Below are positions 1 through 64,000 of a stretch of 64,000 nucleotides of DNA, in pieces. Under the pieces are notes generated by a model. The model was not told the DNA's origin. It did not search any database and saw only the letters and a list, made by a program, of their open reading frames with translations. Within the stretch, counting starts at the first letter, position 1; the number at the start of each line of letters is the position of its first letter. The DNA lies in IMG/VR virus record IMGVR_UViG_3300020469_000011, positions 1 through 64,000 of that record; one strand, given 5' to 3'. The DNA is from a virus. A program made the translations under genes and the position numbers.

Positions 1-88
1 TGACACTACAAATACTGATTATCAAGAATACTTAACGTGGCTTGCAGAAGGTAATGAACCAGAACCAGCAGATGAACTAGAAGAATAG
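1..88 (+). CDS. C-terminal end of a structural (tail-fibre type) protein, partial
   Basis: An open frame enters the window from the left and stops with TAG at 86-88, leaving 28 residues. The tail contains WLAEGNEPEPADELEE, an acidic Pro/Glu-rich ending of a type I have seen at the ends of phage tail-associated proteins. The T4 late promoter TATAAATA follows immediately at 89-96, so this is the end of one late unit. The rest of the gene lies outside the window and no specific function can be given. Confidence 0.6.
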   Translation, partial: DTTNTDYQEYLTWLAEGNEPEPADELEE

Positions 89-96
89 TATAAATA
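89..96 (+). promoter_or_regulatory. T4-type late promoter
   Basis: Perfect TATAAATA, the late promoter -10 box read by gp55-type sigma factors such as the one encoded at 18862. It lies directly after the preceding stop codon and about 50 bases before the fibre gene at 146. Confidence 0.7.
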
Positions 97-145
97 TATT
101 ATAATTTTAAATTCTATAATAGGAACTATAAATGGCTCTTGAAAC

Positions 146-1105
146 ATGAGTGGAAGAATATTTTTAGATGAAATCTATAGTAAAGATGGTCAAAACAAAG
201 TATTAGATACAAAAAGTTTTGATGCTAATAATAATTTTGAAGCCAGCAATACTGGATTCAATTTAAACTATCAAAGTGCAAATACCGCATTGGTTATAAA
301 TCAAACAGGTACCGGTGATGCATTACATGTAAGTAGCACTACATCAGATGTATCTGCAGCAGCAGCATCTAGAAATCCCATAGCTAGTTTTAGAGGTGGA
401 AATGATAACAATAGATTAGATGTATATGTTGACAACAGTGGTGGAACAGCACATATGGGCTTGGGTGCATACAATCTGGCAGGAGGAGCAACTGAATTAG
501 GCTTTTACACAGGCGGCAGTGTTAATAAACAATTAACAATTGATAGTAATGGTTACATTCTAATAGATAATGCTACAAATAAAAATGTATCAACGTCCAC
601 TGGATTTTTCTTTGGTGCCGGTTATGCAACATTTAATCTTACTAGTTCTAATGATTATAAAGTAAGATTTAATGACAATGAATCAACTGGAAGTACAGGT
701 GATACGATTGGATTTTATAAAAATTCTACTCTTGTTGGGAGTATATCAACATTTACATCAAGCACAGGTTACAACACTTCATCTGATTATCGTATTAAAG
801 AAAACATAACAGATATTACTGATGGAATAGAAAGAGTAAAACTTTTAAAACCATCACAGTTTAATTTTATCGTAGAACCAAATATTACTGTGGACGGTTT
901 TATTGCACACGAAGTTTCTGATATTGTTCCTCTTGCAGTAACCGGAGAGAAAGATCAAATACATGAAGATGGTAGTATCAAACCACAAGGTATAGACCAA
1001 TCAAAATTAGTTCCATTGTTAACTGCAGCATTACAAGAGGCAATTGACAAAATAGAAGATTTAACTACTAGAATTGAAGCTCTTGAATCAAAAACAACAC
1101 CATAG
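146..1105 (+). CDS. Tail fibre/spike protein with C-terminal S74 intramolecular chaperone
   Basis: A 319-residue virion protein. Residues 1-210 are rich in Gly, Ser, Asn and Thr, as in beta-structured fibre shafts. From residue 213 the sequence SDYRIKEN begins a peptidase S74 domain, in which the Ser and Lys serve in self-cleavage after trimer folding. The domain continues through GFIAHEVSDIVP and LVPLLTAALQEAI to a C-terminal coiled coil. The mature fibre would therefore be about 212 residues. A late promoter at 89-96 drives it. The start is odd: a five-codon ORF (132-149, MALET) with the better upstream purine stretch (AGGA at 120-123) ends in ATGA overlapping this start. Either coupled re-initiation or a small frameshift near 146 is possible. 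Confidence 0.85.
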   Translation: MSGRIFLDEIYSKDGQNKVLDTKSFDANNNFEASNTGFNLNYQSANTALVINQTGTGDALHVSSTTSDVSAAAASRNPIASFRGGNDNNRLDVYVDNSGGTAHMGLGAYNLAGGATELGFYTGGSVNKQLTIDSNGYILIDNATNKNVSTSTGFFFGAGYATFNLTSSNDYKVRFNDNESTGSTGDTIGFYKNSTLVGSISTFTSSTGYNTSSDYRIKENITDITDGIERVKLLKPSQFNFIVEPNITVDGFIAHEVSDIVPLAVTGEKDQIHEDGSIKPQGIDQSKLVPLLTAALQEAIDKIEDLTTRIEALESKTTP

Positions 1106-1113
1106 TAAGTTAA

Positions 1114-1329
1114 TTAAAAATATTCTACAAGTTGATCATAACCTCCTATAGATTTACCGTCAATTTTAATTTGAGGAAAAGTTCTCGCATTTGGAAACAA
1201 TTCAAACATCTCTTCAGCACTAAAATCTTTTCCTAAAGATTTATAATCATAATCTAAATTTTTTGATTCACACAATTGCTTTGCTTGAACGCATTTAATA
1301 CAAGAATCTTTTCCAAAAATTTCTATCAT
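1114..1329 (-). CDS. Glutaredoxin-like thiol-disulfide protein
   Basis: This 71-residue protein has the thioredoxin-fold glutaredoxin pattern: active-site CIKC at residues 10-13 (CPYC in classical glutaredoxins), a TFPQI loop with the cis-proline, and GGYDQL near the end for glutathione binding. Such proteins reduce ribonucleotide reductase or deliver Fe-S clusters, and IscU and IscA homologues are also in this window. It overlaps the gene at 1326 by four bases (ATGA), so the two are translated together. The non-canonical CxxC means substrate preference cannot be assumed. Confidence 0.85.
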   Translation of the reverse strand: MIEIFGKDSCIKCVQAKQLCESKNLDYDYKSLGKDFSAEEMFELFPNARTFPQIKIDGKSIGGYDQLVEYF

Positions 1330-1574
1330 TCCACAACTTCAACTGTTGGTTGTTTTGTGTCACAAACACTGAGTTCAATCAACTTCATACCTAAGATGTG
1401 ATAAGCCCAGTAAAGTCCACGATTTTCTCCTGTGAACTTTGACCAGATTGAGTTTTCAAAAATTATAAAATCAGTTCTAGTGCCTGTCCATTCTAAAGCT
1501 TTAAATTCTACCTCCCAATTTTCAGATAAACTAAACTTAAATGAGAGTATTATTTTATCTAATAAGCTTTTCAA
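1326..1574 (-). CDS. Hypothetical protein (82 aa)
   Basis: Not recognised. It is mixed in composition, with the aromatic-rich segment LYWAYHILGMKLIELSV at its centre, and ends in an acidic TVEVVE tail. It sits between the glutaredoxin gene, with which it overlaps by four bases, and the 91-residue gene upstream, from which it is separated by one base. That spacing marks an operon of small early-type genes. Confidence 0.6.
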   Translation of the reverse strand: MKSLLDKIILSFKFSLSENWEVEFKALEWTGTRTDFIIFENSIWSKFTGENRGLYWAYHILGMKLIELSVCDTKQPTVEVVE

Positions 1575-1575
1575 T

Positions 1576-1851
1576 CTATCCCTTTACTAAATAGTTTTTA
1601 TATTTTTTTCGTACAAAAGAATATTTGTTTGAAGTTCTTTCTACGATTTCTGGTTTTGTTTTAAATTTTTCTTTATACTTATTCAAAAAGAATTCGGCAT
1701 CAGTATCTTCTTCTAAGTAAAGAAAATCAAAATCAACATAAGAATATTCTGTAAAATGATTTTGATTTAAATTCATATCAGTTAAAGTCTGTCTGTCTAC
1801 ACGTAACCAAGCATGAGAAGGATCTGAAAACATATAAAATTTCTTTTTCAT
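1576..1851 (-). CDS. Hypothetical protein (91 aa)
   Basis: Not recognised. The protein has a Lys-rich start (MKKKFYMF), a Tyr/Phe/Asp-rich middle (YSYVDFDFLYLEEDTDAEFF) and a basic end. Its start codon overlaps the stop of the 111-residue gene upstream by four bases, so translation is likely coupled. No signal peptide or membrane segment is visible. Confidence 0.6.
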   Translation of the reverse strand: MKKKFYMFSDPSHAWLRVDRQTLTDMNLNQNHFTEYSYVDFDFLYLEEDTDAEFFLNKYKEKFKTKPEIVERTSNKYSFVRKKYKNYLVKG

Positions 1852-2183
1852 AGCGAACTTCCTTTATCAAAATAATCATAAAAAACATCAGATGATGACT
1901 TATATTTATTAACCTTTTCAGATAAAGGTTTTTTATAAACATATGCCATTAAGCCATTAACTGGATGGTCAACTACATGCAAATCTCTATATTTTCCAAA
2001 CGTACTTTTAGTAATTGTTACTTCTCCTTTAGTTAAATAATTTTTAAGTGTCTCAATAAACATAGGAACTTTTAAAAGTTTTCTAATTTTAAGAAGCTTA
2101 TCAATTACATCCTCAGTAATAGTAACTTCATGAAAACTTTCAAGATAATTTAATTCATCTCGCAAAACCATCTGTTGATTCAT
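1848..2183 (-). CDS. Hypothetical protein (111 aa)
   Basis: Not recognised. The N-terminal half looks helical (VIDKLLKIRKLLKVPMFIETLKNYL), and the C-terminal half is a mixed basic/aromatic segment ending FYDYFDKGSSL. Its ATG overlaps the stop of the micro membrane protein at 2180-2281, which places it in the same tightly coupled transcript. Confidence 0.6.
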   Translation of the reverse strand: MNQQMVLRDELNYLESFHEVTITEDVIDKLLKIRKLLKVPMFIETLKNYLTKGEVTITKSTFGKYRDLHVVDHPVNGLMAYVYKKPLSEKVNKYKSSSDVFYDYFDKGSSL

Positions 2184-2281
2184 ATATCAGGCACTTCAAG
2201 TATTGTTTCTAAAACAGCCAATAATACAAATATTACTACCATAAACACAAGCCATATAAGAAAATTTCTAGCATCGTTCAT
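2180..2281 (-). CDS. Micro membrane protein (33 aa)
   Basis: The protein is MNDARNF followed by one hydrophobic helix (LIWLVFMVVIFVLLAVLE) and a short ETILEVPDI tail. The helix length fits a single membrane pass. It is coupled at both ends by ATGA overlaps: its ATG overlaps the stop of the 29-residue membrane protein and its TGA overlaps the start of the 111-residue protein. Function is unknown. Small single-pass phage proteins include holins, lysis inhibitors and host-membrane modulators. Confidence 0.6.
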   Translation of the reverse strand: MNDARNFLIWLVFMVVIFVLLAVLETILEVPDI

Positions 2282-2367
2282 TGTAGAAAACCTACAATTC
2301 CAATAGCAAAAATGGAATTGAATAAAATAAATCCTGCTATTCCAATAATAATATCAAATTCTTTCAT
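2278..2367 (-). CDS. Micro membrane protein (29 aa)
   Basis: The protein is MKEFD followed by one 24-residue hydrophobic, Gly-containing helix (IIIGIAGFILFNSIFAIGIV) ending GFLQ. Its start overlaps the stop of the 57-residue membrane protein (TAATG) and its stop overlaps the next start (ATGA). The continuous coupling supports real expression despite the tiny size. Function unknown. Confidence 0.55.
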   Translation of the reverse strand: MKEFDIIIGIAGFILFNSIFAIGIVGFLQ

Positions 2368-2540
2368 TATTCCTCTTCTTCTATTTCTTGATCATATAAA
2401 GTTGCTAATCCAATACCTGCTAAACCAATAAGTATTAGACTAGAAAAAGCTATGGCTGGCAACAATACTAAAAACCAAGAAGTTTGTAATATTCCACTGA
2501 CTTTTAGTATTATCAAAAAGAAAGTTACTCCCCAAATCAT
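2367..2540 (-). CDS. Small two-helix membrane protein (57 aa)
   Basis: Two hydrophobic segments are visible, roughly residues 3-18 and 22-48 (VLLPAIAFSSLILIGLAGIG), followed by the acidic tail YDQEIEEEE. It is the first of three overlapping micro membrane genes. Two helices and a charged C-terminus resemble small holins in general form, but no family is recognised. The upstream purine stretch is only a weak ribosome site. Confidence 0.55.
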   Translation of the reverse strand: MIWGVTFFLIILKVSGILQTSWFLVLLPAIAFSSLILIGLAGIGLATLYDQEIEEEE

Positions 2541-2558
2541 TTGAATCTCTATGATTGT

Positions 2559-2990
2559 TTAAGAAGTGTGTCCAAGTGCTCTTCCCCATGAACGCAAATT
2601 TGTCCATTGGGATTTAGGAATGGCATAACAAATAGCATCTTCAATAGTTTTTGCAAGAACTTTTTCGGGACAATCTTTAGTACGTGCATAACGAATTGTT
2701 TCCACACCCTTTAGTTGTGAGTGTTTTCCTTCAATATATTTATAAAGATCAAATTCAGCAGTAACAGGCATACATGCTGTTGGACCTGGAACACAAACAA
2801 ACGCAACCATTCTCCAAACGTATTTTGCTAAATGGTCTGAAGTTGATTCTCCCTTCGGTTTACTTTTACGAATAGAACCATTTTTTAGAATCATCTTAGA
2901 AACAACGTCCATTGCAAGAAGAAACTGTTCTTCTGAAAGAGTTTTGTTAAGAGTTTCGGTAATCTGTGCAAGATTGGCTTTAGCTGACAT
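2559..2990 (-). CDS. Hypothetical protein (143 aa)
   Basis: Not recognised. It starts after GGAG with good spacing. The N-terminal 40 residues look helical, and the middle carries hydrophobic Cys/Pro residues (WRMVAFVCVPGPTACMPV). Codon choice here is noticeably less AT-biased than in neighbouring genes, as in the genes at 45333-47423 that share its upstream promoter cassette. Confidence 0.6.
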   Translation of the reverse strand: MSAKANLAQITETLNKTLSEEQFLLAMDVVSKMILKNGSIRKSKPKGESTSDHLAKYVWRMVAFVCVPGPTACMPVTAEFDLYKYIEGKHSQLKGVETIRYARTKDCPEKVLAKTIEDAICYAIPKSQWTNLRSWGRALGHTS

Positions 2991-3059
2991 AATCTACTCC
3001 AAATTAGGCATACATGATATAAATTGTCATGATTAAAATATCCAGCAACACTACAATCG

Positions 3060-3323
3060 CTACCATACTTTTTTATCTCCCAACCATTCGTTGTAGGAAT
3101 AACCAGCATGATATGCTTCAATCTGCTCAGATGTCATATCAGATTCAAAAACTTGAGTTCCACGAATTTTTGAACCACCTTTCCAATAATTTGGGGATTC
3201 GGGTCGGTAATAATAACTATCGCAAGTGCCTACGTCAAATGGAGAACCATGAGAATCATCGTACTTCTCTTTGATTGCTTCCATTTGTTTGTGCTGCTCT
3301 TGAGTCAACTTTATTATTTGCAT
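3060..3323 (-). CDS. Conserved small phage protein (87 aa), function unknown
   Basis: The central motif (HGSPFDVGTCDSYYYRPESP followed by NYW) resembles a short aromatic/Gly family seen in several tailed phages, where it has no assigned role. The first 25 residues form an amphipathic helix (LTQEQHKQMEAIKEKY). The gene follows a strong ribosome site (AAGGA) and is the first ORF downstream of the sigma70-like promoter at 3364-3391, so it should be made early. Confidence 0.65.
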   Translation of the reverse strand: MQIIKLTQEQHKQMEAIKEKYDDSHGSPFDVGTCDSYYYRPESPNYWKGGSKIRGTQVFESDMTSEQIEAYHAGYSYNEWLGDKKVW

Positions 3324-3363
3324 GATTTTTTCCTTGGGATTGGGTGTCTCTCAACATGATCAG

Positions 3364-3391
3364 ATCATATCAGATGGAGAAGAAATGTCAA
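3364..3391 (-). promoter_or_regulatory. Host-type sigma70 promoter, repeated cassette copy 1
   Basis: Reading the minus strand, TTGACA, a 16-nt spacer and TATGAT precede the gene at 3060-3323. The spacer end and downstream bases (CATCTG, then TGATCATGTTGA) match the promoters at 45265 and 45815 far beyond the two boxes. A TGATCA palindrome lies just after the -10 box and could be an operator. Confidence 0.75.
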
Positions 3392-3428
3392 GGGAAAATT
3401 CGGATTATTTTTTGGGAGGGGTAATATT

Positions 3429-3932
3429 TCAACTTACTGATTTTTCAAGGATTTTTATGACTCTACGAACTTTTTCTTCTACCATGAATAATTTTTCTTC
3501 TGTAGAATATTCTTTTTCTTCTTCAACCTGTTCTACAGTTTTTATATGCATAAAATCTTTGAAATATTGTTCATTTGAATCAAAACAAAACATTAATTTA
3601 AACGTGCCTGCTTTTTCTGGATCAGGATAATTTAATCCATAAATGTAAGTTTGTAATCCTTCTTTTTCAAGATAGTAACTTTCATATTCATGTGAGAGCA
3701 TATTACTCAAACACTCTCTTGATAATTCAAATGCTGTAGCTTGAATTTGTTTAGGAGAAGGTACAGCATTTAATGAACTCCATTTAATATCCATCACTTT
3801 ATGAATATCATGTAATTTTTTAAAATTTATGTTTCTTACAGCATTAGCAATTAAATCGTTAAAAACAAATTTAAAATCTTGATTATCAATGACTTCGGTT
3901 TTCCTTTCCTCTATATCCATCAATTCATACAT
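3429..3932 (-). CDS. Hypothetical protein (167 aa)
   Basis: Not recognised. It is a soluble, acidic protein whose last 45 residues are strongly charged and probably helical (VEQVEEEKEYSTEEK). It overlaps the DUF3310 gene by eight bases and so is coupled to it. Its own 3' end is about 35 bases from the promoter that serves the next gene. Confidence 0.6.
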   Translation of the reverse strand: MYELMDIEERKTEVIDNQDFKFVFNDLIANAVRNINFKKLHDIHKVMDIKWSSLNAVPSPKQIQATAFELSRECLSNMLSHEYESYYLEKEGLQTYIYGLNYPDPEKAGTFKLMFCFDSNEQYFKDFMHIKTVEQVEEEKEYSTEEKLFMVEEKVRRVIKILEKSVS

Positions 3933-4320
3933 TTTTGGTTTCTTCTATTAATTCTTCTATTAAGACAACTGCTTTTTCTAATTCATGAAAATTATTATTC
4001 GTAAAACAGTAATAATAAATGTAATCAAGTATGGAGGCTATTTTTTTATTTTTTTCATTTTTTAGTATCTCAAGAAGAGCATCCATAAGCCCTGGATAAA
4101 TTCTATCTGGAAAAAAATTATGTGTATATGGATTTTCTATTTGCCGCTTCAAATACCAAATTGCTTTTTCTAAATCGGTCACTCCATTTTTATGTTGATA
4201 ACGGTATATATATTTGAAAGCATTTCCTAAACAAAAATTCATATATTCAACTATGTCTATTGCTTCTACACCAGATGGATGGGAATTATAATGCACAGGA
4301 TGATCAACTAGTTCTGTCAT
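3925..4320 (-). CDS. DUF3310 family protein
   Basis: The first 65 residues carry the DUF3310 pattern: VDHPVHYNSHPSG, then FCLGNAFKYIYRYQHKNG, then DLEKAIWYLKRQI. The family is common in tailed phages and is often labelled a nucleotide kinase-like protein, but that activity is not established here. Residues 70-131 are an additional helical part. The start overlaps the preceding stop by four bases. Confidence 0.8.
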   Translation of the reverse strand: MTELVDHPVHYNSHPSGVEAIDIVEYMNFCLGNAFKYIYRYQHKNGVTDLEKAIWYLKRQIENPYTHNFFPDRIYPGLMDALLEILKNEKNKKIASILDYIYYYCFTNNNFHELEKAVVLIEELIEETKNV

Positions 4321-4487
4321 GAAAACACTCTATATTTTTTACCATCAATTACTTCAATTCTACGAAAACGAATAGAAGAGGATTGCCGAACATTCTCTTC
4401 TACACCACCAGTTTCTAAGAATTGAACTTGACCTGCTCTCAGTTCGGCATTGAATTGATTTGATCCTGCTTTTGATTTGTTTGACAT
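4317..4487 (-). CDS. Hypothetical protein (56 aa)
   Basis: Small basic protein beginning MSNKSKAGSNQFNAEL, with a likely short beta segment near the end (SIRFRRIEVIDGKKYRVF). Its TGA overlaps the ATG of the DUF3310 gene, giving coupled translation, and its own ATG lies about 10 bases after the stop of the 116-residue gene. Function unknown. Confidence 0.6.
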   Translation of the reverse strand: MSNKSKAGSNQFNAELRAGQVQFLETGGVEENVRQSSSIRFRRIEVIDGKKYRVFS

Positions 4488-4496
4488 AATATAATC

Positions 4497-4847
4497 TCAC
4501 TTATAATTTTTTTGAAAACCTGTTGGAAGATAATCTGGACCTGTCCAGCTAATATGATATTCTTGATAAATGTTACCTCTTGCTTTATTTTTAGCAGGAG
4601 TTGCCCAACTTGCTGCTAATAAAATATCACCTTCTTGAAATCTATCATCACCCATAGAAATAAAAGAATGTACTCTTTTATGACCATTACGATCACCAGA
4701 AATTACTTTAATATATTTTTTTCCTTTAGCGTAGTGTAAACCTTCGTTAAATTCTTGTTTCATTTGAGAACTTGAACAAGTTTTTTCATAATCTATTTTA
4801 ATATTTTCAAGATAAATGTTTAAAGCTGATTGCATTTTAAATGTCAT
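4497..4847 (-). CDS. Hypothetical protein (116 aa)
   Basis: Not recognised. The protein has a helical N-terminus and a C-terminal half with likely beta strands (EGDILLAASWATPAK and YHISWTGPDYLPTG). It is the first gene downstream of the promoter at 4897-4924, preceded by an AAGGGAAA purine tract, and leads the transcript that runs down to about 3429. Confidence 0.6.
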   Translation of the reverse strand: MTFKMQSALNIYLENIKIDYEKTCSSSQMKQEFNEGLHYAKGKKYIKVISGDRNGHKRVHSFISMGDDRFQEGDILLAASWATPAKNKARGNIYQEYHISWTGPDYLPTGFQKNYK

Positions 4848-4896
4848 AATTTTTTTCCCTTGAAAAAATATCTAAAGTATTTGTTTAACTCCTAAG

Positions 4897-4924
4897 ATCT
4901 TATCAGATTTTTACAAAATGTCAA
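4897..4924 (-). promoter_or_regulatory. Host-type sigma70 promoter
   Basis: On the minus strand TTGACA, a 16-nt spacer and TAAGAT lie upstream of the gene at 4497-4847. The spacer ends in TCTGA, as in the other early promoters of this window, and the -10 box runs into an AAGATCTT palindrome that could bind a dimeric regulator. Confidence 0.7.
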
Positions 4925-4936
4925 GGGATTTTTTTG

Positions 4937-5131
4937 TCAATCATTTATTTTTCTTTTAACTAACTGTTTTATTATGTGTTTTCTTTTATTTTTGCTATAA
5001 GTATGCCATTCATTTATCTCTTCCATACTTCTATTACATCCAATACAATGTGTTAATTCACTGTTAAATCTACATATTCTTCGGCATACTTGTTTTTCTG
5101 CTTCGTTATAAGCAGGTATACCGTTTTTCAT
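4937..5131 (-). CDS. DUF1289 family protein
   Basis: A 64-residue protein with Cys residues at CRRICRF and CIGCNRSMEEINEWHTYS, which matches the DUF1289 pattern (C-x3-C, then C-x2-C, with an invariant Trp). The four cysteines suggest a metal or Fe-S site, but the role is not known. The C-terminus is very basic (KNKRKHIIKQLVKRK). The start overlaps the HAD gene's stop by one base. Confidence 0.75.
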   Translation of the reverse strand: MKNGIPAYNEAEKQVCRRICRFNSELTHCIGCNRSMEEINEWHTYSKNKRKHIIKQLVKRKIND

Positions 5132-5520
5132 TATGGATTTAGTTCATTCTTTTCATTAATATAATGAGCAAACCAAGAATCTGAATTAAAACTTTTATCA
5201 CATATATAAACATCAAAATGTGGTTTAGTTCCTACAGATAGACCATGATATTTACATCCCCAACTTTTTAACTGTTCTCTTGTTTTATCTTTCCAATCTA
5301 TATTAGACCTTGCACCTCTTGCAGTCCAATAATGAATTGTATGTCCTTCATCATATAGTTTGTTGATATGTTTTATTCTTTCCATAAAAGGTTTAGCTTT
5401 CATGTAATCTTTTTTATTTTCTACGTTTTCTCCTGCTCTTTTGCGAGAAAGTTGCATTTCTATATCTTCATCGGAAATTTCACTACAGATAGTTCCATCT
5501 ATATCTACATAAATGATCAT
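5131..5520 (-). CDS. HAD-superfamily phosphatase
   Basis: The N-terminus (MIIYVDIDGTICSE) is HAD motif I, with Asp6 as likely nucleophile and Asp8 as acid/base. HYWTARGA is motif II, a Lys around residue 79 could serve as motif III, and VYICDKSF supplies the final acidic residue. At 129 residues it is a minimal HAD domain without a cap, similar to small sugar- or nucleotide-phosphatases. The substrate cannot be told. It overlaps iscU by four bases. Confidence 0.75.
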   Translation of the reverse strand: MIIYVDIDGTICSEISDEDIEMQLSRKRAGENVENKKDYMKAKPFMERIKHINKLYDEGHTIHYWTARGARSNIDWKDKTREQLKSWGCKYHGLSVGTKPHFDVYICDKSFNSDSWFAHYINEKNELNP

Positions 5521-5894
5521 AATTTTTTCTCACGATAATTTTTGATTGCAGCTTTTATTGCATCTTCAGCTAAAACAGAACAGTGGATTTTAACTGGCGG
5601 AAGAGACAATTCTTCAACAATATCACTATTTTTAATCTCAAGTGCTTCATCAACAGTCTTGCCTTTAACCCATTCTGTCGCAAGACTAGAACTAGCAATA
5701 GCACTACCGCAACCGAATGTTTTAAATTTAGCATCAATTATTTTATCATCTTCAACTTTTATTTGAAGTTTCATAACATCACCACACTCAGGTGCTCCAA
5801 CTAAACCTGTACCCACATCTTCATCATCCTTTGGAAGACTTCCAACATTTTGTGGATTATTGTAATGATCTAATACTTCTTTACTATAAGACAT
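5517..5894 (-). CDS. iscU: IscU/NifU-type Fe-S cluster scaffold protein
   Basis: A full-length (125 aa) IscU homologue. It begins YSKEVLDHYNNPQNVGSL, and the three cluster-ligand cysteines are present in their usual settings (APECGD, FGCGSAIASSS, KIHCSVLAEDAIKAAI), with the regulatory Asp in the first. The LPPVK chaperone-recognition motif (HscA binding in bacteria) is intact. The protein should assemble Fe-S clusters with host cysteine desulfurase. An A-type carrier (42608) and a glutaredoxin (1114) complete a partial set. No desulfurase gene is seen. Confidence 0.93.
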   Translation of the reverse strand: MSYSKEVLDHYNNPQNVGSLPKDDEDVGTGLVGAPECGDVMKLQIKVEDDKIIDAKFKTFGCGSAIASSSLATEWVKGKTVDEALEIKNSDIVEELSLPPVKIHCSVLAEDAIKAAIKNYREKKL

Positions 5895-5907
5895 TTTATT
5901 TTTTTAA

Positions 5908-6105
5908 TTAATGGTGAACAACAAATTTTACTATGCTGTATTTAATATCATCATATTCTTTTGTTTTTTCAGATTCTTTTTTATACCTTTCTGCAGCTTC
6001 AATGTTTGAAAATATAGCAGATACTCCACTTACTCTTTCGTATTGATTATCATATTCCCAAATTAAAACATATACTACATTATTATTTTCCATAATTATA
6101 TCCAT
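5908..6105 (-). CDS. Hypothetical protein (61-65 aa)
   Basis: Not recognised. A short hydrophobic strand-like start (NNVVYVLIWEYDNQYERV) is followed by a charged helix (IEAAERYKKESEKTKEY). The ATG at 6093 is an alternative start four codons in. It overlaps the upstream gene by ten bases and lies between the purine block and iscU in one transcript. Confidence 0.55.
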   Translation of the reverse strand: MDIIMENNNVVYVLIWEYDNQYERVSGVSAIFSNIEAAERYKKESEKTKEYDDIKYSIVKFVVHH

Positions 6106-6608
6106 AAATTACGATAATATTTACCAAAAAGAAAAAGACCATTATTTAATCTTTCAATTTGTTCTTGATTAAGTTTTAAGATATCATCTTTTTTAACTTC
6201 AGAAAAAGAGAAAATCATTTCATCCATGACGTAATTCCATCTTTCTATTAGAATATCATTTTCAGTTTCTGCAAATGTAGAATCATCCTCAACTTTTAAC
6301 TCATCTGGTACATCATCATTTGAAACAAGAGGAATTGACATAGTATTATCATTTTTAAATTTTACCAATGCAGGATGAATAATTTTAGATAGTTTATAAT
6401 CTAAACTATAAGTATCATCTCTGTCAATTTTTACATAATCAAATCTTGTTTTTTGCCAAAACCAATTAAAAGCTTGACAGAGTGTATCATTTATTTTAGT
6501 AAAAATGTTATAAGTAGTTTCATTAATTGTTTTATTTTCAAAAGCTTTCTCAATACTATCGTAGAAAAAATTAACATAAGAACGATAGCCACATAAATAA
6601 ATTTTCAT
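6096..6608 (-). CDS. Hypothetical protein (170 aa)
   Basis: Not recognised. A soluble, largely helical protein with aromatic-rich stretches (LCQAFNWFWQKTRF) and an acidic middle. Its start is joined to the purM stop (TAATG), so it is translated with the purine genes. Nothing in the sequence ties it to nucleotide metabolism apart from position. Confidence 0.6.
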   Translation of the reverse strand: MKIYLCGYRSYVNFFYDSIEKAFENKTINETTYNIFTKINDTLCQAFNWFWQKTRFDYVKIDRDDTYSLDYKLSKIIHPALVKFKNDNTMSIPLVSNDDVPDELKVEDDSTFAETENDILIERWNYVMDEMIFSFSEVKKDDILKLNQEQIERLNNGLFLFGKYYRNLWI

Positions 6609-7549
6609 TAAGCACCATCTCTGTTATATTGTTCAACTGTTCCAAGTTCTTCATACTCTAGAGGTAGATTTTTTACATTATCTCTACCTGTAATAATCAT
6701 CATACCAATACCACAATTGAAAGTTGCTCTCATTTGATAACTATCTAATCCTCCTCTTTCTTGTATCCATTCAAATAGAGATTGATTAGAATAAAATCTA
6801 TCAACTGATTTCCATGCAACTTCCATAGTACTCGGCAGCACACGATTTATATTATTAAATCCGCCGCCAGTAATATGCGCCATTGCTTTGACTTCAATTT
6901 TATTCTTTTTTAAATACTCTATTTTATCATTATAAAGGTAAGTTGGTTTTAATAATGAATGTATTAATTTTGAATCAGTTTCTTCATCAATTAATTTACG
7001 TATCAGACTAAAACCGTTACTATGAACACCACTACTATGCAATCCTAAAACTACATCTCCTTCTCTAATTTTATGTTTTATTTGTTTTGTTTTTATACCT
7101 ACTCCAAATCCACACACATCAAAATTTTCACCAGTAAACATTCCTGGCATTTCGGCAGTTTCTCCGCCAATTAATTTTACACTTATTGATTTACATGCAT
7201 TATGTATACCATTCAATATTTCTCTATAATCTGATTCATCTAATGAATTTGTCGCAAAATAATCCATAAAAAATAATGGCGTTGCTGATTCACATAACAT
7301 GTCATTAACAACCATAGCTACACAATCATAACCAACACTCATCATAGGACGTTTAAATCTTTTTTTAGCTTCCTTTGCCAAAATAGTTTTAGTACCAACA
7401 CCATCACAACTCATTACAAGGTCATAAAAAGTACGTCCTGGTAGTTTACATGTAGCAGCAAATTTACCTATTTGATCTGAAAATCCGCTGATATTTTTTA
7501 CAAGTTCATCAGCTAATTCTGTGTTTACTCCTGAAGATTTGTAATCCAT
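6608..7549 (-). CDS. purM: Phosphoribosylformylglycinamidine cyclo-ligase (AIR synthetase)
   Basis: PurM closes FGAM to AIR with ATP in de novo purine synthesis. The protein begins YKSSGVNTELADELV, has MSCDGVGTKTILA and VNDMLCESATPLFFMDYFAT (the ATP/phosphate site), LIGGETAEMPGMF, LGLHSSGVHSNGFSLIRKL and AHITGGGFNNINRVLP. At 313 residues it is slightly shorter than the usual ~345 but all core motifs are present. It follows purQ by two bases and ends in TAATG joining the next gene. Confidence 0.95.
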   Translation of the reverse strand: MDYKSSGVNTELADELVKNISGFSDQIGKFAATCKLPGRTFYDLVMSCDGVGTKTILAKEAKKRFKRPMMSVGYDCVAMVVNDMLCESATPLFFMDYFATNSLDESDYREILNGIHNACKSISVKLIGGETAEMPGMFTGENFDVCGFGVGIKTKQIKHKIREGDVVLGLHSSGVHSNGFSLIRKLIDEETDSKLIHSLLKPTYLYNDKIEYLKKNKIEVKAMAHITGGGFNNINRVLPSTMEVAWKSVDRFYSNQSLFEWIQERGGLDSYQMRATFNCGIGMMIITGRDNVKNLPLEYEELGTVEQYNRDGA

Positions 7550-7551
7550 TT

Positions 7552-8169
7552 TTACCTAGATAAAAAAGTATTTAATATTTTGTAACCGTCTTTGCTTTTA
7601 TGATATTCTTCAAAAGCACGTTCTGGATGAGGCATCAATCCAAGAACATTACCTTCATTGTTATATATACCAGCTATAGCATGTAAACTTCCATTTGGAA
7701 TAGGTGGCTTATAACGCCAAGCTACTTCAAAGTTAAAATGGTCTTTGTCATTACAATAAAATTGTCCGTCTCCATGTGCAATAGGCACCGTGATATATTT
7801 CAAATGATTGTCATATAATTCCACTTCTCTACATATAAATTTTAAAGTATCATTTCTATTTAAAGTACCTGGTAATATTTTACGTTCACATAAAATTTGA
7901 AATCCATTACAAATACCTAAAATTTTTCTACCGTCTTTAGCATATTTTTCTATATCATTCATAACTGGACTTAGACTTGCTAATTTACCAGAACGTAAAT
8001 AATCTCCATAACTAAATCCACCCGGTAAAACATACATGTCTAGTTTGGGAATGTTTGATTCTTTATGCCATATTGTAGTAACTTCAAACTCTTCGTATGT
8101 ATTTAAAAATTTTATTGTTTCTTGGTCACAGTTAGAACCAGGAAAAATTACTACTCCTACTTTAAACAT
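7552..8169 (-). CDS. purQ: FGAM synthase glutaminase subunit PurQ
   Basis: A class I glutamine amidotransferase of 205 residues that supplies ammonia to PurL. Motifs: the start VGVVIFPGSNCDQET, the oxyanion segment YVLPGGFSYGDYLRSG, the catalytic Cys in GICNGFQILCE, and the His/Glu pair in MPHPERAFEEY. Length is close to bacterial PurQ. It lies one base after purL and two bases before purM, so the three are one operon. Confidence 0.95.
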   Translation of the reverse strand: MFKVGVVIFPGSNCDQETIKFLNTYEEFEVTTIWHKESNIPKLDMYVLPGGFSYGDYLRSGKLASLSPVMNDIEKYAKDGRKILGICNGFQILCERKILPGTLNRNDTLKFICREVELYDNHLKYITVPIAHGDGQFYCNDKDHFNFEVAWRYKPPIPNGSLHAIAGIYNNEGNVLGLMPHPERAFEEYHKSKDGYKILNTFLSR

Positions 8170-8170
8170 A

Positions 8171-9730
8171 TTACCTTATTAATCCAATTACACCAATAAC
8201 AGGAGTTGGCATAATATTATCAAAATAAATTCCTTCTGTAGAATTATAGAAACTAACATTTCCACTCACAACTGGAAAATCTAATTTCTCACAGATGCTT
8301 TTCATTCCCTCAATAGTTTCTGAAAATTCATACATGATGTGAGACTCTTTAGGATTTCCAAAATTCAAACAATTTGTTAAAGCTATTGGTTCTGCACCAA
8401 CATCTTTTAATTGATTATAAGATTCTTCAATGCAATTTTGTATTCCTTGTTTTGGATTTTGATAACAAGCATAAGGATCACTATTTGTTGTCATTGCTAA
8501 GTATTTGTCTTTATTAGTAATTTTAACAATAGCAACCGGCTCTCTAATTCCTTTAACCGTATTTCCTTGAACTTGACTATCAAATTGATCCCAAACCCAA
8601 TTCATATCAAAATCCATATCTATTTTTGGATGTGCTTTTTCACGATGTCTTTTTTCTTTCCAATTATTTTCTTCATACTCTAATATATTCAACGGAATAT
8701 TACAACATATTTTATTATCTTTATAAACAATAAAATGCTTGTCATCAATTAATTTTCCTATTTCTACACAATCTAAATCCCATTTGTCAAATATATCAAA
8801 AACTTCCTCATTTACATTTTCATCAAGAACAAATAACATTCTCTCTTGACTTTCACTTAATAATATTTCCCAAGGTTCCATACCTTTTTCTCTCAGCGGA
8901 ACTTTGTCTATGTGTATTTCAATACCTAGATTACCTTTAATTGCTATTTCTGTAGTTGAACTAGTGAGTCCTGCTGCTCCCATATCTTGTGCTGCAATAA
9001 CATAACCTGTTGAAAATAGTTCTAAACTTGCTTCTAGTAAGAGTTTTTCAAAAAATGGATCACCTACTTGAACAGTAGGTCTTTTATCTTCTTCTCCACT
9101 AAAAGTTTCACTTGCCATTGTTGCACCACCAATACCATCTCTACCTGTTTTTGCACCTACATAATAAACAGTTCCTTTTTTGGCAGGTTTACTAATAAAG
9201 ATTTGTTTATCAGTATAACCAACACACATTGCATTTACTAAAGGATTTCTTTCATAACAATCAGCTAAAGTTATTTTGCTACTTACTGTAGGAACACCTA
9301 CACAATTGCCGTAATTACTTAATCCTCCTACAACACCTTCAATAATATTTTTTGTTTTTGTAATATTAGGAGAACCGAAATAAAGACTATTCAAATTTGC
9401 AATAGGTCTACATCCCATTGTAAATATATCTCTCATAATTCCACCAACACCAGTCGCCGCACCTTGAAAGGGTTCAATATAACTTGGGTGATTATGCGAC
9501 TCCATTTTAAAAGCTACTTTATCACTCTCACCAATGTCAATAACTCCTGCATTTTCGCCAGGACCATATAAAACATTTTTATTATGAATATAAAGTTTTT
9601 TTAATAAATTTTTAGAAGATTTATAACTACAGTGTTCTGACCACATTGCATCAAAAACTGCCAACTCCGTTTGACTGGGAACTCGCCAGAGCCTTTTTTC
9701 TATAAGACGTATCTCTTCTTTAGCTAACAT
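8171..9730 (-). CDS. purL: FGAM synthase subunit PurL, lacking the last domain
   Basis: The small-type PurL that works with PurS and PurQ to make FGAM. I start it at 9730 (MLAKEEIRLIEKRLWRVPSQ); an upstream ATG at 9760 adds an unlikely hydrophobic decapeptide. Visible motifs: WSEHCSYKSSK, FKMESHNHPSYIEPFQGAATG, VGAKTGRDGIGGATMAS and MGAAGLTSSTTE in the first half, then LTNCLNFGNP and PVVSGNVSFYN. The protein ends right after TPVIGVIGLI at 519 residues. Family members (about 600-740 aa) continue with a second AIRS_C-type domain that is absent here. It overlaps purS by 11 bases. Confidence 0.92.
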   Translation of the reverse strand: MLAKEEIRLIEKRLWRVPSQTELAVFDAMWSEHCSYKSSKNLLKKLYIHNKNVLYGPGENAGVIDIGESDKVAFKMESHNHPSYIEPFQGAATGVGGIMRDIFTMGCRPIANLNSLYFGSPNITKTKNIIEGVVGGLSNYGNCVGVPTVSSKITLADCYERNPLVNAMCVGYTDKQIFISKPAKKGTVYYVGAKTGRDGIGGATMASETFSGEEDKRPTVQVGDPFFEKLLLEASLELFSTGYVIAAQDMGAAGLTSSTTEIAIKGNLGIEIHIDKVPLREKGMEPWEILLSESQERMLFVLDENVNEEVFDIFDKWDLDCVEIGKLIDDKHFIVYKDNKICCNIPLNILEYEENNWKEKRHREKAHPKIDMDFDMNWVWDQFDSQVQGNTVKGIREPVAIVKITNKDKYLAMTTNSDPYACYQNPKQGIQNCIEESYNQLKDVGAEPIALTNCLNFGNPKESHIMYEFSETIEGMKSICEKLDFPVVSGNVSFYNSTEGIYFDNIMPTPVIGVIGLIR

Positions 9731-9959
9731 TATAAATCTCACAATCATACAAAAGGTCATTTACAAAAATTTCTTTTACAAAATTTTCAATACCTTCTGT
9801 ACCAAGTTCATTTGCAACGTCATCATCTATATTAACATAAAAGATTTGTCCAACTTTAATCTCTTTTATTCCTGATTGTAGTTCTAACTTTTTCTGTATT
9901 ACTTCTCCCTCTATGTCTTTTATTCCTTCTCTCAACTTCGTCTTTATTTCTATAAACAT
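9720..9959 (-). CDS. purS: FGAM synthase accessory subunit PurS
   Basis: A 79-residue PurS, the small subunit that bridges PurL and PurQ. The start FIEIKTKLREGIKDIEGEVI and middle GIKEIKVGQIFYVNID match the family's first strand, helix and second strand, and the tail NDLLYDCEIYNVS matches the final strand. The first 104 bases overlap the end of purD in another frame. The last 11 overlap purL. Confidence 0.88.
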   Translation of the reverse strand: MFIEIKTKLREGIKDIEGEVIQKKLELQSGIKEIKVGQIFYVNIDDDVANELGTEGIENFVKEIFVNDLLYDCEIYNVS

Positions 9960-11193
9960 ACTCCTCTCCTATATCTTTTCTATATGCTATATTGTCAAAA
10001 CATATCTTATCAATCTCATTATACACGTTTCCTCTTGCTTTGTCAAGCATTTCTCCGAGAGCAGTTACATTTAGCACCCTACCTCCTTTGGTTTTGAATT
10101 TTTGAGCGGTCTCATCAAATTCTGTAGCAGCATGAAAAACTTGGACATCTTTATTTACATTTTCCAATCCCTTTATAATATGATCTATTTTATATTCTGT
10201 CGGGTATCCTTGAGAACATAAAGACACTGTAATCGCAGAACCTTCATAAAATTTAGGTTCTGGTAAATCTTCTAATCCGCCTTTCGCCATTGCCATAAGA
10301 TAGGGAGCAAGATCGTCTTCCATTAACATCATTAATACCTGACATTCAGGATCTCCAAATCTTACATTATATTCTATTACATAAGGACCTGTTTCATTGA
10401 TCATTAATCCAATATAAAGAATTCCTTTATATTTTAATCCTTCAAGTCGCATACCATTTAAAGTTGGTTTTATAATACTGTTTTCAATTATTTTTTTCAT
10501 TTTGTCTGTAATTAAAGGATGTGGTGCTATCGCTCCCATACCTCCAGTATTCGGTCCTTTATCACCATCTTCCAATCTTTTATAATCTTTACAATACGGT
10601 AATACCTTGTAAGTATCTCCGTCTGACATGACAAAACAACTTGCTTCAAAACCTGATATAAAATCTTCAAATAATACTTTATTACTAGGTGACTTGTACC
10701 TATTATTAATAAAGATATGTGGAATATTGCTCCAAGCTTCTTGTTTAGATTTTGCAATTACTACTCCTTTCCCGCCACAAAGACCATCTTCTTTTATAAC
10801 TACAGGATAGTATTCATTTTCTAGATTGAGAGGATCTATGCTAACAATTTTATGTGGACGATCATTCCTATATGCATCAAGATCTAATAGTGCTTGAGTC
10901 ATTCCTTCTGGATTTCTTGTGTATGTCAACCATCTAGCTGTTGGTATATCCCATCTTTGCATGAACTGTTTCGCCCACAACTTGCTAGATTCTAATCTAG
11001 CAGCAAGTCTATTTGGACCTACGATGGGTGTATGAGTGAATTGATATCTATCTACAATACCATTTGCTAAAGGTGCTTCTGGTCCAACAAAGGCCAAATC
11101 TGGATAATTATTGGTAACAACGTGACCATCTTTTTCTAATTTCCATTTTATTGCGGCTTCTCTACCTCCAGAGCCTATTAAATCTATTTTCAC
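9856..11193 (-). CDS. purD: Phosphoribosylamine-glycine ligase (GAR synthetase)
   Basis: An ATP-grasp ligase of 445 residues joining phosphoribosylamine and glycine. It begins IDLIGSGGREAAIKWKL, then LAFVGPEAPLANGIVD, VVIKEDGLCGGKGVVIAKS (ATP-grasp), DGDKGPNTGGMGAIAPHP, and YIEYNVRFGDPECQ-type metal ligands (VIEYNVRFGDPE). The family normally ends near the YRKDIG motif. Here about 30 extra, very basic residues follow, encoded by DNA that also encodes the start of PurS. The starting methionine is already one strand before the GxGGRE loop, so the start is secure. Confidence 0.94.
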   Translation of the reverse strand: MKIDLIGSGGREAAIKWKLEKDGHVVTNNYPDLAFVGPEAPLANGIVDRYQFTHTPIVGPNRLAARLESSKLWAKQFMQRWDIPTARWLTYTRNPEGMTQALLDLDAYRNDRPHKIVSIDPLNLENEYYPVVIKEDGLCGGKGVVIAKSKQEAWSNIPHIFINNRYKSPSNKVLFEDFISGFEASCFVMSDGDTYKVLPYCKDYKRLEDGDKGPNTGGMGAIAPHPLITDKMKKIIENSIIKPTLNGMRLEGLKYKGILYIGLMINETGPYVIEYNVRFGDPECQVLMMLMEDDLAPYLMAMAKGGLEDLPEPKFYEGSAITVSLCSQGYPTEYKIDHIIKGLENVNKDVQVFHAATEFDETAQKFKTKGGRVLNVTALGEMLDKARGNVYNEIDKICFDNIAYRKDIGEEYVYRNKDEVERRNKRHRGRSNTEKVRTTIRNKRD

Positions 11194-11204
11194 TTTTCAA
11201 TCTC

Positions 11205-11738
11205 TTAAAATACATTATTATCAACTACATTAACATTTTCTTTACTATAAACAGTATTAAACTCGGCATTAATAACATCAATTTCTTTTTCTTGTTTATT
11301 TCTTTCATCGTTTAACTTATGATGAAGATCAACGTCACTTAGTGCAAGAATTTCTATTGCCAATAAAGCAGCATTTTTGGAATTGTTAATCGCAACAGTA
11401 GCTACAGGAACTCCTCTTGGCATTTGAACAATAGATAATAAACTATCTAATCCTTCGGCTGTTGAGGTTCTTACTGGCACTCCGATTACTGGTAGCACAG
11501 TTAGAGCAGCAAACATACCTGGTAAATGAGCGGCTCCACCAGCGCCAGCGATGATTACTTTAAATCCATCATCAACTGCAGATTTTGCATATTTTGTCAT
11601 TTTGAGTGGAGTTCTATGTGCGGATAATATTCTTTTTTCATAAGAAACATTATAATACTCAAGAGTATCACAAGCAGGTTTCATTACTTCCCAATCACTT
11701 TTACTTCCCATTACAACACTTACAACTGGATTTTCCAT
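11205..11738 (-). CDS. purE: N5-carboxyaminoimidazole ribonucleotide mutase
   Basis: Class I PurE converts N5-CAIR to CAIR. Motifs: MGSKSDWEVMKPA at the N-terminus, SAHRTPLKM with the active-site His, IIAGAGGAAHLPGM and GVPVATVAINNSKNAALLA. The start at 11738 is chosen because AAGGAG lies seven bases upstream; an ATG five codons earlier would put that ribosome site inside the gene. No PurK is visible, so host PurK would supply N5-CAIR. The C-terminal ~20 residues (after RNKQEKEIDV) are a phage-specific tail. Confidence 0.95.
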   Translation of the reverse strand: MENPVVSVVMGSKSDWEVMKPACDTLEYYNVSYEKRILSAHRTPLKMTKYAKSAVDDGFKVIIAGAGGAAHLPGMFAALTVLPVIGVPVRTSTAEGLDSLLSIVQMPRGVPVATVAINNSKNAALLAIEILALSDVDLHHKLNDERNKQEKEIDVINAEFNTVYSKENVNVVDNNVF

Positions 11739-11739
11739 A

Positions 11740-11970
11740 TTATTCTCCTTCATGATTTATAGTTTTATCATCAATAAAATATTTTTCTATCATGTCTATT
11801 TGTTCTTGATACTTAGCAATCATATCTATTTCTCCTTCTATAGCTTCTAATATATCACTATGTTCTCCAATACCCACTGGATTATTTAAATACACTTCTA
11901 CATTTGTTTTGTGTTTGTCTATTTTTCCTTTAGCATGAGATACTAAAGAGTTTATAATTATCTGTCTCAT
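11740..11970 (-). CDS. Conserved T4-like marine phage protein (76 aa)
   Basis: A small helical protein beginning MRQIIINSLVSHAKGKIDKH and containing NNPVGIGEHSDILEAIE, then a long acidic helix (MIAKYQEQIDMIEKYF). I recognise this pattern from conserved hypothetical proteins of marine T4-like phages. No biochemical role is known to me. It sits between purE (one base away) and the dihydroorotate-dehydrogenase-like gene. Confidence 0.65.
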   Translation of the reverse strand: MRQIIINSLVSHAKGKIDKHKTNVEVYLNNPVGIGEHSDILEAIEGEIDMIAKYQEQIDMIEKYFIDDKTINHEGE

Positions 11971-11971
11971 T

Positions 11972-12694
11972 TCATCTCTCCATTAATATTTTATATAATT
12001 TATAAGGATTAAAACAAACAGTTCCTAAAGATATTCCGTTTGCACCGTGATCTAAGTATCTTTTTATATCTGTTTTATTTTCTATTCCTCCACCAGCTAT
12101 TATTTCTAAGTTAGAAATGTTTAAAGATTTTAATATATCAATTATTTTAATAACATAAGGATATAAAATTTTACCAGATTGTCCACCTTTATCTGTTAAA
12201 AATGTATTACAGCAATGTATGCTTGTAAATCCAGTATTGATAAGTTTTTCTATTTCTTTTTGCTCAAAGGTGGGAGAAATTTTAACAATAACTTTTCTTT
12301 GATTTGTTAAAAACTTTTCTATACCTTGTGTGTAATTTTCAAAATGTTTGATATTTGGACAACTTAAATTTAATTCAACATCTACATCATCAGGAACTAC
12401 TTCTGATAATATAGACCAATCATCAGATTCAATTGCTGCTAATGAAAGTATTTCTTTTTTATTTTTTCTATATTTTTTTAGGCCAAATTCAATTCCAGGA
12501 TTTCTTAAACCTATAGAATTGTACCATGATCCATTAGAATAGCGTAAAGTTTTTAGTATCTGTTTTATTAGACCTTTACGTTTGTAAAGAGTGAAAGAAC
12601 CTCTTACGCTTTTTGTATTGTTAGTATGAATGTAATTTCCGAACGGAGCCGCTATGTAAGTAGAAATCAATTCACTAGATTCATTATTAATCAT
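11972..12694 (-). CDS. Dihydroorotate dehydrogenase-like flavoprotein
   Basis: A 240-residue TIM-barrel protein of the DHODH family, which oxidises dihydroorotate to orotate in pyrimidine synthesis. Recognisable segments: NSIGLRNPGIE, VELNLSCPNIK (substrate/FMN-binding Asn), VIVKISPT, GGQSGKILYPY, LEIIAGGGIENK and ANGISLGTVCF, the last two forming the FMN phosphate site. It is shorter than cellular enzymes (about 300 aa), missing the N-terminal part. The catalytic base is CCNT-like rather than an obvious Ser/Cys in the usual loop, so activity is likely but not certain. Confidence 0.75.
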   Translation of the reverse strand: MINNESSELISTYIAAPFGNYIHTNNTKSVRGSFTLYKRKGLIKQILKTLRYSNGSWYNSIGLRNPGIEFGLKKYRKNKKEILSLAAIESDDWSILSEVVPDDVDVELNLSCPNIKHFENYTQGIEKFLTNQRKVIVKISPTFEQKEIEKLINTGFTSIHCCNTFLTDKGGQSGKILYPYVIKIIDILKSLNISNLEIIAGGGIENKTDIKRYLDHGANGISLGTVCFNPYKLYKILMER

Positions 12695-12699
12695 ATGTT

Positions 12700-12912
12700 T
12701 TATTTTTTATATTCTGGTAAGTCCTTGTGTTTAGTTGATGCAAATTTTTTAACATCTTTCAATGAAATTCCTTTAGCAATTTTTTTTACTTCATCAGAAG
12801 CATCTTTCATTTCACCCTTTTTATAAGCATACACCATACCCATCAATTTTTGTTGACTTTTTGATAATGCTTTTTCTAGGATAACTTCCTGAAATTCTTT
12901 GAAGCTTTTCAT
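12700..12912 (-). CDS. DUF3008-like protein with capsid-targeting-type N-terminus
   Basis: The first 13 residues (MKSFKEFQEVILE) match the T4 pattern of a capsid-targeting sequence, M-K-x-[FY]-x-x-F, ending in an [IL]-x-E site of the kind cut by the gp21 prohead protease. The remainder (SQQKLMGMVYAYKKGE, then FASTKHKDLPEY) is the DUF3008 pattern found in many tailed phages. It may be a small protein packaged with the DNA. It overlaps the 46-residue gene upstream by four bases and lies downstream of the late promoter at 13095. Confidence 0.7.
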   Translation of the reverse strand: MKSFKEFQEVILEKALSKSQQKLMGMVYAYKKGEMKDASDEVKKIAKGISLKDVKKFASTKHKDLPEYKK

Positions 12913-13049
12913 TCCTCTTTTTTATCCTTACCTTTATCATCTTTTTTGGCTTTGGCTAAAATAGCTTTTTGTAAAGCGGGAGGTAATTTTTTTTGCTTTG
13001 CTGTAAGTGCTTCTGTTATTTCTTCTATAAATTGTTTAAATGGTTTCAT
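12909..13049 (-). CDS. Small capsid-targeted-type basic protein (46 aa)
   Basis: Begins MKPFKQFIEEITE followed by A, again a T4-like capsid-targeting start with an I-T-E protease-type site at residues 11-13. The rest is very basic (LPPALQKAILAKAKKDDKGK). After cleavage about 33 residues would remain, suiting a DNA-associated internal head peptide. It is the first gene after the late promoter at 13095-13102. The family is known to me only as conserved hypothetical proteins of marine T4-like phages. Confidence 0.6.
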   Translation of the reverse strand: MKPFKQFIEEITEALTAKQKKLPPALQKAILAKAKKDDKGKDKKEE

Positions 13050-13094
13050 TTTCTTTCTTTTTATTAGAATTTAATTTATAATTATATTTACATC

Positions 13095-13102
13095 TATTTA
13101 TC
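13095..13102 (-). promoter_or_regulatory. T4-type late promoter (GATAAATA)
   Basis: On the minus strand GATAAATA differs from the late consensus in one base. It lies about 45 bases before the start at 13049 and overlaps the stop of the binding-protein-like gene. Confidence 0.5.
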
Positions 13103-13550
13103 AATTAATTACAATAGGTATAATTTTTAATCCTATTATATCTGCAAGACCTTCGGTGTCTGAATTACTAAATGCTATAGCATTTTTATCTGCCATTACT
13201 TCTCTATACGTTTCCATAATTGTTTGTTTTACATCAACTTGTTCTAATTGACCTCTTGCTATTTTCTCTTCAATTTTTCTTTTAAGTAAATGTGGAGGTA
13301 ATACTGAAATTTCACGTACTACAGAATCTAATAAAATAGAATCTTTACCATATAATACAATAACAATTTTTGTTTCAACACCTTGAATAACTTCTGCTCT
13401 ACCTTCCAAAACATACATCAACTCTTCTCCACTTATCTCAGTAAGCCTGTTTTGAGGGTGAACCGCTATAGAATTATCTGCCTGCGTATTCGTAAATAAT
13501 ATCGAAAACGCTAATATTAAACTAAAAAACGTAAGTAATAGAAGCCGCAT
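13101..13550 (-). CDS. Secreted PBP-like (PstS-type fold) periplasmic protein
   Basis: A signal peptide is evident (MRLLLLTFFSLILAFSILFT, then NTQA-DN). The mature 125 residues contain ISGEELMYVLEGRAEVIQG, IVIVLYGKDS and the end NAIAFSNSDTEGLADIIGLKIIPI, which resemble the phosphate-ABC-transporter-type binding proteins that sit next to porin-like genes in marine gammaproteobacteria. It is only about half the length of a full PstS, so it probably represents one lobe. The first 29 bases overlap the porin gene, so translation is coupled. Ligand unknown. Confidence 0.65.
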   Translation of the reverse strand: MRLLLLTFFSLILAFSILFTNTQADNSIAVHPQNRLTEISGEELMYVLEGRAEVIQGVETKIVIVLYGKDSILLDSVVREISVLPPHLLKRKIEEKIARGQLEQVDVKQTIMETYREVMADKNAIAFSNSDTEGLADIIGLKIIPIVIN

Positions 13551-14670
13551 AGGTTTCCCAAGTTTCCTTTAAATTAGTATTAGTTAACCTTCTATTTTCT
13601 TTCCAAGTTAACTGTTGTGTGCCGTTGGTGTGACTGTACTGTCCCTTAAAAATTAAATTATCAAAATGATCATAAGAAAAACCGGTTCCTCTATGAGTTT
13701 CTTTATCATCGTTTTCTAATACATCGTAGCCGTAGTTTGCCCATAATTTATATTTATGATTACGGTATTGAATCATAGTATTCCAGAATTGATATTTATA
13801 CGGTCCCAATCTATATCCGTAATATTTTTGTGTTAAATCATTTGCTGTTCCATCACCAACTCGCAGTCTATCTATTTTTTCAAGTGTAAAAATAAAATCT
13901 CTCCAATAATATTCACCAGCATTATATCTATAAACATAATTTAGATCTACTAAATCATATTGTCTATCTTCTTCTTTTATTGACTTATTTAAATTGTAAA
14001 ATTTAGGTGTTGGATAAAAATCTGTTGTAATACTACCTTCAATTTGACGATATCTAAAACTATTGTAATAAAATTCTAATTGATATGAATAATTAATATT
14101 TTGTGATTGTGCGTCCATTCCCCTAAAGTTTTGAGTATAATCTTCTTTTGGACGTAAATCACTATTTCTACCTATCAAATATTCTAATTCAAAACATGCT
14201 CTACCAATATGCATTCTACCGAAAAAAGAATGACCGTCAATTGACGTTAGAAGTTGTCTTGTGTTTTGCCATACCATATTTGTTGGATAATATTGCAAAA
14301 CAAAAGGTCTTTCAGGTGCAAATTTAGTATCACTCCAAAATCCAAAAGGTACACTTAATCTACCAATTCTATATCCTACTCCATAATCTCTTTTATTAAA
14401 GTCCGCTTGTACAAAAGAATAATTAAAATCTAATTGTCTATCATCATCATACGCTGATTCATAAACAAATAAACTATTCCATTTTAAAATCTTTGTTAAA
14501 TTTACATTTAATTGTAAGCCTAATTCAACATTAGCATGATTTTCTGGTAATTCATTTTCTGTTGTTTCAACATAACTTGTTGTAAGCCATGAACGTGTGC
14601 TTAAACGTAAGTCTGCGTTTGCTATTCCGTATACTAAACAGAATATTAGCGTAAGAACTATTTTTTTCAT
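13522..14670 (-). CDS. Outer-membrane porin-like beta-barrel
   Basis: A 382-residue protein with a signal peptide (MKKIVLTLIFCLVYGIANA-D) and alternating aromatic/polar strands throughout (for example FRYRQIEGSITTDFYP and YKLWANYGYDVLEN). It ends in YVF; a C-terminal Phe is the hallmark recognised by the outer-membrane assembly machinery. It overlaps the upstream coiled-coil gene by four bases and the downstream binding-protein-like gene by 29. A barrel of this size could have about 16 strands. A phage gene for such a barrel is unusual; altered host uptake or receptor masking are guesses. Confidence 0.75.
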   Translation of the reverse strand: MKKIVLTLIFCLVYGIANADLRLSTRSWLTTSYVETTENELPENHANVELGLQLNVNLTKILKWNSLFVYESAYDDDRQLDFNYSFVQADFNKRDYGVGYRIGRLSVPFGFWSDTKFAPERPFVLQYYPTNMVWQNTRQLLTSIDGHSFFGRMHIGRACFELEYLIGRNSDLRPKEDYTQNFRGMDAQSQNINYSYQLEFYYNSFRYRQIEGSITTDFYPTPKFYNLNKSIKEEDRQYDLVDLNYVYRYNAGEYYWRDFIFTLEKIDRLRVGDGTANDLTQKYYGYRLGPYKYQFWNTMIQYRNHKYKLWANYGYDVLENDDKETHRGTGFSYDHFDNLIFKGQYSHTNGTQQLTWKENRRLTNTNLKETWETYAASITYVF

Positions 14671-15311
14671 TTGGAGGTTTTGGGAGTTATCTTAGTTATT
14701 TTTGAATAGACATCTGAGATGCTAAAAGTATTCGTGTCAACACTTTTTTCTACTGAAGTTAGATTACTAGAGACTTTTAAGATTTGTTCATCAATTGTAA
14801 CCAAAGTTTCTTTTACTGAATCTACATTACCTTGCATTACAAATAATTGTTTTTCAGTATCTCTATTTTGATCTGTTAAAGTAGTTACTTGAGTTTTTAA
14901 TAATGGCACGGAATCAAGTTTGGTTTGCATCTCATACAAAGAGTTCCATACAGAACCTAAACCTCCGGCAAATACTACACCAAGTATTGCACCAACATAT
15001 TTGGAAACATTAGATTTTTTTACCGTATTATGATCTAAATCTTCAATTTTTTCATGTATATGGTCTAATAATTTTTCATGATGACCTTTCTCACGGTCTA
15101 TTATTTCACCAACTTTAGGAAGAACACTCTTATAAAGGTAAGATTCAAATTCACGAACTAAATAATCGCTATCTGTTGATTTTCTTGTTAATTCTAATAC
15201 TTCTTTTTCAAATGATTTTAAACGAATATCCAGGTCGTTTTGCTTTTCTATTATTTTAACTTCATGTTTAGCTAACCACTCATAAAATTGTTCTCTTGTG
15301 AAATCAGACAT
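14667..15311 (-). CDS. Coiled-coil protein with one membrane segment
   Basis: The 214-residue protein has charged helices (residues 1-95), one hydrophobic, Gly-rich segment (YVGAILGVVFAGGLGSVW, about 104-121), then a long coiled coil to the C-terminus. This suggests an inner-membrane protein with coiled-coil arms on both sides. It is the first gene of the porin operon and is preceded by a late promoter at 15355-15362. No family recognised. Confidence 0.65.
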   Translation of the reverse strand: MSDFTREQFYEWLAKHEVKIIEKQNDLDIRLKSFEKEVLELTRKSTDSDYLVREFESYLYKSVLPKVGEIIDREKGHHEKLLDHIHEKIEDLDHNTVKKSNVSKYVGAILGVVFAGGLGSVWNSLYEMQTKLDSVPLLKTQVTTLTDQNRDTEKQLFVMQGNVDSVKETLVTIDEQILKVSSNLTSVEKSVDTNTFSISDVYSKITKITPKTSK

Positions 15312-15353
15312 TTTTTATAATGGGTAAAAAATTAAAGAAATTAAATCTTTTAA

Positions 15354-15626
15354 TTATTTATATGTTTGAGTTTTTTCTAAAAACTCAGTAATAATATTAA
15401 CAATAAAATCATTTATTTTCATATCTTTCTCATGTGCTTCTGTAGCCAAAAACATGAATGTTTCCTTACTGATATCAATAGTTATTTTTTTCTGAAATTC
15501 ATCATCAACTGTTTGAAAAACATTTTCATTTTTTTCTAGATATTCAATTGAAGAATCAAAATCACTATCTTTATTAATATCCATTAATATATTTTTAATG
15601 TCTCTCAATTCTTGTGCGGTATTCAT
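15354..15626 (-). CDS. Hypothetical protein (90 aa)
   Basis: An acidic N-terminal half is followed by KKITIDISKETFMFLATEAHEKDM and INDFIVNIITEFLE, a strand-helix-helix layout like ribbon-helix-helix DNA-binding proteins. That reading is tentative. The start touches the stop of the 112-residue gene upstream. Confidence 0.55.
   Translation of the reverse strand: MNTAQELRDIKNILMDINKDSDFDSSIEYLEKNENVFQTVDDEFQKKITIDISKETFMFLATEAHEKDMKINDFIVNIITEFLEKTQTYK
15355..15362 (-). promoter_or_regulatory. T4-type late promoter
   Basis: Perfect TATAAATA on the minus strand, overlapping the stop of the 90-residue gene and about 45 bases before the coiled-coil membrane gene. It implies that the porin operon is transcribed late. 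Confidence 0.6.
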
Positions 15627-15964
15627 TACATTCCTATTTTTAAGTCCATTGATATCATTTCCATATAATCAGATAATATATCTTTATGAATAGGAAATTT
15701 TTTTCCATTTTCTTCTACCATCACATACATCTCATCTATCTCATCTTCTTGATCTTCATCATCTTCATTTAAAAACTCTATTTCTATTTCGTTACCTAGC
15801 ATTTCCATTACATCATTTTCATTTACTTGCGAAAGTGATAGTTGCATTTCTACTACTGCTCCATTTTGATAGGTTACACTTTCTTTCATTACAGAGCCAT
15901 CAAACTCACCTTCCCATTTTAAAGGCACTGAAGATTTTGTCATGTTTTTTATTTTACTATTCAT
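15626..15964 (-). CDS. Hypothetical acidic protein (112 aa)
   Basis: Not recognised. The middle is extremely acidic (EIEFLNEDDEDQEDEIDEMY). The N-terminal part is probably beta-structured (VPLKWEGEFDGSVMKESV). It lies three bases after the 80-residue gene and belongs to the transcript starting near the late promoter at 16241. Confidence 0.6.
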   Translation of the reverse strand: MNSKIKNMTKSSVPLKWEGEFDGSVMKESVTYQNGAVVEMQLSLSQVNENDVMEMLGNEIEIEFLNEDDEDQEDEIDEMYVMVEENGKKFPIHKDILSDYMEMISMDLKIGM

Positions 15965-15967
15965 ATA

Positions 15968-16210
15968 TTATTCTGTAGAATTTTTATAGTTATTAAAAAT
16001 ATGCATCACATAAGAAGGATTCATAATTCCAAAATTATCAATATTTTGAACTGACATTTTATTATTTTTATTATTTTTTAATATCATGTTCTCTGAATAA
16101 GTAAAACATTCTTTATCTATTACAATATTTACAATTGCATCTTCTTCATCACCAAAGCAGGTATTTAAATTGACATTTACATCGTTATCGTATATAATAA
16201 TAGGTTTCAT
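15968..16210 (-). CDS. Hypothetical protein (80 aa)
   Basis: Not recognised. It is Asn- and Asp-rich with short strand-like stretches (KPIIIYDNDVNVNL; AIVNIVIDKECF). A good ribosome site (AAAGGAG) precedes the start. It is the first gene of a leftward transcript that begins in the divergent promoter region 16241-16302. Confidence 0.6.
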   Translation of the reverse strand: MKPIIIYDNDVNVNLNTCFGDEEDAIVNIVIDKECFTYSENMILKNNKNNKMSVQNIDNFGIMNPSYVMHIFNNYKNSTE

Positions 16211-16240
16211 AAACTCCTTTTATTGAAAAGTTTTCAAATA

Positions 16241-16248
16241 TATTTATG
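16241..16248 (-). promoter_or_regulatory. T4-type late promoter (CATAAATA)
   Basis: CATAAATA on the minus strand about 30 bases before the gene at 15968-16210. It is arranged back to back with a rightward CATAAATA at 16295. Confidence 0.5.
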
Positions 16249-16294
16249 AGATAGTCTAACATATCTTTACAAAAAAATCAAGTTTTTTATTCAG

Positions 16295-16302
16295 CATAAA
16301 TA
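16295..16302 (+). promoter_or_regulatory. T4-type late promoter (CATAAATA)
   Basis: CATAAATATAG lies about 40 bases before the tail-tube-like gene and differs from the late consensus in one base. With the leftward copy at 16241 it forms a divergent late promoter region. Confidence 0.6.
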
Positions 16303-16337
16303 TAGATGACAAATAATTTAAACAGTTTAGGAGATAT

Positions 16338-16859
16338 ATGTCAGCACCATCTTTAATAGATGCGGGAAACGGAGATTTAGATAATAATTTCTCACAAGTA
16401 AATAGATTTGAGATGGTTTTTAGTGTTTTGCCGAATGTAACTTATACTTTAAATGAAGTAAATTTACCGGGCATATCAATGAATAATCCGATAGTTCCTA
16501 CAGTTTTAAATAATACCTTTCAGGCAGCAGACTCTGCTACTTTTGATCAATTAAATATAAGTTTTTTGGTTCAAGAAAATTTTGCAAATTACTTTGAACT
16601 ACATGATTGGATGAGAGCAATTTCTTTTCCAGAAAGTTTTGAAGATAGAAAAAACTTAGTAAGATTTGAAGGGGATAATAGTTATGGATTTTTAACAATT
16701 AACAATAGTTATAATAAACCTTTATATAGATTTCATTTTTATAATATCATACCAAATACATTAACTGGTTTAAATCTTGTTTCAGCAGATGCAATTGAAT
16801 TGATGGCTTCGGCTAATTTTAATTATACAATATTTCGTAGGGAAGTTGTAAAATCGTAA
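16338..16859 (+). CDS. Tail-tube-like protein (gp19/gp54 type)
   Basis: A 173-residue virion protein. Segments such as VNRFEMVFSVLP, YTLNEVNLPGISM and LHDWMRAISFPESF are of the kind found in T4-like tail tube proteins, and the end (ANFNYTIFRREVV) fits a closing strand. It is late-promoted and followed by uvsY. Tail tube (gp19) and tube initiator (gp54) share this fold and I cannot separate them here. Length is near T4 gp19 (163 aa). Confidence 0.65.
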   Translation: MSAPSLIDAGNGDLDNNFSQVNRFEMVFSVLPNVTYTLNEVNLPGISMNNPIVPTVLNNTFQAADSATFDQLNISFLVQENFANYFELHDWMRAISFPESFEDRKNLVRFEGDNSYGFLTINNSYNKPLYRFHFYNIIPNTLTGLNLVSADAIELMASANFNYTIFRREVVKS

Positions 16860-16878
16860 TTTTAATTTTGAGGTGAAT

Positions 16879-17340
16879 ATGATTAATCATGAGCTTATTT
16901 CTGAAGAATGGAATAAAGACTATCCAAAATATGCAGACCTTGCAAAAAATCTTTCAAATCTAGATCAAATAACACTAAAAGTAGAAAATAATTATAATAA
17001 GTATTGGGATTATTACTATAAGGCTTGTGGTGAACTTTATCGTTTAGAAAACAAGTTAGAAGAAATAGAAAAAATTCTTAAACTTTATTATTCTAAGAAA
17101 CCACTGTCTGATGAAAATGTACAAAGATATAACTTAGAGGCCCTTCAAATATCTTATACTAAACAAGAAGTGGATATGATGGTACGTTCTGACCCGAGAA
17201 TTTGTGAGATGAAAAGTCAAATTAAATTGAAAGAGTTAGTGGTTGAAAGAATTAAAGGATGTATTAAATTTATTACGGATTGGAAATGGAATCATAGCAA
17301 GTTTATAGAATTATATAAAATAAAGAATGGAATTATTTGA
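16879..17340 (+). CDS. uvsY: UvsY-like recombination mediator
   Basis: UvsY loads UvsX recombinase on gp32-coated single strands in T4. This 153-residue protein is mostly helical and carries an extended start, NKYWDYYYKACGELYRLENKL, and DMMVRSDPRICEMKSQIKLKEL near the middle, similar in layout to T4 UvsY. The position directly before uvsW, as in T4, is the main support. The ATG at 16879 has GAGG five bases upstream; a GTG two codons earlier would overlap that site. Confidence 0.75.
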   Translation: MINHELISEEWNKDYPKYADLAKNLSNLDQITLKVENNYNKYWDYYYKACGELYRLENKLEEIEKILKLYYSKKPLSDENVQRYNLEALQISYTKQEVDMMVRSDPRICEMKSQIKLKELVVERIKGCIKFITDWKWNHSKFIELYKIKNGII

Positions 17341-18783
17341 ATGGACAATATAACAATAAATTTTTTTGATAATAGCAATTGTAAATTGAATTGTGATTAT
17401 GGAATTTTACATGAGTTAAGCGATGTATTTTCTTATTTTATTCCAAGTGCAAAATATCATCCTAAATTTAAGGCTAAAAAATGGGACGGTAAGATTCGTT
17501 TAGTTGATTTAAGAAGAAAAACAATACCATATGGTTTAATACATCGTCTTAAAAATTATTGCAAATATAAAGGTTATCAATTTAATTGTGATTTTAGTTT
17601 AGAGTTAAATGATTTTTCAGAAGAAGAAGCATTAAATTTTATTAATGAATTACAAATGCCTTTCGATATAAGAGATTATCAATTAGAAGCATTTATATAT
17701 GCTGTACAAAAACAAAGATCAATATTAGTATCTCCAACAGGAAGCGGTAAGTCTGCAATAATTTATTTACTTATGAGATTATTTTATCAATTAGACCGTA
17801 AGGTTTTAATGATTGTTCCTACAGTAAATCTTGTAACACAAATGAAACAAGATTTTGAAGATTACTCAGGTAATATTGAAAGTATGCCAGTTCAAGAAGT
17901 ATATGCAGGTAAAACTAAAGAACTTTCTTCACCAATTATGATTTCAACTTGGCAAAGCCTACAAAATCTTGATAAAAGCTGGTTTTCTCAATTTGATACA
18001 GTTGTTGTTGATGAGACTCACTTGGCTACCGGAAATACTCTTCAAAAAATCCTAAACAACTGTATTAATGCAGATTTTCGTGTTGGACTTACCGGAACTT
18101 TAACCGGAGAAAAAATACATGAGATGTTATTGATCGGCGCAATTGGTGAACCAAAGAAGATCATTACTACTAGTGAACTTATCGAGAGTGAGATGTTAAG
18201 TGATTTAAAAGTTAAGTGCTTGATATTAAATCACATTGACTCTCCTTCTAAAATGAACTATCAGGAAGAAATATCTTATTTAATAACACATAAAAAAAGA
18301 AATGATTTTATTATTAATTTAGCAAAAAAATTAGAAGGAAATACTTTAGTATTATTTAATTACGTTGAAAATCACGGAATTAAATTATTTGAACAGATGG
18401 AAAAAGAAGTTTTTGATAAAAATTTATTTTTCATGAGCGGAGAAACAAAAGCCGAATTAAGAGAAAACATAAGACAGCATGTAAGAAATAATCATTCCGA
18501 TAATATTATTTTTGCAAGCAGTGGAGTTTTCTCTACAGGTGTTAATATACCCGCTTTACATAATGTTATATTTTCTTCACCAACTAAATCTAAAATTCGT
18601 GTTTTGCAATCTGTTGGAAGAATTTTAAGAAAACACGATTCAAAAGAAACCGCAACCGTCTATGACATAGCGGATAAAATTTATAAAAATAAAAAAAACT
18701 ATGTGTTTTCTCATTTTGAAGAAAGATATAAGTATTACATTGAAGAAGATTTTAATGTTAAATATTATGAAATTAAAATTTAA
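17341..18783 (+). CDS. uvsW: UvsW-type SF2 DNA/RNA helicase
   Basis: A 480-residue superfamily 2 helicase that in T4 unwinds R-loops and branched DNA. Motif I is SPTGSGKS (residues 131-138), motif II VVDETHLATG, motif III VGLTGTL, motif V ASSGVFSTGVNIPALHNVIF and motif VI QSVGRILRK. The N-terminal 100 residues (KYHPKFKAKKWDGKIRL) are the UvsW-type DNA-binding domain. It begins directly after uvsY. Confidence 0.95.
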   Translation: MDNITINFFDNSNCKLNCDYGILHELSDVFSYFIPSAKYHPKFKAKKWDGKIRLVDLRRKTIPYGLIHRLKNYCKYKGYQFNCDFSLELNDFSEEEALNFINELQMPFDIRDYQLEAFIYAVQKQRSILVSPTGSGKSAIIYLLMRLFYQLDRKVLMIVPTVNLVTQMKQDFEDYSGNIESMPVQEVYAGKTKELSSPIMISTWQSLQNLDKSWFSQFDTVVVDETHLATGNTLQKILNNCINADFRVGLTGTLTGEKIHEMLLIGAIGEPKKIITTSELIESEMLSDLKVKCLILNHIDSPSKMNYQEEISYLITHKKRNDFIINLAKKLEGNTLVLFNYVENHGIKLFEQMEKEVFDKNLFFMSGETKAELRENIRQHVRNNHSDNIIFASSGVFSTGVNIPALHNVIFSSPTKSKIRVLQSVGRILRKHDSKETATVYDIADKIYKNKKNYVFSHFEERYKYYIEEDFNVKYYEIKI

Positions 18784-18785
18784 GC

Positions 18786-18814
18786 TTGACTTTTTATATA
18801 AAATGCTGTATCAT
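18786..18814 (+). promoter_or_regulatory. Host-type sigma70 promoter
   Basis: TTGACT, 17 nt, TATCAT, ending about 48 bases before gene 55. One mismatch in each box. Confidence 0.65.
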
Positions 18815-18861
18815 ATACTTATTCTTAATCAATATGAATAACACAATAAGGAGAATTTTAT

Positions 18862-19518
18862 ATGGCAAAGGCTAATTTTGTAGACAAAGCTAAATTTTAC
18901 CAACATCTAGCTAATAGATATAATACTGTTTTAAAAATAAAAGAAAGACAAAAAAAATATTATCATTTGATCAGTGTGGCAAATGGTGATGATATAAGGA
19001 AAAGTGAATTGAATTTTAAAGTAAAAAATATGCTTCATAGAATTCCGATTGATGATTTTATCGGAAGTTGTATATTAAAAATTTGTCAAAATCTTATTAG
19101 AAAAAAAGGATTTATTGAATTTAGTCAGACACATGCAGAGGATATGATAGGAGATGCAATAGAAAACTGTATTCTTTATATATCATCATTTGACCCAAGA
19201 AAATCTTCTGAACCATTTTCTTATTTTACTCAAGTTGCAACATGGGCTTTTGTACGAAGAATTGAAAAAGAAAAAAGAGAAATTTATTTTAAATTAAGAT
19301 CTTTACATAATATGGATGGATTAACAGATAGTTCTTTTCAATCAGATCATGATGATACATATGACGGTAAAATAATGAGTGATGATTGGCTTATTCACAC
19401 ACGCAATTATGTAAATGAATATGAAGATAAAATGGAAAAGAAAAGAAATAAACAAAGAAAGAAAAAAGAAAATAAAAACTTAGTAAGTTTACTTGAGTTA
19501 GAGAGCACCAATGAATGA
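18862..19518 (+). CDS. 55: Late-transcription sigma factor gp55
   Basis: gp55 replaces host sigma70 and directs polymerase to TATAAATA promoters. The 218-residue protein has the sigma-2-like region with FTQVATWAFVRRIEKEKRE (around residue 125-143), preceded by AENCILYISSFDPRKSSEPFS-type helices. It has the expected T4 neighbours (uvsW before, 47 and 46 after). A Lys/Arg-rich linker (KRNKQRKKKENK) and a hydrophobic C-terminal LVSLLELE that could contact the sliding clamp, as in T4, complete it. Confidence 0.92.
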   Translation: MAKANFVDKAKFYQHLANRYNTVLKIKERQKKYYHLISVANGDDIRKSELNFKVKNMLHRIPIDDFIGSCILKICQNLIRKKGFIEFSQTHAEDMIGDAIENCILYISSFDPRKSSEPFSYFTQVATWAFVRRIEKEKREIYFKLRSLHNMDGLTDSSFQSDHDDTYDGKIMSDDWLIHTRNYVNEYEDKMEKKRNKQRKKKENKNLVSLLELESTNE

Positions 19519-20569
19519 TTGGATAGCATTGATTACAGATCAACATTTTGGTGTAAGAAATAATTCACAAGTGTTTCTTGATTATTATTTTAAATTTTAT
19601 GACAATGTGTTTTTTCCTAAACTTGAAGAATATAATATTTCAGAAATTATAGACCTTGGAGATACTTTTGATAAAAGAAAATCTATTGATTTTAATATAT
19701 TAGATCAAGTAAAAAATAGATATTTTAAAAAGTTATTGGATAGAGAAAAAACTGTTCATAGCATTGTTGGTAATCACACAGCATATTATAAAAATACTAA
19801 TCGTGTTAATACATTAAATTTATTATTAAAAGATTTTGAAAACATTGTGATTTATGAAGATCCTGAAGTTACAAGAATTAATGAAAAAGATATTTTATTA
19901 ATGCCTTGGATTAACGAAGAAAATAAAGATATTGCTTTTGATTTATTACAAGAAAAACATGAATATTGTTTTGGCCATTTAGAAATAAATGGATTTGAGA
20001 TGTATTCTGGATTAATACATCATAATGGTGATTACGATAGTCAGCTTTTTTATAACGTAGAAAATGTTTTTTCCGGTCATTTTCATCATCGTAGTAAAAA
20101 AGGAAATATTATGTATTTGGGAAATCCTTATCAATTAACATGGGGTGATTATGGAGATGTAAGAGGATTTCATATGTTAAACTTTAAAACAGGTGAATTG
20201 AGGTTTATTGAAAATCCTTATAATATGTTTCATACTATTAATTATAATGATAAGACCGTTTTAAGTGAGACAGAACAATATAAAGATTCTTACGTTAAAG
20301 TAATAAACAAGAAAAAAGGAAGTTCTACAAGATTTGAAACCTTTATAAAAAATCTTTTAAAATCAAATCCTATTGACGTAATCATTATTGAAAACGAAAA
20401 TGTATTTGAAAGTATACATGAAGATGAAAATTTTGAAGAAGAGAATACTACCGAATTATGTAGAAGTACAGTTCGTAAATTTGTAGAAGAAAATGAGATA
20501 TCTAATGGTGTAAAAATAGAAGATAAATTACTAAATTTATTACATAAAGCAGAGAGTGAAGAAGTATGA
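19511..20569 (+). CDS. 47: Recombination endonuclease subunit gp47 (Mre11-like)
   Basis: The 352-residue nuclease subunit of the gp46/gp47 complex. The metallophosphoesterase motifs are all present: ITDQHFG at residues 8-14, LGDTFDKR, VGNHTAYYK, GHLEINGF and SGHFHHRS, giving the two-metal site. It overlaps gene 55 by eight bases and is followed, after one small gene and guaC, by gene 46. Confidence 0.95.
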   Translation: MNDWIALITDQHFGVRNNSQVFLDYYFKFYDNVFFPKLEEYNISEIIDLGDTFDKRKSIDFNILDQVKNRYFKKLLDREKTVHSIVGNHTAYYKNTNRVNTLNLLLKDFENIVIYEDPEVTRINEKDILLMPWINEENKDIAFDLLQEKHEYCFGHLEINGFEMYSGLIHHNGDYDSQLFYNVENVFSGHFHHRSKKGNIMYLGNPYQLTWGDYGDVRGFHMLNFKTGELRFIENPYNMFHTINYNDKTVLSETEQYKDSYVKVINKKKGSSTRFETFIKNLLKSNPIDVIIIENENVFESIHEDENFEEENTTELCRSTVRKFVEENEISNGVKIEDKLLNLLHKAESEEV

Positions 20570-20949
20570 AAGCAAATTCAGATCCTCCTAAAACTACAAG
20601 GGTAGGACCGAGGGCTATTTCATCCAGCAATCCTCAAACTAAAAGACAACTAGAACATCAAAAAGCAAGAGAACAGCAGAAAAAAAATACAACTATTATA
20701 CCCGTACAATCAATTACTAAAGAGGTTACACGTTTTTTATCTGATGATAAAAGAGCAGCAAGATATGTTAAGGGAATGGGTATTAAAAAAATCGAAATTA
20801 ATCGTAAAACAAATGCTATTGAATTTGAACTTGAAGAAGAATTTAATCATATATTATCTACAATATGTTCTTGGAAAAAAATAAAGCCTGAAGAATATTT
20901 AAGTCAACTATTAACAGAATATTTCTTGAGTTTAAAACATAAAAAATGA
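20566..20949 (+). CDS. Hypothetical protein between 47 and guaC (127 aa)
   Basis: Not recognised. The first 45 residues are basic and disordered (TKRQLEHQKAREQQKKN). Residues 50-127 look structured, with EVTRFLSDDKRAARYVKG and a closing acidic helix. Its start overlaps the stop of gene 47 by four bases, so a link to recombination is possible by position only. Confidence 0.6.
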   Translation: MKANSDPPKTTRVGPRAISSSNPQTKRQLEHQKAREQQKKNTTIIPVQSITKEVTRFLSDDKRAARYVKGMGIKKIEINRKTNAIEFELEEEFNHILSTICSWKKIKPEEYLSQLLTEYFLSLKHKK

Positions 20950-20969
20950 ATTTATTGAAAGGAGATTAG

Positions 20970-22082
20970 ATGAGAATTGAAGAAGACATTAAATTAGACT
21001 TTAAAGATGTTTTGTTTAAACCTAAACGATCTACTTTAACAAGCAGGCGTGATGTAGACTTAACTAGAACATTTAAGTTTGCTAATAGTGGTAAAGAATG
21101 GACAGGCATTCCTATTATGGCTAGTAATATGGATGGTGTTGGAACTTTTGAGATGGCTAAAATTTTACAAGAATATAAAATGATAACCGTAATGAGTAAA
21201 CACTATTCATTAGATGATTGGCATGATGCAATGAAAAGTGGAATAGATCCAAATTATTTGAGTGTGTGTACAGGAACTGGAATAATTTGGGATGAGCTTT
21301 CTTCAGATTATATTACAATGCAAGATGTTCTCAAATCTTATTCCGCTATTCAATTTATTTGTGTAGACGTTGCAAATGGATATCACGAAAATTATAGTAA
21401 CTTTGTTGCTAAACTTAGAAAAGATTATCCCGATAAAATAATTATTGCCGGTAATGTTATTACAAGTGAAATGACGGAAGAGTTAATTATAAATGGTGCA
21501 GATATTGTTAAATGCGGAATAGGTCCTGGAAGTGTATGTACAACAAGACTTGTAACAGGTGTTGGTGTTCCTCAGTTGTCAGGTATTATAGAATGTGCTG
21601 ATGCGGCTAATGGAGTAGGTGGACATATTATTGCTGACGGTGGATGCATTTATCCTGGTGATGTTGCAAAAGCATTTGGCGCTGGTGCTCATTTTGTTAT
21701 GCTTGGTGGAATGTTAGCCGGTCATGATGAAGGTGGAGGTGCGATTACTGAAAAGGCATATCCTAAAGAAGAATTTGATATTAGAGAAGATGGAGTTGTT
21801 ATTGATGGAGTTCAATGGGAAAGAAAAAGATTTATTGAATTTTATGGAATGAGTTCAGACGTTGCTATGTCAAAACATGGAAGTAGAAAAGATGGCTATA
21901 GAGGTGCTGAAGGTAGACTAGTAAAGCTACCGTATAGAGGTTCTGTTAAAAATGCAATAACGGAAATATTAGGAGGAGTAAGAAGCGCAGCAACTTATAT
22001 CGGTGCACAAAGAATTAAAGATATGCCAAAATGTGCTACGTTTGTTAGAGTTTTACAACAATATAATAATGAATACAAATAA
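20970..22082 (+). CDS. guaC: GMP reductase
   Basis: Reduces GMP to IMP with NADPH. The 370-residue barrel has [31 protein letters not shown], the catalytic Cys loop [13 protein letters not shown], and the long [20 protein letters not shown] and [14 protein letters not shown] stretches typical of GuaC. There is no CBS pair as in IMP dehydrogenase, and the flap region reads as GMP reductase. A good ribosome site (AAAGGAG) precedes it. It may convert guanine nucleotides released from host DNA and RNA back to IMP, complementing the purine block at 6608. Confidence 0.93.
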
Positions 22083-22094
22083 ATAAAAAAAGAC

Positions 22095-22123
22095 TTGACA
22101 TTTTGATAAAGTTATGATATAAT
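22095..22123 (+). promoter_or_regulatory. Strong host-type sigma70 promoter
   Basis: Perfect TTGACA, 17 nt and perfect TATAAT, with the spacer ending TATGA. It lies about 45 bases before gene 46. Confidence 0.8.
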
Positions 22124-22169
22124 TGAATTGTTTTGAAAAATTAATATTTTAATTTACCGGTGATATAAT

Positions 22170-23906
22170 ATGCAAATTACTTTTGAATCTGTTAGATTTC
22201 AAAATTTTCTTTCATTTGGCACAACTCCGACAGAAATAAATTTAACCTCACAAAAATCTACCTTAGTTACTGGAACAAATTTCTCTGGTAAATCCTCCGC
22301 AGTATTAGATACTATTACATTTGCACTTTTTGGAAAAGCGTTTAGACAAATTAATAAACCTCAACTTATTAATATGTATAACGGAAAAGAGTGTTTAGTA
22401 GAATTATACTTCAACAAAAATAATGTAAAATACTTAATAAGAAGAGGATTAAAACCTAATATTTTTGAGATTTTTAGAGATGGAAATAAATTAGATATAG
22501 ATGCTTCAGCAAAAGATCAACAAGTAGAATTTGAAAAAAATATATTAAACTTTACATATCAAACATTTCAACAAATTGTTGTTCTGGGTTCTGCTAATTA
22601 TATTCCTTTTATGAGATTGAAACCTAATGAGAGAAGACTAGTTGTGGATGACATTTTAAATTTACATGTGTTTACTAAAATGTCCGAAAAACTTAAAACA
22701 GAAATAGCGGAAACAAAATCAGAATTACAAACCACAACTAACCAATTATTTTTAAAAGAAGAATTTCTAAGTTCTAAAAAAGAACATTTAGAAGCACTCT
22801 CTAATGTAAATGTTTCAACAGTTGATGAGAGTTTGATCAAAGAAATACAAAATGAGAATAATAAGTTAGAATTAGAAATTAATGAAAAAGAATTAGAGTT
22901 GAAATCTCTTACTATTGAAGAAGAATACAATATTTCTGATATTGATAAAGAATTAAATAAGTATGAAAAAGTAAAAAATAAAATTATGTTTGGTGTTGAG
23001 ACACAAAAAAAGACATATGATTTTTTCTTAGAACATTCCAATTGTCCAACTTGTCATCAAAAGATTGAAGAAGATTTTAGAAAAAATCAAATTGAATCTA
23101 TAAAGGAAAAGATACTAGAAAAAAAAGAAGGTGTTCAACAGTTAATTGAAAAAATATCAGAGTTTAAGAAAACTAAAGATGAATATCTTTTATCAAATAA
23201 AAATATAGTTCTAAACAAGAAAAGACAAACTGAATTAACAAATTCAATTTTTTCATTAGAAAATAAAATAGAAACAAATCATGAAAAGATTTCTATATTA
23301 AGAAATCCTAGCACACTTGATGTAGAGAAAATAACTAAAACTAAAAATGAAATTTCTGATATTGAAAATACAATTAAAGAATTGAAATGTAATGAATCAT
23401 ACTATAATGAAGAAACTGAGATACAAAAAAATTGTTCTATTTTATTAAAGGATTCAGGAATAAAAGCTACAATAATGAATAAGTATCTGAAACTATTAAA
23501 TCAAAATATGGAGATTTATTTAAAAAGATTTGGTTTGAAATTGAATTTTGAATTGCAAAATTCTTTTGATGAAAAAATAACAAATTTTTCCGGTCATGAA
23601 TTTTCTTATTTTTCTTTAAGTGAAGGAGAAAAACTTAGAGTTGATTTAGCTATGATGTTTTCTTGGAGAAACCTTGCTTCTAAAAGAGCAAAAATGAAAA
23701 CAAACTTATTAATTTTAGATGAGGTTATGGATGGTGCAGCCGATGCTTTTCTACAACAAGAGTTAATTGATCTTTTAAATGATATGACTTCTACAAACTT
23801 TTTTGTTATATCTCATCGCACAGATGGATTACAAGATAAGTTTGATAGAAATCTTCACGTAGAAAGAAACACTGGATTTTCAATTATCAAGGAACATTTA
23901 TTATGA
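22170..23906 (+). CDS. 46: Recombination endonuclease subunit gp46 (Rad50-like)
   Basis: The ATPase partner of gp47. Walker A is TGTNFSGKSSAVLD (around residues 35-48), the zinc hook CPTC is at residues 292-295 between two long coiled coils, the signature is YFSLSEGEKLRVDLAMMF and Walker B is LLILDEVMDGA. Length 578 residues, as in T4 (560). It has its own sigma70-type promoter. Confidence 0.96.
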   Translation: MQITFESVRFQNFLSFGTTPTEINLTSQKSTLVTGTNFSGKSSAVLDTITFALFGKAFRQINKPQLINMYNGKECLVELYFNKNNVKYLIRRGLKPNIFEIFRDGNKLDIDASAKDQQVEFEKNILNFTYQTFQQIVVLGSANYIPFMRLKPNERRLVVDDILNLHVFTKMSEKLKTEIAETKSELQTTTNQLFLKEEFLSSKKEHLEALSNVNVSTVDESLIKEIQNENNKLELEINEKELELKSLTIEEEYNISDIDKELNKYEKVKNKIMFGVETQKKTYDFFLEHSNCPTCHQKIEEDFRKNQIESIKEKILEKKEGVQQLIEKISEFKKTKDEYLLSNKNIVLNKKRQTELTNSIFSLENKIETNHEKISILRNPSTLDVEKITKTKNEISDIENTIKELKCNESYYNEETEIQKNCSILLKDSGIKATIMNKYLKLLNQNMEIYLKRFGLKLNFELQNSFDEKITNFSGHEFSYFSLSEGEKLRVDLAMMFSWRNLASKRAKMKTNLLILDEVMDGAADAFLQQELIDLLNDMTSTNFFVISHRTDGLQDKFDRNLHVERNTGFSIIKEHLL

Positions 23907-24709
23907 TTCTTCAATCTGATTTTGATATTGGGTTTGAAATAGAGGGTTTTGCTTTAGAATCAAATTATAAAAGAATTAAAAAAATCTCAGAGGAGTATGG
24001 TTTATATTTTATGACTGGTGATTGTAGTATGCATGAAGATGAAAATATTAAAGAATTGGCCTACACTGAATATAATGGAGAAGAATATTGTGAAACTATT
24101 GTTCCTTTTGAAATTAACACTAATCCTATTCAAGTAACACCTTTAAATATTTTAAAAGTATATCAGTATTTTAAAAACTTATACTTAGAAGGAATTATAA
24201 CAAACGATACATGTGCCTTACATGCACATATTAAATTAAAAAATGAAAAATTAAAAAGTGAAAGTTCATTTTATAAATCTGCAATGGCAATGGCATATCT
24301 TGTGGAAACAAGGAATTATAAAAACTTTATGTATTTTGAAAATGAAGAAATGTATCATAAAGGATGGTCTTCTTTAAATAGTACACTTAAACAATATGAA
24401 ATATTAAACAATTCTATAGGACAAGACAATTTTAGTTATATTACAAAAGGAGAGAAAAGAGGTTTGTTCTGGGTTCATCCACTAGGAACTATTGAATGGA
24501 GAGGACCAAGAAGAATATTTAACAATAATCCGGTTGCTTTTTTAAATAAAAAAGTTCATCAATATGAGTTGAAACTATATAGGCTAGTTAGATTTATATT
24601 TAATATTATTCCAGTATTACAAAATGCATATAATGGTAAAAATATTAAATACAATAGAGATTCTTTTTATTGGAAATTGTATAACTTAATGGCAACAAAT
24701 GAAATTTAA
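23903..24709 (+). CDS. Amidoligase-like protein 1
   Basis: The 268-residue protein shows the scattered motifs of the COOH-NH2 ligase/amidoligase group: FDIGFEIEGFA at the N-terminus, VPFEINTNPI, TCALHAHIKL with two histidines, and GTIEWRGPRRIF near the end. These correspond to metal/ATP-binding acidic, His and Arg residues. Such enzymes join amino groups to carboxylates, and phage members are thought to modify proteins or peptidoglycan; the substrate is unknown. It overlaps gene 46 by four bases and the deformylase by 11. A second, larger homologue is at 52855. Confidence 0.65.
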   Translation: MILQSDFDIGFEIEGFALESNYKRIKKISEEYGLYFMTGDCSMHEDENIKELAYTEYNGEEYCETIVPFEINTNPIQVTPLNILKVYQYFKNLYLEGIITNDTCALHAHIKLKNEKLKSESSFYKSAMAMAYLVETRNYKNFMYFENEEMYHKGWSSLNSTLKQYEILNNSIGQDNFSYITKGEKRGLFWVHPLGTIEWRGPRRIFNNNPVAFLNKKVHQYELKLYRLVRFIFNIIPVLQNAYNGKNIKYNRDSFYWKLYNLMATNEI

Positions 24710-25232
24710 ATTAGTTACTGAAAAAGATAATTTAGAATATTTAAAACAAGTTTCAAAACCTTTTGATTTTAATAGTTATACTAATGAAGAAATTAAAAAG
24801 ATTGAAAATAATATAACAAATTATGTTTTTGAACAACAAGCATTTGGAGTAGCAGGAGTACAATTATCCTTTCCTTATCGTGTATTTGGTGTGTATGTAG
24901 ATGAAGGAGACTTTAGAGTTATGTTTAATCCTAGCTTATTAAAAATTTTAGATGATACAAATGTAAATGAAATGGAAGGTTGTTTAAGTTTTCCAGAATT
25001 ATTCCTAAATATAGGAAGATCAAAAAGAATTCTTATAGAGTATCATGACTTAGAAAATAAACTAAATACAACAGAATTATCAGATTACTACGCAAGAGGG
25101 TTTTTGCATGAATTAGATCATTTGAATGGTACTGTATTTATAGATTATGTAGGAAAACTTTCTTTAAAATTGGCTAGAAAAAAAGTAGTCAAGTATAATA
25201 AGAGAAAATCTTTCAACAGAGGAATAAATTAA
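24699..25232 (+). CDS. def: Peptide deformylase
   Basis: Removes the formyl group from new proteins. All three family motifs are present: GVAGVQLSFPYRV (motif 1), EGCLSFPE (motif 2, the Cys ligand) and FLHELDHLNG (motif 3, two His ligands and catalytic Glu). At 177 residues it is full-length. It is followed by one base and then a probable structural gene. Confidence 0.95.
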   Translation: MKFKLVTEKDNLEYLKQVSKPFDFNSYTNEEIKKIENNITNYVFEQQAFGVAGVQLSFPYRVFGVYVDEGDFRVMFNPSLLKILDDTNVNEMEGCLSFPELFLNIGRSKRILIEYHDLENKLNTTELSDYYARGFLHELDHLNGTVFIDYVGKLSLKLARKKVVKYNKRKSFNRGIN

Positions 25233-25233
25233 A

Positions 25234-25896
25234 ATGGCTTATACAGCAGAATTTTTAGCAGCAGTAGCTGAAAAACCAAAGCATCTATCACCAAATGATA
25301 AAGCTAGAGTATTTGCAGGTAAAGGTGGATGGTATCTTAGGGACCTTACTACTGGTAATGCTCCTGAATTAATTATGTCAATTCCAGGACTATCTGACAT
25401 TTTGGATAGGGGAACAGATGGTAATCAATTAGCTGATAGTGTTAAAAAGCAATTAATGGTTCAACCTACAGATGTTGGATTTAACAGGAGAAGTAGAAGA
25501 AGATATAGTATTATAGTTGGCTTACATGAGCAGATTAAAGCGGTTGGTGCAGATGTTGTTCTCGAATTAGATATAAATGGTACAAGTACAGCCGGTGGTA
25601 AAGTTGGTACAACAGCACAAAATGTAGCTGGTGGTGATATTAAATCTCAACTAACAGTAGGCACTAAATTAGAATGTACAATTGCAGATGGTGCAACGGT
25701 AGGTAAACTTGAATTTCCATTGCCTTTATTAACTGTTGATCCAGGAAAGTTGATTATTCAATTAGCCGCTAGTGCTTCTATTGGAGCGAAATCTGGTTCA
25801 GACCTTGGTAATTTACAAGATTCAGAAGGTCTTACTCAGGGACAATCTATAGCACATGCCGTAATTAATGGTACTGAAGTTACAATTATACCTTAA
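25234..25896 (+). CDS. Probable virion protein, unrecognised (220 aa)
   Basis: A Gly-, Ala- and Thr-rich protein with long beta-prone, low-charge C-terminal half (VVLELDINGTSTAGGKVG; PLPLLTVDPGKLIIQLAAS), as in capsid decoration or adhesin-like proteins. The N-terminal 75 residues look helical (EFLAAVAEKPKHLSPNDKAR). No family is recognised. It is followed by a hairpin at 25915-25939 that probably ends the transcript. Confidence 0.55.
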   Translation: MAYTAEFLAAVAEKPKHLSPNDKARVFAGKGGWYLRDLTTGNAPELIMSIPGLSDILDRGTDGNQLADSVKKQLMVQPTDVGFNRRSRRRYSIIVGLHEQIKAVGADVVLELDINGTSTAGGKVGTTAQNVAGGDIKSQLTVGTKLECTIADGATVGKLEFPLPLLTVDPGKLIIQLAASASIGAKSGSDLGNLQDSEGLTQGQSIAHAVINGTEVTIIP

Positions 25897-25914
25897 TAAT
25901 TTATAATTAAAAAC

Positions 25915-25939
25915 AATGCCTTTCTTTATGGAAGGCATT
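25915..25939 (+). terminator. Hairpin terminator
   Basis: AATGCCTT and AAGGCATT form a perfect 8-bp stem with a nine-base loop. The following bases (CTTATATTCTTT) are only moderately T-rich. It separates the probable virion gene from the next small genes. Confidence 0.7.
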
Positions 25940-25970
25940 CTTATATTCTTTAAAAGGAGAATTATTAGAA

Positions 25971-26171
25971 ATGCGTGATAAAGCATATCGTAAACAACAA
26001 GAAGTGAAAAAATCTTATAAAAAATTTGTTACTGAAATGAAACAAGAAAAGTTTAAAGAACCATCAAAGAAAAGAAATAATAAAATTAATCTTGATAAAA
26101 TTGATTATAATAATTTATCAGAAGAAGATATTTCAGAACTAGAAGAAATGGTAGATAAAGAACAATCATGA
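25971..26171 (+). CDS. Hypothetical basic protein (66 aa)
   Basis: Not recognised. The N-terminal 45 residues are very basic (YRKQQEVKKSYKKFVTEMKQ) and the end is acidic (NLSEEDISELEEMVDKEQ). It begins after AAAGGAG and overlaps the next gene by four bases. Confidence 0.6.
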   Translation: MRDKAYRKQQEVKKSYKKFVTEMKQEKFKEPSKKRNNKINLDKIDYNNLSEEDISELEEMVDKEQS

Positions 26172-26608
26172 CTCTTGAACAAATTAGAAAACTAAATTTA
26201 GAAAGTCCAAATACTCTTAATTTAGAACAAAATCTAATTAATCAGTTAAGAGTTGAAACAGATAATTTATTAGATGTTTTTTTAAAAAAATATAAAGGAC
26301 AATTTAATGGCCCAGTGAATTCAAATATTATTCGTGATAGTAATATATTAAGACAAGACGTTCTTTCTATGCTTCAAGAAAAATGTGCATTAATGATAAA
26401 TTTGTTTGATAAAGATTATAACACTTTTATAAATAAACATGGATGGTTTGAAAATTTATCTGCAGGAATTAGACATAAAGTTACTAAAGATGAATTAGCA
26501 TATGAATTATGTGAAGTTATTAGAAAGATTTATTATGTTTATATGGAAGACAAGCTTCCTAAAAAATATAAAATAGATATTACAGAAAAATATTTACTTA
26601 AAGAATAA
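26168..26608 (+). CDS. Hypothetical protein (146 aa)
   Basis: Not recognised. A soluble helical protein with MLQEKCALMINLFDKDYNTF and GIRHKVTKDELAYELCEVIR. Translationally coupled to the 66-residue gene by an ATGA overlap and separated from the next gene by one base. Confidence 0.6.
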   Translation: MTLEQIRKLNLESPNTLNLEQNLINQLRVETDNLLDVFLKKYKGQFNGPVNSNIIRDSNILRQDVLSMLQEKCALMINLFDKDYNTFINKHGWFENLSAGIRHKVTKDELAYELCEVIRKIYYVYMEDKLPKKYKIDITEKYLLKE

Positions 26609-26609
26609 T

Positions 26610-26828
26610 ATGTCTCAAAGAATTAATACAACTGATTTGATCCTCACAACACCACAATGGTCTGCATACTGTGCTTCTGAAAAAGGAGTAAAGAAAAAAT
26701 CTTTTCCCGATTTTGTAGTAGATAAAAGAGAAATCGTAATAGATCCAGTGTCAAAGAAAAAGTTCTATAAATGTAGAATGGTTTCGGATAATGAAATTTA
26801 TAAAGAAGTTAAAAACTTATTGATGTGA
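26610..26828 (+). CDS. Hypothetical protein (72 aa)
   Basis: Not recognised. Mixed, moderately basic protein beginning MSQRINTTDLILTTPQW and ending in a helix (DNEIYKEVKNLLM). Part of the small-gene run between 25971 and 27009. Confidence 0.55.
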   Translation: MSQRINTTDLILTTPQWSAYCASEKGVKKKSFPDFVVDKREIVIDPVSKKKFYKCRMVSDNEIYKEVKNLLM

Positions 26829-26835
26829 GAACTAC

Positions 26836-27009
26836 ATGATATTTAAAAGAAAAGGTAATTTAACTTACTGTTTTGATAATGAAGAAGAATTTAAAAATTA
26901 TTGTGCGGAAAATACAACGGTAAATATAAAAATGTTTTCGGATTTCGAAATATCAAAATATAATAAAAGAACTAGAAGATTTGACAAAGTAAAATCTAGT
27001 AAACTTTGA
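26836..27009 (+). CDS. Hypothetical basic protein (57 aa)
   Basis: A small protein beginning MIFKRKGNLTYCFDNEEEFK with a basic C-terminus (YNKRTRRFDKVKSSKL). It starts seven bases after the preceding stop with a weak GAG ribosome site. Function unknown. Confidence 0.5.
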   Translation: MIFKRKGNLTYCFDNEEEFKNYCAENTTVNIKMFSDFEISKYNKRTRRFDKVKSSKL

Positions 27010-27057
27010 ATAATATTAATATATTAGAAAAAAATCACTCCAAATAAAAAAATCTCC

Positions 27058-27086
27058 TTGACTTTTCTATTCAAGTCTGATACAAT
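27058..27086 (+). promoter_or_regulatory. Host-type sigma70 promoter
   Basis: TTGACT, 17 nt ending in TCTGA, then TACAAT. It serves the VWA protein at 27128. Confidence 0.7.
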
Positions 27087-27127
27087 AATATTAAGTAAAA
27101 TATTGATCAAATTTTAGGGAGCATCAT

Positions 27128-29602
27128 ATGGAAATATACAGTGAAAGTCTTGCAAAACTTTTTGCTACAGAAAATATTTCTGTAGAAATAAAGAAAATAA
27201 CAACCGCATTTTTTGATGTCAAAAATAGAAGAATGGCTTTTCCTCTTTGGATATTGGATCTTCCAGTTGCTTCTAGAGAACTCCTCATGTTGCATGAAGC
27301 ATCTCACGCACTTCACACACCAGAATTTGGAACTCATGAAAAAGCTAAAGAATATGAACAAGTTTTTAGAACAATTCTAAATGTGTTAGAAGATAAAAGA
27401 ATTGAAGATTTGATGAAAGACAAGTATCCAGGCGCTAAAGCTACTTTCATCCGTGGGTTTTTTGAATTGGTAAACAAAAATTTTTTTGGTATTAGTTTTT
27501 ATGAAAATATAGAAGATTTTAATCTTATTGATAAAATGAATTTATATTTTAAGGGTGACTATTATTTTGATTGTGAATTTTCAGAAGAAGAACAGTACTG
27601 GGTAGATCGTGCATGTAATAATTCTTCTTTTGAAGAAGTGTATCAGAATGCTGAAGAATTATATGAATATCTTAAAGAAAAATATTCTAAAGAAGTTTTA
27701 GAAAATGTAAAATATGACCTAGACGATTTTTCTCTTAATGATTCAGGTGAATATGTTGATGGTGCAAGTAAAACTATGGATGAGTTGAGAGAATTATTAT
27801 CTAAAGAAGATTTTGAAAAGTTGGAAGAAGCATTAAATGATAATGACGATCAAAAAGCGGCCAATATAATTAAAGAAAAATTAGAAGATGATAATTTAGA
27901 TTTTGCTGAAAATAACTCAGCAAAAACAGATACTAATTGGGAACAAAGTCAGCAAAATTTTTCTTCAAAAAAAGAAGACGATACTAGATTTAATGGTTAT
28001 AGAAAAGAACCAATAAATGTTTCTATGCCGAGACTTGTTAACAGTAATGATTATATTATTAATAATGCATTAATTACGAAGACTATTAATGATGATAAAA
28101 TTTTCTTATCAGATATTAAAAAATCTTCATACGAATCTTTTATGAAAGAACATAAAGATTCTATGCGACCAATTATGAATCATATGCTCAAAGAATTTTA
28201 TCGCAAACAAGCGGCAGAAGATTTTCGTAGAGCAAAACAATCTAAGACGGGAAATTTAAATTTAAATAAACTACCTCATTACAAATATAACACAGATGTG
28301 TTTTTAAATAAAACTGTAATAAATGACCAAAAAAATCATGGGTTTGTGCTTTTAGTAGATTGGTCAGGTTCAATGAACTATATCATGACAAGTGCAATTC
28401 TTCAACTTATTAATAATGTCACCTTTTGTAAGAATATAGATGTTCCTTTTGTAGCTTATGCATTTTCTTCAGAAGCAAGCAAAAGTGATGATATTGGACA
28501 TAATGTAGTTTTTCATGGAGTAGAAAAAGGAGATCTTAGAATAAGTTCACAATTAAAATTACTTGAATTATTTGATTCGGAAAAAAATAATTATGAAGAA
28601 CAATTAAAAAATTTATATTACCTCGCTTTTTGCTTTTTGAATAATCAATTTACTAGCAGAGAACATTATCATTCTTTTGCGGAAGAATATCTTGATGAAA
28701 ATAAAAATTTAAAAATAAACACTAAGGATACATATAGAAATTATTGGATAAAACATGGATATGAAAATATGTGTGTTTTGAGTGATATTTTTAATTTAGG
28801 TTCTACACCATTAAACGATAGTTTATTATTAATGAATCATGTTATTCCAAAACAAAAGCAAAAGATGAATGTTGATATCATGAATTTTATTGTTATTACA
28901 GATGGTGATAGTGATCATCCTCAAACACCCGCATTACAAAATGATGTGAATACGATAAAAATTCTTGATACAACAACTTCGGATTGGGGTGACGCTAATG
29001 ATAAATGGGTTTCTAATTCAGACCGCTCATCTGATCTAGGAAGTTCTTATAAAAATGGTAAAATTTTTATTAAGTCAATGTATAGTAATAAAATATACAG
29101 TATCTCATCAATGTACGATGAAGATCTTGATAGAGGAATTAGAATTTCTAGATGTAGAACAAGAACTCTCGCTCACATATTAAAACAGGAAACAGATGCT
29201 AATGTTGTAAGTATAGAATTAGTAAATTATAATACTAATGGACTAAGAAGAGTATTGGCTAATTCTTATGGTATATGTGATTATGATCGAACAGAAGAAA
29301 TAGTAAATGATTATAAAAAGAACGGATTTGCAAACATAAATGGTACCGGATATGATAGTATATTCATTGTTAATACAAGTGTGATTTGTGACTACAACAA
29401 TGATAATAGTTACTTAAATGCAAATAATTTAACAGAAGATAAAAATTATCTAGATGATTTATCAGTAAATAAAAAAGGAGTTATTACTACAAAACAACTT
29501 ACAAATGCTCTTGGCAAAAATGTCTCACAAAAAAATAAAAGGAGATTTTTAGCAACACGCATTGTTGATATTGTCTCAGAAAAACAAAAAATTTCAACTT
29601 GA
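27128..29602 (+). CDS. CobT-like VWA protein with metallopeptidase-type HExxH
   Basis: An 824-residue protein. Residues 54-62 (MLHEASHAL) are a zinc-peptidase HExxH motif at 56-60. Residues 165-270 are acidic and coiled. The VWA domain has its MIDAS start LLVDWSGSMN (Asp at 411), with later Thr and Asp loops (STPLNDSLLL, FIVITDGDSDHP). This resembles VWA proteins that pair with MoxR/CobS-type AAA+ ATPases, and such an ATPase is the next gene. The pair may remodel a host or phage complex, or act as an incomplete chelatase. No CobN-like large subunit is visible. Confidence 0.75.
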   Translation: MEIYSESLAKLFATENISVEIKKITTAFFDVKNRRMAFPLWILDLPVASRELLMLHEASHALHTPEFGTHEKAKEYEQVFRTILNVLEDKRIEDLMKDKYPGAKATFIRGFFELVNKNFFGISFYENIEDFNLIDKMNLYFKGDYYFDCEFSEEEQYWVDRACNNSSFEEVYQNAEELYEYLKEKYSKEVLENVKYDLDDFSLNDSGEYVDGASKTMDELRELLSKEDFEKLEEALNDNDDQKAANIIKEKLEDDNLDFAENNSAKTDTNWEQSQQNFSSKKEDDTRFNGYRKEPINVSMPRLVNSNDYIINNALITKTINDDKIFLSDIKKSSYESFMKEHKDSMRPIMNHMLKEFYRKQAAEDFRRAKQSKTGNLNLNKLPHYKYNTDVFLNKTVINDQKNHGFVLLVDWSGSMNYIMTSAILQLINNVTFCKNIDVPFVAYAFSSEASKSDDIGHNVVFHGVEKGDLRISSQLKLLELFDSEKNNYEEQLKNLYYLAFCFLNNQFTSREHYHSFAEEYLDENKNLKINTKDTYRNYWIKHGYENMCVLSDIFNLGSTPLNDSLLLMNHVIPKQKQKMNVDIMNFIVITDGDSDHPQTPALQNDVNTIKILDTTTSDWGDANDKWVSNSDRSSDLGSSYKNGKIFIKSMYSNKIYSISSMYDEDLDRGIRISRCRTRTLAHILKQETDANVVSIELVNYNTNGLRRVLANSYGICDYDRTEEIVNDYKKNGFANINGTGYDSIFIVNTSVICDYNNDNSYLNANNLTEDKNYLDDLSVNKKGVITTKQLTNALGKNVSQKNKRRFLATRIVDIVSEKQKIST

Positions 29603-29626
29603 CATTTTAAATTTTTCTGCTATACT
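29599..29626 (+). promoter_or_regulatory. Strong host-type sigma70 promoter
   Basis: Perfect TTGACA, 16 nt ending in TCTGC, then TATACT. Lies between the VWA and AAA+ genes, overlapping the VWA stop codon, so the ATPase can be made separately. Confidence 0.8.
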
Positions 29627-29671
29627 GTATAAAGTGACTTACATTATTCTTTTAAATTAAAGGAGTTTATT

Positions 29672-31054
29672 ATGAATTCAGTTCGTGAAATTGAACATAT
29701 TCGTGAATATTTAAATAAAGAAATAGTAACACGCAAAGAAATTGTACAAGCTGCAAAAGAACTTGGTATTAAACATGGTCCTGTTTTAAGGAAATCTGAA
29801 AAAATTTCTCATGGAGTTTATAATTTAGGAGTAAAAAATAATTCTCTTCCAACACCCGCTCCCAAAAAAGTAGTTCAATTTCCAGAACAAAATAAAGTTG
29901 AAAATAAAGTATCAGAGAATAAAGGATATGTTCCAGATAAAGATCCTTGTTTTGTTCCTTTCGGTGACTTTTCAATTATAGATTCAGTAGTATCCTCAAA
30001 AAAGTTCATGCCTTTAGTTATCACTGGTGATTCAGGAAATGGTAAAACTAAAATGGTGGAACAAGCCTGTGCTAAAAATAAAAGAAACTTTTATCGTATG
30101 AATATTACCGTAGAAACTGATGAAATGGATATTCTTGGTCACTACAACTTAATTAATGGAGAAACTAGATGGGAAGATTCACCTCTAGTAGAAGCAGCAA
30201 AAACAGGTGGTGTAGTTTTACTTGATGAAATATTTGCTGGAAATCCAGCACGTATGTTAGCTTTACAAGGTATTCTTGAAGGAAAACCGTTTCTAATTAA
30301 AAAAACAGGCGAAAGAATTATTCCAAAACAAGGATTTAATATTATCGCTACCGATAATACAAAAGGTAATGGTTCTGATTCTGGACGTTATATTGGTACA
30401 AATATTCAGAATACTGCATTTCTTGAAAGATTTGTCATGTGTATTGAACATGATTATCCTACAAAGATTAAAGAAATTAAAATGCTAGAGAAATATGTAG
30501 AAGAATATTCAATAGAATTAGAAGATGAAAAGTATATTGAAAAATTAGCACAATGGGCAGAAGTTACAAGAAAGTCTTATAAAGATGGTGCTATTGATGA
30601 GCAGATAACAACTCGCAGATTGTTTCACATTATGGATATTTTTTCTTTATTAAAAGATAAAGAGAAGGCTATTTTGTACGCAATTTCACGTTTTGATGAA
30701 GAAGTGAAAGATTCTTTTCTATCTCTGTATAAGAAAATTGATGAGACTATAATTGACCCAAATCATCAACCAATACAAAAATATAATTTTGAAAATATAT
30801 CGGAAGTAGTAGATCGTGTAATAGAATTAAATCATTCAAAATTAGGAGAATTGGTTTTTGTAAAGGGAGTAAACAACGAATTTAATAATTGGTTGTCAGA
30901 TTTTCCAGAAATACATGAAGCAGATATACAATGGAAAAGTAAAGAATTATCAGCAGAAGATATAGAATTTTATGAAAACTGGATTGCTGAGAAATTTGAA
31001 GAATTTATATTAAAAGAAAAATCTAACGCATATAAAAAAGGTATGAACTTTTAA
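29672..31054 (+). CDS. CobS/MoxR-like AAA+ ATPase
   Basis: A 460-residue ATPase. The N-terminal 85 residues include a helix-turn-helix-like start (REYLNKEIVTRKEIVQAAKE). Walker A is TGDSGNGKTKMVEQ (from about residue 118), Walker B GGVVLLDEIFAGNPARML, and sensor 1 NIIATDNTKGNGSDSG. This type is called CobS in marine T4-like phages, where it is widespread. Its neighbour is a VWA protein, the standard MoxR partner. A cobalamin role is often proposed for phage CobS but is not shown by the sequence. A terminator follows. Confidence 0.85.
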   Translation: MNSVREIEHIREYLNKEIVTRKEIVQAAKELGIKHGPVLRKSEKISHGVYNLGVKNNSLPTPAPKKVVQFPEQNKVENKVSENKGYVPDKDPCFVPFGDFSIIDSVVSSKKFMPLVITGDSGNGKTKMVEQACAKNKRNFYRMNITVETDEMDILGHYNLINGETRWEDSPLVEAAKTGGVVLLDEIFAGNPARMLALQGILEGKPFLIKKTGERIIPKQGFNIIATDNTKGNGSDSGRYIGTNIQNTAFLERFVMCIEHDYPTKIKEIKMLEKYVEEYSIELEDEKYIEKLAQWAEVTRKSYKDGAIDEQITTRRLFHIMDIFSLLKDKEKAILYAISRFDEEVKDSFLSLYKKIDETIIDPNHQPIQKYNFENISEVVDRVIELNHSKLGELVFVKGVNNEFNNWLSDFPEIHEADIQWKSKELSAEDIEFYENWIAEKFEEFILKEKSNAYKKGMNF

Positions 31055-31068
31055 TTTTATACTAGCTA

Positions 31069-31111
31069 AATAGTAGGGTAAAACTGAAGTGTAGTGACTT
31101 TCCCTACTATT
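31069..31111 (+). terminator. Intrinsic terminator after the CobS-like gene
   Basis: A 10-bp stem (AATAGTAGGG with CCCTACTATT), 23-base loop, and a following T-rich tract. Confidence 0.75.
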
Positions 31112-31139
31112 TTATTTTAATTTTATTAGGAGTATATTA

Positions 31140-32042
31140 ATGGCAGAAGAAGTTAATGGTATGAAAACGCAACTAGAACCTAAAGATTTTGAAGGTAAAT
31201 CTTTAATGGTTTGTATGCCTTGTTATGGTGGAATGATGGTAGCTGAAACTGCATCTCGCCTTATTGATCTCAATACATTATGTTCTTATTTCGGAATTAA
31301 ACTTCAATGTAAATTTATTATGAATGAAAGTTTAATTCAAAGAGCAAGAAACTACCTTACTCATTATTTTGAAATCTCTGAATTTTCACACATGGTATTC
31401 ATTGATGCTGATATCGTGTTTGACCCTAGAGATGTTTTGCACTTATTGCATTTGTCTGATGATGAGCATGAAATTATTGGAGGACTTTATCCTAAAAAAC
31501 ATATTCTTTGGCCGAGAGTTAAAGCCGCAGCGGGAATTGATGGATTTTTAGATGACCCAAATAAACTATCTGAGTTTGGTGGAGACTTTGTTTTTAATCC
31601 AGCACAACGTGGTGAAATTCAAATTTTTAAACCTGTTGAAGTTTTAGAAATTGGTACTGGATTTATGATGATAAGTAAATCTGCACTAGAAACATATCGT
31701 GATAATTATCCAAATTATGAATACAGACCGGATCATAATCATTCAAAAGATTTTAATGGTTCTAAAAATATCACAGCATATTTTCATGTAGACTTTGATA
31801 GACCTGAAACAACCGGCGGAGAGACAAATCGTCTTCTGTCAGAAGATTATTTCTTTTGTCAAATGTCAAGAAAAGCTGGAACTAAAATTTGGGCATGTCC
31901 TTGGATGCAACTTTCTCATGTGGGAACATATGTATATCGTGGATCTGTACAAGCGTTGGCAGCAATGGAGCAAGTTCAATCTAGAACTCAGAGTATGAAA
32001 ATTCCTACTGCAGAAGAACTTCAAATTGATATCAAAGAATAA
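31140..32042 (+). CDS. GT-A-type glycosyltransferase-like protein
   Basis: The 300-residue protein has LMVCMPCYGGMMVAETASRL at the nucleotide-binding strand, then FSHMVFIDADIVFDP with the DxD metal motif, and LLSEDYFFCQMSRKAG and WMQLSHVG as later catalytic segments. This layout fits family-2-like or Anp1-like transferases common in marine T4-like phages. The acceptor could be virion protein, DNA or host surface. It is preceded by a terminator and a good ribosome site (TTAGGAG). Confidence 0.75.
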   Translation: MAEEVNGMKTQLEPKDFEGKSLMVCMPCYGGMMVAETASRLIDLNTLCSYFGIKLQCKFIMNESLIQRARNYLTHYFEISEFSHMVFIDADIVFDPRDVLHLLHLSDDEHEIIGGLYPKKHILWPRVKAAAGIDGFLDDPNKLSEFGGDFVFNPAQRGEIQIFKPVEVLEIGTGFMMISKSALETYRDNYPNYEYRPDHNHSKDFNGSKNITAYFHVDFDRPETTGGETNRLLSEDYFFCQMSRKAGTKIWACPWMQLSHVGTYVYRGSVQALAAMEQVQSRTQSMKIPTAEELQIDIKE

Positions 32043-32043
32043 C

Positions 32044-32072
32044 TTTACATTTTAGACAATATATGATATAAT
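32044..32072 (+). promoter_or_regulatory. Host-type sigma70 promoter overlapping an ATG
   Basis: TTTACA, 17 nt and perfect TATAAT. The last two bases of the -10 box are the first two bases of the ATG at 32071, so the transcript should begin inside that reading frame. It probably serves gene 45 at 32325. Confidence 0.7.
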
Positions 32073-32319
32073 GATTATTATCATTCAACCTCATGAATTG
32101 CTAGGAAAATTTAAGAATGAACCTGCGAAAATTGATAGAATGTATAATTTAGGAATAGATTACGCTACAAATACATTAGATTGTGTGTTTGAAGATGAAT
32201 GCGTAACCGTGTTTAATTTTAAAGATTATGGGATTATAATAGACAATCGGTGGAATACCTATGAAATTTCTAAAGGTATGGCTGGTATTTTAATTGAAAT
32301 CGTGACCACTAAGGAGTAA
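32071..32319 (+). CDS. Hypothetical protein (up to 82 aa), start uncertain
   Basis: Not recognised. The frame has acceptable composition with likely strands (CVTVFNFKDYGIIIDN). The promoter just upstream would start transcription about eight bases into it, so full-length protein could only come from a read-through transcript; the next in-frame Met is at 32140. It ends five bases before gene 45. Confidence 0.45.
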   Translation: MIIIIQPHELLGKFKNEPAKIDRMYNLGIDYATNTLDCVFEDECVTVFNFKDYGIIIDNRWNTYEISKGMAGILIEIVTTKE

Positions 32320-32324
32320 TCGTT

Positions 32325-33035
32325 ATGAAGCTTTCAAAATCTGATTTATTACTATTAAATAATTTTGCATCCATTAATGAATCAATTCATTTTTATGAAG
32401 GAGCATTACAAAGTACAGTAGCAAATTCTAGAAATCATTTTGCTTTTGCTACTTTTGAAGAAGAGTTTCCAAAAGAGTTTTGTATATTTGATTTAAATCA
32501 TTTTATTTCAGTATACTCTCTAGTAAATTCAACAGGTGATACTGTTTTAGAATTTCCAGAGGATAAACAACATCTAGTGATCAAGTCAGATAAAACAAGT
32601 CAAGATATTCGTTTTTGTGATCCTAACATTATAGAAGAACTTGATAAGTCTAAAAGATATGAAATTGAAAAACCACAAATTAAATTTACAATAAGTGAAA
32701 CATTATTAGAATATGGAAAAAAAGCTGCCGCTATTAATGGATTTATGAATTTAGTTTTTGAAGGAGACGGTACTGAAATTTATATGGTTTCAGAAACCGT
32801 ATCACAAAACGGCAGTAATAATTCATCAGAAAGACATAGAAGAAAAATTGAACATGAGAATACTACTGGAAAACCATTTAGTGCCGTGTTTGAAGTATCC
32901 AAGTTAAAGATGTTAAGTGATGATTATGAAGTGAGAATAGCAGCAGCAGGAGGAGCACAATTTACATCTAAAAATAGAGAATATAAGTTTTTTGCTGCAT
33001 TACAACAACCAGTAACTGGACTAGAAGAGGAATAG
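32325..33035 (+). CDS. 45: Sliding clamp gp45
   Basis: The 236-residue DNA polymerase clamp (T4 gp45 is 228). Layout matches: MKLSKSDLLLLNNFASINESIHFYEG at the start, FCIFDLNHFISVYSL and a closing region with EVRIAAAGGAQFTSKNREYKFFAAL. The trimer also serves as the mobile enhancer of late transcription with gp55. Synteny 45, 44, 62, regA follows T4. GGAG precedes the ATG by seven bases. Confidence 0.9.
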   Translation: MKLSKSDLLLLNNFASINESIHFYEGALQSTVANSRNHFAFATFEEEFPKEFCIFDLNHFISVYSLVNSTGDTVLEFPEDKQHLVIKSDKTSQDIRFCDPNIIEELDKSKRYEIEKPQIKFTISETLLEYGKKAAAINGFMNLVFEGDGTEIYMVSETVSQNGSNNSSERHRRKIEHENTTGKPFSAVFEVSKLKMLSDDYEVRIAAAGGAQFTSKNREYKFFAALQQPVTGLEEE

Positions 33036-33036
33036 T

Positions 33037-33345
33037 ATGTCATATAATATATGTTCTTGTAAACTTTCTTCAGGTGAAGAAATTATTGCTAAAGTAGAAG
33101 ATCACCAAAATTATCTAAACCCTACAGGTACTATTGAAATAAAAAATCCTTTTGTATTAATTCAAACACAACAAGGAGTGGGAATGATGCCTTGGATAAA
33201 TACAGGGTCAACAGAAACTGTAACTCTCAAAACAAGTCATATAATGACTATTGTTTCATCTAAGTCAGAAGTTGAGTCAATGTATGTTAAGGCAACTTCG
33301 GGTATTGATATTGCTTCAGCGGATGCTTCATCTATTATTATGTAA
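33037..33345 (+). CDS. Small beta-rich conserved phage protein (102 aa)
   Basis: Begins MSYNICSCKLSSGEEIIAKV and continues IEIKNPFVLIQTQQGVGMMP-type strands. The short beta strands suggest a small barrel, possibly Sm-like, but this is only a visual impression. It directly follows gene 45 by one base and its stop overlaps the transglycosylase start region. Confidence 0.6.
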   Translation: MSYNICSCKLSSGEEIIAKVEDHQNYLNPTGTIEIKNPFVLIQTQQGVGMMPWINTGSTETVTLKTSHIMTIVSSKSEVESMYVKATSGIDIASADASSIIM

Positions 33346-33346
33346 T

Positions 33347-33919
33347 ATGAAAAAAATTATTATGTGTTTTTTAGCACTTATGTTATCTTATACAAATATA
33401 AGTGCAAGTGATAAAAAAATCAATGTCTTTTATAATGATTTACGTTTTGAAAGGAGTATAAAATATTGTATATCAAGAGCCAATAAAAAGCAGTATTTAG
33501 AATTTATAGAACCTGTGTTTTCAAAATATAAATTACCAAATATGCTTACTTTTATACCAGTAATAGAAAGTTGTTTTAATCCATATGCCAAGTCATCTCA
33601 AGGTGCATTAGGCATGTGGCAAATAAATGATATTACAGCAAGACATGTAGGATTAAAAGAAGGGTTCATCACAGATGAAAGATACAATTGGAAAAAATCT
33701 ACAGTTGCTGCCGCTAAATATTTACTCTTTTTAAGAGAACGGTTTGATAATTGGGAATTAGTATTAGCAGCATATAATGTAGGTCCTACATTTTTAAGAG
33801 GACAAATTTCAAAATATAAGACATCTAACATTGAGAGATTAAAATTACCTAAAGAAACTAGAGATTATGTTCACAAGTTTAGGGCTTTATTTGAATACCT
33901 AAAATTATTAAGGAGTTGA
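33347..33919 (+). CDS. Secreted lytic transglycosylase (SLT domain)
   Basis: A 190-residue peptidoglycan-cleaving enzyme. I start it at 33347, one base after the previous stop, because this gives a clean signal peptide (MKKIIMCFLALMLSYTNISA-SD); a longer frame from 33251 overlaps the previous gene. SLT motifs: LTFIPVIESCFNPYAKSS with the catalytic Glu, QGALGMWQIND, and LAAYNVGPTFL. It acts in the periplasm, in lysis or cell-wall penetration. It sits in the replication block. Confidence 0.88.
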   Translation: MKKIIMCFLALMLSYTNISASDKKINVFYNDLRFERSIKYCISRANKKQYLEFIEPVFSKYKLPNMLTFIPVIESCFNPYAKSSQGALGMWQINDITARHVGLKEGFITDERYNWKKSTVAAAKYLLFLRERFDNWELVLAAYNVGPTFLRGQISKYKTSNIERLKLPKETRDYVHKFRALFEYLKLLRS

Positions 33920-33926
33920 TAAAATT

Positions 33927-34232
33927 ATGAGTAACCAAAACAATCTCACTTCTGTTGTTTTACCTTCAGCAGAAGCTGATTTATTAGCGATACAAAAAGT
34001 ATTGAAAGAAATTTCAGATTGCATGACCAGAATGGATTCCGAAAAAGATTTTATTAAGGATGCACTAAGTGATTTATCTAAGCAATATCAAATACCTAAA
34101 GCTATGTTAACCCGTGTAGCAAAAGCTTTTCATAAAAGAAATATTGCCGAAGAACGTGCGAAAACAGAGGACGTTTTCTATTTGTATGATGGAATATTTT
34201 CAACAGTAAAAAACAAGAAATTAGAAGAGTAG
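33927..34232 (+). CDS. dsbA: DsbA-like late-promoter DNA-binding protein
   Basis: In T4, DsbA binds double-stranded DNA at late promoters. This 101-residue protein ends VAKAFHKRNIAEERAKTEDV and FYLYDGIFSTV, matching the C-terminal half of T4 DsbA (89 aa), and the mid-region SKQYQIPKAMLTRV aligns in position. It follows the transglycosylase by seven bases. Confidence 0.7.
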   Translation: MSNQNNLTSVVLPSAEADLLAIQKVLKEISDCMTRMDSEKDFIKDALSDLSKQYQIPKAMLTRVAKAFHKRNIAEERAKTEDVFYLYDGIFSTVKNKKLEE

Positions 34233-34236
34233 TAAA

Positions 34237-34326
34237 ATGACCTCAATGTTTTTATTTGCCGTAGGATTTGGACTTGGTGTTGGAGCAGGATTATATATTT
34301 CAAAATATGCCTTGCCAAAAGAATAA
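34237..34326 (+). CDS. Micro membrane protein (29 aa)
   Basis: One hydrophobic, Gly-rich helix (MFLFAVGFGLGVGAGLYI) followed by SKYALPKE. GxxxG spacing suggests helix packing. It lies four bases after the dsbA-like gene. The downstream end overlaps a promoter-like sequence. Function unknown. Confidence 0.5.
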   Translation: MTSMFLFAVGFGLGVGAGLYISKYALPKE

Positions 34327-34340
34327 TAATATGTTATAAT
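34312..34340 (+). promoter_or_regulatory. Host-type sigma70 promoter-like sequence
   Basis: TTGCCA, 17 nt, perfect TATAAT. The likely start site falls only about eight bases before the ATG at 34355, which would leave out the GAGGAG ribosome site. The promoter may instead serve genes 44 and 62. Confidence 0.5.
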
Positions 34341-34354
34341 GAGGAGAATTCGTA

Positions 34355-34549
34355 ATGTATAAAAATAGTAAAGCCGCTAAAGACATCAGAAGAAAATCTG
34401 CTATCTCAAGATTAGAAAATAATATTTCTGCTTATCAACAGACAATGACTGTTACTAAAGATCAGGAGATTTTGAAAAAACTTCAAAACAAAATAAAAGC
34501 TCATAAGCTCACTATTGAAAATACTAATAATAATTTGAAACAGTATTAA
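34355..34549 (+). CDS. Small coiled-coil protein (64 aa)
   Basis: A basic, wholly helical protein (RRKSAISRLENNISAYQQTM, then QNKIKAHKLTIENTNNNLKQ) with good GAGGAG ribosome site. Not recognised. It lies where T4 has small genes between 45 and 44-type functions. Confidence 0.55.
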   Translation: MYKNSKAAKDIRRKSAISRLENNISAYQQTMTVTKDQEILKKLQNKIKAHKLTIENTNNNLKQY

Positions 34550-34593
34550 GATGGAGATGTACTAATTATTAATTATATTATGGAGTTGTGATT

Positions 34594-35541
34594 ATGATCA
34601 TTCGTGAAGAATTTTTATGGGTTCAGAAATATCGTCCAAAAAGTGTACAAGAATTAATCCTTCCTGAAGATATTAGAGATACCTTAACTTCATTTGTAGA
34701 ACAAGGTAGCTTACCTAATTTTCTTTTTCATTCTCAATCTGGTGGTACTGGTAAAACAAGTGCCGCTTTGGCTATTGCTCATCAATTAGACCTTGATGTA
34801 ATGATGATTAACGCATCTGAGGAAAGGTCTATTGATATTATACGAAATAAAATGACTGATTTTTGTTCTGCTATGGCACTTGACGGTAGAAGAAAAATGA
34901 TGATATTAGATGAAGCAGATCATCTGCCAGATTTAAGTCAAAATGCTTTGAGGAACTTTTTTGAAAAATTTTCCTCTAATTGTTCTTTTGTTATGACTGC
35001 AAATCAAGCTCAAAGAATTATATCCCCCCTACACTCTAGATGTTCCGTTATTGAATTTAAATTTCCTAAAGCAGAGAAACCGAAATTAGCTGGTGAATTT
35101 TACCAAAGAATATGTAATATTTTAACAGAAGAAAACATTACTTTTGATAAGAAATTAATTCAACATGCTATTGTGCATTTTTTCCCAGACTTTCGTAGAT
35201 GTATAAATGAATTACAAAGATACAGTGCTACCGGACAACTTTCAGATAAAATACTTTCAAATGTACAAAATGAAAAAATAGATGCCTTATTAGAAGCGAT
35301 TGAAAGTAAGAAATTTAATTCTGTTCGTAAATTTATTCTTGAAAATTGGCATGGAACTGAACAAGAGTTATATCGTTCAGTATACGAAGAACTTATGCAA
35401 AAGGCAAGTCCTCAATCAATACCGGATATTATTTTAATACTTTCTAAGTATGGATTTGAATCTACGTTTGCTGTAGATAAAGAAATACATACTTTAGCTT
35501 GTATGGTTGAGTTAATGAGTTTGCCTATTGAATTTAAGTGA
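34594..35541 (+). CDS. 44: Clamp loader ATPase gp44
   Basis: A 315-residue AAA+ subunit. It begins MIIREEFLWVQKYRPKSVQE, Walker A GGTGKTS is at residues 50-56, Walker B is MMILDEADHLPD, sensor 1 SFVMTANQAQRII, and the arginine finger sits in LHSRCSVIEF. I choose the ATG at 34594 because GGAG lies eight bases upstream; a GTG at 34588 would be too close. T4 gp44 is 319 residues. Confidence 0.95.
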   Translation: MIIREEFLWVQKYRPKSVQELILPEDIRDTLTSFVEQGSLPNFLFHSQSGGTGKTSAALAIAHQLDLDVMMINASEERSIDIIRNKMTDFCSAMALDGRRKMMILDEADHLPDLSQNALRNFFEKFSSNCSFVMTANQAQRIISPLHSRCSVIEFKFPKAEKPKLAGEFYQRICNILTEENITFDKKLIQHAIVHFFPDFRRCINELQRYSATGQLSDKILSNVQNEKIDALLEAIESKKFNSVRKFILENWHGTEQELYRSVYEELMQKASPQSIPDIILILSKYGFESTFAVDKEIHTLACMVELMSLPIEFK

Positions 35542-35548
35542 GTGCGCT

Positions 35549-35983
35549 ATGGAAAATTTTTTTGGATTAGAAAATAAGGAAGAAGTTGAATATGAATTAG
35601 AAAAGACAAAACAAAATAATGTATTTGATTATGTAAAATCAATTAATAATAAAGACAACTACTTAGGAGATAATTTAGATAATTATTCATCATATATAAT
35701 AACAAGAGCATTAGCTAGTTATTCAGATTGTATTTTTTATGTAAAAGAAATTAATCTTTATCCATCATTAGGTGATAGACTTGAATATGATTTTTACTAT
35801 TATGGAATTAGTAAAAAGAAAAGATTCGCAGAATGGATGAAAAGAAATAATGCTGATGTAGATATTGTTTCTAAATTCTATAATGTTTCTAAAAAGAAAG
35901 CTCTTGAATTTTTAGATATTTTGACAGAAAGTGAAATGAAATATATAAAGAATTCACTACATTATGGTGTTATAGAAAAATGA
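35549..35983 (+). CDS. 62: Clamp loader small subunit gp62
   Basis: The 144-residue protein sits between 44 and regA, the T4 position of gene 62. It begins MENFFGLENKEEVEYELEK and contains ITRALASYSDCIFYVKEINL, FYYYGISKKKRFAEWMKRN and a closing helix. The central YYGISKKKRFAEWMK part is a typical element of the family. Shorter than T4 gp62 (187 aa). The start at 35549 avoids overlap with gene 44 from a TTG start. Confidence 0.85.
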   Translation: MENFFGLENKEEVEYELEKTKQNNVFDYVKSINNKDNYLGDNLDNYSSYIITRALASYSDCIFYVKEINLYPSLGDRLEYDFYYYGISKKKRFAEWMKRNNADVDIVSKFYNVSKKKALEFLDILTESEMKYIKNSLHYGVIEK

Positions 35984-35988
35984 AAAAA

Positions 35989-35996
35989 TATAAATA
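35989..35996 (+). promoter_or_regulatory. T4-type late promoter
   Basis: Perfect TATAAATA about 50 bases upstream of regA and just after the stop of gene 62. Confidence 0.6.
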
Positions 35997-36047
35997 TATA
36001 GCGATGAATATATTATTTAAATATAAAAAATACTAAGGAGATTGTTT

Positions 36048-36467
36048 ATGTTACCTGATGAATCAATGGAAGATATTTTCCGTGGTGTTGGTGTGGAAGT
36101 AAATTTGAAAAGTCAAGATGATTTTTTGAAAGTAAGAGAAACATTGACTAGAATAGGAATAGCTTCTAAAAAAGAAAAAAAATTATACCAATCATGTCAT
36201 ATTTTACATAAAAGAGGTAGATACGTTATTCTTTCTTTTAAAGAATTATTTAAACTAGATGGAAAAGAAAGCAATTTTACTGAATCTGATTTAGCAAGGA
36301 GAAACACAATAGCAAAACTTTTACATGATTGGAGTTTAGTTGAAATAAAAGAATTGGAAAGAGTTGAAGAACCAAATGTTCCAATTTCCCAAATTAAAAT
36401 TATTCCACATAAAGAAAAAACTCAGTGGGAACTTGTCGCTAAATATCAAGTTGGTTCTAAAAATTAA
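36048..36467 (+). CDS. regA: RegA translational repressor
   Basis: RegA binds the start regions of early phage mRNAs. The protein aligns well with T4 RegA: DDFLKVRETLTRIGIAS, LYQSCHILHKRGRYVILSF and RRNTIAKLLHDWSLVEI are near-identical in pattern. It is 139 residues (T4: 122), with about ten extra N-terminal residues. AAGGAG lies upstream of the ATG at 36048. Synteny after gene 62 is as in T4. Confidence 0.96.
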   Translation: MLPDESMEDIFRGVGVEVNLKSQDDFLKVRETLTRIGIASKKEKKLYQSCHILHKRGRYVILSFKELFKLDGKESNFTESDLARRNTIAKLLHDWSLVEIKELERVEEPNVPISQIKIIPHKEKTQWELVAKYQVGSKN

Positions 36468-36504
36468 CTATTAATACTAAAATATAATTATCAAGTGATG
36501 TATT

Positions 36505-36693
36505 ATGGAAAAAATGAGTCCTTTCAAAAAAAGATCAAATAAAACTATTGAAGTAAACGCATTTAGTAAAAAATCTTTTATAAATGAATTTACTAGCATT
36601 GTAATGAATGAAAATCTAAACACAGATCAAAAAACTTTATTGTTATATAATCATTGTCTCTATGACAAAAACAGTCCTTTAAACATGAAATAG
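36505..36693 (+). CDS. Hypothetical protein (62 aa)
   Basis: Not recognised. A basic N-terminus (MSPFKKRSNKTIEV) and a helical rest (FINEFTSIVMNENLNTDQKT). Separated from regA and dUTPase by short gaps. Confidence 0.5.
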   Translation: MEKMSPFKKRSNKTIEVNAFSKKSFINEFTSIVMNENLNTDQKTLLLYNHCLYDKNSPLNMK

Positions 36694-36701
36694 AGTTAAT
36701 T

Positions 36702-37238
36702 ATGGAAAATTGGAAAGTTATTACCGAAGAAGCTAATACTTTAGGAGTTTATAAAATAAATGAATATGCGACTATCCCAACTTTTGCGACTAAAGGTTCT
36801 GCTTGTTTTGATGTATATACATCTTTAGCAAGTCATAAAGAAATAACTTCTTATAATCATGCACACTCAGAGGTTGTTAAACTAAAAGTAGAAGAAGATT
36901 CTGTAAAAGTTTATAGAGGATTTCGTGTCATGATACCCACCGGAATTATATTTGATATACCAAAAGGATATAGTGTTCGTTTACATCCCAGATCCGGACT
37001 TGCGTTAAAAAATGGAGTGACATTGGTAAACCAGGAAGCAATTATAGATTCCGATTACGTCCAAGAAACTTTTGTTTTAATTGAAAATACTTCTATGGTT
37101 TCATTTGAGATTACTCATGGTATGAGAATGTGCCAAGGAGAACTTGTAAAAAATATAGAAACTCAATTAAAAGAAACATTTTTACCACCCATAGAAAAAG
37201 AACGTAAAGGAGGATTTGGTTCTACAGGAACTAAATAA
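36702..37238 (+). CDS. dut: dUTP pyrophosphatase (trimeric type)
   Basis: Hydrolyses dUTP. Motif 1 is ATKGSACFDVYTS, motif 2 GIIFDIPKGYSVRLHPRSGLA-like (RLHPRSGLALKNGVTLVN also includes motif 3 start), motif 3 NQEAIIDSDY, motif 4 HGMRMCQGELV, and motif 5 the C-terminal ERKGGFGSTG arm. At 178 residues it is longer than usual because of an insertion after motif 1 (about residues 45-65). Confidence 0.95.
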   Translation: MENWKVITEEANTLGVYKINEYATIPTFATKGSACFDVYTSLASHKEITSYNHAHSEVVKLKVEEDSVKVYRGFRVMIPTGIIFDIPKGYSVRLHPRSGLALKNGVTLVNQEAIIDSDYVQETFVLIENTSMVSFEITHGMRMCQGELVKNIETQLKETFLPPIEKERKGGFGSTGTK

Positions 37239-37250
37239 ATCATATGAGAG

Positions 37251-37715
37251 ATGAATGAATTAAATATAGCAGATATAAAGGATTATGCTGATATTAATAA
37301 TATATTTGAACAACATCGTGAATTTTTTCCACATATAAGAAAAGATTATATAGAAAGAAATATTCATGACAAAAATGTTATTTATCAAAATGAAGTTGTA
37401 ATTTTTTATAAGAAATATAAAAGAAAAACAAAATTAGGTAATGTATACGCTTCAAAAGATAATTATATTTTACATCAAATAGCTACCAAATATCATGATG
37501 GTAGAGCATCTAAAATATTTAAATTATTTTTAGAAAATCTAGATAATAAATTATATTTAACGGTTCGTAAAAATAATAAAAAAGCGATAGAATTTTATAT
37601 AAAAAATAAAATGGTAGAAGTAGGTAGCATATCTTGGAAGGAAAATACAATTCCAGGATGTGTTTTTTTATATAATAATATTAAAGATAATTATGAAAAA
37701 TTTGGGATATTATAA
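37251..37715 (+). CDS. GNAT-like acetyltransferase
   Basis: The C-terminal half has the GNAT layout: YILHQIATKYHDGRASKIFK in the CoA-binding region, then LYLTVRKNNKKAIEFYIKNK and MVEVGSISW, the classical strand-helix-strand ending. The pyrophosphate loop is weakly conserved. Residues 1-60 are phage-specific. Substrate unknown. Confidence 0.65.
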   Translation: MNELNIADIKDYADINNIFEQHREFFPHIRKDYIERNIHDKNVIYQNEVVIFYKKYKRKTKLGNVYASKDNYILHQIATKYHDGRASKIFKLFLENLDNKLYLTVRKNNKKAIEFYIKNKMVEVGSISWKENTIPGCVFLYNNIKDNYEKFGIL

Positions 37716-37893
37716 GAAATCTTTTACTATAGGAATTGTCTTATACGTTATTTGGTTACTTGTATTTCATACAAGTTTCAGTACAAGGAATGAGTACACT
37801 GAATTTCATTATGATAATTTAAAAAGAATGTGTGAATTTAATTATGATAAGTTACATAGAGATGTGCAACCATATTGTAATAACTTTAATTAA
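37693..37893 (+). CDS. Single-pass membrane protein next to the endolysin (66 aa)
   Basis: After a short basic start (MKNLGYYKK) comes one membrane helix (FTIGIVLYVIWLLVF), and the remaining 40 residues are polar with two cysteines. The layout (short cytosolic end, helix, periplasmic domain) resembles T4-type holins in miniature, and the next gene is an endolysin. Holin function is an inference from position. It overlaps the GNAT gene by 23 bases. Confidence 0.55.
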   Translation: MKNLGYYKKSFTIGIVLYVIWLLVFHTSFSTRNEYTEFHYDNLKRMCEFNYDKLHRDVQPYCNNFN

Positions 37894-37902
37894 GGAATAC
37901 GC

Positions 37903-38352
37903 ATGTTTAGATTATCACAAAGGTCTTTAGACAGATTAGACGGAGTTAAACCAGACCTAGTTAATGTAGTTAAAAGAGCAATTGAATTAACTAAAATTGA
38001 CTTTGGCGTTATTGAAGGAGTAAGAACAGAAGAAAGACAGAAAGAACTTGTTGCCAAAGGAGCAAGTAAAACAATGAAATCAAAGCATCTTACAGGTAAT
38101 GCTGTTGATTTGATGGCATATGTGGCAGGTAGAGGTTGTTGGGAATTAAATGTATATGATGAAATAGCAGATGCGGTAAAACATGCTGCTATAGAAGAGG
38201 GTGTAGAAGTTAAATGGGGAGCAGCCTGGAGTATTGATTGTTTAAATGATTGGGATGGAACTGCAGAAGAAGCAATGAATTCCTATGTTGATTTAAGAAG
38301 ATCACAAGGTAGAAGGCCATTTATTGATGCACCACATTTTGAGTTAGTATAA
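37903..38352 (+). CDS. M15-type peptidase endolysin
   Basis: A 149-residue zinc peptidase that cuts the peptide stems of peptidoglycan (L-alanyl-D-glutamate peptidase type). Zinc ligands: His and Asp in KSKHLTGNAVDLMAY and His in DAPHFELV near the end. The start (FRLSQRSLDRLDGVKPDLV, then FGVIEGVRTEERQKELVA) is the classic form seen in phage endolysins. It has no signal peptide, so release needs a holin. Confidence 0.92.
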   Translation: MFRLSQRSLDRLDGVKPDLVNVVKRAIELTKIDFGVIEGVRTEERQKELVAKGASKTMKSKHLTGNAVDLMAYVAGRGCWELNVYDEIADAVKHAAIEEGVEVKWGAAWSIDCLNDWDGTAEEAMNSYVDLRRSQGRRPFIDAPHFELV

Positions 38353-38356
38353 AAAT

Positions 38357-41224
38357 ATGTTTAACACATCTAATTTCACACACAGGCACACTGGTCCAAA
38401 TTTAAAAGAACAAAAATACATGTTGGAATTTTTAGGTTGTAAATCTTTAGAAGATTTATTATCACAAACAGTTCCTCATAATATACTAGAAAATAAAAGT
38501 AATCTTGACTTAGATCCAGTTAGTGAAGAAAAAGCACTAGATGAATTAAAATCCATAATAGATAAAAATAAAATATGGAAGAGTTATCTAGGTCAAGGTT
38601 ATTATGGAACGTACCTACCTTCTGTTATTCAAAGAAATCTTTTAGAAAATCCTGGATGGTATACATCATATACACCATATCAAGCTGAGATAGCTCAAGG
38701 TAGACTTGAAGCATTATTAAACTATCAACAGATGGTAATTGATCTTACCGCAATGGATTTAGCAAATGCTTCATTATTAGATGAGGCAACTGCCGCTGCA
38801 GAAGCTATGACTCTTTGCCATCGTCAATCCAAAAAGAAAAGCAACTTATTTTTTGTAGATTCAACAGTACATGAACAAACAATAGAATTATTAAAAACAA
38901 GAGCACAACCTTTAGACATTCAGTTGACTATAGGAAATCTTGAAGACATTATAGAACCCGAAAAATATTTTGGTTGTCTTTTACAGTACCCAAATACGTT
39001 CGGTCACATAGAAGATTGGTCTGATTTGATTGAAAATTTACACTCAGATAATGTACTTGTTTGTATGGCTACAGATTTATTAGCACTTACTATTTTAAAA
39101 CCTCCTGGAGAAATGGGTGCTGATATTGTGTTTGGTAGTAGTCAAAGGTTTGGTGTACCAATGGGTTATGGTGGACCTCATGCTGCATTTTTTGCTATCA
39201 AAGAAAACCTCAAAAGAAGTTTACCTGGTAGATTAATCGGTGTATCAAAAGATAGAAGGGGTAAAACTGCATATAGATTAAGTTTACAAACAAGAGAGCA
39301 GCACATTCGTAGAGAAAAGGCAACAAGTAATATTTGTACAGCACAAGTTCTACTTGCTGTTATTGCTGGCTTTTATGCAGTCTATCACGGACCTAATGGA
39401 TTAAAACAAATTGCTGAAAGAGTTAATACTTTAACAAAACTTTTATATGGTGTATTAACAGATAGTGGATATTCATCTAATGAAAACTTTTTTGATACAC
39501 TGCTGATACATGTAGGAGATAAACAAGATAAAATTATTGGTAAAGCTGAACTATTTGAAGTTAATCTTAGAATTGTTGGAGATAATTTCGTAGGAATAAG
39601 TTTAGATGAAACAACTACTTTAGAAGATGTAATTGATTTGTTTGTAGTTTTTGATATTGATACCCATGAATATAGTAAAGATATAGATAATATCTTATCG
39701 TTGTATAGTGAATCGGGAATTTCTTCTAATTTAAAAAGAGAATCTGAATACTTAACACATCCTGTTTTTCATGATTATCACTCAGAAACTGAGTTGATGA
39801 GATATATGCATAAACTTGAAGACAGAGACCTGGCTTTAAATCGTGCAATGATTCCACTTGGTTCATGTACTATGAAATTAAATAGCACAAGTGAAATGAT
39901 TCCAGTAACATGGCCTACCATTGGATTACTTCATCCTTTTGTACCAATTGATCAGTCAGAAGGTATAAGAGAAATGATGAATCAGTTAGAAGAGTGGTTA
40001 TTAGATTTAACAGGTTTTGATGCAATTAGTATGCAACCCAATTCAGGTGCTCAAGGAGAATATGCAGGTTTATTAGCTATACGTGATTATCATATTAAAA
40101 ATAATGAATCTCATAGAAACATTTGTTTGATACCAAATTCTGCTCATGGAACAAATCCAGCAAGCGCACAAATGTGTGGAATGAAAGTTATAGTGGTTAA
40201 TTGTGATTCAGAAGGTAATGTAGACATAGAAGACCTGACTAAAAAAACAGAAAAACACGCAATGAATTTAAGTGCGTTAATGGTTACTTATCCTAGTACT
40301 CACGGTGTTTTTGAAGAAGAGATTGAGAGTATTTGTAAAATAGTACAAAACAACGGTGGTCAAGTTTATATGGATGGCGCAAATTTAAACGCATTAATAG
40401 GAGTAGCACAACCTGGTAAATTTGGTCCTGATGTCATGCATTTTAATTTACATAAAACATTTTGTATACCTCACGGTGGTGGAGGTCCTGGAATGGGACC
40501 GATAGGAGTTAAAAAACATTTAGAACCTCATTTACCAAATCATCCAATAATAGGTTTAAATGATAAGTGGAGTGGTGGTTCTATTAGTGCTGCACCTTGG
40601 GGAAGTCCAAGTATATTGCCGATTAGTTGGATGTATATCAGAATGATGGGTGGAAAAAATCTTAGAACAGCAAGTCAAGTCAGTATATTAAATGCAAACT
40701 ATGTCGCTGAGAGATTAAGCAAATATTATCCAATATTGTATCGTGGAAAAAATGGAAGACTTGCTCATGAATGTATTATTGATATACGTCCTATAAAAAG
40801 TAGATCAGGTATATCAGAAGAAGACATAGCAAAACGTCTTATGGATTATGGATTTCATGCACCAACAATGAGTTGGCCAGTTCCAGGTACATTAATGATA
40901 GAACCTACCGAAAGTGAATCATTAGTAGAACTAGATAAATTTTGTGATGCTATGTTGAAAATTGGTGAAGAGATACAGAAGGTAGAAAACAATGAATGGA
41001 ATGTAGAAAATAATCCCTTAGTAAATGCTCCACATACACAATCAGATATTGTTGATAAAGAATGGGTTTACAATTATGATTATGAGAGAGAAGTTGCTGT
41101 ATTTCCACTAGAATATATTAAAGATAATAAATTTTGGCCTTTTGTAAATCGTATTGATAATGCATATGGCGATAGAAATTTAGTCTGTTCTTGTCCGTCA
41201 TTAGAAGAATATACGGAGGAATGA
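38357..41224 (+). CDS. gcvP: Glycine dehydrogenase (decarboxylating), P-protein
   Basis: A full-length, fused-type GcvP of 955 residues, the size of bacterial enzymes. It starts FTHRHTGPNLKEQKYMLEFL; the N-terminal half contains SYLGQGYYGTYLPSVIQRNL and GADIVFGSSQRFGVPMGYGG; the C-terminal half contains the PLP lysine in HFNLHKTFCIPHGGGGPGMG (Lys near residue 700). It decarboxylates glycine onto GcvH, leading to 5,10-methylene-THF through GcvT. GcvH, GcvT and Lpd are not in the window and would come from the host. It has no break or insertion, so it should be active. It overlaps the next ORF. Confidence 0.97.
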   Translation: MFNTSNFTHRHTGPNLKEQKYMLEFLGCKSLEDLLSQTVPHNILENKSNLDLDPVSEEKALDELKSIIDKNKIWKSYLGQGYYGTYLPSVIQRNLLENPGWYTSYTPYQAEIAQGRLEALLNYQQMVIDLTAMDLANASLLDEATAAAEAMTLCHRQSKKKSNLFFVDSTVHEQTIELLKTRAQPLDIQLTIGNLEDIIEPEKYFGCLLQYPNTFGHIEDWSDLIENLHSDNVLVCMATDLLALTILKPPGEMGADIVFGSSQRFGVPMGYGGPHAAFFAIKENLKRSLPGRLIGVSKDRRGKTAYRLSLQTREQHIRREKATSNICTAQVLLAVIAGFYAVYHGPNGLKQIAERVNTLTKLLYGVLTDSGYSSNENFFDTLLIHVGDKQDKIIGKAELFEVNLRIVGDNFVGISLDETTTLEDVIDLFVVFDIDTHEYSKDIDNILSLYSESGISSNLKRESEYLTHPVFHDYHSETELMRYMHKLEDRDLALNRAMIPLGSCTMKLNSTSEMIPVTWPTIGLLHPFVPIDQSEGIREMMNQLEEWLLDLTGFDAISMQPNSGAQGEYAGLLAIRDYHIKNNESHRNICLIPNSAHGTNPASAQMCGMKVIVVNCDSEGNVDIEDLTKKTEKHAMNLSALMVTYPSTHGVFEEEIESICKIVQNNGGQVYMDGANLNALIGVAQPGKFGPDVMHFNLHKTFCIPHGGGGPGMGPIGVKKHLEPHLPNHPIIGLNDKWSGGSISAAPWGSPSILPISWMYIRMMGGKNLRTASQVSILNANYVAERLSKYYPILYRGKNGRLAHECIIDIRPIKSRSGISEEDIAKRLMDYGFHAPTMSWPVPGTLMIEPTESESLVELDKFCDAMLKIGEEIQKVENNEWNVENNPLVNAPHTQSDIVDKEWVYNYDYEREVAVFPLEYIKDNKFWPFVNRIDNAYGDRNLVCSCPSLEEYTEE

Positions 41225-41808
41225 TGTTTGTAGCTATTATAATAGGCTATCATAAAAAAGACAGTTTCAATCATCAAGGCATAGTAAAAACTATTACATC
41301 TGAATGTGAAAATAATGGAATAAACTATTGTCTTATAGACTTATATAAAGATAATTTTAATCCAAGCAATCAACCAGATAATAAAATTAAGATATCCCAT
41401 TATCATGAAATCTTATTGAAAGCAACTCATCATATCTATGTAAGTCCTGTTTGGTGGTTTAGGTGTACTAGTATGTTAGAGGGGTTTTTTGATCAAATAT
41501 TCATACCTGGCTTTGCATATAATTTTAAACAAATTACAAAAACATACGGCATTCCAGTTCCAAGATTATCAGATAAGAAAGTGTTAACCTATTTGACACA
41601 TGGTGCGCCCGCATTACCAGTTTATACAATTTATCTCAATAGTGTATGGGGCAGATTACAACTAGGAGTTTTCAGTTTTGTCTATGGGTGGTTCAGACCA
41701 AAAATAAGACAGTTTTTCAGTGTTCCATTTTGCAGTGATGATACTAGAAAAAAGTATATAAAAACAGTGAGAAAGGATATTTTAAAAGAAATTCAAAAAA
41801 GTTCTTGA
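41224..41808 (+). CDS. Flavodoxin-fold NAD(P)H-quinone oxidoreductase-like protein
   Basis: A 194-residue flavodoxin-like protein: FVAIIIGYHKKDSFN (phosphate-binding loop region), HHIYVSPVWWFRCTSMLEGF (FMN ring loop of the NQO1/YwrO/KefF family), and VLTYLTHGAPA. It probably reduces quinones or similar electrophiles with NAD(P)H. The second of two adjacent ATGs (41221 and 41224) has better spacing from GGAGGA. Start and gcvP stop overlap. A host-type promoter for the tRNAs overlaps its 3' end. Confidence 0.8.
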   Translation: MFVAIIIGYHKKDSFNHQGIVKTITSECENNGINYCLIDLYKDNFNPSNQPDNKIKISHYHEILLKATHHIYVSPVWWFRCTSMLEGFFDQIFIPGFAYNFKQITKTYGIPVPRLSDKKVLTYLTHGAPALPVYTIYLNSVWGRLQLGVFSFVYGWFRPKIRQFFSVPFCSDDTRKKYIKTVRKDILKEIQKSS

Positions 41809-41833
41809 CAAATACAAAATCTTCTGATATGAT
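41805..41833 (+). promoter_or_regulatory. Strong host-type sigma70 promoter for the tRNA genes
   Basis: Perfect TTGACA, 17 nt ending in TCTGA and TATGAT, with the start site predicted about 12 bases before the tRNA-Asn gene. Confidence 0.8.
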
Positions 41834-41852
41834 CTTATTATTGAATCGACAC

Positions 41853-41928
41853 TCCCTGATAGCTCAGTTGGTAGAGCAAAGGACTGTTAATCCTTTGGTC
41901 CCTGGTTCGAGTCCAGGTCAGGGAGCCA
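41853..41928 (+). tRNA. tRNA-Asn (GTT)
   Basis: A regular cloverleaf: acceptor TCCCTGA with TCAGGGA, D-arm with AGTTGGTAG, anticodon loop CTGTTAA (GTT), T-loop TTCGAGT and an encoded CCA end. 76 nt. Confidence 0.95.
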
Positions 41929-41935
41929 AAATTTA

Positions 41936-42012
41936 GGCCTGTTAGTTCAGTTGGTTAGAACGCTTGCCTGTCACGCAAGAGGTCACCGGTTCAAGTCCGG
42001 TACAGGTCGCCA
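41936..42012 (+). tRNA. tRNA-Asp (GTC)
   Basis: A regular cloverleaf of 77 nt: acceptor GGCCTGT with ACAGGTC, anticodon loop CTGTCAC (GTC) on a CTTGC/GCAAG stem, T-loop TTCAAGT and encoded CCA. It lies seven bases after tRNA-Asn. Confidence 0.95.
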
Positions 42013-42027
42013 ATTATAGAGAGTAAG

Positions 42028-42102
42028 ATGAACACGTTTTCAAAATTTTTTTTAATATATATGACAGTTATTACTATTGTTACTATAATAGATTTTGTTT
42101 AA
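42028..42102 (+). CDS. Micro membrane protein (24 aa), tentative
   Basis: MNTFSKFF followed by one helix (LIYMTVITIVTIIDFV). A purine stretch (AGAGTAAG) lies just before ATG. So short an ORF could arise by chance; the hydrophobic content is the only support. Confidence 0.35.
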   Translation: MNTFSKFFLIYMTVITIVTIIDFV

Positions 42103-42109
42103 GGTAAAC

Positions 42110-42421
42110 ATGGCAGAGCAACATCCTTTTGGTGAACAAGCTGAAATACATGACCATTTACAACTTCCTAATAATGATGCAGAGAGATATATTAAGAACT
42201 TTGATAATGGTTATTCTACTTCTGTAATTAAGAATAGTGTATCATATGGAGGAAAGCAAGGTTTATATGAAATGGGAGTGATGTATGAAGGTATTCTTAC
42301 AGAAGTACCTGGAATCACTGTAGAAAATGACACTGTTATTGGTTGGTTAGAGTTTGAAGAAGTAATTGAATTAATGAATAAAATTGAAAACTTGGAGTCA
42401 AAAAATGCGTACATCAATTAA
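42110..42421 (+). CDS. Hypothetical protein (103 aa)
   Basis: Not recognised. Starts MAEQHPFGEQAEIHDHLQLP and includes SYGGKQGLYEMGVMYEGILT and TVIGWLEFEEVIELM, patterns consistent with a small soluble phage protein. The ATG at 42110 is preferred over an upstream TTG. Confidence 0.6.
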   Translation: MAEQHPFGEQAEIHDHLQLPNNDAERYIKNFDNGYSTSVIKNSVSYGGKQGLYEMGVMYEGILTEVPGITVENDTVIGWLEFEEVIELMNKIENLESKNAYIN

Positions 42422-42611
42422 AAAAGATAAAAAAGCAAACTACAAAAGAAAACTCATGGTAAGACATGCTCTTGACCAAATTGAATATATGAAAAAGACC
42501 GCAAAAGAAAATAAAGAATCTAGCGAAGTGATTGCCAGAAAAGAGGCAAATATGGTAAATTTTTATAAAAGTAAAATCAAAACATTTGATAATGTGCGCA
42601 ATAATCTATGA
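42405..42611 (+). CDS. Hypothetical basic helical protein (68 aa)
   Basis: Very basic at the start (MRTSIKKDKKANYKRKLMVR) and helical throughout. GGAG lies seven bases before the ATG. Overlaps both neighbours, so it is coupled to iscA. Confidence 0.6.
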   Translation: MRTSIKKDKKANYKRKLMVRHALDQIEYMKKTAKENKESSEVIARKEANMVNFYKSKIKTFDNVRNNL

Positions 42612-42970
42612 ATATTCATAGCATACAACTAACAGAAAAAGCATCAAATGCAATAGTTGAATCTATTGTAGAAAGCGGAGAAAATATTAATGATGTCTGT
42701 TTACGTGTCGGTGCTAATAAAGGAGGTTGTTCTGGTTGGAGATGGGAATTAGAAACTGAGCCAGTTGACAATAAAAAAGAAACCGATCTAATTTTTAACA
42801 ATAGAGATATAACAGTTATAGTAGATAAAAATATACTCAACGATGTTATTGGTAGTGTCAAAATAGATTATGATACTAAAAATATGGTTGAGCAAGGATT
42901 TGTTTTCATACGCTCAACTGGCCAACAGTGTGGATGTGGTGAATCTTTCACACCAGTAAATGAAATATAA
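42608..42970 (+). CDS. iscA: A-type Fe-S carrier (IscA/HesB family)
   Basis: A 120-residue carrier with the three conserved cysteines: one in NKGGCSGWRWELE and two in the C-terminal QCGCGESF. FNNRDITVIVDKNILNDVIG and SVKIDYD correspond to the family core. It delivers clusters made on IscU; this phage also encodes IscU (5517) and glutaredoxin (1114). It overlaps the preceding gene by four bases and lies between tRNA genes. Confidence 0.93.
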   Translation: MNIHSIQLTEKASNAIVESIVESGENINDVCLRVGANKGGCSGWRWELETEPVDNKKETDLIFNNRDITVIVDKNILNDVIGSVKIDYDTKNMVEQGFVFIRSTGQQCGCGESFTPVNEI

Positions 42971-42976
42971 AACTAT

Positions 42977-43063
42977 GCGGAGGGTTCCGGCCAGCTGTCT
43001 TATACGCAGTCAGTTAAACAGGCCGGCGGTGCTATAGAGGTTCAACTCCTCCTCTCCGTACCA
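42977..43063 (+). tRNA. Atypical tRNA-like gene (possible UAU anticodon)
   Basis: The ends are tRNA-like: a 7-bp acceptor (GCGGAGG with TCTCCGT, including G-U pairs), a T-arm with TTCAACT loop, discriminator A and encoded CCA. The middle is odd. A hairpin with loop CTTATAC would place TAT as anticodon (Ile, AUA) at 43001-43003, but this leaves only seven bases where a D-arm belongs and 25 in the variable region. These two parts contain CCGGCC and GGCCGG, a perfect 6-bp stem. The length (87) fits a long-variable-arm tRNA. It may be a degenerate, D-armless or non-standard tRNA-like RNA. Confidence 0.5.
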
Positions 43064-43081
43064 ACATAATTTATTTATACT

Positions 43082-43462
43082 ATGGATACCGCAAATAATG
43101 ATTTAATCTTCAACAGTGATTTAAAAGAAACTGGTGATGAAGAACCGCAAACTATTTCCTATAACTCTTCCGTTGTAGATGAAATCGTAGAAAATGACCC
43201 ACAATTAACTAAGATTGTAACTCCAGTTGATGACTGGACATATTGGGCAAAATGGGCAGGTAATTTCTTTCTTATTGTAGGAACATTAATAACTAATTTA
43301 GAACTATTTCCATATAACTTTATTTTTAATCTAATTGGATTATCATTGTGGGCAATTGTAGCAGCACAATGGAACGACAGAAGTTTGGTAGTTCTAAATA
43401 TTTTTCTTTTAGGCACAGTTGCAATGACGTTGGCGCAACACATTAAAGAATTTTTCTTATAA
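43082..43462 (+). CDS. Membrane protein, conserved phage type (126 aa)
   Basis: After a 60-residue acidic N-terminus come three hydrophobic segments: WAGNFFLIVGTLITNL, FNFIFNLIGLSLWAIV-like and VVLNIFLLGTVAMTL. The start lies 18 bases after the CCA of the tRNA-like gene, and the ribosome site is poor. Function unknown. Confidence 0.65.
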   Translation: MDTANNDLIFNSDLKETGDEEPQTISYNSSVVDEIVENDPQLTKIVTPVDDWTYWAKWAGNFFLIVGTLITNLELFPYNFIFNLIGLSLWAIVAAQWNDRSLVVLNIFLLGTVAMTLAQHIKEFFL

Positions 43463-43470
43463 AGGTAAAG

Positions 43471-43620
43471 ATGACAGAACAAACATTGAAAACAATTGAA
43501 TTTTATCAAAATGAACAGATTCGTATGTTACGAGAATTTACAAATAATTTAGAAAAAGTTACTAAACAATTTCAAGAAGTTGTAGAAATAATTAAAGAAA
43601 AGAATTTAAAGTTTGATTAA
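43471..43620 (+). CDS. Small coiled-coil protein (49 aa)
   Basis: A fully helical protein (LKTIEFYQNEQIRMLREFTN, then NLEKVTKQFQEVVEIIKEK) with AAAGG eight bases before ATG. It ends nine bases before tRNA-Arg. Unknown role. Confidence 0.5.
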   Translation: MTEQTLKTIEFYQNEQIRMLREFTNNLEKVTKQFQEVVEIIKEKNLKFD

Positions 43621-43629
43621 TTATCTATT

Positions 43630-43704
43630 GTGCCTATAGTTAAACGGATATAACAGAAGACTTCTAATCTTCCATTCTAGGTTCGATTCCTAGTGGGCGC
43701 ACCA
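43630..43704 (+). tRNA. tRNA-Arg (TCT)
   Basis: A 75-nt cloverleaf: acceptor GTGCCTA with TGGGCGC, anticodon loop CTTCTAA (TCT, reading AGA) on a GAAGA/TCTTC stem, T-loop TTCGATT, encoded CCA. AGA is the dominant Arg codon in these AT-rich genes. Confidence 0.93.
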
Positions 43705-43712
43705 TAGAATTA

Positions 43713-43818
43713 AAATGCAATTAATTTTGCATTTAAGAAATTTCTAAGTAAATTTAATAAACTTAGAAATATAACGAGGTGAAATTCCCGTTATTTTTAA
43801 CAAGGTAGTAAAATACCT
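43713..43818 (+). promoter_or_regulatory. Four consecutive stem-loops between tRNA-Arg and the ParB-like gene
   Basis: Four perfect stems follow one another: AAATGCAA/TTGCATTT (8 bp, 43713-43734), ATTTCTAAGT/ACTTAGAAAT (10 bp, 43740-43770), ATAACG/CGTTAT (6 bp, extended by GG/CC past a bulge, 43771-43794) and AGGTA/TACCT (5 bp, 43803-43818). The first may terminate the tRNA transcript. The others would form the structured leader of the gene at 43846. Confidence 0.6.
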
Positions 43819-43845
43819 ATTTTAAATTTTTATAGAGGTTATACA

Positions 43846-45195
43846 ATGTTGAAAATTAATGAATCTGTCAAGCTCGAATCTGGCGGAAGCTTTATTCAAG
43901 AACATGCAGATACAAATAGAGAAAACCTAAAAGCTGCAGAAAAAAGATATCCTGAAATGTATGATGAAGAGCATTTGAAAGAACTAGGATTAATACATAA
44001 AGAGCACTGTTCTTTAGTTGAAACTAAATTAATTCAAGTTGAATCAAATACAGAAATTTCTAAAAATGATGTTCGTGCAGGCGGTGTAAATGCAGAGATG
44101 AAAAATTTACATTCTTCTTTGGAACAAATCGGATATTTACTAAAACATCCAGCTATTTGTATTTACGAAATAGAAGATTCAACTCTTGATGGTGAAAAGA
44201 CTTATGAACTTTTAGATGGTAGAACACGATTTGATAAATTACGTGAATATGAATATAAAAATGCTATTTGTGAAGTATATGCAAAAGCACCAAATGCAAC
44301 TGACCAGGAAGCTAATATAGGTAAAGATATTTTAAAAGCACAGGCTAATTTCAGTGGCACAACTATTAGAGGAGTTACTAAAGAACAAGATGTTATTGCT
44401 TTCTTACATTCTCAAATGAAAAAAGGAAACATTTCTTGTAATTCAAGAGGTGGTGCAAGCTATAGTGAAACTCTTGAAATGCTTGAAACTACTTATAAGA
44501 ATTATAAGTATAGACTTCAAAAAAGAAGAACATTAGCACAAGAGGCGATCAATACTTATAATAATGGTGAAGGAGTAGATGTTAAATTTTGGAAAGATTC
44601 TAAAACTGTTAAAAAATGGGCAGCATCAGAAGATGATGCTTCATTAAAACAAAATAGTGAATTTTTTCTTCAAACGGTTTCTGATAATAAAAATAAATCT
44701 AATGTAAAACCAGTAAGTAAGATAAGAAAATATATAGATAGTAAACCCGTCTATCATAAAGAAACCGGAGTTTGTATATCTGAAGGAGTAAAATATTTAT
44801 TTAAAGATACAGATCAGCCAAGACTTACTGTTTTAGAAGCTGCTGAACTCGGAGTCAAATTTCCTGACCATAAAATTAGAATAGTAGCCTTCATAAAAGA
44901 AACAGAAGCTATTAATACAGTAGGAAATTTTAATAAAAAGAGAGATGAATTTGTTAATAATATTAATACAATTATAATCAATTTTTCAACTACTTTTTTT
45001 AACAAAGCAAAAAAAATAAATTGTCCTGTAGAAATCTATGGTATTTTACCAAGCATTGCTTCTGTTCATAATCTTGATGAACTTATATTGTACGATAAAT
45101 CTGCAGACTGTTGGTTTCAAAAAAATCCTTTATCTGGTATCAGAGATGATGCTTTTACTTCCGATAAGTTAAATGAGGATATGACCGAAGAATAA
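43846..45195 (+). CDS. ParB/Srx-domain protein (449 aa)
   Basis: The N-terminal region resembles ParB/sulfiredoxin-type proteins: NDVRAGGVNAEMKNLHSSLE, HPAICIYEIEDSTLDGEKTY and the core LLDGRTRFDKLREYEYKNAI, followed by a helical DNA-binding-like part (GTTIRGVTKEQDVIAFLHSQ). Residues 230-449 are of unknown type. Phage ParB-like proteins can be nucleases, CTPases or regulators. It has a hairpin-rich leader and a strong terminator, so it is a single-gene unit. Confidence 0.7.
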   Translation: MLKINESVKLESGGSFIQEHADTNRENLKAAEKRYPEMYDEEHLKELGLIHKEHCSLVETKLIQVESNTEISKNDVRAGGVNAEMKNLHSSLEQIGYLLKHPAICIYEIEDSTLDGEKTYELLDGRTRFDKLREYEYKNAICEVYAKAPNATDQEANIGKDILKAQANFSGTTIRGVTKEQDVIAFLHSQMKKGNISCNSRGGASYSETLEMLETTYKNYKYRLQKRRTLAQEAINTYNNGEGVDVKFWKDSKTVKKWAASEDDASLKQNSEFFLQTVSDNKNKSNVKPVSKIRKYIDSKPVYHKETGVCISEGVKYLFKDTDQPRLTVLEAAELGVKFPDHKIRIVAFIKETEAINTVGNFNKKRDEFVNNINTIIINFSTTFFNKAKKINCPVEIYGILPSIASVHNLDELILYDKSADCWFQKNPLSGIRDDAFTSDKLNEDMTEE

Positions 45196-45205
45196 CACAT
45201 TGAGA

Positions 45206-45243
45206 GTTAGAGCAGAAGAATTTAATCTGCTCTAACTTTTTTT
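45206..45243 (+). terminator. Strong intrinsic terminator
   Basis: GTTAGAGCAG and CTGCTCTAAC form a perfect 10-bp stem with an 11-base loop, followed by seven T. It ends the ParB-like gene. Confidence 0.92.
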
Positions 45244-45264
45244 ATTTGAATATAAAAAAATCCC

Positions 45265-45292
45265 TTGACATTTCCTCCTCATCTGCTATGAT
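45265..45292 (+). promoter_or_regulatory. Host-type sigma70 promoter, repeated cassette copy 2
   Basis: TTGACA, 16 nt ending CATCTGC, TATGAT, followed by ATGATCATG. It shares box, spacer and leader bases (including ATCATGTTGA and ACACCCAA) with the promoter at 3364-3391 on the other strand. Confidence 0.82.
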
Positions 45293-45332
45293 ATGATCAT
45301 GTTGAAAAACACCCAACCCATCTAAGGAAGTC

Positions 45333-45602
45333 ATGGAAAAAATCAAAATTATCCCAAGCAGACGTTGGAAAAATTCCAAGACTGGAGAAACCGCTTCCAT
45401 CACAAGTGCTGCTCCATATCACAATCTCAGAACTCAACGTGATTGGAACGTAGAGACAAGAGGATTCACGGTTCGCATCACCAAATCTGATGGAACAGTA
45501 ATTATTGGAGCAGGTTACCCACCATTTGAAACCCATGAGGAAGTCAGTAAGTTTGTTGCAGACTATGTAAATTTGTTTAATGCTGCAATTGAAACTGCAT
45601 AA
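45333..45602 (+). CDS. Hypothetical protein (89 aa)
   Basis: Not recognised. It has a likely beta-rich core (GFTVRITKSDGTVIIGAGYP) and a closing helix (EEVSKFVADYVNLFNAAIE). The base composition is less AT-biased than neighbouring replication genes. It is the first gene after the cassette promoter, with AAGGAAG as ribosome site. Confidence 0.65.
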   Translation: MEKIKIIPSRRWKNSKTGETASITSAAPYHNLRTQRDWNVETRGFTVRITKSDGTVIIGAGYPPFETHEEVSKFVADYVNLFNAAIETA

Positions 45603-45623
45603 AATATTTTTAGAGTACAAATC

Positions 45624-45818
45624 ATGACATTTGATATTAGAAAATGCGTAGTGGATTCAGTAAGAAGAAATGTCTCAAATCGTCAAGAGACTGTTGAAAA
45701 CCTGAGAACACAAATAGCAGAATGGGATGAAAAAGAATTGGGGAGAAAGGGTAAGGCAGGTAAACGTCTTCTTGAACATCGTCTGCATGAAATTGAAAAA
45801 AATGATTTTTCCCCTTGA
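45624..45818 (+). CDS. Hypothetical basic helical protein (64 aa)
   Basis: A charged, helical protein (RRNVSNRQETVENLRTQIAE, then KAGKRLLEHRLHEIEKND). The stop codon region overlaps the -35 box of the next promoter. Unknown role. Confidence 0.6.
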   Translation: MTFDIRKCVVDSVRRNVSNRQETVENLRTQIAEWDEKELGRKGKAGKRLLEHRLHEIEKNDFSP

Positions 45819-45842
45819 CATTTCCTTCCCATCTGCTATGAT
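45815..45842 (+). promoter_or_regulatory. Host-type sigma70 promoter, repeated cassette copy 3
   Basis: TTGACA, 16 nt ending CATCTGC, TATGAT, then CTGATCATTGAG. Near-identical to the copies at 45265 and 3364. It drives the SF1 helicase. Confidence 0.82.
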
Positions 45843-45887
45843 CTGATCATTGAGTGAGACAACTCCCCACCACAATTCAGAGGAAGC

Positions 45888-47423
45888 ATGACTCCTACTA
45901 TAGAGCAACAAGCAATTCTTGAGAATTTTACAAAAGTCAGTGGAAACATCAAAGTTCTTGCTTTGGCAGGAACCGGTAAGACTTCAACTCTTCTTGAGCT
46001 TGTTAATCAAAATCCTACTCAGCGTTTCCTCTACCTCGCTTTCAATCGTGACGTTAAAGAAGAAGTTGAACGTAAAGCTCATGCTAACGGTCTTGATAAT
46101 CTGAAGGTTAAAACTCAAAATGGTTTTTGTCTTGAGCTTGCAAGAGCGGCAGGTTTAAAGTGTAGAAATATTAAGGGATACATGTCTGTGAAAGATATTA
46201 TCTCAAGATTGAATCTTACTGGAAATGACAAGTTTTTGGCGTACCATGCTTTTCAAATCATGACACGTTTCATGGCTTCCCGTGATAAGACAATTGAACT
46301 CAAGCATGTTCCAAAGGATGTAGAGGAAAAAATCTACAATAACATTCGCCGTTATACAAATATGACTGAGGACAAAATTCTCAAAGAGACCGACAAGCGT
46401 AAAAAAAGTGCCATGCAGATTGCACAACGATTGTTTTCTTCTTTTGATTTTAACAGTGATGTTATGCTGCATGATGTATATGTGAAGTTAGTACAACTCC
46501 ACTACAATGGAATTCCTGTTAGTGAGGATGTTGTTTTGTCAGATGAATCACAAGATGTAAATCCTGTATTTTCAGATATTGTTTCACGCATGACTGCCCG
46601 AGTAATTGCGGTTGGTGACAACAATCAAGCTATTTATCAGTTCCGCGGTGCACAAGATTACTTAAAAGAAATGCCAGCAGAAGCCGAATTTACACTTACA
46701 CAATCATTTCGTTTCATTCCAGAAATAGCGGAAAAAGCAAATGAACTGCTTGAGCATATGACAGATTTAAGACTCAAAGGTTTTGAAGGAGTTGAAGAAG
46801 ATAATACTTCTGCTGTACTTTGCCGAACAAATATGGGATGTTTGACAGAAGCAATCTTTTTGATGGAAGCAAATACTCCATTTGCTCTTGAAGGTGGAGT
46901 TGACAATGAAGGTTTTAAAATGATTGAGGATATTGTTTCTCTTTCTAATGGTGATACTTATAATGTAAGACATCCTGATCTTAAAGGTTTAAGAAGTATT
47001 CAAGAATTTGAAAAAGAATTAGATGAAGACCTGCTAAATAAAGAGTGGAAAACTTCTTTGCGAGTTATTGATAAAATGGGTGGTATTGACAGTGCCTTGT
47101 CAATGGTTGACCGAATCAAAGAATCACAACGAAAAGTTCCCGCTGATTCTGTTGTAATCACTACGATGCACAAGTCAAAAGGTAAAGAGTGGAATACCGT
47201 TCGCATTGCTAATGATGCAGAATCAGTTTTTTATAGAACTGGTGTTGATGAGATGGGCAGAAAAGTCCGAGAAGCAATAGAATTCAAGGATGCACCTGTA
47301 ATGGAAAAAAACCTCTTTTATGTAGCAGTTACTAGAGCAAAGCGCAATCTCTCCCTTGGCGCTTCTGAAAGATTATTTAAACATGAAGAAAGTGCTAATA
47401 CAGTAATGGATATAGCTGCTTAA
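45888..47423 (+). CDS. UvrD/AddA-like superfamily 1 helicase
   Basis: A 511-residue 3'-5' type SF1 helicase. Motifs: I LALAGTGKTSTL (GTGKT at 28-32), II VVLSDESQDVNP, III GDNNQAIYQFRGAQ, IV SFRFIPEIAEKA, V TTMHKSKGKEWNTV, VI YVAVTRAKRNL. It functionally might stand in for T4 Dda. Codon use is less AT-rich (many CGT, CTC, CGC codons) than in the adjacent T4 core genes, which suggests later acquisition or different selection. Strong promoter, AGAGGAAG ribosome site. Confidence 0.92.
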   Translation: MTPTIEQQAILENFTKVSGNIKVLALAGTGKTSTLLELVNQNPTQRFLYLAFNRDVKEEVERKAHANGLDNLKVKTQNGFCLELARAAGLKCRNIKGYMSVKDIISRLNLTGNDKFLAYHAFQIMTRFMASRDKTIELKHVPKDVEEKIYNNIRRYTNMTEDKILKETDKRKKSAMQIAQRLFSSFDFNSDVMLHDVYVKLVQLHYNGIPVSEDVVLSDESQDVNPVFSDIVSRMTARVIAVGDNNQAIYQFRGAQDYLKEMPAEAEFTLTQSFRFIPEIAEKANELLEHMTDLRLKGFEGVEEDNTSAVLCRTNMGCLTEAIFLMEANTPFALEGGVDNEGFKMIEDIVSLSNGDTYNVRHPDLKGLRSIQEFEKELDEDLLNKEWKTSLRVIDKMGGIDSALSMVDRIKESQRKVPADSVVITTMHKSKGKEWNTVRIANDAESVFYRTGVDEMGRKVREAIEFKDAPVMEKNLFYVAVTRAKRNLSLGASERLFKHEESANTVMDIAA

Positions 47424-47459
47424 TGATACACAACACTACACACGAAAAAATGTATTTTC

Positions 47460-47467
47460 TATAAATA
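47460..47467 (+). promoter_or_regulatory. T4-type late promoter
   Basis: Perfect TATAAATA about 60 bases before the secreted protein gene at 47523. Confidence 0.65.
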
Positions 47468-47484
47468 TAACTCCGTCTAAAATA

Positions 47485-47492
47485 CATAAATA
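47485..47492 (+). promoter_or_regulatory. Second T4-type late promoter (CATAAATA)
   Basis: CATAAATATAG lies 25 bases downstream of the first late box and about 35 bases before the ATG at 47523, making a tandem pair. Confidence 0.55.
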
Positions 47493-47522
47493 TAGAAAAT
47501 ACTTAATATAGGAAAATATTAA

Positions 47523-48035
47523 ATGAAAAAATTAGCAACAACTTTCATATGTTTTTTTGCAGCATCAAATTTTTCATTAGCAGATCCACTACTTTTTAAG
47601 GAAGAGATACCTAAAGAAGATATAAAACTTAATTACCCAGTAGTAGAATACCCAACTAGTTTGATTGCTGGATTCTTAAATTTTTGTATGAATCTAATGG
47701 TTCCAAAAATGTTACAACAAGGTACACCGCAAGAGGTAGCAGTTCCTAATGCGGCATTTATGTGTGGTTGTGTGATGGATAGTTATAGAAAAAATCAAGA
47801 TGAAGCAGTATTTCAATACGAATTAAGTAGAAAAGACAAAAGAGATGTTCCTAATTTTTCTGAGTATCTAGGTACATGTAATACATTGAATACACAAAGA
47901 GGAGCAGTTCCATCTAGTTACGATCCTATGAAGTCAATTTGGGTTAAAAAAGAAGAATTACTTCAAACGTCATTAGCAGAATCTATTTCTAATAAAATTA
48001 AAAAGAGAAAAAATGAGGCTAACTTTTCCAACTAA
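47523..48035 (+). CDS. Secreted Cys-containing protein (170 aa)
   Basis: A clear signal peptide (MKKLATTFICFFAASNFSLA-D) is followed by a 150-residue mature domain with FLNFCMNLMVPKML, AFMCGCVMDSYRKN and YLGTCNTLN, giving four or five cysteines that could form disulfides. The family is unknown. The two late promoters imply late expression. The last 23 bases overlap the next gene. Confidence 0.65.
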   Translation: MKKLATTFICFFAASNFSLADPLLFKEEIPKEDIKLNYPVVEYPTSLIAGFLNFCMNLMVPKMLQQGTPQEVAVPNAAFMCGCVMDSYRKNQDEAVFQYELSRKDKRDVPNFSEYLGTCNTLNTQRGAVPSSYDPMKSIWVKKEELLQTSLAESISNKIKKRKNEANFSN

Positions 48036-48636
48036 ATTTGCTAAAGAACAAAATACTTATTTCGTAAGAAACAATACAAGAATTGCTTTATTTGATAATA
48101 GTATTCAATTCATATATAAGTTATCTTTTAAACTAGGTGCAATTAATAATGATGGTGTAGATGAATATGTTTTCTCTTCTTATAGTGAAGAAGAAAAGAA
48201 ATTTTTTATATCAACTCCTGAGATTGTTTTTTCAAGAAGAGATTATGATGATGCAGAAGGAAATAACGTAAATCAAATAGTTACTGATAGGTACATTGAA
48301 AAATTCAACGAGCCTGTTTCTGGATATACATTTTTAAATGATCAAATAGTATATGATCCGCAAATGCAAGATAATGCATTTCGTAATAAAGCTACCATTA
48401 ATGTAACAGGACCAAGTGGAAGAAGTTTTAAAAGTTATGCAGATCAATTGACAATTGCAAATAATGTTATGAAAGAAAAAGTATGGATTAGAAAATATGC
48501 ACAAAAACACTTCATGATTATATTTAAGTCCAATGAATTAAATACTCCAACAGATTCAACTCCTGGACCAAGAATTTATTATGGTGTGCCTGTTAAAGAT
48601 TTAAGAGAACATCCTTACGATAGGACAAAATATTAA
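48013..48636 (+). CDS. Hypothetical late protein (207 aa)
   Basis: Not recognised. A soluble, beta-looking protein (RIALFDNSIQFIYKLSFKLG; FNEPVSGYTFLNDQIVYDP) with no membrane helix. It overlaps the secreted protein gene, so it belongs to the same late transcript and may be virion-related. Confidence 0.55.
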   Translation: MRLTFPTKFAKEQNTYFVRNNTRIALFDNSIQFIYKLSFKLGAINNDGVDEYVFSSYSEEEKKFFISTPEIVFSRRDYDDAEGNNVNQIVTDRYIEKFNEPVSGYTFLNDQIVYDPQMQDNAFRNKATINVTGPSGRSFKSYADQLTIANNVMKEKVWIRKYAQKHFMIIFKSNELNTPTDSTPGPRIYYGVPVKDLREHPYDRTKY

Positions 48637-48651
48637 TTAAAGGATTAAATA

Positions 48652-48948
48652 ATGAAAGTTGATGATTTTTTAAAATTAGTTGGTGATAAAGTTACTGACA
48701 TGGCAAAATATAATTCTAACGGTGGTCAAACTGGAATATATGTTTTCTTTTCAAAATGGAAAGAAGATGATATATGGGGTTATGTAGAATCTTATAAAAC
48801 TAAAGAGGGTGTAATTTATATGTGTAAAACTGCTTCGGCAGAAATTATTGAAAACCAAGATATTAAATTATATTTTGTAGATGCTCAAAGTGAAGAAATG
48901 ACAAAAATATTTGACACAATGGAGATAGATAATGAAAAAAACAATTGA
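48652..48948 (+). CDS. Hypothetical protein (98 aa)
   Basis: Not recognised. The start MKVDDFLKLVGDKVTDMAKY is helical and the middle beta-like (QTGIYVFFSKWKEDDIWGYV). AAAGGA lies before the start, and the end overlaps the next gene by 17 bases. Confidence 0.6.
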   Translation: MKVDDFLKLVGDKVTDMAKYNSNGGQTGIYVFFSKWKEDDIWGYVESYKTKEGVIYMCKTASAEIIENQDIKLYFVDAQSEEMTKIFDTMEIDNEKNN

Positions 48949-49147
48949 AATTGATTTTAACTTGCCAGATTGGGCAAAATATCATGCAACGGATGAAAAT
49001 GGTGATTTTTGTATATTTGAAGAAAAACCATTTTTACTTGATGAAATTGTTGGAGAGGGAATTTTTGAAACAAAATCAAACTTTATGTTACTCGCAAAAA
49101 ACTGCACACATTCAAATTGGAAAGATTCATTAGCTATTATTGAATAA
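48932..49147 (+). CDS. Hypothetical protein (71 aa)
   Basis: Not recognised. MKKTIEIDFNLPDWAKYHAT, then FDE- and FLLDEI-type acidic segments, ending LAKNCTHSNWKDSLAIIE. The starting purines AATGGAGATAGATA act as a coupled ribosome site within the previous gene. Confidence 0.55.
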   Translation: MKKTIEIDFNLPDWAKYHATDENGDFCIFEEKPFLLDEIVGEGIFETKSNFMLLAKNCTHSNWKDSLAIIE

Positions 49148-49165
49148 TCAATTGGAGTTTATATT

Positions 49166-50239
49166 ATGAGAAGGAAAAGAAAAGAATCTAATGTAATTAG
49201 TGAACCTAAATCAAAAACACTTAATGATTTTGAAACGGCACTTCTTTTTAATTGGTATCGTGTAAATTATAATGAAAAAGATGCCAAAAAATTTCTAGTA
49301 GAATACACTTCTTGTAAGATTAAAAAATCAATTATAAACAGTTTATCTTATATTCCTTTATCGCATTGCTGGATTGCGAGAATGGTAAAAAATGGTAATA
49401 TTGTTCCTAAAAAATGTTTAGAGAATGTTGAAAAATATATAAATTCTTTAGAAAGAGAAACAAAGATACCGCAGAAAAATGATTTATTTAAAGTGTCTGT
49501 AGAAGAGAAAAATAAGAATAAAACTCTAGATGCATATAGTTATCTTGAAAACTTGATTGATAAACTTTTTGATTCTAAAGGAAAAGTAGAAGTAAAAAGT
49601 GAACCTGTAATTTCAATGTACAACTTAAATAAATCTCAAGCAAGTTTAATTGCGGACTACCTTGAAAAAGATCATCTAAAAGATTTAAGAGATATATCAA
49701 CAGATACTGAAATACAAGAGGGATACTCTTTTCTTACCAAACGTCAACAAAACTTAATTTATAAAAATTTGAAAAATCTTAAAGATGAATTTTTATCTGT
49801 GAGAAATGTTGTAGACAAAGAAAGAAAAAGAAAAGTGAGAGCCGTTAAAATAAAGCCTATTGAAGAACGCATTAGTAAATTAAAGTTTAGAAAAAGTGTT
49901 TTTAAAACTGATCAAATTGATATGAAACATTTGATTGGAAAAAGAGTTTTGTATGTAGCATCAGAAGATAAAAGAACTCTCATTCGCATAGAGTCAAAGT
50001 CTGGATTTGATACAAGATCTTCTTTTTTAATAAATGTTGATAGTGCTGAAAAGTTTGTAATTTATGGGACAAATTTAGAAAAAGGTGTTGAATATATTTC
50101 AAAAGCTAGAAATGAAAAATTAGCTAAAAAGATTAATAAACACGTTATTGTTCGTAGAAAAGAACAAATAGAAATTAAAAATAATGAGTATCGCTCAACA
50201 GATAAATTTTGTGTGATACAAGGATACTTAGATTTATAG
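49166..50239 (+). CDS. Conserved phage protein, unknown (357 aa)
   Basis: A basic protein, mostly helical to residue 250 (VISMYNLNKSQASLIADYLE; SFLTKRQQNLIYKNLKNLKD; DKERKRKVRAVKIKPIEERI), with a beta-like C-terminal 100 residues (RVLYVASEDKRTLIRIESKS). The Lys-rich sections suggest nucleic-acid contact. It precedes the DUF6433 gene by seven bases. Confidence 0.6.
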   Translation: MRRKRKESNVISEPKSKTLNDFETALLFNWYRVNYNEKDAKKFLVEYTSCKIKKSIINSLSYIPLSHCWIARMVKNGNIVPKKCLENVEKYINSLERETKIPQKNDLFKVSVEEKNKNKTLDAYSYLENLIDKLFDSKGKVEVKSEPVISMYNLNKSQASLIADYLEKDHLKDLRDISTDTEIQEGYSFLTKRQQNLIYKNLKNLKDEFLSVRNVVDKERKRKVRAVKIKPIEERISKLKFRKSVFKTDQIDMKHLIGKRVLYVASEDKRTLIRIESKSGFDTRSSFLINVDSAEKFVIYGTNLEKGVEYISKARNEKLAKKINKHVIVRRKEQIEIKNNEYRSTDKFCVIQGYLDL

Positions 50240-50246
50240 GAGATTT

Positions 50247-50675
50247 ATGAGCTTAAAACCCGTACCAATAATTTTTGAAGAAATATCTAAAGCAAAAACT
50301 CATTTAGAGAAAGTAAAGATATTAAAAAATAATCGCAATTCAATGGTAGATTTATTGTTAGAATTAACTTTTAGTAAGAATTTAGCTATTTCTTTGCCAG
50401 TTGGAAAACCCCCTTATTTAAAAGCAGGAGAAGCAGATTTATTTAATGCAACTTTATTATACGCTAATCGTAAATTAATTGAAATTTTTATCAATGACAA
50501 TGGAAGTCATTTAAAACTAATTAAAAAAGAGCAACTCTTTATTGATTTATTAGAGAACCTAGATCCTAAAGAGGCTGAACTATTATGTGAAGTTAAAGAT
50601 AAGGAATTGACTTCTTATCCTGGAATCTCAAAAAAAGTTATACAAAAAATTTATCCGCATTGGGAACTTGCTTAA
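50247..50675 (+). CDS. DUF6433 family conserved T4-like phage protein
   Basis: A 142-residue protein with the family layout: VPIIFEEISKAKTHLEKVKI, LPVGKPPYLKAGEADLF, YANRKLIEIFI, KKEQLFIDLLENLDPKEAEL and LCEVKDKELTSYPGISKKVI. It is widespread in marine T4-like phages, without known function. It meets the oppositely transcribed ParB-like gene in a four-base overlap. Confidence 0.8.
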   Translation: MSLKPVPIIFEEISKAKTHLEKVKILKNNRNSMVDLLLELTFSKNLAISLPVGKPPYLKAGEADLFNATLLYANRKLIEIFINDNGSHLKLIKKEQLFIDLLENLDPKEAELLCEVKDKELTSYPGISKKVIQKIYPHWELA

Positions 50676-51142
50676 TTTTTCTTGCTGACATAGGCTACTG
50701 GAATTTCTTTCATTTCATGTAACCAAAAAGCAACCATCCTATGCCTACCTTCCATTACAAATAAGTTCTTATCATTTTTTTCTACATAAATGGGAAGAGC
50801 TTTTTCACCTTTTTTTAATTGATTTAAAATTTTATTTGTTCTTTTTTCATCTTTTGGGAATTCATCGTAAGTAGAATACATTTCCTTTATCTGTTTTTCA
50901 AATTTAGAAATAGGTTCTCTTTTTAATTCCACTTTAATGTTATCAACAGAAGTATCTAACCATTCGCTCACATCTTTTAAATCTTGGTCATTTATAGTAG
51001 ATGTATCTTCTTTTAATTTTTTCTTTCCTTGGCAATGAGCCCGTTGGCTAAATCCTTTAGGATTATTACAGTCAATAGATTTTTTATACTTATCTGACCA
51101 TTTTTCTGATAAGTATATACAAAAATTTTTATATGTTTTCAT
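50672..51142 (-). CDS. Capsid-targeted protein with ParB-like nuclease-type domain
   Basis: The N-terminus MKTYKNFCIYLSE matches T4 capsid-targeting sequences (MKTY start) and has an L-S-E site at residues 11-13 like those cut by prohead protease. Residues 20-42 contain DCNNPKGFSQRAHCQGKKK, a short Cys/His motif known in marine phages. Residues 95-156 (ALPIYVEKNDKNLFVMEGRH, then RMVAFWLHEMKEIPVAYV) carry the ParB-like core with GRHR. It probably enters the head and is injected. A leftward late promoter (51190) serves this single gene, opposite in direction to both neighbours. Confidence 0.75.
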   Translation of the reverse strand: MKTYKNFCIYLSEKWSDKYKKSIDCNNPKGFSQRAHCQGKKKLKEDTSTINDQDLKDVSEWLDTSVDNIKVELKREPISKFEKQIKEMYSTYDEFPKDEKRTNKILNQLKKGEKALPIYVEKNDKNLFVMEGRHRMVAFWLHEMKEIPVAYVSKKN

Positions 51143-51189
51143 AATTATTTAAAAAGTTTTTTTGATAAATAGTCTTATTGATTATGATA

Positions 51190-51197
51190 TATTTATA
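51190..51197 (-). promoter_or_regulatory. T4-type late promoter
   Basis: Perfect TATAAATA on the minus strand about 50 bases before the capsid-targeted gene's start at 51142. Confidence 0.65.
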
Positions 51198-51220
51198 AAT
51201 TTTTAATGGAGTTATATAAT

Positions 51221-51466
51221 ATGCCTTATTACGATTTCTACTGTGAACAATGTGATAAAGAATTAGAAATTAATTTACCCATAGCGAAACGAAATGATAT
51301 TATAAAATGCGAACAATGCCAAAACACACTCACAAAAAAAGTTTCTCTAATTACAATAGGTTATGATAATTTTGCTTTAACCGGCAAAAAGCCTGATGAG
51401 GGTTTCCGTGACAAATTAAGAGAGATGAAAAGAAACATTCCGAGAAATACAATCAACGTAGATTAA
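51221..51466 (+). CDS. FmdB-type zinc-ribbon protein
   Basis: An 81-residue protein beginning MPYYDFYCEQCDKELEINLP with the CxxC pairs YCEQCD and CEQCQ that define the FmdB regulatory-type zinc ribbon. The family includes many small phage proteins of unclear role. The start at 51221 is chosen for its family-typical MPxY beginning, with GGAG ten bases upstream; the frame is open five codons further up. Confidence 0.8.
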   Translation: MPYYDFYCEQCDKELEINLPIAKRNDIIKCEQCQNTLTKKVSLITIGYDNFALTGKKPDEGFRDKLREMKRNIPRNTINVD

Positions 51467-51498
51467 TAAGGAGGTTTCGAATAAAAAAATATTAAATA

Positions 51499-51547
51499 AC
51501 TCACTCAGGTCTTATATATTCTGAGTGAGTGATAAGTAAACCTGAGT
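51499..51547 (+). promoter_or_regulatory. Competing hairpins in the phoH leader
   Basis: ACTCACTCAG (51499-51508) pairs perfectly with CTGAGTGAGT (51521-51530). ACTCAGGT (51503-51510), inside the first arm, pairs perfectly with ACCTGAGT (51540-51547). The two structures exclude each other. The first could end the FmdB transcript; the second would release it. Confidence 0.55.
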
Positions 51548-51577
51548 AATTCTTGTTAAAATAATACGGAGTTACTT

Positions 51578-52372
51578 ATGTCAAGAAAAAAGACACAAAC
51601 TTCTAATCGAGATCGTGGACTTCAACTGCGAGAGATTGAGCCGATGACTAACGCTCAAAATTTATTATTTAATGCGTTTTATGAAGGTTATCATGTAATA
51701 TCAATGGGTACGGCAGGTACGGGTAAATCCTTTTTATCTATCTACCTTGGATTAGAAGCGGTCTTTGACCCACACTCTCCATATAAAAAAGTTCTCATAT
51801 GTAGGTCTTGTGTACCTTCTAGAGATATCGGATTTTTACCAGGTACAGAAGAGGAAAAAATTTCTGTATATAAAAGACCATATCAATCTATTGTGCAAGA
51901 ACTTTTCAAAAGAGATGATGCTTGGGAAATTCTTGAAAAAAAAGGAGTTGTTCAATTCTGTTCAACTTCATTTTTGAGAGGAACAACAATCGATAACACA
52001 ATTATATTTGTAGATGAAATACAAAATTTAGCCTACAATGAAATTCATAACGTAGTTACTCGCATAGGAAAGGATTCGGCTTTAGTTTTAGCGGGAGATT
52101 TTGGTCAAATGGATTTAGACACGGAAGAAAGCGGTGTCAAAGACTTTTTTGAAATAGCAAAAAGAACAAAAGGCTTCAACATCGTAACTTTCCAAGAAAA
52201 AGATATAGTCAGAAATGATTTTATTAAAGATTATATCATAGCTAAAAACCAATATGATAAGGAGAAAAGAGAAAGAACTATATATAATGGCCATAGAGTT
52301 GAAAGAGAGTCATTTAATAATATAGTTGTTGCGGGTAAAAAATATGCTTTAGAGGCAACTCCTATTAATTAA
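51578..52372 (+). CDS. phoH: PhoH-like ATPase
   Basis: A 264-residue protein with the PhoH P-loop: QNLLFNAFYEGYHVISMGTA, then GTAGTGKS (residues 44-51), ICRSCVPSRDIGFLPG, TIIFVDEIQNLAYNE as Walker B, and LVLAGDFGQMDL. Common in marine phages and linked to phosphate stress in bacteria, though its role in infection is unproven; RNase or helicase links have been proposed. It has a structured leader (51499-51547) and a GC-rich hairpin after it. Confidence 0.93.
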   Translation: MSRKKTQTSNRDRGLQLREIEPMTNAQNLLFNAFYEGYHVISMGTAGTGKSFLSIYLGLEAVFDPHSPYKKVLICRSCVPSRDIGFLPGTEEEKISVYKRPYQSIVQELFKRDDAWEILEKKGVVQFCSTSFLRGTTIDNTIIFVDEIQNLAYNEIHNVVTRIGKDSALVLAGDFGQMDLDTEESGVKDFFEIAKRTKGFNIVTFQEKDIVRNDFIKDYIIAKNQYDKEKRERTIYNGHRVERESFNNIVVAGKKYALEATPIN

Positions 52373-52393
52373 TCTATTATTTCAAAGGAACAC

Positions 52394-52411
52394 GGGGGAT
52401 ATAGATCCCCC
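52394..52411 (+). terminator. GC-rich hairpin after phoH
   Basis: GGGGGAT and ATCCCCC form a 7-bp stem with an ATAG tetraloop. It lacks a T run (AAAATA follows), so it might be a pausing or mRNA-end-protecting hairpin. Confidence 0.55.
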
Positions 52412-52427
52412 AAAATAGAAAGTTAAT

Positions 52428-52838
52428 GTGCAAAGATACGAAAATATTTTAAATGATTTTTTAGGTTTTTGTGAAAGTAAAAAATATGATATTGCAAGTG
52501 TTGATAAGTTGTATGAAAAAGAAAAATATAAAAGAGAGAGCAATATAGTTCTTATTTTAGCAAGAGTAGCTTTATATAAACACGTACCGCTACTAATTGA
52601 ACTTTACAGCACCAAATCAATTGGATTGTTTTTTAATTTGTTTGAATGTGATCCACTTTCAGCAAGTTTATTTACCAAAGAGTTTATGGAAAAGGAAGTA
52701 GATATTATATCGGCATTTGTTGAAATGAAAGATACGAAAGGAAAATTAACTAATATATTATTTGGTGAAGAAGCCTTTAATCAGTTTATCAAAGAGAAAA
52801 AAAATAAGTCAATAATAACACCTAATTTGCTAAATTAG
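52428..52838 (+). CDS. Hypothetical protein (136 aa), GTG start
   Basis: Not recognised. A helical protein (YENILNDFLGFCESKKYDIA; NIVLILARVALYKHVPLLIE) with no membrane segment. The only in-frame start after the hairpin is GTG at 52428, with GAAAG upstream. Confidence 0.55.
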   Translation: MQRYENILNDFLGFCESKKYDIASVDKLYEKEKYKRESNIVLILARVALYKHVPLLIELYSTKSIGLFFNLFECDPLSASLFTKEFMEKEVDIISAFVEMKDTKGKLTNILFGEEAFNQFIKEKKNKSIITPNLLN

Positions 52839-52854
52839 TAAGGAATATCAAAGA

Positions 52855-54261
52855 ATGGAAAGTCCGAATAAATTTTTAATTGAAGGAATTAAAAAAAATC
52901 AAATTGAAGAAGTCTTTAATAATCAAGATTTTAAAGTTGGTATAGAATATGAATTTTATAACACAAAATTTTTAGATGATACAAATCGTCCTGACGCTAA
53001 TGAAACTTTATTATTAGGATTATTCACAGATGTTTTAAATGGAGCTAAAAAGAAAAATCGTAACATATTAAATAATAATCGTAATCAAACTAAAAAGAAT
53101 AAAATTATAAATTCTTATGACATTCTTGATGATTTTGAAGCAAAAGATGCTAAAGTACTTTTGCAATTTTTTAAACGTAATGAAATTAATTTATCTGAAT
53201 TAATTGATTTGATATATTTTTACATCGCTTCACCAGGTTCTAAATTTCCAAAATTATTTAAAGAGTATGATTATAAAAAAGATGTGTTTGACAAATACAC
53301 AGGACCCGGTAAGTTTAGAAAATTTCAAAAGTTCATGGGTTTACTTAATTCTAAAGTTTCTGGTGAAGTTCCATTTCGTGAAATTAAAAAATTCTATACA
53401 AAAGAAGGTAATCTACCCCCATCAATTAAAAATCCATTAGTATCTGTTTCGGCTAAAGCAAGCAAAGATAGATGGGGTATTACAGTAGACCCTTCAATTT
53501 CTCCAGCAATAGGTGGAATAGAATTTATCAGTCCTCCTATGAAACCTAAAGAAGCTATTATAGCAACAGACCAAATATTTCGTTATATAAAACAAAATGG
53601 TAATACTGAATCTTTTTATGATGAAATGGAAATAACTAATCCTAGAATGGAAGAACCTAGTTACAGAGGCTCTAATAAAAGAGAATCCCAATGTGGATTG
53701 CATATCAATATATCTTTTAAGCCCGAAAGAATGAAAAATTTTGACCCTTTAAAATTCTTAATATTTTCTCATGAATCTCAAGTAGATCAAAAAAAGCTTT
53801 TTGGTGATAGAAAAGATGCTGCACATATAACTAAGGTACTACCAGAATTAAAGACTTATTTTTTGAAAATTAGTAAGAATGTTGATTTAGGTTCAGAAAA
53901 AACTGATGAACAAAGAGAAGCCACATTTCATGAATATACAAAAAATAAAATGAGTAAAGGTTTAAATTTATTGAAAAGTATAATGAACTCTGGTCTAGTT
54001 GCCGATAAATATAGTAATTTTAATTTAGCTAATTTTAAACACACTAATCGTTCTATTAGAAGAGCAAGTTCAGAAAGAATAGAAATTCGTTATTTTGGGG
54101 GGCAAGGTTATGAAGATAAGTTTATGTTGTTTAGAAAAGTGCTTGGTGAATTATTATACGCACTAGATATAGCAACAGACCCAGAAAAAGAAAAGAAAAC
54201 TTATTACAAAAAAGCTTATAAAATATTAAACCTTATAAGAACAGAAAATAAAAAGAAATGA
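52855..54261 (+). CDS. Amidoligase-like protein 2 (468 aa)
   Basis: The larger of two such proteins here. Motifs in order: FKVGIEYEFYNTKF (acidic metal/ATP residues, about residue 28), PAIGGIEFISPPM, RESQCGLHINISF with the catalytic His/Asn region, and SERIEIRYFGGQGYEDK near the end. The family forms amide bonds between amino acids or to proteins. Residues 60-150 are an insertion. AAGGA precedes the start. Substrate unknown. Confidence 0.68.
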   Translation: MESPNKFLIEGIKKNQIEEVFNNQDFKVGIEYEFYNTKFLDDTNRPDANETLLLGLFTDVLNGAKKKNRNILNNNRNQTKKNKIINSYDILDDFEAKDAKVLLQFFKRNEINLSELIDLIYFYIASPGSKFPKLFKEYDYKKDVFDKYTGPGKFRKFQKFMGLLNSKVSGEVPFREIKKFYTKEGNLPPSIKNPLVSVSAKASKDRWGITVDPSISPAIGGIEFISPPMKPKEAIIATDQIFRYIKQNGNTESFYDEMEITNPRMEEPSYRGSNKRESQCGLHINISFKPERMKNFDPLKFLIFSHESQVDQKKLFGDRKDAAHITKVLPELKTYFLKISKNVDLGSEKTDEQREATFHEYTKNKMSKGLNLLKSIMNSGLVADKYSNFNLANFKHTNRSIRRASSERIEIRYFGGQGYEDKFMLFRKVLGELLYALDIATDPEKEKKTYYKKAYKILNLIRTENKKK

Positions 54262-54264
54262 AAT

Positions 54265-54414
54265 ATGTATCATAAAAATATAGCATGTAATTCATGTAAT
54301 GCAGAGTTTACTATAAAACATGAAATGATGGCAGAAATATATGAAGTTAAATGCTGTCCTTTTTGTGGAGATGAAATTGACGAAGAAGATGTGGAAGAAA
54401 TAACAGATAATTAA
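54265..54414 (+). CDS. Small zinc-ribbon protein (49 aa)
   Basis: Begins MYHKNIACNSCNAEFTIKHE and continues to KCCPFCGDEID, giving the CxxC...CxxC pairs of a zinc ribbon, with an acidic tail. It starts three bases after the preceding stop and ends two bases before the next start. Confidence 0.65.
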   Translation: MYHKNIACNSCNAEFTIKHEMMAEIYEVKCCPFCGDEIDEEDVEEITDN

Positions 54415-54416
54415 TT

Positions 54417-54677
54417 ATGGAAACACTTACAGAAAAAAATAGTTGGAGAGTCTTATTTTTTCAAGATGTAGATAAATTATTTGAGGGATATTTATTCAAA
54501 ACTAAAGATGATGCTTTAGGAGCAGCACTTGAATACTGCAAGCAAATGAGTCCTTCTAAAAGATCTAATCTTATTAAAGTAAATGCTAAAAAATTGATAA
54601 TGGCGGCAAAAAATTCTAAAGAGTATGTAATAATAATGCCTCCAGATATAGAAAAAAATAAAAAGAAAATAATTTAA
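54417..54677 (+). CDS. Hypothetical protein (86 aa)
   Basis: Not recognised. METLTEKNSWRVLFFQDVDK, then LFKTKDDALGAALEYCKQMS and a very basic end (PDIEKNKKKII). Part of the run of small genes before the nuclease. Confidence 0.55.
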   Translation: METLTEKNSWRVLFFQDVDKLFEGYLFKTKDDALGAALEYCKQMSPSKRSNLIKVNAKKLIMAAKNSKEYVIIMPPDIEKNKKKII

Positions 54678-54688
54678 TAAGGATGATT

Positions 54689-55144
54689 ATGAAGAAATAT
54701 TTTTTAAGTTTATTCATTATGTTTTGGGTTTTTATAGTAATAGGAACAACTTTTAGTAATTTTTTAAAAGCTGAAGATTTAGAGTATCCAATTTTTAAAA
54801 GTTGTTATGATGGTGATACTTGTAAATTTGATATACCGGATGTGCCAGATGTTTTTGGTAAAAATTTAGCCGTAAGAATAAGAGGTATTGATACGCCAGA
54901 AATTAGAGGAAAATGTGAGAATGAAAAAATTATGGCAAAAAAAGCAAAAGAATTTATTAATTTTCTAATGAACAAAGCGACTTTAATAGAAGTTAAAAAT
55001 GTAGAAAGAGGTAAATATTTTAGAGTTGTTGCCGATGTATATGTTGATGGTAAGTCTATTGCAAAATATATGATACAAAATGATTATGCTCTACCTTATG
55101 AAGAAAACATTGATTGGTGTAAGCATAGAAGAATAAGGAAATAA
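54689..55144 (+). CDS. Secreted or membrane-anchored thermonuclease (SNase family)
   Basis: An N-terminal hydrophobic segment (YFLSLFIMFWVFIVIGTTFS) can act as signal or anchor. The nuclease domain shows SCYDGDTCKFD (catalytic Asp region), VRIRGIDTPEIRG with the Arg/Asp of the active site, and the later ERGKYFRVVADVYVDGKSIA with its Glu/Arg. It would degrade DNA in the periplasm, perhaps competitor or host DNA. The ATG at 54689 fits AAGGA spacing; one at 54683 is too close. Confidence 0.87.
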   Translation: MKKYFLSLFIMFWVFIVIGTTFSNFLKAEDLEYPIFKSCYDGDTCKFDIPDVPDVFGKNLAVRIRGIDTPEIRGKCENEKIMAKKAKEFINFLMNKATLIEVKNVERGKYFRVVADVYVDGKSIAKYMIQNDYALPYEENIDWCKHRRIRK

Positions 55145-55146
55145 TA

Positions 55147-55207
55147 TCACTGACAGAAGCTTTATTTTAGACGCCAGTGAATTTTTATAAGCGAATCAAT
55201 CATTCGC
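55147..55207 (+). terminator. Two stem-loops between the nuclease and fibre genes
   Basis: TCACTG/CAGTGA (55147-55180, long loop) followed by T-rich DNA, then GCGAAT/ATTCGC (55191-55207) flanked by TTATAA on each side. Probably the 3' end of the nuclease transcript. The rest of 55208-55331 holds A-rich sequence and the late promoter. Confidence 0.5.
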
Positions 55208-55266
55208 AAGCAAGTTATAAAAAAATATGAAAAAAAATAAAAAAAATAATTAGTTTGTTTGAATGA

Positions 55267-55274
55267 CATAAATA
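55267..55274 (+). promoter_or_regulatory. T4-type late promoter (CATAAATA)
   Basis: CATAAATAAAAC lies about 60 bases before the large fibre gene and differs by one base from consensus. Confidence 0.5.
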
Positions 55275-55331
55275 AAACAAAGCCCTTTTATATAAAACAA
55301 TTCAAACAAACGAACTTTTGGAAATACAAAC

Positions 55332-58300
55332 ATGAGTAATATTCCTCTTCTATTATTGAGCAACACTTTTGGTGAGTGGTTAATAACAATTAACAATGTC
55401 ATAGCAGAAAATAATAATTCTTCTGCGAATGGTGTATCAAATACATTGACAAGATTTGATGCAAATGGCTCACTTACATTCAATGAATTAAACTCCAACA
55501 ATGTTCAGTTAAAAGTCGGTCCTGCGATTAATGAAGTTAGAACTGATTTTCAACAAAACAATCACACTTCTGTAGCAACTACAGGAGCTATTCTTGAATT
55601 GTTAACTGGAAGTAATAGTATTCTTCCATTGAGGCTTGAGTCATTGAGGTTTGGTACTTCATTTGATTCAGTAAATGCAATATCCAAAAGTTTTAGTGCA
55701 AGTGACCCAAATACATTATTAACATCAAATGCTATTTACAATTTCTTAACGGGCACAAGAACATTAAGTTTTGACCTTAGATCTGATTCTATTCGTATTG
55801 GTTCAGGACCTGTTATAACTGAAATAGCTACTACATTTTCTTCTATTGATAATTCAACTGTACCTACAACAAGTGCTGTAAGCAACTACTTATCAAGTGC
55901 AGCAACCATTAATTTGGACCTAGCATCTTTAAGATTGAATACGGGACAATCTGTAAATAAAATTGCAAATAACTTTAATAGTGTTGACGACACTACACTA
56001 GTGACTGCAAAGGCTGTTTATAATTTGGTTGGTGGAATTGATAACGATATTGGAACTATTGAAGGTAGAAGTATAGATTTGGGTTCTACTTATGTTGTAA
56101 ATAATTTTGCTATTGATTTCAGCACAATAACTCACTATTCTTTACCCACTGTAACTGCGGTAAAAGACTTTATAACAAGTGGAAACTATAGTCTAGATGT
56201 ATCTGCTAATTCTTTAACAGCAACTAATTTACATACAAATGCTATCTCTATAGATGGTCATACTATTAATAGCATAAGAACAGACTTTAATTTACTTTCA
56301 AATGATGAGTTAGTTACTTCAAATGCTGTATATAATCTATTAACTGATGGAAATGTAGTTTTAAATTCTCAATTTTCAAATACACATACGTCTAGTATAT
56401 CTATAAATGGATATTCAATTAATGCTGTAGCAAATGTAATAAATGCTGCAAACACAAATAATCATACTTTAGGAACAACACAAGGAATTTATGACCTTTT
56501 ATCTGGAGGTGTAACTACTGTTCCTCCACTTCCAATTTCTGCTAATTCATTCTCATTCCCAGGTGGTACTGGAAATACATCAGTAAATTCTATTGCTACA
56601 AATTTCTCTTCTATAAATGATAATAGTTTAGTCACAGCAAATGCAGTTTATAATTTATTAACTGATGGTTCTGTTAATTTAGCTGTAGATTTTGATTCAA
56701 TCACTTTAGTGAATGGAGTAACTGTAAATGGAATCGCTACTGCTATTACAACTGCTAATACGAATGATTATACTCTAGCCACTACAAAAGCAGTTCATGA
56801 CACTATAGGAAGTGGTGTAGGCAACATCACAGTTGCACAAGTAGAAACAAATGACTTGTACTCATTTCAAGTAAGTTTAGGAAATTATGCATTTGGTAGG
56901 TCAACTGCTCAAAATGCTGCATCAGCAGGAACAGCAACTTTAGCTACTCCTTGGGTATATACTTCTACATTAGAAGCTTATGATCAAAAGAATGCAAGTG
57001 GTACGGGTATTATATTAAGTGCAAATTCAAGTTCACCTGCAGGAGAAACAGTTGCTGCAAATAACATTGCATTTTTTACAGGCGGATCAATACGTCTAAA
57101 GGTTAATAATACAGAGATAGATGCTGGATCTAGTATTGTTAAAACAACAGCAACTCCTTCAGCATCAAGTCATTTGATAACAAAAGCCTTTGCAGATGCT
57201 ACTTACAATCCTGTTGGAAGCACAGGTACTAGAATTGCAAACAATGCGATTAATGTTGATATAGATGCTAATAATATTGTATTCACAGGTAATAGTGAGC
57301 CAGCAACTAATGACACTTATACTTTAGGAAATTCAACAAATAGATTTAAAGATTTATATCTAAGTGGTAGTGCATTTATTTCAGATGATTCTGCAATTAC
57401 TTCTTCAAATGGAAGTATACAGTTTAATGCTAATAACCAAACAATAGAAGTTCTAGGAAATGGTTCTTCTGTAACTGGTAAATTAACTTTAAATTGTGAG
57501 ATGAATTCACACGGACAAACTATTGTACCACAACCACATAGTGCAGCCGTTACAAACACTTTAACTTTACCAGCAAACGGCAGTCAAGAAATTGTTGGTA
57601 CAATTGCTACACAAACATTAACAAATAAAACATTAGGTCAAACAAGTTTAAGTGGAGATTTATTACCAACTGCTGATTCAACATATAATCTAGGATCACC
57701 TGCAAATAAATTCAAAGATTTATATCTGTCATCTTCAACACTATGGTTGGGTGATTTAATAAAATTAGACACTTCATCTGGTGTAGCTAAGTTCTTAAAG
57801 AGAAATCCAAGTAGCTTACCTTATATATTTTCTATTATTGGTGGTGATAGTGCTAATGCAATATCACATGTTAATACTACATTTAGTTATAGTCCTGCTA
57901 GAACTGCATTATCTGAATTAACATCAAACGATTTATTAAGTTATTTACAAACATTTGCTTCTTTTGGAAATGCACAATTGGGAACTTTGTTTCCACCAGA
58001 AAAAGATGCTACTGGCAACACAAGTACTTATTACAATGTTAATGATTACTCTGATATTATAGCTCAAGAAAGACCAGGAACAATTGCTTCGGATGTATCG
58101 GAAGCCTCTACATATGCTCTTGATTACGGAGTATCAAGTACAGCCACCTTTAAAAGACCTGATATAGATGTTACACTATCTTTAACCAATGTTTCTGATT
58201 TAGAAGGAATGACGGTACATGTAACTGCTTTTGTTGTACAAAACACAACTCCACATACAATGTCAGGTATATTAATTAATGGAAATAGTGCGAATCAGTT

Positions 58301-58412
58301 TAATATTTCTGGTGTGAATACCATGAATTCCACTGCTAATACTATAAACACATTTGATATAAAAGCAGTTTACTTTGAAAATGAATGGAATGCTACTTGT
58401 ATTGTAGGATAA
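55332..58412 (+). CDS. Large repeat-built tail fibre protein (1026 aa)
   Basis: Residues 1 to about 500 consist of nine copies of a 50-60-residue unit with the pattern I-x(2-3)-F...L-V-T-x-x-A-V-Y-N-L-L-T (for example SLVTANAVYNLLTDGSVNLA). Then come two copies of a YTLGNSTNRFKDLYLSGSAF-type motif known from phage fibres and the QEIVGTIATQTLTNKTLG motif. The C-terminal 250 residues would be the receptor-facing part. Late promoter upstream. Its stop is directly followed by the purN start. Nearest role: distal or long tail fibre, or a baseplate spike. Confidence 0.8.
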   Translation: MSNIPLLLLSNTFGEWLITINNVIAENNNSSANGVSNTLTRFDANGSLTFNELNSNNVQLKVGPAINEVRTDFQQNNHTSVATTGAILELLTGSNSILPLRLESLRFGTSFDSVNAISKSFSASDPNTLLTSNAIYNFLTGTRTLSFDLRSDSIRIGSGPVITEIATTFSSIDNSTVPTTSAVSNYLSSAATINLDLASLRLNTGQSVNKIANNFNSVDDTTLVTAKAVYNLVGGIDNDIGTIEGRSIDLGSTYVVNNFAIDFSTITHYSLPTVTAVKDFITSGNYSLDVSANSLTATNLHTNAISIDGHTINSIRTDFNLLSNDELVTSNAVYNLLTDGNVVLNSQFSNTHTSSISINGYSINAVANVINAANTNNHTLGTTQGIYDLLSGGVTTVPPLPISANSFSFPGGTGNTSVNSIATNFSSINDNSLVTANAVYNLLTDGSVNLAVDFDSITLVNGVTVNGIATAITTANTNDYTLATTKAVHDTIGSGVGNITVAQVETNDLYSFQVSLGNYAFGRSTAQNAASAGTATLATPWVYTSTLEAYDQKNASGTGIILSANSSSPAGETVAANNIAFFTGGSIRLKVNNTEIDAGSSIVKTTATPSASSHLITKAFADATYNPVGSTGTRIANNAINVDIDANNIVFTGNSEPATNDTYTLGNSTNRFKDLYLSGSAFISDDSAITSSNGSIQFNANNQTIEVLGNGSSVTGKLTLNCEMNSHGQTIVPQPHSAAVTNTLTLPANGSQEIVGTIATQTLTNKTLGQTSLSGDLLPTADSTYNLGSPANKFKDLYLSSSTLWLGDLIKLDTSSGVAKFLKRNPSSLPYIFSIIGGDSANAISHVNTTFSYSPARTALSELTSNDLLSYLQTFASFGNAQLGTLFPPEKDATGNTSTYYNVNDYSDIIAQERPGTIASDVSEASTYALDYGVSSTATFKRPDIDVTLSLTNVSDLEGMTVHVTAFVVQNTTPHTMSGILINGNSANQFNISGVNTMNSTANTINTFDIKAVYFENEWNATCIVG

Positions 58413-58985
58413 ATGAAACTAGCACTATTAGCTTCAGGAAATGGAACTAATGTTGAGGTTTTATTAAAAGAAAAAAAGTTAGGTAAATTATCTTTAGTAA
58501 ATTGGAAACTTTTAATATGTGATAATCCAGATGCTTTTGTACTAGAAAGAGTAAAAGTTTTTAATCTACCTAGCTTTATAGTAGAACCAAAAAACTTTGA
58601 AAATAAAGAAACTTACGAAACTTGTATTCACCAAAAATTAATTGACTTTGAAATAGACGGAATAGTTCTTGCAGGCTATATGCGTCTAATTGGACCTACG
58701 TTATTAAAATATTGGAAAAATAAAATAATAAATGTTCATCCCTCACTTCTACCTTCCTTTCCTGGTAGAAATTCAGTATCAGATGCCATAAAAAGTAAAT
58801 TTTATACAAGTGGATGTACAGTACATTTTGTTGATGAGGGTATAGATACAGGACCTATAATTGCACAAAAAACTGTATTAATTGAAAAACATGATAACCA
58901 AGAAAGTTTATCTGAAAAGATACATAAAGCGGAACATGAATTACTTCCTAAAGTAATTTGTCAATGGAGTAATAGCAAATTTTAG
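58413..58985 (+). CDS. purN: Phosphoribosylglycinamide formyltransferase
   Basis: PurN adds the formyl group from 10-formyl-THF to GAR. The 190-residue protein begins KLALLASGNGTNVEVLLKEK, has VLAGYMRLIGPTLL, then NVHPSLLPSFPG with the catalytic Asn/His and the folate loop, and CTVHFVDEGIDTGPIIAQKT with the catalytic Asp. It is 46 kb from the other purine genes, follows the fibre gene without any gap, and ends in a strong terminator, so it is probably expressed with the fibre. Confidence 0.95.
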   Translation: MKLALLASGNGTNVEVLLKEKKLGKLSLVNWKLLICDNPDAFVLERVKVFNLPSFIVEPKNFENKETYETCIHQKLIDFEIDGIVLAGYMRLIGPTLLKYWKNKIINVHPSLLPSFPGRNSVSDAIKSKFYTSGCTVHFVDEGIDTGPIIAQKTVLIEKHDNQESLSEKIHKAEHELLPKVICQWSNSKF

Positions 58986-58991
58986 GCACAA

Positions 58992-59023
58992 AAAAAGCCG
59001 AGGTTTTTACACCTCGGCTTTTT
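58992..59023. terminator. Bidirectional intrinsic terminator
   Basis: AAAAAGCCGAGG pairs with CCTCGGCTTTTT in a perfect 12-bp stem (7 bp GC-rich core) with an eight-base loop. A-run and T-run on both sides let it stop transcripts from purN (+) and from the Cys-rich gene (-). Confidence 0.93.
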
Positions 59024-59031
59024 CTATTTAC

Positions 59032-59121
59032 TCAGCATTCACAACTTTCATCATTACAGTCTAAACATTTACAATTACCACATTTACAATCCTCACATTT
59101 ACAGTTTGGATTATTACACAT
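59032..59121 (-). CDS. Cys-rich metallothionein-like microprotein (29 aa)
   Basis: A short ORF with a strong ribosome site (TAAGGAG, six bases before ATG). Ten of 29 residues are Cys, at positions 2, 7, 9, 12, 14, 17, 19, 22, 27 and 29, mostly as C-x-C and C-x-x-C (for example CKCEDCKCGNCKC). The rest is Lys, Asp, Glu and Asn. This is the composition of a small metallothionein or metal-binding knuckle. It lies between gp8 and the terminator, 12 bases after the gp8 stop, so it would be made late. Metal identity and function are unknown. Confidence 0.7.
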   Translation of the reverse strand: MCNNPNCKCEDCKCGNCKCLDCNDESCEC

Positions 59122-59133
59122 GGAATCTCCTTA

Positions 59134-61554
59134 TTAGAACTGAATACTGATCTTCAAGTCTTCAGTTTGATTTTGTGAACGTGATACCATACTTCTGTTT
59201 TCTACATACAATACTTTACCAGAACCTGGCATCATACCTGGTGTGAGTGCAGTATTTGTAGATACAGTATTTGCAACTACATTATCACTCTGAACTGAGT
59301 GTAATGTAAGTGACTCTATTTTATATGCATGATCTTGTTGAAGAACAGTAAAGAAATCTTTACGTGGCTTAATAACTCTCAATCTTTCCAAAACAGTATC
59401 ATGATCTACAACTCTTGCAGTTGCTACCAATTCTCCAGCGTTATATGTCTTTGTTGCAGTTGGAAGACCACTAGCATATGTATTTGAAGTTATAGTACCT
59501 GTTGCATAGAAACCGATATCCATATCTGGCTCAAAGAATAGATTCATAGAAGTATTTGCTTTTGCATATGAATTTCCATTCAGATTTACACGATAGCATT
59601 GGTCTGTTTTGAAGTTTCTAAACAACTCACCATAACTTGTGCCTGATGAAGTTGGTTTACTTTGCCACAATTTATTTAAATTAGCAGCATCGTAACTTAA
59701 TGGATTTTTCAAAATACCAATCTTTCTGAATTCGTTTCCTACCGTAAATTCATCAGATTCTGTACCTTCAAATCTTGCGTTAATCATTACATTGAATCCT
59801 CCAAACTCCGCAACTGGATCAAATCCATGACCACCTACAGGTGAAATAGTAGCATGTACTTTTGCTGTATTTGCTGCCGCAGGAAATGCTCCGGCACCAC
59901 TATATGTAGAGACATCTGGTATTACTTTAGCCGAATCAATACGATAATGATACTTACCAGGATTTGTTACTCTTACATCAATAATTCTTCCTGGATCCGA
60001 AACTTTGTATACTTTTGGATTTGCAGTAGAATCAAAGATAGGCTCAACAATTGCATATGCGTTAAATCCATCAACAGGATCTACAATTGTGGTTGCCTGA
60101 TGATTAGGTTCAATTGTGATTCTCGGATGTACTTCTACATGTACAGCAGTTTGTGTACCAGCAACACCAGCAGTTAAACCTGTTATTGTTCCAGCGGCAT
60201 TAGTACCTGTGATACTATTAACAAATGCGGGATCAATAGTCAGTGATAATTGTGAACCATTGTGTGCTACTGCAGAAACGGGAAATACATATTTTTTATA
60301 ATTGTCATCAACGAAAGCACCGGTACCAACAGCTTTAATAACAACACCGTATCCAATAAAAGCATCTTTTTTAGTTGATGTTGCAAGAGCGGCGGCACCT
60401 GCTGAAAAATCAAATTGATTAACAGCAGTTGAAGCACCTGCATACTTAGAGGCAATTCCTTTATCAGGCCATTCCGGATCAATATTATTGAAATCAGCAT
60501 TTGTAATTTGAAATACTAATGATCCTGCATTTATATCTATAACTGCGCTTGCTGTATTACATGCAAGTTGATAAAAACCATCTCCACCTTTAATATCATA
60601 TCCATGTAAAGTACCCGCAGAGTCTACAACTGCAGTTTTTTCAACTAACACGTTCATAATTGTTCCGTTAGTTGCATTTTCTTCTACAGTATATTGATCT
60701 GAATAATCGTTAATACGATTTCCATTTTCTCTACGTATGGTTCTTACTGGTATGTAAGAAGTTGTTACAAATTTAAGTGCTTCACCGGCATCAATAGTAT
60801 AATAGTATTTCCACTGATAACCATCATTTTTTTCTGTTTCAGTATCTGTAGAATCCACAATCATATAATCTTCACTGACTCCACTGGTTTGTACAAAATT
60901 AAGAGGTTCACGATAAGATGAAAAGTCCCAAATATAAGTATTTGATCCATCTACCGAAACTTCTTTAAATCTACCAACTCCTTGTTTAATTGCTTTATAA
61001 ACTCGGAATCTTTGGTTTACTGTATGCAAAAGCATATCATCGTCAAATAGATTGTCTAATCTATCATCATATCCATCATATTTTAATCCAGTTTTCCAAT
61101 TTCTTACGCCTGCTTTAATTTCATCGGCTCTCTCTCTTTTAACAACATGAGAAACTTCACCGCTTGAAACTTTTTTAGCAGCAATCATATCGTCCCAATG
61201 ATTAAAATGGGAATCTTTCACACTATCCACAGGATTAGGTGGATTATTTTCATTAATATTTGGGTCTACACTTCCGTCTGGTGTATCTGTTGAAGTCCAG
61301 GCCGCTACTCTACCAATAAATAAATACATCTGATCATCTAATGCAAAGAAAGGAATTCTATTCAATCCATTAGTACCTGTGCTTGTATCCGTAATTCCCC
61401 CAGAGGCAACGTCTAAAGCTTGTGTATTAGGATCAACTCTCATCGCATTGATAGGAATGTAGCCACCCACTTCATTTTGAGATCGTTCTTCAAAACTTTC
61501 TCTAAATTGTTTAGCATTACTTACACGAAAACTGGTATGCACTAGTGCTGGCAT
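59134..61554 (-). CDS. 8: Baseplate wedge gp8-like protein
   Basis: An 806-residue late protein. The N-terminal third follows the layout of marine T4-like gp8: MPALVHTSFRVSNAKQFRES, then MYLFIGRVAAWTSTDTPDGS, HFNHWDDMIAAKKVSSGEVS, VYKAIKQGVGRFK and YQWKYYYTIDAGEALKFVTT. The remaining two thirds are beta-rich and contain Gly/Asn loops, ending in QTEDLKISIQF. T4 gp8 itself is 334 residues, so this is a strongly expanded form. It follows the long repeat protein by 54 bases. Confidence 0.7.
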   Translation of the reverse strand: MPALVHTSFRVSNAKQFRESFEERSQNEVGGYIPINAMRVDPNTQALDVASGGITDTSTGTNGLNRIPFFALDDQMYLFIGRVAAWTSTDTPDGSVDPNINENNPPNPVDSVKDSHFNHWDDMIAAKKVSSGEVSHVVKRERADEIKAGVRNWKTGLKYDGYDDRLDNLFDDDMLLHTVNQRFRVYKAIKQGVGRFKEVSVDGSNTYIWDFSSYREPLNFVQTSGVSEDYMIVDSTDTETEKNDGYQWKYYYTIDAGEALKFVTTSYIPVRTIRRENGNRINDYSDQYTVEENATNGTIMNVLVEKTAVVDSAGTLHGYDIKGGDGFYQLACNTASAVIDINAGSLVFQITNADFNNIDPEWPDKGIASKYAGASTAVNQFDFSAGAAALATSTKKDAFIGYGVVIKAVGTGAFVDDNYKKYVFPVSAVAHNGSQLSLTIDPAFVNSITGTNAAGTITGLTAGVAGTQTAVHVEVHPRITIEPNHQATTIVDPVDGFNAYAIVEPIFDSTANPKVYKVSDPGRIIDVRVTNPGKYHYRIDSAKVIPDVSTYSGAGAFPAAANTAKVHATISPVGGHGFDPVAEFGGFNVMINARFEGTESDEFTVGNEFRKIGILKNPLSYDAANLNKLWQSKPTSSGTSYGELFRNFKTDQCYRVNLNGNSYAKANTSMNLFFEPDMDIGFYATGTITSNTYASGLPTATKTYNAGELVATARVVDHDTVLERLRVIKPRKDFFTVLQQDHAYKIESLTLHSVQSDNVVANTVSTNTALTPGMMPGSGKVLYVENRSMVSRSQNQTEDLKISIQF

Positions 61555-61608
61555 ATCTACTCTCCTTTAATTTAAATTTTAAACCTCTATTTCAATTCCA
61601 TCACTTTT

Positions 61609-64000
61609 CTACACTAAGATAGTGGAATTCAATAAATTTATCTGCTCTACTGTCATTACTGCATTATTTACAATACTAGTCGTAAAAGTATTTAGTTCAC
61701 TAATATTCCAAGTATAAAGTTCATTTTTTATATAATTCATCTTTAAACTAGAGTGATTATATCTTTTATGATTATTTCTTCTTTTTATTAATCTCTCATC
61801 ATAATATTTCAATCTGAAATCTAAGAAATTATCAACATAATTATTTAATAAAAACTCCTCTAGTGTTATTCCATTATTTATATTATTTATTTCAGTTCCT
61901 AAACCGTCAACATTTCCATTTGCATTTACACTTCCAAAAGTATTTGCAACTCCAAAGGTAGCATTCATATATAGTTTCAAATCATATGGAACAATAGAAT
62001 CTATATTAACATAATTATTATTATTGTATTCAGAAATTTTATATGTAGAATCAAATATATTTTTTGATAACAGTTCAGCTTTCACAGAAGGAATATGGTC
62101 TTCCAAGTAATCTGATAGTTTTAATTTTTTCTTTTCATCAATAGTTCCATATAAGAAATCATGGCGAATAACTTTATCAATATCAAATAATTCATTTCTG
62201 TTGTTTATTTCTTCAAATAATTTTTCAATATTTTCTTCATCACCTAATACAGGAATACTATCTACAAAACTACTTTCTCTGTGTCTAATAGTTGAGGATT
62301 CCTTTAATTTAGTAACTAATTTTTCTTCATCTTCAAATACGCTACTTATAACATTTCTTGAATGTCCAAATGGTATTGGTCTTACATTTTCAATTTGATC
62401 ACTAATCACAGCATTTTTACGTTTTTCAATTGTACCTAATAAGAAGACATCAGTTATCTTATCTTTTAATGAAACTACTGAATTGTCAACAGGAAGTATC
62501 ATTTCTTCTGAAAAATCAGTCAAACTTTCGGTTTCTACGAAAGAAGCATCTAAGAAAACTGGTTGTGTTCCTATAAGGAAATCATCTACAGTTTTTAACT
62601 TTGGTAGATACTTGTCTACAAATGATTGACTAATTATTGTAGGCTCATGAATTTCTTCAGACACAACTGTTCTATTAATATCAATACGATTTTCAAGTAT
62701 AGTGAAATCCAAGAAGCCGTCTATTATTTCATAGTATTTTCTTAAAATAAAATCTTTTTTAGTAATTATATGTCTATCTGAAATTACATTGTGATTATTT
62801 TCATATTCATGAAACTCTAATTGTTGATCTATAGTTGCGTCTAAAAATGTAGTATTTCCGAATGTTACTGTAGTGTGGGGATATTCTTTAGTAGTTAAAT
62901 CTAATTCTGGTTTATAGATTATTCTTGGTTCATGAAGTGCTCTTACAGAAGGAATGTAATTTAAATCAGAAGTAACTATAGGAACATCTAAGTAATCTCC
63001 TATTAAACCATAAAACCATTTCATTCCAATTCTACGATTTCTACCCATGACAACATTTTTATCAAGAACAAATTGATTGTGTTCATATTCATGAAACTCT
63101 AATTGTTGATCTATAGTTCCATCTAAGAATGTAGTATTTGCAAATGTTACTGTTGTGAAAGGAGTAAATTTAAATGTACCATCTAGTTCAGGTTTGTAAG
63201 TTATTTCAGGTTCATTAAGTACAGAAACTGAAGGAATAGATTGTCCACCCCATTCTACTATGGTCTGTTTTCTAAATATCTCTTTTATATTTTTATTTAA
63301 GAAAGGACTAATTTTTTCTTGAGTAGCAAATATAGAAAATCTATCAGGAATAAAGGTGTCATTTTCAAAATCAAATTCTTCAATCATATCACTTGTTGCA
63401 TCTAAGAAAGTTGTATTTGGAAAATATACAGTTGTTATTGGAGTTATTACCGTCTGAGCATCTAGTTCTGGTTTATATGTTATTTCAGGCTCATTCAATA
63501 CGGAAACAGATGGTATCGTATCCTTATTGTACTCTCTCAATATTTGAGTACGCATGTTTTTTCTAATATCTTTATTTAAAAATGGATTTATAAAGTTATT
63601 CGTAGAAAAAGTTGCGAATCTATCTATTATTGATATATCATTTTCAAAATCAAACTCTTCGGTCATGTAACTTGTTGCATCTAAGAAAGTAGTATTTGGA
63701 AATGTAACTGTAGTAAATATGTCTGTTTTTGTATTTGCATCAATGTCTATTCTTCTAATATATCTTGGTTCTGTTAAAGGAACAACTCCTGGTAAAGTAT
63801 CTTTATTATATTCTTTTAAAAATTGATTCATCATATAACTTGCAATTTTTCTGTCAAACCATCTGCCAATAATATTTCCTTTAGAAAATGTACGGTTTCT
63901 ATCAAATATTGGAACATTGTGTTCAAAAGTATCTTCTATGAAAGTAGAAATAGATCCATCTAAAAATACTGTGTTTGGAAAATAAACTATTGTATGTGGA
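61609..64000 (-). CDS. Long repeat-built virion protein, 5' end outside the window
   Basis: An open frame runs from the stop at 61609 through the right edge, at least 797 residues. An ATG at 63834 lies inside a repeat and is not the start, because the repeat pattern continues upstream to position 64000. Units of about 85-105 residues contain EPxITYKPELD, TTVTFPNTTFLDAT, an acidic EEFDFENDxxIxDR stretch, and basic helices (FLNKDIRKNMRTQILREYNK). At least five clear units are visible, degenerating toward the C-terminus. It lies just before gp8, where gp7 sits in T4, but no homology to gp7 can be claimed. Confidence 0.75.
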   Translation of the reverse strand, partial: PHTIVYFPNTVFLDGSISTFIEDTFEHNVPIFDRNRTFSKGNIIGRWFDRKIASYMMNQFLKEYNKDTLPGVVPLTEPRYIRRIDIDANTKTDIFTTVTFPNTTFLDATSYMTEEFDFENDISIIDRFATFSTNNFINPFLNKDIRKNMRTQILREYNKDTIPSVSVLNEPEITYKPELDAQTVITPITTVYFPNTTFLDATSDMIEEFDFENDTFIPDRFSIFATQEKISPFLNKNIKEIFRKQTIVEWGGQSIPSVSVLNEPEITYKPELDGTFKFTPFTTVTFANTTFLDGTIDQQLEFHEYEHNQFVLDKNVVMGRNRRIGMKWFYGLIGDYLDVPIVTSDLNYIPSVRALHEPRIIYKPELDLTTKEYPHTTVTFGNTTFLDATIDQQLEFHEYENNHNVISDRHIITKKDFILRKYYEIIDGFLDFTILENRIDINRTVVSEEIHEPTIISQSFVDKYLPKLKTVDDFLIGTQPVFLDASFVETESLTDFSEEMILPVDNSVVSLKDKITDVFLLGTIEKRKNAVISDQIENVRPIPFGHSRNVISSVFEDEEKLVTKLKESSTIRHRESSFVDSIPVLGDEENIEKLFEEINNRNELFDIDKVIRHDFLYGTIDEKKKLKLSDYLEDHIPSVKAELLSKNIFDSTYKISEYNNNNYVNIDSIVPYDLKLYMNATFGVANTFGSVNANGNVDGLGTEINNINNGITLEEFLLNNYVDNFLDFRLKYYDERLIKRRNNHKRYNHSSLKMNYIKNELYTWNISELNTFTTSIVNNAVMTVEQINLLNSTILV

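Follow-up and report, generated by a model that had tools for sequence, protein, structure and literature searches.

Outer-membrane barrels encoded by phages are known from Lc of the lambdoid phage PA-2, which can alter the phage sensitivity of the host. Phage porins of the Lc type are trimers of the classical kind that lack a partner in the periplasm, and the barrel described here presumably belongs to another family. Furthermore, marine cyanophages encode the periplasmic binding protein PstS. This is a complete two-lobe phosphate receptor, whereas the phage analyzed here carries one divergent lobe plus a barrel. A porin and a periplasmic binding protein are found together in VpvABC of Vibrio cholerae (PMC12456836, PMC8754643). 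The system consists of the porin VpvA, the periplasmic binding protein VpvB and the membrane-bound diguanylate cyclase VpvC. In the absence of vpvC, vpvAB is also found as a conserved operon of two genes, which may constitute a sensing unit (PMC12456836).

The order of porin and periplasmic binding protein is the same in VpvAB and in the phage locus. However, the phage lacks the diguanylate cyclase and carries a coiled-coil membrane protein upstream instead, and its lobe is highly divergent. A search for GGDEF (PF00990) in the 146-kb phage record, which is possibly incomplete, gave no match. On the basis of the published description of VpvABC, we call the phage pair VpvAB-like in architecture and, by sequence, a homologue of the bacterial pairs assembled below. 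When the literature was searched for VpvABC in combination with phage, no report of a copy in a virus was retrieved. The peptidoglycan danger response of V. cholerae was considered as a further point of contact via VpvC and dropped; vpvC served in the respective paper only as a rugose control strain.

We analyzed a window of 64,000 nt, the whole stretch of DNA under study, which belongs to an IMG/VR virus record of 146,510 bp with 484 ORFs. The source virus is a T4-like myovirus known only from metagenomes. T4-like marker genes of the record encode the tail tube, a UvsW-like helicase, a late sigma factor, an SbcC-like subunit and a baseplate wedge protein. According to UvsW, the nearest named relatives are the Pelagibacter phages Mosig and HTVC008M (43%).

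The original prediction placed three overlapping genes in this window, encoding a coiled-coil inner-membrane protein, an outer-membrane barrel and a secreted PBP-like protein in this order. All three ORFs were present as claimed. The features of the locus are as follows:

15355-15362, minus strand: TATAAATA, resembling a late promoter and sharing bases with the end of the upstream ORF
14667-15311, minus strand: first gene, coiled-coil protein (214 aa)
13522-14670, minus strand: second gene, barrel (382 aa)
14260-14370, minus strand: residues 101-137 of the barrel (GRLSVPFGFWSDTKFAPERPF...P), its segment of highest conservation, near-invariant among phages
13101-13550, minus strand: third gene, PBP-like lobe (149 aa)

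The genes for the coiled-coil protein and the barrel overlap by 4 nt and those for the barrel and the lobe by 29 nt. The trio is flanked by a purine-synthesis cluster on one side and by the tail-tube and UvsW genes on the other. The first of these flanks and further metabolic genes of the window comprise:

5517-5894: NifU/IscU-like Fe-S scaffold (PF01592, E 6e-54)
6608-7549: PurM
7552-8169: PurQ-like
8171-9760: PurL
9856-11193: PurD
11205-11753: PurE
11972-12694: dihydroorotate-dehydrogenase-like protein
20970-22082: GMP reductase

The late purine pathway is near-complete in this phage (window positions 6608-11753 and 20970-22082). The ORF next after the NifU/IscU-like gene (5131-5520) had no Pfam match.

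A search of viral contigs for the three-gene order, proposed together with the original prediction, recovered the linked trio in five other IMG/VR contigs. These represent two sequence types that share gene order and neighbours at 70-74% aa identity. Further scans of viral contigs gave none beyond the same five, and a looser motif added three chance matches. The dN/dS was 0.13-0.21 for each of the three genes, which indicates purifying selection. Because of this and the recurrence in five contigs, the trio consists of real genes and not of chance ORFs.

Two of the phages, which are ~99.8% identical over tens of kb, diverged by 18% exactly across the leader, the coiled-coil gene and the barrel gene. 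Between contigs L002 and L003 this divergent block contained 331 differing sites across 1,852 bp, compared with 7 internal sites over ~11 kb elsewhere. It started 74 nt before the coiled-coil gene and ended inside the overlap of barrel and lobe genes. Four contigs shared one allele and the other allele came from one assembly. The single-assembly allele may reflect a mix of strains, and even such a mix would need the two alleles to occur in nearly the same background. Coiled coil and barrel were exchanged together while the lobe was left untouched, which suggests that coiled coil and barrel have to fit one another. With a dN/dS of 0.15 between the swapped alleles, an exchange of old alleles is indicated rather than rapid positive selection. 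Since the barrel was swapped between near-identical phages, it is probably of importance at the infected cell's surface. Receptor masking or exclusion, a role proposed at the outset, gains indirect support from the exchange, and the tail-fibre region is one of the few further spots where these phages diverge.

In the leaders of the three sequence types, NATAAATA precedes the first gene by 51, 49 and 48 nt. The original prediction named a late-type operon with a motif in front of it, and the presence of this motif was confirmed. An enrichment over the whole window, however, was absent: the octamer TATAAATA was counted 11 times with 16.6 expected. In a comparison with 20 composition-matched control words, NATAAATA was found 38-72 nt upstream of 15 phage ORFs (control mean 5.7, maximum 11), a spacing that was picked after seeing the positions. 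When any position within 100 nt upstream was allowed, its number was no better than that of the controls (22, control mean 17.5). Tail-fibre, tail-tube, baseplate and endolysin-like genes were among the NATAAATA-bearing ORFs. The narrow spacing moderately favours a late promoter, and late expression of the trio is plausible from the sequence.

The lead to the bacterial relatives was a motif of a porin-like family of bacteria. When genomes of bacteria and archaea were scanned once with this motif, the scan yielded 113 loci with a long motif-bearing ORF, many of them from Nitrosomonadales, Methylococcales, Chromatiales and Oceanospirillales. At most loci a PBP-like gene of ~145 aa was directly adjoining the barrel, and a profile-based count found the partner gene next to 95 of the 98 assessable motif-scan barrels. 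The bacterial loci were used as two sets, class 1 (L020-L137) and class 2 (L201-L220), the latter found with the lobe profile. The homology was then tested in reverse by searching whole bacterial genomes with a profile from the three phage barrels only. This search found bacterial barrels with E-values down to 3e-9; a PBP-like gene adjoined all of these barrels (15/15), and 11 of the loci were independent of the motif scan. Barrel and lobe form a fixed pair in bacteria, and this pair is widespread. The gene order in class 2 was mostly barrel then lobe, as in the phage. The bacterial-type barrel motif had no match in viral contigs, and no such pair of barrel and lobe was found in GenBank phages.

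Small one-lobe PBP-like proteins were detected in 93 of 369 Gammaproteobacteria genomes, with up to 10 among the matches listed in one genome. At loci L201-L220 their neighbours were often barrels and in some cases MCP or GGDEF/EAL proteins. These small proteins seem to make up a sensor family that is large and poorly named.

The phage barrel is clearly connected to this bacterial family. It was the best phage ORF with the first bacterial profile from the motif-scan loci (56 bits). With the profile of both classes it reached 72.9 bits (E=5.9e-22), while the next of the 484 ORFs had an E-value of 0.5. An alignment of phage and bacterial barrels by hhalign extended over 337 columns (E=1.6e-15). 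The signal peptide and the C-terminal Phe that had been claimed for the barrel are both visible in its sequence, and a Phe end is common in the bacterial homologues (99/103 in class 1, 16/16 in class 2). Homology supports a barrel fold. An AlphaFold model from the 3-sequence alignment was too poor to confirm it (pLDDT 35), and the best PDB matches of this model were the porins VhChiP and DcaP with E-values no better than 0.02. Neither barrel nor lobe obtained a usable match in Pfam, PHROGs, NCBIfam or PDB sequences.

Of the family-conserved barrel positions, 35 of 72 were kept in the phage. Residues 101-137 are the best conserved part of the barrel in bacteria as well and are possibly a pore loop. 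In a barrel tree, the phage proteins grouped on a long branch of their own next to class 1 (support 0.87). This places the phage barrel as an old or fast-evolving lineage and not as a recent capture from any sampled bacterium.

The 149-aa protein, whose signal peptide is likewise visible, is predicted to be a secreted one-lobe PBP-like protein and a divergent homologue of the bacterial barrel's partner, with modest but significant similarity. The first profiles from the motif-scan loci already ranked it top among the phage ORFs, with a weaker match than for the barrel. Against the bacterial profile of both classes it scored 20.1 bits (E=8.9e-6) and was the sole significant ORF of 484; the runner-up ORFs in the combined profile searches reached about 4 bits. 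Without the signal peptide the E-value was 0.014. It was still the best ORF, none of 20,000 shuffles scored as high and the shuffled controls stayed below the phage matches. The evidence for homology of the lobe is weaker and draws partly on its adjacency to the barrel. An AlphaFold model of the lobe from three sequences (pLDDT 52) was discarded, its structure matches being meaningless. Taken as a pair, the two proteins are very probably the phage homologue of the bacterial outer-membrane barrel and periplasmic one-lobe protein. The original prediction was right in the barrel, the PBP-like lobe, the membrane coiled coil and their linkage. It overlooked the homology to the bacterial pair.

Of 33 positions conserved to at least 80% in the family, the lobe retained only 7. 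From the family signature (W, H, WDR, SGxG..P and GY), the two conserved Trp, the His, WDR and SGxG..P are missing in the phage lobe, and its mature part has no Trp. The lobe is nevertheless strongly conserved among the phages, and its retention thus seems to have a reason unrelated to the original ligand. These losses bear on nutrient uptake, in which the lobe would capture phosphate or another anion imported by the barrel, as an auxiliary metabolic function. The class-2 bacterial lobes match PstS (TIGR02136, E 9e-9) and PBP_like_2, the barrel's most conserved segment is retained and the trio adjoins the purine-synthesis cluster of the phage. The phage lobe itself had no match to the PstS and PBP_like_2 models of Pfam and NCBIfam. 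Furthermore, it is a one-lobe protein, and the trio contains no ABC transporter. Because the lobe has lost most of the family-conserved residues ordinary ligand uptake becomes less likely, and the proposed role in phosphate or nutrient uptake is weakened; we consider it decidedly unlikely.

The bacterial pairs are usually accompanied by transducers, GGDEF/EAL or chemotaxis (MCP) proteins, often downstream. In class 2, GGDEF/EAL or methyl-accepting proteins were found beside the pair in several cases. Phage and bacterial pairs are alike in the full-length homology of the barrel, the modest but significant homology of the lobe, the adjacency and the gene overlap. However, the bacterial pairs usually have such transducers and intact lobe residues, whereas no GGDEF was found in the phage record and most of those residues are lost. 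An input half carried without the GGDEF half, with a lobe that lost family residues yet was kept among phages, could act as a sensory decoy. The phage pair would compete with the host pair for the c-di-GMP or chemotaxis transducer and thereby blunt envelope signalling. This presupposes a host with such a transducer. A late-type leader would also be late for a takeover of signalling, and the joint swap of coiled coil and barrel is left unexplained. A decoy function is therefore unlikely in our view.

The 214-aa protein has an N-terminal coiled coil, one hydrophobic segment (approximately residues 105-125, with the hydropathy peak at residues 106-124) and a C-terminal coiled coil. It is probably an inner-membrane tether. 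It shares 70% aa identity with its viral relatives, and no relatives were found outside the five viral contigs. Weak PHROGs matches were obtained to phrog_937 'hemolysin' (E 8e-4) and to phrog_739, an Rz-like spanin (E 0.12). Together with the late-type leader and the exchange of coiled coil and barrel as a unit, these matches might point to lysis or release, with the coiled-coil protein as a holin accessory or spanin-like protein that breaks the envelope with barrel and lobe. However, neither match exceeds what generic coiled coils would give, and an endolysin-like gene is located elsewhere, away from the trio (33251-33919). No lipobox, as in the o-spanin of Rz/Rz1, was seen by eye in the barrel or the lobe protein. 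Since the barrel homologues sit with sensory transducers, the envelope-crossing lysis role suggested originally has lost ground, and we regard it as very improbable.

Remodelling of the surface or exclusion is the best fit to the allele exchange and the late-type leader. By comparison, decoy sensing would fit the homology, uptake would fit the relation to PstS but not the lost residues, and lysis would fit the timing only. Taken as a whole, we tentatively favour, at somewhat less than even confidence, a VpvAB-type module put to a new use, namely to remodel the host cell surface in the late phase of infection. In this reading, the barrel would be inserted into the outer membrane late in infection and the lobe would sit under it in the periplasm, no longer binding its original ligand. 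The coiled-coil protein would link both to the inner membrane. The change in the infected cell's surface brought about by the complex would most likely limit competition, by superinfection exclusion or receptor remodelling. This competition-limiting surface function, taken by itself, is possible and is proposed with more reserve. Several points count against the favoured surface remodelling. The AlphaFold models were of poor quality, and one of the two alleles comes from a single assembly. The homology of the lobe without its signal peptide is modest (E 0.014), and the dN/dS of the alleles bears no mark of rapid surface evolution.

In a broader and rather doubtful version, the locus would be the input half of a sensing unit captured by a virus. 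Here, the tether would have replaced the transducer, the ligand signature would have been lost and the alleles of barrel and tether would have been exchanged. A surface barrel specified by the phage would govern competition between phages or block host signalling. The finding ties late genes of a phage to a bacterial sensing unit that is widespread and poorly understood. The swapped alleles provide a natural experiment for learning which surface property is contested by the phages. Furthermore, the assembled family of barrel, lobe and GGDEF/EAL or MCP proteins offers a way to study what is sensed by units of this kind.

The trio is not the only divergent spot of these phages. The full overlaps of the L002 contig (1-66 kb, 28.6-70 kb and 46-73.7 kb) with three other contigs were compared. 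Here, further divergence was found at an accessory gene replacement, in the first part of an exported protein of 164 aa and in the tail-fibre region (73 kb). The accessory gene was swapped for an unrelated one (L222:9702-10904 and L226:15190-16608) in contigs otherwise ~99.8% identical, and neither product (400 aa and 472 aa, respectively) had a Pfam match. The exported 164-aa protein (L222:7055-7549) had no Pfam match as well. Its first ~40 residues differed between the near-identical phages and the rest was the same.
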